Of a stretch of DNA of 20,687 bases, positions 1-20,687 are shown piece by piece; within the stretch, counting starts at the first letter, position 1, and each line of letters begins with the position of its first letter. The position numbers were made by a program, and so were the translations under genes. The stretch covers positions 2,259 through 22,945 of the IMG/VR virus record IMGVR_UViG_3300029319_006928. One strand, given 5' to 3'. Source of the stretch: a virus. Under the pieces are notes generated by a model. The model did not search any database and was not told the DNA's origin. It worked only from the letters and a program-made list of their open reading frames with translations.

Positions 1-438
1 CATTAAGTCAAAGATCTCACCATGAATCTCCAAGTCCCTAATAGTATTTAGTATTACAGATTCTTTTGGACTGGTCAGTTTGTTAAAAGGACCAGGGTGA
101 GTTGTGACACGGATGTTGTTTTCCGCAGCAAACAAGCCAACTTCGTATAAGACTTCAGAAATTGCATCATAGTCTGGTAGTTGGTTTAGTTCGTATTCAG
201 AAGCCCAAGGTATAAGGTCTGAGGACATTCTATAGAAGTGAATGTTATTATCTTTGTTCCACTTCATAATTGTAAGCAAGTCCTTAGAGTTAAGAAGTGC
301 AAGTTCAGAAGCATAAGGCAAACCTTTCTCTTTGAATGTTCGCTTGATCATACTTCGGTTTGTAGTTATACGTTGTTTCTTTGGTCTCTCCGAGAAACCT
401 TTGTTAATACAAGCATAGCCCAAGTTGTAATTGGTCAT
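1..438 (-). CDS. uvdE: UV DNA damage endonuclease (UvdE/UvsE family), N-terminal part
   Basis: The reading frame opens at an ATG at 438 and runs off the window at base 1, giving 146 N-terminal residues. UvdE enzymes are TIM-barrel, metal-dependent endonucleases that nick 5' of UV photoproducts. Seen here are the family landmarks: LGYACIN at residues 6-12, the segment ending in MKWN at 58-61, HFYRMSSDLIPWASEYEL at 67-84, and THPGPF at 113-118, whose His114 fits a metal ligand. From memory, the Thermus enzyme has Gln-Tyr after HPG as base-probing residues, whereas this protein has Pro-Phe. The start is supported by GGAGG eight bases upstream and a consensus promoter immediately before it (467-495). 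The short leader suggests a single-gene or new transcription unit. Metal ligands in the missing C-terminal half cannot be checked. Confidence 0.88.
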   Translation of the reverse strand, partial: MTNYNLGYACINKGFSERPKKQRITTNRSMIKRTFKEKGLPYASELALLNSKDLLTIMKWNKDNNIHFYRMSSDLIPWASEYELNQLPDYDAISEVLYEVGLFAAENNIRVTTHPGPFNKLTSPKESVILNTIRDLEIHGEIFDLM

Positions 439-466
439 AAATCCTCCGTTATTTATTGATACATAT

Positions 467-495
467 AGTATAACACACTTGGAAAGATTTGTCAA
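467..495 (-). promoter_or_regulatory. sigma70-type promoter for uvdE
   Basis: On the minus strand TTGACA (495-490), a 17-base spacer (489-473) and TATACT (472-467). The bases before the -10 are TGTGT, giving an extended -10 character. The expected start of transcription is near 460, leaving a leader of about 22 bases before the uvdE ATG. It sits directly after the stop codon of the gene ending at 509. Confidence 0.85.
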
Positions 496-508
496 ATATT
501 TTTATTTA

Positions 509-1093
509 TTAATCAAAAGCGCTTCTTTTCATCCAATCATCTCGGAGGTCAAGGCCATAAAGTTTTTCTAATTCTCTTTTACGCTCAGTTTCTGTTTTTG
601 GTTGATTTATAAAAATTTTCTGACGTAATTTTATACGTTCAGAATCAAGTTTATCATACAGCTTGTCTATATCTTGATCTCCAAATTCAAACGATTTTGC
701 ATATTCTTTAAATCTATCCATATCTATTGGAGAATGAAAATCATCAGCATGACCTGTCATAACATAGTCAAACCAAGAACCGTGCTGCATTTCAACAGGG
801 GCGGTGGATTGAATGTTAAATGTCCTCATTTTGCTTGGGTCATGCTCTATATCAAGGGGTTCGTCCATGGAATCAGCTAACTCTCTTGCTTGATGGAAAC
901 CCTCTGGGTTCTGTGACCCTAGTTTGGTAAGTTTATCATGAAGTTCTGGGTAATTTATTGGTTGATCTTCATCGCCAAATGCTCTGATAGTTCCACCTTT
1001 GGGGTATTGTCTTCGTTTATCAAAGATCTGTCGGTTCATACTTCTATATTCTTCCATTATTAATTGTTCTAGTTTTTGTTTTGTTAGTTTCAT
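509..1093 (-). CDS. Leader-peptide paralog family protein A (unknown function)
   Basis: This 194-residue protein of unknown function begins MKLTKQKLEQLIMEEY. A longer frame reaches 1162, but the ATG at 1093 is preceded by GGAG and lies a few bases after the upstream stop (1096-1098), so the 23 extra residues are rejected. Its closest relative in the window is the gene just upstream (1096-1728). Both share the leader, an IFDKRR box, FGDEDQPI followed by YPELHDKL, and LAD..DEP. A third copy is at 11542-12168. The leader has an amphipathic helix pattern and ends in an I-x-E site that resembles T4 prohead-protease cleavage sites, so an internal virion protein is possible but unproven. The remainder is charged and soluble, with no membrane segment. 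Confidence 0.8.
   Translation of the reverse strand: MKLTKQKLEQLIMEEYRSMNRQIFDKRRQYPKGGTIRAFGDEDQPINYPELHDKLTKLGSQNPEGFHQARELADSMDEPLDIEHDPSKMRTFNIQSTAPVEMQHGSWFDYVMTGHADDFHSPIDMDRFKEYAKSFEFGDQDIDKLYDKLDSERIKLRQKIFINQPKTETERKRELEKLYGLDLRDDWMKRSAFD
1056..1093 (-). repeat. 38-base start-codon repeat, copy A
   Basis: Encodes the start of MKLTKQKLEQLIM. It differs from the copy at 12131-12168 at one base in 38 and from the copy at 1691-1728 at three. DNA identity this high, against divergent downstream sequence, points to recent copying or selection on the peptide. Confidence 0.8.
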
Positions 1094-1095
1094 TT

Positions 1096-1728
1096 TTATC
1101 TCCAAGTTCGTCCAACTAAATCCCAACCATATAAATCTTCGAGTTCTTGTCTTCGTTGCCAATTAAATCTTCGTCGATCTATATAATATTTAGAATTAAT
1201 ATCATTTCGTTCTGTTTCTAATTTTTTACGTAGGTTTTGTTTTTCTTCAGGTGTAGCTCTACTCTGAGGGAATTCATCTCTATCTTCACCCCATTCTATA
1301 TACCTTTCAAAAGTATCTTCGTCTATTTCATCTTCAAAATACTTAGTAAAACCTTTTCTTACATAGTGATACCATGTGCCGTATTCCCAATGCTCAGGTT
1401 TTGTTCCATAAGTATTTATGTTTGTTCTCGGATTGTATCTCTTCTCTGGAGCAAGAGGAATTGTTTTCATACCAGAAAATTTCCTGTCTATGGGTTCATC
1501 TAAAGTGTCAGCTAAATCTAATGCTTGTTTTCTACTTTCAGGATCACCTGAATAAAGAGTTCCAAGTTTATCATGTAATTCTGGATATTCTATTGGTTGG
1601 TCTTCGTCACCAAATACTCTAAAAAGTTCATCTCCGTGTTGTTTTCTTCGCTTATCAAAGATTTTTTGACTCATGGTTTTGAATTCTTCCATTATTAGTT
1701 GTTCTAATTTTTGTTTTGTTAATTTCAT
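1096..1728 (-). CDS. Leader-peptide paralog family protein B (unknown function)
   Basis: This 210-residue protein starts MKLTKQKLEQLIMEEF and is paralogous to the next gene downstream. It shares the IFDKRRK box, FGDEDQPIEYPELHDKL at about residues 40-56, and LADTLDEPID. Its ATG overlaps the stop of the upstream exported protein (ATGA at 1725-1728), indicating translational coupling. The middle is rich in aromatic and charged residues (for example EHWEYGTWYHYVRKGF), matching a similar block in paralog A (MQHGSWFDYVMTGH). Both copies therefore retain the same domain after the leader. No catalytic motif is recognised. Tandem duplication is the simplest origin of the pair. Confidence 0.8.
   Translation of the reverse strand: MKLTKQKLEQLIMEEFKTMSQKIFDKRRKQHGDELFRVFGDEDQPIEYPELHDKLGTLYSGDPESRKQALDLADTLDEPIDRKFSGMKTIPLAPEKRYNPRTNINTYGTKPEHWEYGTWYHYVRKGFTKYFEDEIDEDTFERYIEWGEDRDEFPQSRATPEEKQNLRKKLETERNDINSKYYIDRRRFNWQRRQELEDLYGWDLVGRTWR
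1691..1728 (-). repeat. 38-base start-codon repeat, copy B
   Basis: Second copy of the leader-coding repeat. It differs from copy A (1056-1093) at three positions, two of them silent or conservative in the encoded MKLTKQKLEQLIM peptide. Confidence 0.75.
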
Positions 1729-2216
1729 TCTTCATACTCCTTAATGTTAATAAGTAGTTTAACAACAGCTTGTTCGATTTCTCTTGCCGTGATTTCTGGT
1801 TTCTTTTTTATTAAAATTGGTGGCTTTTCAATCTCCGTCTTGAATGGTGCGATTGTGCCTCGTTCAACCTTAGTGCCCTTGACCGTTGTCTTTTGTGGAA
1901 TCTTTTCAATCTTGTATCGTTTGTGTATAATAGATTGAGATACAATCCTTGATTTTTCATCGTAAAGAAATATATTGATTTGATAAGTTTCTTCACCTTC
2001 AAATACAACTGTGTCGAGATACCATAGTCCCTTAACCATAGCACATTCTCTTGGTGGCATCATCTCACAATCAGCCCAATTAATAACAAGCATGTCTTTC
2101 TTTCTTGCATGAAAGTCTTTGTCAATAAAATAATGAACCACAGTTGTTTCCAGTTGAGTTGTCATTGGAGCAAACACAGTAGTTCCTAATGCCAAAGAGA
2201 TTAAAAAATAAATCAT
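1725..2216 (-). CDS. Exported protein of unknown function
   Basis: This 163-residue protein begins with a hydrophobic stretch (residues 2-16, MIYFLISLALGTTVFA) that looks like a signal peptide or anchor, although the n-region has no basic residue. The rest is hydrophilic. A predicted beta-rich middle (residues about 25-100, with two cysteines in DCEMMPPREC) is followed by a Lys-rich, Pro-containing linker and a C-terminal helix (REIEQAVVKLLINIKEY). Start and stop overlap the neighbours by ATGA on both sides, so it belongs to a translationally coupled chain from about 3682 to 1096. I do not recognise a family. The envelope or periplasm is the likely location if the leader is a real signal. Confidence 0.7.
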   Translation of the reverse strand: MIYFLISLALGTTVFAPMTTQLETTVVHYFIDKDFHARKKDMLVINWADCEMMPPRECAMVKGLWYLDTVVFEGEETYQINIFLYDEKSRIVSQSIIHKRYKIEKIPQKTTVKGTKVERGTIAPFKTEIEKPPILIKKKPEITAREIEQAVVKLLINIKEYEE

Positions 2217-2551
2217 TCATTCACCTTCCTTAAATTTTCTTCTGAAATGTATCGATGTTGACGGTTATTTTCTGAAATCAAGAGTTTATATTCAATAATG
2301 TAATAAGGCTCTCTTTCATCTGTTGGATAATCTACACCATAATCTCTACATTCATAAAATAAAATCCCGCAAACTAAACCATATTCTCCTTTCATTCTAT
2401 AAGATGAAGCACCATCATCAGAGCGAAAAGTGGTCTCGACTAAATCTCCTATTTCAAATTTAGGTATACGACCTTCCGGAAGTTTATCAACTTTTATTTG
2501 GTGAAAGTATTGTTCGATGTCGAAACCCTCCTCTACCGTATTGCTTATCAA
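2213..2551 (-). CDS. Small SH3-like (GDLV) protein of unknown function
   Basis: A 112-residue frame whose core is KFEIGDLVETTF (about residues 31-42), then YGLVCGI and YYIIEYKLLI. This has the spacing of small SH3-like barrel proteins seen in phages. Two other proteins in the window (2870-3352 and 8508-8786) carry the same xxGDLV core. The start is uncertain. The only upstream start codon is a TTG at 2551 lying 65 bases inside the preceding gene. A strong GGAGGG lies at about 2529-2534, but no ATG, GTG or TTG follows it in frame at normal spacing. The first residues may therefore be wrong, or an unusual start codon may be used. The stop overlaps the next ATG (ATGA). Confidence 0.7.
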   Translation of the reverse strand: MISNTVEEGFDIEQYFHQIKVDKLPEGRIPKFEIGDLVETTFRSDDGASSYRMKGEYGLVCGILFYECRDYGVDYPTDEREPYYIIEYKLLISENNRQHRYISEENLRKVNE

Positions 2552-2873
2552 GCTTCTTTTTAACTTGTTGAGCCATTTTAGCAGCAGTATTTATTATTTC
2601 ATCTAGATAAGGGTCTTTACCCCCATCATAATAAATAGTAAGAAAGCCCCATTTCATCTTAACTTGAACTATGTATCTTCTTTCTTCCATCTCTAGCTGT
2701 CTGTTTCTGTCTATGAAAGCTTTTGTTACAAAAGCCATAATCTCATCGTAATGTTCTATCGGTGAATAGTCATAACAGTTTCTATAGAGACTGATGCATT
2801 CTAACTCATATTCTCGATCTAAGTGATGGCACATTTTTTCGTTCCACACATAGTCATTTTTGTATTTTTTCAT
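2487..2873 (-). CDS. Small protein of unknown function
   Basis: This 128-residue protein has no recognised domain. The first half is rich in Tyr, Cys and acidic residues. The centre contains two beta-like strands (RYIVQVKMKWGFLTIYYDGG, about 66-85), and a predicted helix (DEIINTAAKMAQQVKKKL) leads to a basic C-terminus. The ATG at 2873 overlaps the previous stop (ATGA) and is preceded by GGAGG five bases away, so the start is secure. The 3' end overlaps the SH3-like gene by 65 bases. Nothing suggests enzymatic activity. Confidence 0.72.
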   Translation of the reverse strand: MKKYKNDYVWNEKMCHHLDREYELECISLYRNCYDYSPIEHYDEIMAFVTKAFIDRNRQLEMEERRYIVQVKMKWGFLTIYYDGGKDPYLDEIINTAAKMAQQVKKKLDKQYGRGGFRHRTILSPNKS

Positions 2874-3352
2874 TTTTCCTCCATTTTTTTAAGTTCACTA
2901 AATGTTACAAGATGACATTCTAAACCATCTGTTATTTCATAATCGTAATAAGCACAATCTAAAGGGTTGCTTGAAAACACATCTTTGATTAGCCATATCT
3001 TATTAAAGTCACAAAGCCCATACAAAGGATACCAATTAACAAGATCACCAACTTTATAGACTGATTTATCTACGATAACAGACGGATAATGTTTTTTGTA
3101 GCTGTTTGATACACCAGTCCCAAGTGAATTATAAACACTGTCAAATACTGGTAGTCTAAAATCATCGATGGTGGGGTAATAACTACTGCTAGACAGTCCA
3201 TGGACCAATGTCTTATAAACACCAGTGTTCCAGGTTTTAAATAAGCCATTTAAACCCCAATCGCAATCACACGGATCACATTCACAATATGGACACTCAC
3301 TAGCCACAACATTCACATTCGCAGCATTCTGATCCACATTTACATTTATCAC
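2870..3352 (-). CDS. Cys-rich and SH3-like protein, probably entered by frameshift or reinitiation
   Basis: The long frame runs from a GTG at 3352 and encodes a cluster SECPYCECDPCDCDW (metal-binding-like), then an SH3-like block VYKVGDLVNWYPLYGLCD and a C-terminal region. The first 15 residues of this frame (MINVNVDQNAANVNV) are the out-of-frame reading of a different Cys-rich frame that starts at the well-supported ATG at 3362. The natural N-terminus is therefore probably not the GTG at 3352. Either ribosomes shift +1 near 3300, or translation restarts at GTG 3307, which overlaps the upstream stop as GTGGCTAG, or there is a sequencing indel. The 3' part is well supported, and its stop overlaps the next ATG. 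Function unknown. Confidence 0.65.
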   Translation of the reverse strand: MINVNVDQNAANVNVVASECPYCECDPCDCDWGLNGLFKTWNTGVYKTLVHGLSSSSYYPTIDDFRLPVFDSVYNSLGTGVSNSYKKHYPSVIVDKSVYKVGDLVNWYPLYGLCDFNKIWLIKDVFSSNPLDCAYYDYEITDGLECHLVTFSELKKMEEK

Positions 3353-3362
3353 AATTTTTCAT
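3300..3362 (-). CDS. 20-residue Cys-rich peptide or first segment of the frameshifted gene
   Basis: ATG at 3362 overlaps the preceding stop (ATGA at 3359-3362) and has GGAG seven bases upstream, the same arrangement as the other coupled genes here. The frame encodes MKNCDKCKCGSECCECECCG, with 8 cysteines in 20 residues, and ends at TAG (3302-3300). The cysteine pattern continues in the +1 frame just past the stop, so this may be one protein read across a frame change. Read alone it would be a metallothionein-like peptide. Confidence 0.55.
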   Translation of the reverse strand: MKNCDKCKCGSECCECECCG

Positions 3363-3682
3363 CTTCTATCTCCTTTTTCAACGAATTTTTTTGCATAATG
3401 AAGAACTTCTTTCTCCAATCTTTCTTGATTTTTTTCAAGTTGTTTTAGCCTATCTTCCATTAGTTTAAATTGAACTTGACGATCAACAGCGTCTGAGCCG
3501 TTTTGGTTATCCATGTGAGCGACAATTTTTTCTAATGATTTGTTAGCATCATCCATCTTGTACTCCAATGCTCCAAGTCTCATTTCTGAGTCCCAAATCC
3601 ATACAAAACAAGGCACAATGATGATAGATAACAATACAGTAAAGCCTTTCCACGCATAATCTGCGATTTTTGATTTTTCCAT
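3359..3682 (-). CDS. Membrane-anchored coiled-coil protein, possible inner-membrane spanin
   Basis: This 107-residue protein has one N-terminal transmembrane helix at about residues 14-31 (FTVLLSIIIVPCFVWIW) with a short basic cytoplasmic start. It is followed by a long amphipathic, heptad-rich helix (about 37-100, for example KLMEDRLKQLEKNQERLEKE) that would lie in the periplasm. This is the architecture of i-spanins, which fuse the inner and outer membranes at lysis together with an outer-membrane lipoprotein. The adjacent upstream gene encodes a lipoprotein-like protein, which fits but does not prove this. A holin accessory or another membrane coiled-coil protein is equally possible, since no endolysin or holin is recognised nearby. 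Start ATG at 3682 has GGGAGG. Confidence 0.75.
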   Translation of the reverse strand: MEKSKIADYAWKGFTVLLSIIIVPCFVWIWDSEMRLGALEYKMDDANKSLEKIVAHMDNQNGSDAVDRQVQFKLMEDRLKQLEKNQERLEKEVLHYAKKFVEKGDRR

Positions 3683-3716
3683 GACATAAATCCTCCCTAG
3701 TCTGGTTAATAAATAG

Positions 3717-4616
3717 TTACTCGATGTGCCCAGTGCCCACCACTTCCCAAATTTGTAAAGTTTCCATATAGGAATTATTTATGTCTGTCTCTACAAGACC
3801 TATCTCGAATCGTTCGATGTGTATTGCAACCAACGACCATGTTGGATAATTTAAGTATTGTGAAGGGATGAACATTGCCCCGTTATCTGGTCCAAAGCAA
3901 GAAATTTGACCCAACAAGGAAGATCCATCGGACGAATAGATACCAAGAGTTATCATCATTTTGCTAGTTGTTCTAACAGGAGCCCAAGTAATAGTAAAGC
4001 CCGAACGACGAACAGCTGCTTCAAAAGCATAGGAAGGGTCAACCCAAAGCATTGTATACGGCTCAATGTAGTCAAACCCTTCAACTGTTGTAAATTGAAA
4101 TGAACCCTCACTTGTTTGCACATTATAAACAGCATTTCGTTGCAAATGTGACTCCCAAATGTTTTGCGATGTGTAAATTCCAGCTCCACTTTGATAAGCA
4201 TCAAATTGATGATTTTGATTCATAACTTGTATTGTTTGTCCAACTTGCATTGGCACCGTCGACGGTGTTGATCGATAAAGATATGGATCACAAGTACCAT
4301 CTTGTGGTATCCATGAATTCCAAGAATCTGATATTGGTTGGTGAACCTGCAATTCATATTCAACAGTTAGTTCTTGAGTCTCTCCCATACATGCAGGACA
4401 AGCAATCTGTCTAAGATACATAGTTGATAATCCTGTAACTCCTGCTCTTTGTTGCTCATAAGACGGCTCTGAACCAACTTCAGCGGATGGTTGTGGCGCA
4501 ATAGCAACAGGCTCTCCCGGCTCTCCAACACCAATTGATTGACCTGTTTCTTCTTCTATTCTTTTTATAATTGACACATCCGAATCACATGCCCATAATA
4601 ATAATCCTAATAACAT
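3717..4616 (-). CDS. Exported lipoprotein-like protein of unknown function
   Basis: This 299-residue protein starts MLLGLLLWACDSD, a very short hydrophobic leader ending in a possible lipobox LWAC (Cys10) followed by Asp. It lacks the usual basic n-region, so the lipoprotein call is tentative. A Pro/Glu-rich linker (about 20-55) leads to a beta-rich body with paired cysteines (CPACMG at about 74-79) and many Trp, Tyr and Ser residues, as in surface or periplasmic beta-sandwich proteins. The ATG overlaps the previous stop as TAATG, with GGAG in front. It lies between the J-domain gene and the membrane coiled-coil gene. It could be a host-like surface lipoprotein, a superinfection-exclusion factor or an outer-membrane spanin partner. 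No family is recognised. Confidence 0.75.
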   Translation of the reverse strand: MLLGLLLWACDSDVSIIKRIEEETGQSIGVGEPGEPVAIAPQPSAEVGSEPSYEQQRAGVTGLSTMYLRQIACPACMGETQELTVEYELQVHQPISDSWNSWIPQDGTCDPYLYRSTPSTVPMQVGQTIQVMNQNHQFDAYQSGAGIYTSQNIWESHLQRNAVYNVQTSEGSFQFTTVEGFDYIEPYTMLWVDPSYAFEAAVRRSGFTITWAPVRTTSKMMITLGIYSSDGSSLLGQISCFGPDNGAMFIPSQYLNYPTWSLVAIHIERFEIGLVETDINNSYMETLQIWEVVGTGHIE

Positions 4617-5185
4617 TATAACTCCAAATTAAATAATTGTTTTAAAAACTGCTTTACAAGTGATACTTTGCAATCTTCAGTTTCGCACTCCTGTAGTCTC
4701 CAGGAATACATAGTCTTGTTTTTTTTAATAATCTTTTTTAATCTCTCTGCTTCACTTTTCATAACGGGCAATACTTCATCTAAATCTTCAGGTATGATTC
4801 CGTATTCCTCTGCTATCTGGAGCAACATTGCCCAATCTCCTTCTTCGAAAGCAGCTGAAGCTGTTTTGAAATCTAATGTGGTACCTTCGTGTTTATCAGG
4901 ATGTGTTACTTTTGCAACTTGTTTAAATAAAGAGTGAAACTTTTTTTTCTCTTTTTTCTTTTCTTCACTTAAAACTATTATGCCAGCTTCATCATTTTTC
5001 AAATCTGAAAAATTTGGCTGCGATAAAAATTTTGAAACTCGAGTTTCGTGTTTTTCATTTAACGCTGTCAAATTTAGGTTGTTATCTTGACACCATTGTC
5101 TATAGAACAATTCAAAGTCTTGATGAGCTATGCTCAATACTTCTTCTTGATATGACAACTCTGATCTTAAAAATTTTAATTCCAT
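4616..5185 (-). CDS. J-domain (DnaJ-like) protein
   Basis: The protein carries a J-domain core FKQVAKVTHPDKHEG, with the HPD tripeptide that contacts Hsp70/DnaK, followed by a helix (TASAAFEEGDWAMLLQIAEE). It lacks the G/F region and zinc domain of full DnaJ, so it is a minimal co-chaperone that could recruit host DnaK. A long N-terminal helix with many charged residues precedes the J-domain. Start choice: an open frame extends to a TTG at 5254 and an ATG at 5227, but the TTG is part of a promoter -35 box and the ATG overlaps its -10 box. A transcript from that promoter would begin near 5219, so the first available ATG is 5185 (190 residues). It lacks a clear Shine-Dalgarno, so 5227 remains possible on read-through mRNA. 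Confidence 0.8.
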   Translation of the reverse strand: MELKFLRSELSYQEEVLSIAHQDFELFYRQWCQDNNLNLTALNEKHETRVSKFLSQPNFSDLKNDEAGIIVLSEEKKKEKKKFHSLFKQVAKVTHPDKHEGTTLDFKTASAAFEEGDWAMLLQIAEEYGIIPEDLDEVLPVMKSEAERLKKIIKKNKTMYSWRLQECETEDCKVSLVKQFLKQLFNLEL

Positions 5186-5225
5186 AATATGTTTTTTGTA
5201 TTTTTTTCTTTTTATCTGATAATTC

Positions 5226-5254
5226 ATTATAACACATTTAATCCATTCTGTCAA
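5226..5254 (-). promoter_or_regulatory. Consensus sigma70 promoter for the J-domain operon
   Basis: Perfect TTGACA (5254-5249), a 17-base spacer and TATAAT (5231-5226) on the minus strand, with TGTGT before the -10. The -35 half lies inside the last codons of the upstream nucleotidyltransferase-like gene (stop at 5238). Expected transcription start is near 5219. Confidence 0.87.
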
Positions 5255-6140
5255 GTGCTATTGAGCCAAATTCTTTAAATTTCATTAACCAGTCTGGTGG
5301 TCGAATAGTTTTACTAGCAAGATTAGAACATAAATAGTTTCTATAATTTTGCCAAGAAGATAAATCATAAAAATCTTCTACCTCAAGTTTGTTATCTGTG
5401 TTTAGTTCTGTGAAAACATCTTCTAAACCAAACCAACGTGCTGAATATCTTTCTTCTAATGGTAGTTTGTTTCTAGGTATTCCATCTTCGTCGGTTTCAT
5501 TTGTAAATTTTCCCGTGCCTTTTCTTAAATTTCTACGAAACTTTATAAATTCTTCTTTACCAAATGAAAAACTAGTGTGTATTCCTTGCTCTGGTGTTTG
5601 TTGATTGTGAGTAATGAGAAAATTTTTGGAGGAAGAAATTTTTGGGCGGTGCTGTCGTAAGATTTCTGGATCGAAAAATCCATAAGGAAAAGAAACCCAA
5701 TATTTATTGGGATAAATCCATTTAGATACTGTAGCTGAAACTTTAAAGGCGGAAAGTGCTCCTTCTATTACTGACCAAGCTAAACAATCTCTTCTAAACC
5801 TATTCTTTGGATGAACTGGTACATAAAAAATTGGTATCCTTCTTTGGTTAGCTGTTGGTTGTGGGTCCATACTGCGCCATGCCCAAACAGGGTCTTGTAT
5901 GTAATCACCTATTCTATGTCTAACCAGTGGTGCGGTGTCTTCATAAAGACAAACCCAGATAGTTTCACAACCTGCCCAGGCACACTCCATAATAGCAGCT
6001 TCAATCATTGTATAGTTAGGTGCTATTGGCATCATAAAGTCAGGCCACTCCATGCCAAAATCAAGAGATTGACCTCCACAAGGTACTATTCCGGCGAGGT
6101 GGTAAGATGAGCCATTAACATTTTTTGTGTCAAATTCCAT
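5238..6140 (-). CDS. Nucleotidyltransferase-like (GT-A fold) protein
   Basis: In this 300-residue protein, residues about 14-65 (LAGIVPCGGQSLDFG, then MMPIAPNYTMIEAAIMECAW, AGCETIWVCLYED) match the opening of nucleotidyltransferase folds: a strand, a Gly-rich loop, and a helix ending in AG...IWV. The usual G-x-G-x-R and Lys of active sugar-nucleotidyltransferases are not present in standard form, so catalysis is uncertain. The rest includes WAWRSMDPQP, FYVPVHPKNR and KYWVSFPYGFFDPE, conserved-looking aromatic stretches. I recall similar unnamed proteins in marine T4-like phages. It overlaps the upstream Rossmann-like gene by 55 bases, so the two are probably co-translated. AGGA lies eight bases before the ATG at 6140. 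Confidence 0.72.
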   Translation of the reverse strand: MEFDTKNVNGSSYHLAGIVPCGGQSLDFGMEWPDFMMPIAPNYTMIEAAIMECAWAGCETIWVCLYEDTAPLVRHRIGDYIQDPVWAWRSMDPQPTANQRRIPIFYVPVHPKNRFRRDCLAWSVIEGALSAFKVSATVSKWIYPNKYWVSFPYGFFDPEILRQHRPKISSSKNFLITHNQQTPEQGIHTSFSFGKEEFIKFRRNLRKGTGKFTNETDEDGIPRNKLPLEERYSARWFGLEDVFTELNTDNKLEVEDFYDLSSWQNYRNYLCSNLASKTIRPPDWLMKFKEFGSIALDRMD

Positions 6141-6901
6141 AGGTTTGTTCCTTTATTGTTCTTCCATGATAAGATTTCCTCAATTGATAGTTTATTATTT
6201 TGTTCTTCAAAGACTTCACGATACATGTGCTCAATAGAAATAGCATAATGAAGAACTTTGCCTTTTCTATTATAGCCATTTGCTCTTCCTCTTATACCCA
6301 CTCCTTTCATCATCTGAAGTGTCTTTATACGAGTGTAGGTGGGTGACCACTCTATGTTGTTCAGAGACTCTCTAGACACCCTAGAGACTGCACAAACGTC
6401 CTTGACATCAGACCTTGTACGAGGTCTAGTTGATCTGTGGAATAAGAGTAAGTGACACAAATCTTCATCAGGGTTGGGAATAACTTCCCAATCATGCCGA
6501 GAACCAGAATGTACGGCAAACCAATCATAAACCATAAGATAGTCTTTTGAATCTCTATCAAATTCAATTAGTTTATTATAATTGACAATCATTTTTTTAT
6601 TATCTAATCCAATTATGTTTATAAAGTCATCTTCTATTCTAAAAGATTCTATATTGTTGGGAAAAAGAACCAAACCAGACATAGCCAAAAGGAAAGATAA
6701 TCGATCCCACACTTGAGACTTTTTATGCTGTCCTTTCTTAGCAAATCCGATGAAAGAAAGATCCCAATGCGATGGTACTTCATCTAAAACAAAAGGCACA
6801 TGAGCGACATCGATCAAAATTGGCAGATTTTTTTTATAAGCATATAATAAAGCAGTTAAAGATCCACCAAGGACTAATTCATCAAAGTAAAATTTATTCA
6901 C
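6086..6901 (-). CDS. Rossmann-like dinucleotide-binding-type protein, unknown function
   Basis: This 271-residue protein starts at a GTG at 6901 that overlaps the previous stop (GTGA), with AAGG upstream. The N-terminus DELVLGGSLTALLYAY (residues 7-22) resembles the strand-glycine loop-helix of FAD/NAD-binding folds (GGSxxA), and is followed by LPILI as a second strand. The middle contains HSGSRHDWEVIPNPDED and FHRSTRPRTRSDVKD, and the C-terminal half contains RIKTLQMMKGVGIRGRANGY. No complete oxidoreductase signature is visible. Its 3' end overlaps the nucleotidyltransferase-like gene by 55 bases in a different frame, suggesting that the pair works together, perhaps in a modification pathway. 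That role is inference. Confidence 0.7.
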   Translation of the reverse strand: MNKFYFDELVLGGSLTALLYAYKKNLPILIDVAHVPFVLDEVPSHWDLSFIGFAKKGQHKKSQVWDRLSFLLAMSGLVLFPNNIESFRIEDDFINIIGLDNKKMIVNYNKLIEFDRDSKDYLMVYDWFAVHSGSRHDWEVIPNPDEDLCHLLLFHRSTRPRTRSDVKDVCAVSRVSRESLNNIEWSPTYTRIKTLQMMKGVGIRGRANGYNRKGKVLHYAISIEHMYREVFEEQNNKLSIEEILSWKNNKGTNLWNLTQKMLMAHLTTSPE

Positions 6902-8511
6902 AGTGCACCTTTATTTCTTAAATAAATGATAATTTTTTTTATATCTTTTTGCTCTTTTTCAGTACTATCTTTAGAAATTAACGATAATTTTTCCCACATA
7001 CTTGGTTCTATTTTCTTATTAGATGCTTGTTTCACAACTATTTGTTGTAAAATGTTGTTCGCTTCAATAACCTTATCAGTGTACTCTACTGTCGCATTTT
7101 CAATAGTGGCGGCGTTTACTTTATATTTTTTTAAAATTTCTATTCCTTTGGCTCTTTCATCACTCTGTAACATGTCAAAAAAATTATACATTCTATCAAT
7201 TCTAAATTTTTCAATCATACCTTTTTGAATGTCTTGTGAAATTTTCATTACAGTTAGTTCAAAGTTTTTTAAATTATCAACTATTGTCTTTTGAGGTTCA
7301 TAATCTTTTACTAAATCAGTGAAGCTATCATCTTCGTTTAGATAACCAGCCATTCTTAATCCTTTGATTGTTCTCATGAATTTTCTTTTCTTATTTTTAA
7401 TCAAAACTTGTGGAATTTTGTTTTTAATTCTTAAAAGATCCAACATAATTGATGGATAAGCGCCTATCTGAAGTGCTTGTTTTGTTTTATTTAAAATGTC
7501 ATCAAAGGGTATCAGTAAAAATTCAATTATTTCTGCATCGTTCATTTGAGAAAGAGGTTTTGGATTATTTGCAATTTTTTTATCATCATTTATCAAAGAA
7601 TTGAGAAAAATGTTATAAACAAACGATAAACCTTCAGATGATTTTAAATTTGTCATCCATCCAGTACCAAAAGTGTTCTTTCTTTCTTGAACTGTGAGCC
7701 CATTTCTGTAGTTATCAGCATAAAGCTCTGCTGTCAATTCACCTACTTTCTTATCCGATGGCTTAAGACCATCAGCTTGGGCTAAGTTATTACAGGTTAG
7801 CCACATATAATCAAAAGAGAAAAATCTTTTATGTTCTTCAGGTATGTTTTTTAATTCTGCTGAATTTTTATACATGTGGTCTCTGGTGCCTCGAATACCT
7901 TTTGTTGTGGTGTCACCATAAAGAGCACCGGATCTAAATTTTGCAAATTGCATTCTTTCAAATTCACCGGGGGAACCTTTTGACATAAACGTGGAGACAG
8001 CTGTGGATTTTTCATCTTTTTCTGAAAACTTTTCTGTAAAATCTAAAACTTTTTTATAATCTGAATAGAACACATCAACAAGTTCTTGATAATCGCCTAT
8101 AGCATCAACAAATGCCATGGCTCTGTCTCTAACTTCTTTGATAACAGCATCTATGTTTTGACCATTTCCTATGTACCACTTGCCATCTTTACCTTTGTAA
8201 GTTCCTCTGTATAAGTAATACAAAAGTGTTGTTTCTTTAGGATCTCTAATTGGTCCATAAGCTTTTTCTCGATCAAACTCATCTTCTTCATCAGAATAGG
8301 TATCAATGTATTCACTAGGGTTGTCGCGAAACCATTTATATTGATCTTCATGATGAACAGGATCAAGAAATGTATTAACATCTAGAGTAGGTTTGGAAAG
8401 AGTTGTATCAATTATGGTACCAATGACGATCCTGTGTTTCTCAGTTTCTTCAGGAGTGTAAGACATTTGTTTTAATACTTCTTTTATAATGCTTTTAAAA
8501 GTTATGTTCAT
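6898..8511 (-). CDS. Large protein of unknown function with leader-like N-terminus
   Basis: This 537-residue protein has no recognised domain. It opens MNITFKSIIKEVLKQM, a short amphipathic helix with an I-x-E site similar to, but diverged from, the MKLTKQ leader of other proteins here. The rest is helical, Lys/Asp/Glu-rich and soluble, with aromatic motifs such as EDQYKWFRDNPSEY and FFSFDYMWLTCNN, and a repeated helical C-terminal part. The size and composition would suit an internal virion or ejected protein, but this is inference. The start ATG overlaps the upstream stop (ATGA at 8508-8511) behind GAGGT. The stop overlaps the downstream GTG. Its neighbours give no clear pathway. Confidence 0.75.
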   Translation of the reverse strand: MNITFKSIIKEVLKQMSYTPEETEKHRIVIGTIIDTTLSKPTLDVNTFLDPVHHEDQYKWFRDNPSEYIDTYSDEEDEFDREKAYGPIRDPKETTLLYYLYRGTYKGKDGKWYIGNGQNIDAVIKEVRDRAMAFVDAIGDYQELVDVFYSDYKKVLDFTEKFSEKDEKSTAVSTFMSKGSPGEFERMQFAKFRSGALYGDTTTKGIRGTRDHMYKNSAELKNIPEEHKRFFSFDYMWLTCNNLAQADGLKPSDKKVGELTAELYADNYRNGLTVQERKNTFGTGWMTNLKSSEGLSFVYNIFLNSLINDDKKIANNPKPLSQMNDAEIIEFLLIPFDDILNKTKQALQIGAYPSIMLDLLRIKNKIPQVLIKNKKRKFMRTIKGLRMAGYLNEDDSFTDLVKDYEPQKTIVDNLKNFELTVMKISQDIQKGMIEKFRIDRMYNFFDMLQSDERAKGIEILKKYKVNAATIENATVEYTDKVIEANNILQQIVVKQASNKKIEPSMWEKLSLISKDSTEKEQKDIKKIIIYLRNKGAL

Positions 8512-8786
8512 TCTATTTTAACCTCTAATAAAAAGTTTTCCGGCATCATTCTAACTAGTTCTTTTCCTACTAAAATATCATAACACCACCATTCAAAATA
8601 AACTAGATCATGGTATGATTCGATTGATTTGTACGAGTAGGGACCTTTTGTGACTATTCCTATTTCACTCTTTGCTAAGATAATACCAAAGCCTCTAATC
8701 TTCACCAGATCGCCGATGGAAAAAAGAGGTTTTGTTATTGGTTTAGTGTATTTCGTCACATGCTTCACACTTTTTAGGGTGTCCAT
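8508..8786 (-). CDS. Small SH3-like (GDLV) protein
   Basis: A 92-residue protein with a core PLFSIGDLVKIRGFGIILAK, then IGIVTKGPY, LVYFEWWCYDILV and ENFLLEV. This is the strand pattern of a small SH3-like barrel. It shares the GDLV core with proteins at 2213-2551 and 2870-3352. The ATG at 8786 (TTG at 8789 is also open) lies within the small lipoprotein gene in another frame and has only a weak ribosome site, so the start may instead be one of the internal GTG codons. The stop overlaps the start of the 537-residue gene. Likely a nucleic-acid or protein adaptor. Function unknown. Confidence 0.68.
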   Translation of the reverse strand: MDTLKSVKHVTKYTKPITKPLFSIGDLVKIRGFGIILAKSEIGIVTKGPYSYKSIESYHDLVYFEWWCYDILVGKELVRMMPENFLLEVKIE

Positions 8787-8886
8787 CAAAATAGATTCTT
8801 GGTAAGTCTAGCCTTTTTACATTTCTGCAACTTCCTGCAAATAAAAACACCATTGTGTACATTATTAATTGTATTTTTTTATCCAT
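8743..8886 (-). CDS. 47-residue lipoprotein (hidden small gene)
   Basis: A short frame with a perfect GGAGG five bases before ATG 8886, overlapping the end of the upstream gene. It encodes MDKKIQLIMYTMVFLFAGSC, a textbook lipoprotein signal with basic start, hydrophobic core and lipobox AGSC (Cys20). A 28-residue tail follows with DLPRIYFDG and a C-x2-C pair (KCEAC). The mature protein would be a tiny lipid-anchored peptide, comparable in design to phage o-spanins or bacteriocin-release-type lysis lipoproteins. Its size is below common gene-calling cutoffs, and it overlaps the next gene in another frame by 44 bases. The start signals are stronger than those of the overlapping SH3-like gene. 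Confidence 0.68.
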   Translation of the reverse strand: MDKKIQLIMYTMVFLFAGSCRNVKRLDLPRIYFDGHPKKCEACDEIH

Positions 8887-9818
8887 ATTTTCCTCCGTTT
8901 TTTGGATTCTTGTAAACCAGTATCTGTTTTTGATGACTGTATTCTTTTAGCTGTATCTTGAAGATATTCAGATATCTTAAAATCATCTCCTTGAGATAAT
9001 TCAAATTCTTTTAAAATATAAATTCTTTCTTGTTTTGATCCCATGTGATATCTTCTAATCACTTTTTTTACAGCTGCTTCGCTTTCTTGAACATACCTAC
9101 CGTCTCTTTCAACGTATGCATTTTCCGCGACATCATCTAGAAACTCATAAATTTTTTGTTGCCACACATCGAATGCAACAGACCATGCGAGTGGTAAATA
9201 TATTTGCCCTTTTTCATTATAAAGATAAGGAACATTGTCAAAGGGTGGGTTATAGGGCCAAGCGTGTGGGCTGTACAAGTTGTTATGTAAGTTAACAATT
9301 TCTTTTGTATAGTACCAGTCTTTTAATTGATCGACAGTTAGACCAGTGGTTGGTAAAACTTCGTCTGGATCTAGTGCTCCGGGATGAACGTAAACCATTC
9401 TAGGGTTCAATTGATACCAACTATCTTTATATTTTTTTATCATTCTTTTCATTGGAATTTTAGGGTTGTAAGTACCCTTCATCCAACCATCTTTTATAAT
9501 ACCATCTTGTAACGCTGGAGAGTTTGCAGCTTCAACTTCTCTATTTCTCCAATTAAAATCACCTTTTTCTTTTATTTCATCTTGATATTTTTGCAATTCA
9601 GTTCTTGTATCTTCAGGCTCCACATCTTCAGGTGTCACATTCTTTTTTAAAGAAGCTAATGTAGCACCACCAATCAAGCCTAATGCTCCTAATCCTTTTA
9701 TGAAGTTTCTTCTACTAACAGCCTCGTTAAGCACTTCAATTCCAGGATGATAAATCTCAGGAAGATCATATGAATTTCTCCAGTTTTCAATTATTTTGTC
9801 TACTTGTTTATACGACAT
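8865..9818 (-). CDS. Protein with twin-arginine-like signal motif, unknown function
   Basis: A 317-residue protein. The start is placed at ATG 9818 because AGGAG lies eight bases upstream. The frame opens 21 bases earlier, but that ATG has no ribosome site. Residues 35-41 are SRRNFIK, matching the Tat consensus S-R-R-x-F-L-K, and are followed by a hydrophobic GLGALGLIGGATLASL (42-57) and then a hydrophilic region. A 34-residue stretch precedes the motif, and it also contains an I-I-E helix (KQVDKIIENW). The body is aromatic-rich (KDSWYQLNPRMVYVHPG, DWYYTKEIVNLHNNLYSPH, PLAWSVAFDVWQQKIYEF) and resembles no family I can name. It overlaps thyX by 11 bases. Export through the host Tat system is inferred. 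A membrane-associating helix is the alternative. Confidence 0.75.
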   Translation of the reverse strand: MSYKQVDKIIENWRNSYDLPEIYHPGIEVLNEAVSRRNFIKGLGALGLIGGATLASLKKNVTPEDVEPEDTRTELQKYQDEIKEKGDFNWRNREVEAANSPALQDGIIKDGWMKGTYNPKIPMKRMIKKYKDSWYQLNPRMVYVHPGALDPDEVLPTTGLTVDQLKDWYYTKEIVNLHNNLYSPHAWPYNPPFDNVPYLYNEKGQIYLPLAWSVAFDVWQQKIYEFLDDVAENAYVERDGRYVQESEAAVKKVIRRYHMGSKQERIYILKEFELSQGDDFKISEYLQDTAKRIQSSKTDTGLQESKKRRKIWIKKYN

Positions 9819-10518
9819 CTCTAATTCTCCTGTATGCACTTACAGTCTCAGGCCAAAGATCAGTAGCTATTTCTAAGCATGCTTCAGCAACTTTTTGTAT
9901 TTCCCACTGTGCTCCTTCGTGTGTTCTGAGATCTATAAATTTCAAAAGATTATTAAGATTTGCTGTTCCGTAGTATTCTGTGTAAAGGTTTTGTGGAAGA
10001 ATCATCCTTGCCTGTTCTCTGCAAACTCCGGCTTCTAACATGACTTGGTACGCATGAAGACAATCTTGTGTCCTGTTTTGTAAAATTTCTGAACAAGTTA
10101 CCATAGAAAAGTCTTTGTATGCTAATGGATCTTGTAAATCATCTACATTAGACGCTTGTCTGTTTGACTTGTGTTGTGTTCTGAAATTGTTTGGTAGATA
10201 AAATCTGAGGTCTTTGTCTGTGTATCTTCTTGAGATTTCATTATATGACCAAGTACGATGTCTGTGGTGTTGTGAACGAACAAATAAAGGCACAATAAAC
10301 TTGAAAGTAATAACATTGTGCTCGAGAGTTGATGTATGTCTGTGTTTAATAAGGTAATTGATAAGTTTTTTGTCGCGATTATCAAGACCAGTTTTTTCCA
10401 CACCAAAGGAGACCCTTGCTGAATTAACAATAGTAAGATCACTCCCCATATGTTCAACATAAGAGACAGAACCGATATTATCATTGTATAAGGATATTGT
10501 TTTATCATATTTCATCAT
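9808..10518 (-). CDS. thyX: Flavin-dependent thymidylate synthase ThyX
   Basis: This 236-residue protein is within the usual ThyX size range. It methylates dUMP to dTMP using FAD and methylene-tetrahydrofolate, with NADPH as reductant. The signature RHRX7S is present as RHRTWSYNEIS at residues 86-96. Other typical parts are the SARVSFG segment (33-39), LINYLIKHRHTSTLEH (52-67), and REQARMILPQNLYTEYY with the arginine and serine/tyrosine-rich end of the active site. The start at 10518 follows AGGA and the stop of the DUF3293-like gene by six bases. It complements the ribonucleotide reductase in supplying dTTP. It lies in a transcript from the promoter at 11504-11532. Confidence 0.95.
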   Translation of the reverse strand: MMKYDKTISLYNDNIGSVSYVEHMGSDLTIVNSARVSFGVEKTGLDNRDKKLINYLIKHRHTSTLEHNVITFKFIVPLFVRSQHHRHRTWSYNEISRRYTDKDLRFYLPNNFRTQHKSNRQASNVDDLQDPLAYKDFSMVTCSEILQNRTQDCLHAYQVMLEAGVCREQARMILPQNLYTEYYGTANLNNLLKFIDLRTHEGAQWEIQKVAEACLEIATDLWPETVSAYRRIRDVV

Positions 10519-10524
10519 TTATTC

Positions 10525-11142
10525 CTAAACTGGTATGATCCACTTCTTACCTGATGTTGGATCATAAGAGTGATCGCCTGTCATTTTCATTTGTTTAATT
10601 TGATCATCATCATAAACGGTAGTGGTTGTTGGAACAGGACCAACTGCACCGTAAGCTCTATCATGATTGACACTATAGTCTATTTTATATAGCGTAAATC
10701 CCATAGCAGGGTTATCAGGATCAGTAATTCTATCACCAGCTAAAAAACCCCATTGTCCAAATTCTCTGTTGAGAGCTGCTATTTTATGTAAGAATTGATC
10801 GTGTGCATCTGCGGATGGGTCTTCGTTGTAAACAAGAACACTTTGCTCATCTAAGCCATAGAAATTACCACCAACTCTTTTGAAAGGTAATCCTTCTTCT
10901 TTGAGTCTTTGCTCTAAAGATTTTTTCAATCTTGCATTTCTAGTTTTGATACCTAAAGGTGTAGATGCATCAGAAGAAGATGCTCCAGGGTTTTGTCCAG
11001 ACATTATTGCTAAAGATTTGTAAGGTGCATCTCGTAATATTTTTATAATTTTTTTGTATTTAGAAATGTGTTCTTCAGTAAGAAGTTTTTCTTTAACTTC
11101 CTTGATAATCATTTCTTTTAATAGTTGTTTAGTAAGTTTCAT
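10525..11142 (-). CDS. DUF3293-like protein with leader peptide
   Basis: This 205-residue protein opens MKLTKQLLKEMIIKEV, a variant of the leader shared with genes at 509, 1096 and 11542. After a helix, residues about 45-130 run SGQNPGASSSDAS, NARLKKSLEQRLKEEGLPF, GNFYGLDEQSVLVYN and ALNREFGQWGFLAGD. This order (A-x-NP, N-x-R-L, small residue-rich loop, E-x-S-x-x-V, F-x-Q) resembles the DUF3293 family by memory. The C-terminal part (TLYKIDYSVNHDRAYGAVG) is an addition. Function unknown. It overlaps the GroES-like gene by 14 bases and has GGGAG before its ATG. The DUF assignment is moderately uncertain. Confidence 0.75.
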   Translation of the reverse strand: MKLTKQLLKEMIIKEVKEKLLTEEHISKYKKIIKILRDAPYKSLAIMSGQNPGASSSDASTPLGIKTRNARLKKSLEQRLKEEGLPFKRVGGNFYGLDEQSVLVYNEDPSADAHDQFLHKIAALNREFGQWGFLAGDRITDPDNPAMGFTLYKIDYSVNHDRAYGAVGPVPTTTTVYDDDQIKQMKMTGDHSYDPTSGKKWIIPV

Positions 11143-11416
11143 CGTCTAATCTCCCGTAGATGTAATTTTCTAACACTAAATAGTTCTTTTCACCTTTAAT
11201 TTCTATCTCTGTTAGCATTCTACGTTCAATTACAACAAGATCTCCTTGTTCTAAAAATAGATTACTATCACCAGATGATTGTAATACTTTCACAACCAAA
11301 TAAGGTGACTGATTCTTTTTATAATCTTGTGGCAAAGCAATAAGGGATTGTTGCTCTTCACTTTCTTCTTCGACAAGTTCAACAAGAACATGTCTATTAT
11401 AAATATTTATAAACAT
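11129..11416 (-). CDS. groES: GroES/gp31-like co-chaperonin
   Basis: This 95-residue protein has the GroES plan. A first strand NRHVLVELV (residues 7-15) is followed by a region that would form the mobile loop (ESEEQQSLIALPQDYKKNQ), then YLVVKVLQ, GDLVVIERRMLTEI and a closing NYLVLENYIYGRL. The GD...V and YxxxxExxIxG pattern is characteristic. T4 gp31 and similar phage proteins replace host GroES in folding capsid proteins with GroEL. The mobile loop contains hydrophobic LIAL, as expected for GroEL binding. ATG 11416 follows GGAGG. It is the first gene of the operon from promoter 11504-11532, and its roughly 80-base leader carries a hairpin at 11437-11469. Confidence 0.8.
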   Translation of the reverse strand: MFINIYNRHVLVELVEEESEEQQSLIALPQDYKKNQSPYLVVKVLQSSGDSNLFLEQGDLVVIERRMLTEIEIKGEKNYLVLENYIYGRLDDETY

Positions 11417-11436
11417 TTAACCTCCGATAAAATAAA

Positions 11437-11469
11437 AACTTGTCACGCAAAGAAGAGTTGCCACAAGTT
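11437..11469 (-). terminator. Attenuator-like hairpin in groES leader
   Basis: On the minus strand the RNA would form AACTTGT (11469-11463) paired with ACAAGTT (11443-11437). An inner GCAA/TTGC pair and a seven-base loop complete the hairpin, and a U-rich run TTTATTTTA follows. It sits between the promoter and the GroES-like start, so it could be a leaky terminator or RNA stability element. Confidence 0.45.
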
Positions 11470-11503
11470 CTATTCAACACCATAAGTCGAACAGCATAAT
11501 TAT

Positions 11504-11532
11504 ATTATAACACATTGTGTGTTGTTTGTCAA
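11504..11532 (-). promoter_or_regulatory. Consensus sigma70 promoter for groES-thyX operon
   Basis: Perfect TTGACA (11532-11527), a 17-base spacer and TATAAT (11509-11504), with TGTGT preceding the -10 box. The flanking AAATATTTGACAAA and TGTGTTATA match those of the uvdE promoter almost exactly. Expected start near 11497. Confidence 0.87.
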
Positions 11533-11541
11533 ATATTTTAT

Positions 11542-12168
11542 TTATTTTTTATATGGTTGTAATTTGAAATTTTCTTTTCGGGTTTTCAACGGTTTACTTT
11601 CGGGATACTCTTCCACTGCGTATTGATTATAGTAATCTATCGCATCTTGAGAGTTAGAAAATTGTTTTGATAGTTTTGTATCGAAGATATTTCTACCATT
11701 GTAATCTGTTGGGTAGAGATTCACAAACCATGGTTTAGACAACATCTTGTCGGTAAAGCTTCCAACTTTATATTCATTAAGATAAATCTCAATCCAGCCT
11801 CCTACTGGTGCATATGATGGATCTGGTTGGAGTTTAGACCAATGTTTGAACTGATTTGGATATAAATCATGCACTTCAAACTCCGAATCACCTCTGGGAA
11901 GTTTAAGAAAAATTGGTTCATCAACTGCATCGGCTAATTCTGTAGCTTGGTTTCGATCCTGTGTGTAGAGTTTGGCTAACTTGCCATGAATCTCAGGGTT
12001 TTTAGTTTGCATTCCCTGATCCCCTGCTACTTGGATAAATGTATCTTTATTCTTGTACGGCTTCATCATGTCTTCAGTATCTTGTCTGCGTTTATCAAAA
12101 ACTCTTCGACTCATACTTTTGTATTGTTCTATTATTAATTGTTCTAATTTTTGTTTTGTTAGTTTCAT
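11542..12168 (-). CDS. Leader-peptide paralog family protein C (unknown function)
   Basis: This 208-residue protein begins MKLTKQKLEQLIIEQY, then MSRRVFDKRRQ, NPEIHGKLAKL and ELADAVDEPIF. It is the third member of the family with the genes at 509 and 1096. The C-terminal half differs and contains GGWIEIYLNEYKVGSF, FVNLYPTDYNGRN and SKQFSNSQDAIDYYNQY. AGGAG precedes ATG 12168. The gene lies directly after the terminator at 12186-12214, with no consensus promoter of its own, so it may be transcribed by leakage or by a weak promoter. Its stop is followed at once by the groES promoter. A leader that is removed during capsid maturation is a hypothesis. The protein has no recognised domain. Confidence 0.8.
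   Translation of the reverse strand: MKLTKQKLEQLIIEQYKSMSRRVFDKRRQDTEDMMKPYKNKDTFIQVAGDQGMQTKNPEIHGKLAKLYTQDRNQATELADAVDEPIFLKLPRGDSEFEVHDLYPNQFKHWSKLQPDPSYAPVGGWIEIYLNEYKVGSFTDKMLSKPWFVNLYPTDYNGRNIFDTKLSKQFSNSQDAIDYYNQYAVEEYPESKPLKTRKENFKLQPYKK
12131..12168 (-). repeat. 38-base start-codon repeat, copy C
   Basis: Third copy of the leader-coding sequence, with one mismatch in 38 to the copy at 1056-1093 about 11 kb away. A shorter version of the same bases occurs at the start of the gene ending at 12422 (TTGTTCTAGTTTTTG on the plus strand). Confidence 0.78.
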
Positions 12169-12185
12169 GCGCTTCTCCTAATAAA

Positions 12186-12214
12186 AAACCCTATGATAAT
12201 TAGTCACAGGGTTT
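12186..12214 (-). terminator. Rho-independent terminator after helicase-nrdJ-H1 operon
   Basis: Minus-strand RNA: AAACCCTGTGA (12214-12204), a seven-base loop (12203-12197), TCATAGGGTTT (12196-12186), then TTTATT. The stem is 11 pairs with one G-U. It lies 22 bases after the stop of the H1-like gene. Confidence 0.85.
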
Positions 12215-12236
12215 GATAATAACAAAAGAATAGATG

Positions 12237-12422
12237 TTACTCTTCGTTCTTTTTAGCTTGAATCTCTTTACGAAGTTCTTGGAACTGACCTCTTGCTTCG
12301 TGAAGAGTCTTTCTGGCACGGACAGCAGCTGCTTTGTAACCATAGGACTTTTCATCCACTTTTTCTATGTCATCAAGAATGGCTTGAAGCCCTTCGATTA
12401 GTTGTTCTAGTTTTTGTTTCAT
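12237..12422 (-). CDS. Small histone H1-like (Hc1-type) protein
   Basis: This 61-residue, helical and strongly charged protein (MKQKLEQLIEGLQ..., then YKAAAVRARKTLHEARGQFQ and RKEIQAKKNEE) matches the plan of short bacterial and phage histone H1/Hc1-type proteins. Those have an N-terminal helix ending in Glu/Asp, then (K/S)xxAxxRxRKxLxE and a Lys-rich end. Such proteins bind DNA non-specifically. The gene starts 11 bases after the nrdJ stop behind GGAG and is the last gene before the terminator. Its first bases are very like the MKLTKQ leader repeat, with a KLT deletion. Whether this is homology or convergence cannot be decided here. A small coiled-coil protein is the alternative. Confidence 0.65.
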   Translation of the reverse strand: MKQKLEQLIEGLQAILDDIEKVDEKSYGYKAAAVRARKTLHEARGQFQELRKEIQAKKNEE

Positions 12423-12433
12423 GTTTTCTCCAT

Positions 12434-14290
12434 TTAGTTAATTTCACAAGCACCGCCGGCACATGCCAGTTCGCCTGTAAGGTTTGTGTTGTCATCGATT
12501 TCGATAACTTTATCCAAGTCAACTTCTTTCAAGGAAGGCATCAAGGCTTCATATTCTTCCTTGGTACAATCTTCAAAAGGAGCTTGCTTGTAAGAGTGAT
12601 CTGAATAAGGAAGCACAGATAAACCATTATAATTTTTCTTATTTTCCCACATCCATTCTCCAACCTCTTGCCACTCGTCAGGTTTGATAGTAATAGTAGC
12701 AGACACATTGTTAGTGTTTTGTCCTTTCCTATGTCCTACCTTTACCCATTCGAGATGGACTTTCTTTACTCTCTCTAACAAATCAAGTGCTGATTCATGA
12801 CGAGTAATTGACCCTTCAGGTGCCTTCTGTGGTACAGAGATCACAGCGGTATCATGTGGTCTAAAGAACTCATCCTCAACCAACTCCGGATGATTTATGT
12901 TAAGATAGTGATAAATTGATTCATTCTTTCCTACGCGAATTCTGCGTATATAATAGTCGTTATGCCACGCATGGATTCCTGAGCTAGTTCCAAGAGTAAG
13001 TGATGTAGTTCCTGCTGGTTTTACAGTTGTACATCTTGAGGCTGGTCCGATACCAATTCTTATCGCAATCTCTGTATTGGCCATCTTAACATTATTTGCA
13101 GCCCTTTTCATATCTAGTTCCAATACTTTACCTGATGCTATGCCAGTCATAGATACACCAATTAAATAATCTTTCTCTGTGTTTCTTTTCCAAACTGGGC
13201 GAAGATAATGGAAGTCAGTATAAGCCGCTTGAAGAGTGCCAATAATAGCAGCGGCTTTTGCTCTTGCATCTAATTCTTCTTGTGTCTCCACATCAGACAC
13301 ATTTATCTCAGTCAAATTGCAAAACTGGAAGGGGCGAAGTGATATTTCACAACAAGGGTTACAGCCATAATCTTTATCGTTTGTAAAATAGAAACCGGGC
13401 TCTCCAGCTCCACTAGCCTTTACACGGTCCCAGAGATCAAGGAACGTATCTTTGTCAATGCGGTGCCTCATAATAACTACTGAGTTGTTTGCTCTTCCAC
13501 GTTGGGGGTTTGTCTCATACCATTTCCCTGATTTAGCACCAAGCATATGTTGATCAGTAGCACTAAATAAACTAATGAGAGCAGCCCTACGAATACCACC
13601 GGCCAATACAGCATCTGCGATGTGGCAGATAATGTCGTGAACTTCAATTGTGGTAAGTTGGTCACCGTTTTCTTTTCCATCTAAAATTCCTTGTACTTTA
13701 AGAAGACATTCTTTCAACGGCTGTGGGCCGGGAGCTTTGCCTCCACTAGTAACTAGTCTCGCACCCTTCGGGCGGATGTCTGAGAAGTCGAATCGTAGTT
13801 TAGAACCACCTGTAAAATAAACTTTCATTAAAGCATTGATAGAGTCAGACCATCCTTCGATAGAATCACCAATAAGATAACGTCTTGTTCTTTTTCCCGA
13901 TGGCTTGTGGATTGCAGGGAGTTTTTCAACGTGATGATTTTGAACTGAATATCCAACACCTGTTCCTCCAAGAAGAAGAAACATAATCTCTCCAAAGACC
14001 TTCATGTGGTCAATAGGTGCATAAGCACAATTGAATATTCTGTTAGGTGATACATCTATAGGCTTACCACCAAACTGCATTGAACGCATTGATGGTAATA
14101 CCTTTTTATTATAAACAAACTCATAAGCCCAGTCGATTGTATTTTTCAAATTGGGAAATTTTTTGACATGCATTTGTTTGTTTCTGGTAACTAATTCTTC
14201 CCAGTTTTCTCTTCTCTCTAGCTCGGGAAGATAACGAGCATATTTCATGTGGACTGTTATGTCCGATAGTATTTTGTTTTCTATTGCCAT
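12434..14290 (-). CDS. nrdJ: Adenosylcobalamin-dependent ribonucleoside-triphosphate reductase (class II, monomeric)
   Basis: This 618-residue enzyme reduces ribonucleotides to deoxyribonucleotides with a B12-derived radical. The signature cysteines of the monomeric Lactobacillus leichmannii-type enzyme are present. The first redox Cys is in FNCAY (Cys88). NPCCEI (311-316) carries Asn311, the thiyl Cys313 and Glu315. The partner Cys324 in FCNL lies eleven residues later, as in the L. leichmannii pair 408/419. A C-terminal shuttle pair C-x4-C (Cys610 and Cys615) ends the protein. It is shorter than the Lactobacillus enzyme (739 residues). No small NrdB subunit is needed. The start at 14290 follows AAGGAG. 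It is expressed between the helicase and the H1-like protein, supplying dNTPs during replication. Confidence 0.93.
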   Translation of the reverse strand: MAIENKILSDITVHMKYARYLPELERRENWEELVTRNKQMHVKKFPNLKNTIDWAYEFVYNKKVLPSMRSMQFGGKPIDVSPNRIFNCAYAPIDHMKVFGEIMFLLLGGTGVGYSVQNHHVEKLPAIHKPSGKRTRRYLIGDSIEGWSDSINALMKVYFTGGSKLRFDFSDIRPKGARLVTSGGKAPGPQPLKECLLKVQGILDGKENGDQLTTIEVHDIICHIADAVLAGGIRRAALISLFSATDQHMLGAKSGKWYETNPQRGRANNSVVIMRHRIDKDTFLDLWDRVKASGAGEPGFYFTNDKDYGCNPCCEISLRPFQFCNLTEINVSDVETQEELDARAKAAAIIGTLQAAYTDFHYLRPVWKRNTEKDYLIGVSMTGIASGKVLELDMKRAANNVKMANTEIAIRIGIGPASRCTTVKPAGTTSLTLGTSSGIHAWHNDYYIRRIRVGKNESIYHYLNINHPELVEDEFFRPHDTAVISVPQKAPEGSITRHESALDLLERVKKVHLEWVKVGHRKGQNTNNVSATITIKPDEWQEVGEWMWENKKNYNGLSVLPYSDHSYKQAPFEDCTKEEYEALMPSLKEVDLDKVIEIDDNTNLTGELACAGGACEIN

Positions 14291-14306
14291 CTTATTCTCC
14301 TTGTTA

Positions 14307-15662
14307 TTATTTTGATCCTGATAGTTTTGTGTAATACTTTTGAAGACTTGATAACTGTTCCTTTGCGGTTAGTTGTGGAGGCTCTTCATCACCTCTTCTC
14401 TCTAGGACATCTATTGAAACAGTTGCCCAATCAACAGCAGCAGGGAACACCAGTCCATCTGGTCCATTTCTGTTCTTAGCAATAAATATGCGCCCCGAGT
14501 TAGCTTGCTTATCCTGCGGAGTTCTCGATAGTGAAAAAATAAAGTCAGCAACAAAGCACTTGTTAAAAGCCTCTGATATAGATTCCATAGTGATAACTTC
14601 AGCATTAAGACCTCCACGATTTGTTTGCGATGCTGTTATGAAGGCACATTCAAACTCTGTTGCCATGCCTCTTAATTCTTCATAGATACTTTCCAAGTCA
14701 TGCCTCTTCTCTGCTGTTGAAGAAACTGGTCGAAGTAAATCAGCGTAGTCAACAATGACAACATCTGGTAAAATGTTTTGCTTTCTTAACTTCTCCAAGT
14801 GATTTTTCAATGACTTGGTTGAAGCCGACTTGGTCGGATATTCTTTGATAATTAGTTTGCCTGATACGTCTTGTATCTTTTCTTTTACAATTTCTTTAGA
14901 GTCCATAATATCTCGCAAATTGACTTTTGACAAACATGAATCATAGCGAAGACCAACGACAGTATCTGCAAGTTCTAAAGTGTAATGAATAACTTTCTTT
15001 CCAAGCATAAGCGCTTGGGCACCAAGGTGAACAAGAACCATTGATTTACCAGCACCTGTTGGAGCGATCACTACAGCTAACTCTTTGGCTCCAATACCAC
15101 CTTTGGTAATTTCATCAATTCTCTGCCAGCCTGTTGTTATGGGTTTTCTAGACTGCTTAACGTATCTATTGTCAATGTCCATAAACCAGTCGTGACCAAA
15201 GTCTTGATCATTGCCTTTAGACAGAGCTTCATTTATTATTTTGGTAATTGAATCGTAATTTCCTTTCTTTACTAAATTAGCAGATTCAAGTATAGCTTTT
15301 TTCAAACATTGTTTCTTACAAAAATCAATTGCTTGATCTTTTATGTATTGTTTGTCATTAATGTCTTCTGTTTGTATTCTTACAACAAAGTCTCTTAATT
15401 GTTTATTTACTGCTCCGTCATAATCTTTATTGCCTTTTTTTATCTCTGTGTGTAGAGTTGCAAAGTGCGGATGTTGATTGTATTTTTCTCTATAATTTAA
15501 AATAATTTCAACAAAAGCTCTTAGATACGTAGAATCAAAAAATTCAAGTTCTAAAACCTCTGTGATTTGGTCACAAAATGGTCTATCCTCCATCATTAAT
15601 CTAGCTACGCTTTCTTGAAACTTCTTGCCATAACCGACAAAAGTGTCTTTATCCTTATTCAT
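14307..15662 (-). CDS. dnaB: Replicative DNA helicase (DnaB/T4 gp41-type)
   Basis: This 451-residue hexameric helicase belongs to the RecA-fold SF4 family. An N-terminal helical domain (about 1-150) precedes the motor domain. Walker A is APTGAGKS (200-207), with HYTLE (226-230) holding the H1a glutamate. Walker B is VVIVDYADLL (301-310), with Asp305. H3 is ITASQTNRG (342-350), with the sensor Gln346. The C-terminal RIFIAKNRNGPDG loop fits motif H4. This is the usual set for phage replicative helicases that unwind at the fork with a primase, which is not in the window. GGAGG lies before ATG 15662, and a promoter is 23 bases further upstream. Confidence 0.92.
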   Translation of the reverse strand: MNKDKDTFVGYGKKFQESVARLMMEDRPFCDQITEVLELEFFDSTYLRAFVEIILNYREKYNQHPHFATLHTEIKKGNKDYDGAVNKQLRDFVVRIQTEDINDKQYIKDQAIDFCKKQCLKKAILESANLVKKGNYDSITKIINEALSKGNDQDFGHDWFMDIDNRYVKQSRKPITTGWQRIDEITKGGIGAKELAVVIAPTGAGKSMVLVHLGAQALMLGKKVIHYTLELADTVVGLRYDSCLSKVNLRDIMDSKEIVKEKIQDVSGKLIIKEYPTKSASTKSLKNHLEKLRKQNILPDVVIVDYADLLRPVSSTAEKRHDLESIYEELRGMATEFECAFITASQTNRGGLNAEVITMESISEAFNKCFVADFIFSLSRTPQDKQANSGRIFIAKNRNGPDGLVFPAAVDWATVSIDVLERRGDEEPPQLTAKEQLSSLQKYYTKLSGSK

Positions 15663-15684
15663 AATTTCCTCCGAGTGTTTTATA

Positions 15685-15712
15685 AGTATAACCTATTATT
15701 TCTATTTGTCAA
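15685..15712 (-). promoter_or_regulatory. sigma70-type promoter for helicase operon
   Basis: TTGACA (15712-15707), a 16-base spacer and TATACT (15690-15685) on the minus strand. The stop codon TGA of the upstream exonuclease gene (15711-15709) lies inside the -35 hexamer. Expected start near 15678, with a short leader to the helicase ATG. Confidence 0.83.
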
Positions 15713-16665
15713 GAAATAATCTGTTTAAAATTTAAAAAAAGTTTGTCCAAGTTTATTGTTATTTGTCCATCACGCATCAAGTACTTTTGAAATTGTATCT
15801 TATTCCATTCAGGTTCAAAATTATTTAGGGCAAACTCTACCTGTTGTTTAGATGTATGAGACATTACTGGTTTATATAACTGCATGATGTCATAGTTGCT
15901 CTCTATAAGATCCAATCCAGCAAGTATGTTTGTGTGAAGTTTAACCGGTTTGTCCACGTTTCTGCAATATTCTGCAAGCGACTCAACAGTTTGTATCTCT
16001 TCGTCACCCATAAAAGGAAAACGATTTTTAATTGTTTTAAGCCCAGCCCGAGGTATGCCTGGTAAGTTATCTGACTTATCTCCTGCAATGGCTCTAGCAA
16101 GGGCAAAATTATTGGGATGAATACCATGTTCAACCAAGAGACTAGGTTTATCCACAAGCTTTTTTTGGATTGGTCTGTACAAGTACACTCCGTCTCCGAG
16201 CAACTGGAAAAAGTCTCTGTCGCTTGAGATAATATACTTATCCCATTCTCTATATTTAGTGTGTCCACAAGCATAAGCGATAATATCATCGGCTTCCACA
16301 TAGTCCACAACGATTTGAATTGTAGGTGTTTCATTTAAGTACTCCACGAGTTTTACATATTGTTCTGCTTTATTAATTTTTTGTTCTGATTCATTTAACT
16401 CGACCATACGTCTGTTAAACCTAACAGGCTTCCGACCGTCTTTGTATCCTTTGTTCATTTGTTTGCGTTTAGAAGAGCCAGAATGCCCATCCCAAGCGAT
16501 TATAATCTCATCCGGTGTAAACATACCACAGACTTTTTGAAGGCTCTTTATGAAGCCTATACAGCCCCCAATAGGATGACCATCGGGAGCCAGTGCAGGG
16601 TTAACAATATAGTTTCTAAGAAACATATTGAGCCCATCAATTATTAGTAGTTTTTTATTTTCCAT
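15709..16665 (-). CDS. rnh: 5'-3' exonuclease / RNase H (FEN family, T4 rnh-like)
   Basis: A 318-residue protein starting at ATG 16665 behind GGAGG. The frame opens to 16695, but the earlier ATG lacks a ribosome site. It removes RNA primers and flaps by 5'-to-3' cleavage with two metal ions. Acidic metal-site motifs are in order: LLIIDGLN (Asp10), IIAWDG (Asp59), VEADDIIAY (Glu124, Asp126, Asp127), SSDRDFFQL (Asp149, Asp151), and the helix-turn-helix AGDKSDNLPGIPRAGLKTI (Asp196, Asp199). All are intact, so the enzyme should be active. The gene is the second one after promoter 16771-16799, and its end carries the helicase promoter. Confidence 0.93.
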   Translation of the reverse strand: MENKKLLIIDGLNMFLRNYIVNPALAPDGHPIGGCIGFIKSLQKVCGMFTPDEIIIAWDGHSGSSKRKQMNKGYKDGRKPVRFNRRMVELNESEQKINKAEQYVKLVEYLNETPTIQIVVDYVEADDIIAYACGHTKYREWDKYIISSDRDFFQLLGDGVYLYRPIQKKLVDKPSLLVEHGIHPNNFALARAIAGDKSDNLPGIPRAGLKTIKNRFPFMGDEEIQTVESLAEYCRNVDKPVKLHTNILAGLDLIESNYDIMQLYKPVMSHTSKQQVEFALNNFEPEWNKIQFQKYLMRDGQITINLDKLFLNFKQIIS

Positions 16666-16753
16666 TTGGCCTCCAATGAATAGCAATTGAGCCAATCACT
16701 GGAAGACCTATAAATACAATCGCAAAAGCGATCCATAAATTTGTATAATCCAT
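16655..16753 (-). CDS. 32-residue single-pass membrane peptide (hidden small gene)
   Basis: A very short frame led by the strong site GGAGGAAAT before ATG 16753, directly after the promoter at 16771-16799. It encodes MDYTNLWIAFAIVFIGLPVI followed by GSIAIHWRPNGK, a single hydrophobic helix (about residues 6-24) with a short charged tail. It overlaps the exonuclease start by a few bases and is the first gene of that transcript. It may be a real membrane peptide or an upstream leader coupled to exonuclease translation. Function unknown. Confidence 0.6.
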   Translation of the reverse strand: MDYTNLWIAFAIVFIGLPVIGSIAIHWRPNGK

Positions 16754-16770
16754 ATTTCCTCCGTAGTATT

Positions 16771-16799
16771 ATTATAACATGTTACCTCAATGTTGTCAA
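16771..16799 (-). promoter_or_regulatory. Consensus sigma70 promoter for exonuclease operon
   Basis: TTGACA (16799-16794), a 17-base spacer and TATAAT (16776-16771) on the minus strand, with ATGT before the -10. It starts just after the T-run of the uvsX terminator, a clean terminator-promoter boundary. Confidence 0.86.
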
Positions 16800-16804
16800 G
16801 TAAA

Positions 16805-16836
16805 AAGAAAAAAAAACCCCTAACGCATGTTAGGGG
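16805..16836 (-). terminator. Rho-independent terminator after uvsX
   Basis: Minus-strand RNA: CCCCTAAC (16836-16829), loop ATGC, GTTAGGGG (16824-16817), then a run of nine T (16816-16808) and further T-rich bases. A perfect eight-base stem, 26 bases past the uvsX stop. Confidence 0.92.
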
Positions 16837-16862
16837 CTAACAACAGGAGTTATAGTTTATGA

Positions 16863-17984
16863 CTAATCGTCTATATCATCTGGTACAATACTTGATCCAG
16901 TTGACTCAAATTTTTTTATTAATTCTTCATCCATTATATCAATAACCATTTGTTTAAATTCTTTATTCTTCATTTCATTCATCCAATCTTTTGAGCGAAA
17001 TTTATGTTCTGTTCCTTTCTTATCTTTCACGTAGCACCATCCACCGCCAACTCGATAAGATTCAGACTTCTTTATTACTTCAAGCCACGACTCTTCATCC
17101 ATAATTCCTATGTTATCTCCCCAACGAATCTGAAAGGTACAAATTCTATCTTGTGTTCCAAAACGAGATTTTTTGATCTTTGCTTTTACTTCAGAACCAA
17201 CTCTTCTTCCATTATCATCAAACACAAATGAAGCTTTTGTTTTTCTACCTGTAAGCCAAATACGAAGAGAACTAAAGTACTCTAATGCTTTACCTCCAGG
17301 TGCGTTATATGGATTCGTTAAAGCATCAAAGGGGTTCTTTGGTATGTTGGTTTTTAACTGATTTATAAGCAACAATGTGTGTTGTCCATTGGCCAGAGGA
17401 ATTGTTAGTTTTGGAAATGCTTTAGAGAATATCCTTGGCTTCATAGCCATCGTTGATTGGGGATCAAAATCACCTTCTAAGTCTTTTTCAGCAGATGTGG
17501 CTGCTATTGAATCCCAAATAAAGACAAACTGTTGCATGTCGCCAAATTGATTAATCATGTCCTCAATACCTTTTAGAGTCTTTTCAACAGAAACAGCTTG
17601 AACGTATAAGAAATTCTCATCCATATCAATCCCTGCATCTTTCAGAAAAATAGGATCAATTGCTGATTCTGCATCGAAATAAACAACAGATTTTCCTTGC
17701 TTCTGTGCTTGAGCTGCTATTTGTACTGCCAAGTACGATTTACCCACAGATGAGAGTCCGGCAATTTCTGTTATCTTTCCAACAGGTATTCCTCCCATCT
17801 TTCCTTTGCATATAATCGAGTCAAGCCATCTAGATCCTGTTGGAATCCATTCTTTTACAGTCGTTGGATTGTCTTGTCTCAAGTCGTGTGCTGCATTCAT
17901 GCCCATCGATTTATTCATAGATTTTTTTAGATCTGCTATTGAGATCTTGCCCGGCTTTGTTGCCATTTGTATTACTTTACCCAT
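16863..17984 (-). CDS. uvsX: UvsX/RecA-type recombinase
   Basis: This 373-residue strand-exchange ATPase forms filaments on single-stranded DNA. Seen are Walker A GLSSVGKS (76-83), the RecA-like FDAESAID with catalytic Glu (about 106), Walker B FVFIWDS (Asp158) and the glutamine-containing LLINQLKTNIP of the DNA-binding L2 region. The start is ATG 17984 behind GAGG. A second ATG 15 bases upstream is open but has no ribosome site. N-terminal residues 1-45 include a Lys-rich helix, and the C-terminus is acidic (PDDIDD). The gene lies between two terminators, so part of its expression must come from read-through or an unseen promoter. It partners the gp32-like protein in recombination-dependent replication. 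Confidence 0.93.
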   Translation of the reverse strand: MGKVIQMATKPGKISIADLKKSMNKSMGMNAAHDLRQDNPTTVKEWIPTGSRWLDSIICKGKMGGIPVGKITEIAGLSSVGKSYLAVQIAAQAQKQGKSVVYFDAESAIDPIFLKDAGIDMDENFLYVQAVSVEKTLKGIEDMINQFGDMQQFVFIWDSIAATSAEKDLEGDFDPQSTMAMKPRIFSKAFPKLTIPLANGQHTLLLINQLKTNIPKNPFDALTNPYNAPGGKALEYFSSLRIWLTGRKTKASFVFDDNGRRVGSEVKAKIKKSRFGTQDRICTFQIRWGDNIGIMDEESWLEVIKKSESYRVGGGWCYVKDKKGTEHKFRSKDWMNEMKNKEFKQMVIDIMDEELIKKFESTGSSIVPDDIDD

Positions 17985-18000
17985 TAATTGTTTCCTCATT

Positions 18001-18043
18001 GTTAAAAAAAGGCACCTCCTACTTTCTGGAACGCCGAAGGTGC
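18001..18043 (-). terminator. Rho-independent terminator after GHKL-nuclease gene
   Basis: Minus-strand RNA: GCACCTTC (18043-18036) pairs with GGAGGTGC (18019-18012) through eight pairs with a U-G wobble, and a run of seven T (18010-18004) follows. On the plus strand the same pair would be a mismatch, supporting the minus orientation. It ends only about 20 bases before the uvsX start. Confidence 0.8.
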
Positions 18044-18074
18044 TGTGCTTTGATGTGCAGGCGTTACTCTTTGT

Positions 18075-19721
18075 TTATGCTGCTAGTACAGTTCTTTGTT
18101 TTTCTTCAGAAGTTTTTGGATAACTAAACAATTTAGAATATTCTTTATGCAAATCAATTAATGTAATGTTTACTTTTACTCCATCAAAAACACAAGTGTC
18201 ATTAACTACTTCAATCAAGTTTTTTAAATTTTGACTTGGTTTGCTATAGATAGCTAGCTTAAAACAACACTCATTGTTGTCATTAACAAACCTCTCTTCT
18301 TTTATCAAAAAGGGAATATAGCAAAGAATTTGTCCTACAACAGAATTTATGTTTGTTACTTCTTTTTTGAATTCAAATGGTGTATCTTTCCAGACCAAAT
18401 CAATTCTAGAGTTTGAGCCTTGAGGACAATATTCTTCTTCAATCCAAGATCTTATTTCTTCTTCTGTATGGTCTTCTTGGTAAGCTTCTATTTTTTGTTC
18501 AATAAATCTACGTACTATTTCTTTCTCTGCAAGATCAGTTGCTTTTCTTTTTTCTAAATCTGAGCCGTTGGTTAAAGCATCATTTTTATTAATAAGAATT
18601 ATTTCTTTTTGGTATTTTTTAAATTGAAGCTTAAAATGCTTTTTAAAATCAAAGAAAGACAATTTACTTTCTACACTTCTAATTTGTTTATCTCCATTAA
18701 AAGTTAAAGTCCTATCTATAAAAGAAGCAGGGCAACTAAGTTCAATTACTAAATGTCCGGTTTGCCAGTTTTTGTCTTTAAATCCACTGAGTTTTTGAGT
18801 TGTAACACCTCTCATTTCTCTAAGAATTAAGAGCCCGCCTTTGTAAGAGTCTGCATTAGTTCCTAAAGAAGTTGGAGAAGAAATTCTTATAAACCTAAAT
18901 TTAACATCATAACTTGTATTATCTGCTAAGTTTACTGTGTGGGGAATCCAACCATCAGAGTCAGAATGATAGCGAACATCATTTTTAAAAAAGACTTTAT
19001 CTTGAAATGGTTCCTTGTGTCCAAAACCAGGACCTTTGGGTGTAAAAGTATCTCCATTCAAAGTCAATGAAGTGCTTCTTTGCTTTAAGATGTGCCTATA
19101 CATGTGAGCCATTCCTCGTTGATAACCATAAATAGCTTCATCAAACTTGTCTTTTGATCCGCAAACTTCACTATTCATTTTTGTTAATTTAACAACAGTT
19201 CCAGACTTATTGTTGACCAGCCATTGGTAAATTTGTTCGTCTTCAATTTCATTTAAATCAAGTTGATTTATTTTGTAGATTGAATTCCAATTGTTCGCAC
19301 CTTCTGAATTGTGAATTGAATCAAGATCAATGGAACCATAATTAATTTTATCTCCATCTTCTTTACACTTGGAATAAACTTTACAACTACTTAACGCTAA
19401 ATAAATTGAAGCATATTTTAATCCGACACCTTTGCAACCAAATGTACCTTGTGTTGTGTTGGATTTGTCTGAATAGGTTCCGCCTTTTAAAGACTCTAAT
19501 AGTTTGTGAAATTGAATTCCACAACCATCGTCTTTAATGTAAAGATCATAGGTTCTATCTTTACCGTAAGTTACAAGTTGAATATTAGATGCCTTAGCAT
19601 CAAAAGAATTATCCACAAACTCAGCAACTGCTGTGTGGATGTTAGCTATAGCTTTTGCTCCATCTGACATCATTTTAAAGTTTGGTGCCATTGAGGAGTT
19701 TTTAATTAAATCATTTGTCAT
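18075..19721 (-). CDS. GHKL ATPase fused to PD-(D/E)XK nuclease-like domain
   Basis: A 548-residue protein starting at ATG 19721 behind AAGGAG. The open frame continues 18 bases upstream, which is rejected. Residues 30-102 show all GHKL ATP-binding motifs: the N-box VAEFVDNSFDA (Glu34, Asn38), G1 IKDDGCGI (62-69) and G2 GTFGCKGVGLKYAS (92-105). A middle domain (about 270-350, GGLLILREMRG then GHLVIELSCP) looks like the S5-type transducer that follows GHKL domains in MutL, MORC and Hsp90 relatives. The C-terminal part has RIDLVW (Asp441), FEFKKE (Glu450 and Lys452) and a helix with VVGQIL (Gln464), fitting PD-(D/E)XK nucleases. Lying between ssb and uvsX suggests DNA-end processing, topology control or anti-defence action. 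The nuclease call is moderately sure. Confidence 0.82.
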   Translation of the reverse strand: MTNDLIKNSSMAPNFKMMSDGAKAIANIHTAVAEFVDNSFDAKASNIQLVTYGKDRTYDLYIKDDGCGIQFHKLLESLKGGTYSDKSNTTQGTFGCKGVGLKYASIYLALSSCKVYSKCKEDGDKINYGSIDLDSIHNSEGANNWNSIYKINQLDLNEIEDEQIYQWLVNNKSGTVVKLTKMNSEVCGSKDKFDEAIYGYQRGMAHMYRHILKQRSTSLTLNGDTFTPKGPGFGHKEPFQDKVFFKNDVRYHSDSDGWIPHTVNLADNTSYDVKFRFIRISSPTSLGTNADSYKGGLLILREMRGVTTQKLSGFKDKNWQTGHLVIELSCPASFIDRTLTFNGDKQIRSVESKLSFFDFKKHFKLQFKKYQKEIILINKNDALTNGSDLEKRKATDLAEKEIVRRFIEQKIEAYQEDHTEEEIRSWIEEEYCPQGSNSRIDLVWKDTPFEFKKEVTNINSVVGQILCYIPFLIKEERFVNDNNECCFKLAIYSKPSQNLKNLIEVVNDTCVFDGVKVNITLIDLHKEYSKLFSYPKTSEEKQRTVLAA

Positions 19722-19800
19722 AATTGACTCCTTTGCCATCTTTGTGGCGTTTTATGATTTGCGACTTGTATGCATTTTTTATACTTCCCAGTCTGCTAAA

Positions 19801-19828
19801 CGAAAGTGCCCTCATAACGGAGAGGGCA
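19801..19828 (-). terminator. Rho-independent terminator after ssb gene
   Basis: Minus-strand RNA: TGCCCTC (19828-19822), an eight-base loop, GAGGGCA (19813-19807), then CTTTCG and TTT. A perfect seven-pair stem with a shorter T-run, placed 12 bases past the ssb stop; it may be leaky. Confidence 0.72.
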
Positions 19829-19839
19829 ACCGTGTTCTC

Positions 19840-20592
19840 TTAGCCTACGAGTTTATCGAAGGCAGCATCAACAGCATCTTTCTCACCACCGTATTTGTGT
19901 GTCTCGGAGGAGCCACCCGAAGAGTCAGAAGAAAGAGCTTCGTTCAAAAGTGCTTGAACATCATCTGTTGATTTACGATCAAACTGAGAACCTATGTCTG
20001 GTATAGAGTCCAGCAACGCTTCACAGTCTGCAACATCGTCATCGCAGAGAACAGATGGGCGACGACGTGGTTTAAGGGTGGTTTTAGGAAAAGAACCAGG
20101 AGTTCCGGGTCTATCATAATTTAATACAATGTCTGTACCGGACTCAACGTCAGTAATGTCTCCATAGTCAGGATCTAATACATAACCCAAAAGTGTTTCG
20201 TAAGCTTGTTTTCCATAAGCCCAGATTTTAACACCTTCAGATTCTCTTCCACGAACCAAGATGGGAGAGTAATAACGCTTTCGAACAAATAGTTTCTTAG
20301 CTTCACGTTTTGCAACGTCGTCATTATTCTCAACACCTTCTTTCCAAAGAGAAGAGGCAAAGTCACAAATAGGACACTCCTCATTAAAGTTTCTCTTTGG
20401 ACACATGATCCCAGGATTTTTTCCAACATTATAATGAAAGTGATACTCTTTAAACGGATCACCGTCTTTTGTAGGAAGAATCCTAATAGTTTGGTCACCC
20501 TGTTCAGGTTTCCATTTGGTATCATTAGATTTTTTGTTACCATTTTTTGATGCATTTAATTTTTCTCGCATCGCTTCTAAATTTAGTGCCAT
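19840..20592 (-). CDS. Single-stranded DNA-binding protein (T4 gp32-like)
   Basis: A 250-residue protein starting at ATG 20592 behind AGGAG. An open frame reaches 20673, but the extra 27 residues are Asn-rich and lack a ribosome site. The zinc-binding unit of gp32 is visible as His (EYHFHYN, His51/53) and Cys64, Cys73, Cys76 in MCPKRNFNEECPIC. That is C-X8-C-X2-C, against C-X9-C-X2-C in T4. The N-terminus LEAMREKL resembles the cooperative-binding domain, and an acidic/serine-rich tail (SSDSSGGSSE, then AAFDKLVG) fits a protein-interaction tail. It coats single strands for the helicase and UvsX. A terminator follows. The 5' leader (20593-20687) has no good promoter but holds a GAATAC-AAA-GTATTC dyad. 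Confidence 0.88.
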   Translation of the reverse strand: MALNLEAMREKLNASKNGNKKSNDTKWKPEQGDQTIRILPTKDGDPFKEYHFHYNVGKNPGIMCPKRNFNEECPICDFASSLWKEGVENNDDVAKREAKKLFVRKRYYSPILVRGRESEGVKIWAYGKQAYETLLGYVLDPDYGDITDVESGTDIVLNYDRPGTPGSFPKTTLKPRRRPSVLCDDDVADCEALLDSIPDIGSQFDRKSTDDVQALLNEALSSDSSGGSSETHKYGGEKDAVDAAFDKLVG

Positions 20593-20687
20593 AATTTTTA
20601 CTCCTATGTTGTTATTATTGACTTTGCTGTCTAAGGCAAGAATACTTTGTATTCCAACCAATGTTGCTTCCATTTACAGTCCTTGTA
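20593..20687 (-). other. ssb leader and end of the preceding unit
   Basis: Contains the inverted repeat GAATAC-AAA-GTATTC (20654-20640). One frame (to a TAG at 20631-20633) reads YKDCKWKQHWLEYKVFLP and could be the end of an upstream gene, but this cannot be tested because the window ends. No near-consensus promoter is seen. Confidence 0.35.

Follow-up and report, generated by a model that had tools for sequence, protein, structure and literature searches.

Leader-like N-termini in the window

The whole stretch of DNA analyzed here (the window; 20,687 nucleotides) corresponds to positions 2259-22945 of a 46,479-base IMG/VR record, IMGVR_UViG_3300029319_006928, and derives from an uncultured T4-like phage. 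It encodes a ribonucleotide reductase, a DnaB-like helicase, a UvsX-like recombinase, and a single-strand binding protein, as well as a ThyX assigned by its sequence, and the record further contains tail genes as well as a capsid gene resembling gp23, which is cut off at the right end of the record. The original prediction held that several otherwise unrelated proteins in this window begin with one amphipathic peptide ending in an (I/L)xE site, which may sort them into the phage head and be removed there. The N-termini and coordinates on which it was built match the sequence. The features concerned, all on the minus strand, are as follows.

509..1093, minus strand: leader protein, paralog copy 1 of three, 47% identical to 1096-1728
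1052..1093, minus strand: leader peptide of 509-1093, residues 1-14, MKLTKQKLEQLIME
1096..1728, minus strand: leader protein, second paralog copy, immediately upstream of copy 1
1687..1728, minus strand: leader peptide of 1096-1728, MKLTKQKLEQLIME
6898..8511, minus strand: 537-aa protein, possible shortened leader (MNITFKSIIKEVLKQM), a variant seen once
8865..9839, minus strand: protein with possible second-type leader (KIIENWRNSY), VLNE followed by A before a twin-arginine-like stretch
10525..11142, minus strand: leader plus DUF3293 domain; residues 31-204 are predicted to fold like the SAM lyase of phage T3
11074..11142, minus strand: residues 1-23 of the DUF3293-like protein, its leader, with a putative site LTE23 followed by E
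11177..11184, minus strand: ACTATTTA, element resembling a late promoter, 42 nt upstream of the DUF3293-like start
11542..12168, minus strand: leader protein, paralog copy 3, C-terminal half diverged
12127..12168, minus strand: leader peptide of 11542-12168, MKLTKQKLEQLIIE
12237..12422, minus strand: Hc1 histone-like protein, not a leader protein (Pfam PF07432, E 5.9e-9)

Three of these proteins, 509-1093, 1096-1728, and 11542-12168, are 41-47% identical overall, and BLASTP of the first against the last gave 43% identity over 115 aa (E 2e-22). Their conserved block runs via FDKRR and NPE(I/L)H.KL to ADxxDEP near residue 85. Since the similarity reaches residue ~85-115, the three proteins form one family rather than unrelated cargo. 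There were no matches to 509-1093 in Pfam or PHROG, and the predicted structure of the 509-1093 paralogs (pLDDT 55, low confidence) gave no fold match at E <= 0.001. The gene at 11542-12168 is flanked by one terminator-like and one promoter-like site. Thus, the earlier statement that the domains following the peptide differ does not apply to these paralogs; it does hold for 10525-11142, which carries another domain (DUF3293), has only the first 17 residues in common with them (pairwise E 0.002), and is the only protein of the window in which the leader clearly stands before a different domain.

The more weakly resembling N-termini fared differently. The proposal that 12237-12422 is a leader protein fails: Pfam PF07432 (Hc1) spans residues 2-59 of 61, i.e., the whole protein, so that the start belongs to the Hc1 fold, and the corresponding residues of the fold read MREELENII or MREQLEGII in orthologs. 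Orthologs of this histone-like protein also occur in DUF3293-carrying relatives, with conserved synteny. The start of 6898-8511 may be a leader with a three-residue deletion (MNIT, the gap, and then FKSIIKEVLKQM), a variant that occurs once, and no relatives of this protein were found. In addition, the original prediction had missed 8865-9839, which has a possible leader of a second type (KIIENWRNSY...VLNE followed by A), one seen beside the protease in relatives. In this protein an internal twin-arginine-like stretch, SRRNFIKGLGALGLIGGA, comes directly after the VLNE and A, which is odd for a phage protein.

The leader begins many unrelated viral proteins

To look outside the window, viral contigs were scanned with a DNA pattern encoding M-K-[IL]-T-K-x2-[L]-x2-I-I-x-E-E, and a relaxed peptide pattern was applied to ORFs of at least 40 codons in the collected DNA. 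The leader MKITKxxLxxIIKEELxxxLxE begins 277 distinct ORFs in this DNA. With Met as the first residue, the leader expression returned 277-283 matches, compared to at most 15 with any other first residue; these up to 15 non-Met matches are Val, probably from GTG starts. The consensus is strong throughout, with M1 at 100%, K2 at 93%, I/L3 at 94%, T4 at 92%, K5 at 86%, L8 at 96%, I11 at 86%, I12 at 96%, E14 at 99%, and E15 at 83%. The same leader residue is encoded by widely varying codons, and since codons vary freely, selection acts on the peptide; conservation at the RNA or DNA level was rejected on the same ground. The exact DNA patterns were found in none of 50 random viral records (a comparison set sampled by an arbitrary 14-mer), and reversed patterns gave no matches in 31 records.

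We then grouped the 261 leader proteins of at least 60 aa by BLASTP of their mature parts (after residue 25), which yielded 222 clusters. Most cargos have no known domain and many are small, while known domains include GNAT acetyltransferases, a pentapeptide-repeat protein, FliG_C, DUF5661, and DUF3293. These clusters bear directly on plain gene duplication, i.e., the idea that the common start is the residual homology of one old family with diverged C-termini. Duplication is true for the proteins at 509, 1096, and 11542 and for small cargo families elsewhere; however, as a general account it is very improbable, because the 222 clusters have no detectable similarity after residue 25 while the leader is near-identical, and several clusters have different known folds.

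A cellular search covered 257 billion bases, taking one genome from each of 84,980 bacterial and archaeal species, and showed the strict pattern to be nearly absent: its 11 stretches come without exception from MAG records, which represent seven genomes. One 306-kb MAG contig with an S77 protease, NHDW01000006.1, contains 23 leader genes by the exact pattern and 27 by relaxed reading, of which 19 lie nearly end to end in an array of ~8 kb with almost entirely unrelated cargo. Within this contig, ORF 7013-7786 (reverse strand numbering) has a second complete leader (MKITKRQLRNIIRESL) near residue 175, suggestive of a fusion between two cargo genes. A second shared leader, MKL(I/L)(M/L)E(N/S)WRxFLxE, is found on many different proteins, often beside the protease, and its core adjoins the start codon in 26 of 31 cases.

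The 22-aa consensus leader gave no tblastn matches in phage records, for which the query is too short, and neither 10525-11142 nor one leader protein had a tblastn match in INPHARED; thus, no isolate with proteomics was found. The leader is absent from the head region of the nearest isolates by gp23, Flavobacterium phage immuto and Microcystis phage Mel-JY01. Leader peptide strings (at least two of four together) were not found in any paper of the open-access collection searched, which is weak evidence of novelty.

Leader genes often accompany and adjoin the head-maturation protease

The protease domain PF03420 (S77, T4 gp21 type) was present in 31 of 50 leader records, including 12 of the 13 that are at least 100 kb long, and gp23 was present in 26 of the 50. 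Nearly all of the 19 records that miss S77 are short and without gp23. The window's own record has no detectable protease because it ends inside gp23. Among random records, S77 exceeded the cut-off in 4 of 50 and in 3 of 8 at >= 100 kb, in a sample unmatched for size and habitat, and all four random records with S77 were without the leader: many S77 phages do not have it.

Gene position provides stronger evidence than these co-occurrence counts. Using contigs fetched by gp23 similarity alone, i.e., without reference to the leader, we found a leader gene no more than 1.8 kb away from the protease at 8 of 16 loci, in most cases immediately upstream of it, and at 10 of 16 when the second leader type was included. 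In two gp23-selected records of 71-72 kb, the sole leader genes found (of both types) sit at the protease, and in a third, all seven leader genes lie within 17 kb of it. The contig whose gp23 is closest to that of the window phage (88% identity) has a leader gene immediately before the protease. Two further genes were seen in this region: a conserved ~140-aa protein with a leader-like start (MKKxELKKLIKPLVKECIKEVLLEEG), located downstream of the protease in nearly every locus, and, next after it, a small bS21-like basic protein.

We take this position beside the protease to be the T4 gene 67/68 neighborhood. In T4, genes 67 and 68 lie beside gene 21, just as small leader genes here lie directly beside the protease gene; unlike in T4, the same leader here is also on genes far from the head cluster. 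The resemblance lends weight to an alternative in which the leader does target the prohead core, where its proteins would serve as scaffold, core, or DNA-condensing parts rather than as delivered effectors, since the protease-adjacent copies sit where T4 has its core proteins gp67 and gp68 and many cargos are small and without known domains. Conversely, GNAT acetyltransferases, a pentapeptide-repeat protein, and a SAM-lyase-like fold look like effectors, and arrays of at least 20 different cargos are more in keeping with an arsenal than with a structure. The main rival, albeit an unlikely one, is head loading without delivery.

A second cleavage-like site resembles the gp23 maturation site

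For cleavage-site counts, one protein was taken per cargo cluster (n = 222). A [LIVM]xE motif with its Glu at residues 17-26 was present in 154 of 222 cargo types (69%), compared to 83 ± 7 when residues 15-30 were shuffled (maximum 102 in 500 shuffles). Helix periodicity may account for part of this excess, but the preference at P1' is not explained by it: Ala, Gly, or Ser followed the second-site Glu in 43% of cases (p 1e-11), compared to 20% where this motif recurs further along the proteins and 29% for other Glu residues of that region. A second site with a small P1' residue was found in only 2 of 20 proteins with A/G/S at residue 15, compared to 81 of 202 others (p 0.007); where residue 15 is A, G, or S, IxE14 would be a good site itself. 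In the same phages, gp23 has LL(R/K)E followed by A or S, with Leu at P3 in 55 of 59 and Ala or Ser at P1' in 52 of 59. The three window paralogs have no second [LIVM]xE site, and their sole candidate, IxE14, is followed by E or Q and so departs from the A/G/S preference; cleavage there is thus the weakest part of the case.

These features also bear on whether the leader could be a docking or dimerization helix for some other partner, such as the host ribosome, RNA polymerase, a membrane, or the phage replication site. An amphipathic N-terminal helix is capable of such docking; however, this would leave unexplained why the leader is linked to the protease and lies next to it, why small residues are preferred at P1', why the P1 Glu is invariant, and why the site matches that of gp23, and we consider it improbable.

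The DUF3293-like cargo is predicted to have a SAM lyase fold

Pfam DUF3293 (PF11697) matched 9 of 10 orthologs of 10525-11142 (best E 2e-8), while the window copy itself gave no match. Across ten aligned orthologs, M1, L3, T4, L8, I12, and E23 are invariant; E23 is kept despite a 5-residue indel between I12 and E23, and the residue after it is A or G in most orthologs. Further orthologs retain the N-terminal helix, some as MNKEQLKxMIKxVILE.

An AlphaFold2 model of 10525-11142 reached modest quality, at a mean pLDDT of 60, and placed residues 5-20 in a helix of their own with low confidence. When this model was compared to the PDB using Foldseek, ranks 1-3 were phage SAM lyases. In a second comparison, the T3 SAM lyase (8bb1_E) aligned with Z 13.4 and an rmsd of 2.7 over 139 of 147 residues, model residues 31-204 falling on residues 1-151 of the T3 chain, while the next unrelated structure reached Z 6.6. 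Since the match starts at residue 31, the leader lies outside the cargo fold, and for this protein the possibility that the peptide is an integral part of a known fold does not hold. Invariant E99 lies near T3 E68, as judged by alignment range only; E69 of Svi3-3 is critical, and T3 E68 is its equivalent (PMC7877911). No sequence similarity of the DUF3293-like proteins to the T3 SAMase was found. We infer that 10525-11142 may cleave SAM. The DUF3293 domain appears to have a SAM lyase fold, which points to a possible role for this uncharacterized domain. The T3 SAMase has a fold like that predicted here; however, it has no leader, is made early, and is not packaged.

A probable removable address for the phage head

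Together, these results suggest that the leader is a T4-type capsid-targeting propeptide, acting as a removable head address label on its cargo, which is the best explanation at a probability of roughly 0.8. At the level of sequence, this reading draws on the leader itself, the 222 unrelated cargo clusters, co-occurrence with and adjacency to the S77 protease, the second cleavage-like site with its small P1' residues and the same motif at the gp23 maturation site, and a SAM-lyase-like cargo fold that excludes the leader. The comparative evidence gives good support to the original idea of a head-targeting propeptide cut by a gp21-type protease at (L/I)xE, although the three paralogs count as one family of cargo and 12237-12422 drops out as a leader protein.

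From these observations we infer core binding, cleavage, packaging, and ejection, as follows. An amphipathic helix of 14-22 residues (MK[IL]TKxxLxx[IL]IxEE...) at the head of otherwise unrelated phage proteins would bind the prohead core while the head assembles. The S77 (T4 gp21-type) prohead protease would remove it after [LI]xE, with the cut at residue 14 or, in more cases, at a second position around residues 18-26, and the freed cargo would remain in the head with the DNA and enter the next host. There, the SAM-lyase-like cargo of 10525-11142 could lower S-adenosylmethionine early in infection. We also lean, with less assurance, towards a broader reading, namely that in widespread T4-like and jumbo phages one standard address peptide loads a large, fast-changing set of unrelated effectors, including the SAM-lyase-like enzyme.

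The mechanism class is already known from T4, where propeptides of the internal proteins (IPs; CTS, 10-19 residues) address proteins to the core of the prohead and are cleaved by gp21; positions 4, 7, 8, and 10 of the ~10-residue IP CTS matter, and a review has proposed that such CTSs enable T4-like phages to package a variety of proteins (PMC9026906). Likewise, ip genes in T-even phages were found by the T4 CTS leader, the only part that IPs share (PMC12373910). As in T4 IPI, IPII, and IPIII, the leader described here is a short N-terminal propeptide common to otherwise dissimilar proteins, with an (L/I)xE site, a gp21-family protease in the same genomes, and T4-like head genes. In contrast to the 10-residue T4 CTS, it reads MKITKxxLxxIIKEE, often with a second site near residue 22, and its consensus falls outside the T4 IP CTS sequence family in both residues and spacing. 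It also differs from the T4 case in its spread over different, mostly uncultured phages, in its hundreds of cargo types, in its arrays of about 20, and in the presence of a second leader type. Head ejection proteins of phiKZ and SPN3US have propeptides cut after Glu by a gp21 homolog and are ejected into the host; to our knowledge, these propeptides are not one short common leader.

Injected head proteins act before any phage gene expression, and they are hard to find because their cargo domains share nothing. A sequence tag would allow candidate injected anti-defense proteins of mostly uncultured phages to be listed; if the reading is true, the injected proteins of such phages could be recognized directly from sequence. 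It would further suggest that loading capsids by way of a removable leader extends beyond the T-even phages as a general, modular means of delivery, and the leader would provide a new targeting peptide with which to package proteins in phage heads.

Expression timing of the DUF3293-like gene

The element ACTATTTA lies 20-50 nt before 123 of 722 ORFs in gp23-selected contigs, compared to 1 of 864 random ORFs, and the genes that it precedes include scaffold and sheath genes. In the window's record, it is found at -41 of the tail sheath gene and at -42 of the DUF3293-like gene, where it falls within the coding region of the preceding gene, and in seven orthologs of the latter it is at -45 to -46. 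Judging from its placement, ACTATTTA looks like the late promoter of these T4-like phages, replacing the TATAAATA of T4, which was found before only 1 of 242 leader genes. Late expression of the DUF3293-like gene would fit a packaged protein. A perfect sigma70 promoter (12/12; TTGACA-17-TATAAT with TG) is located at 11504-11532 on the minus strand, before the gene at 11129-11416, and since it lies upstream of this preceding gene, early expression of the DUF3293-like gene is also possible. The product of 11129-11416 appears GroES-like on inspection by eye.
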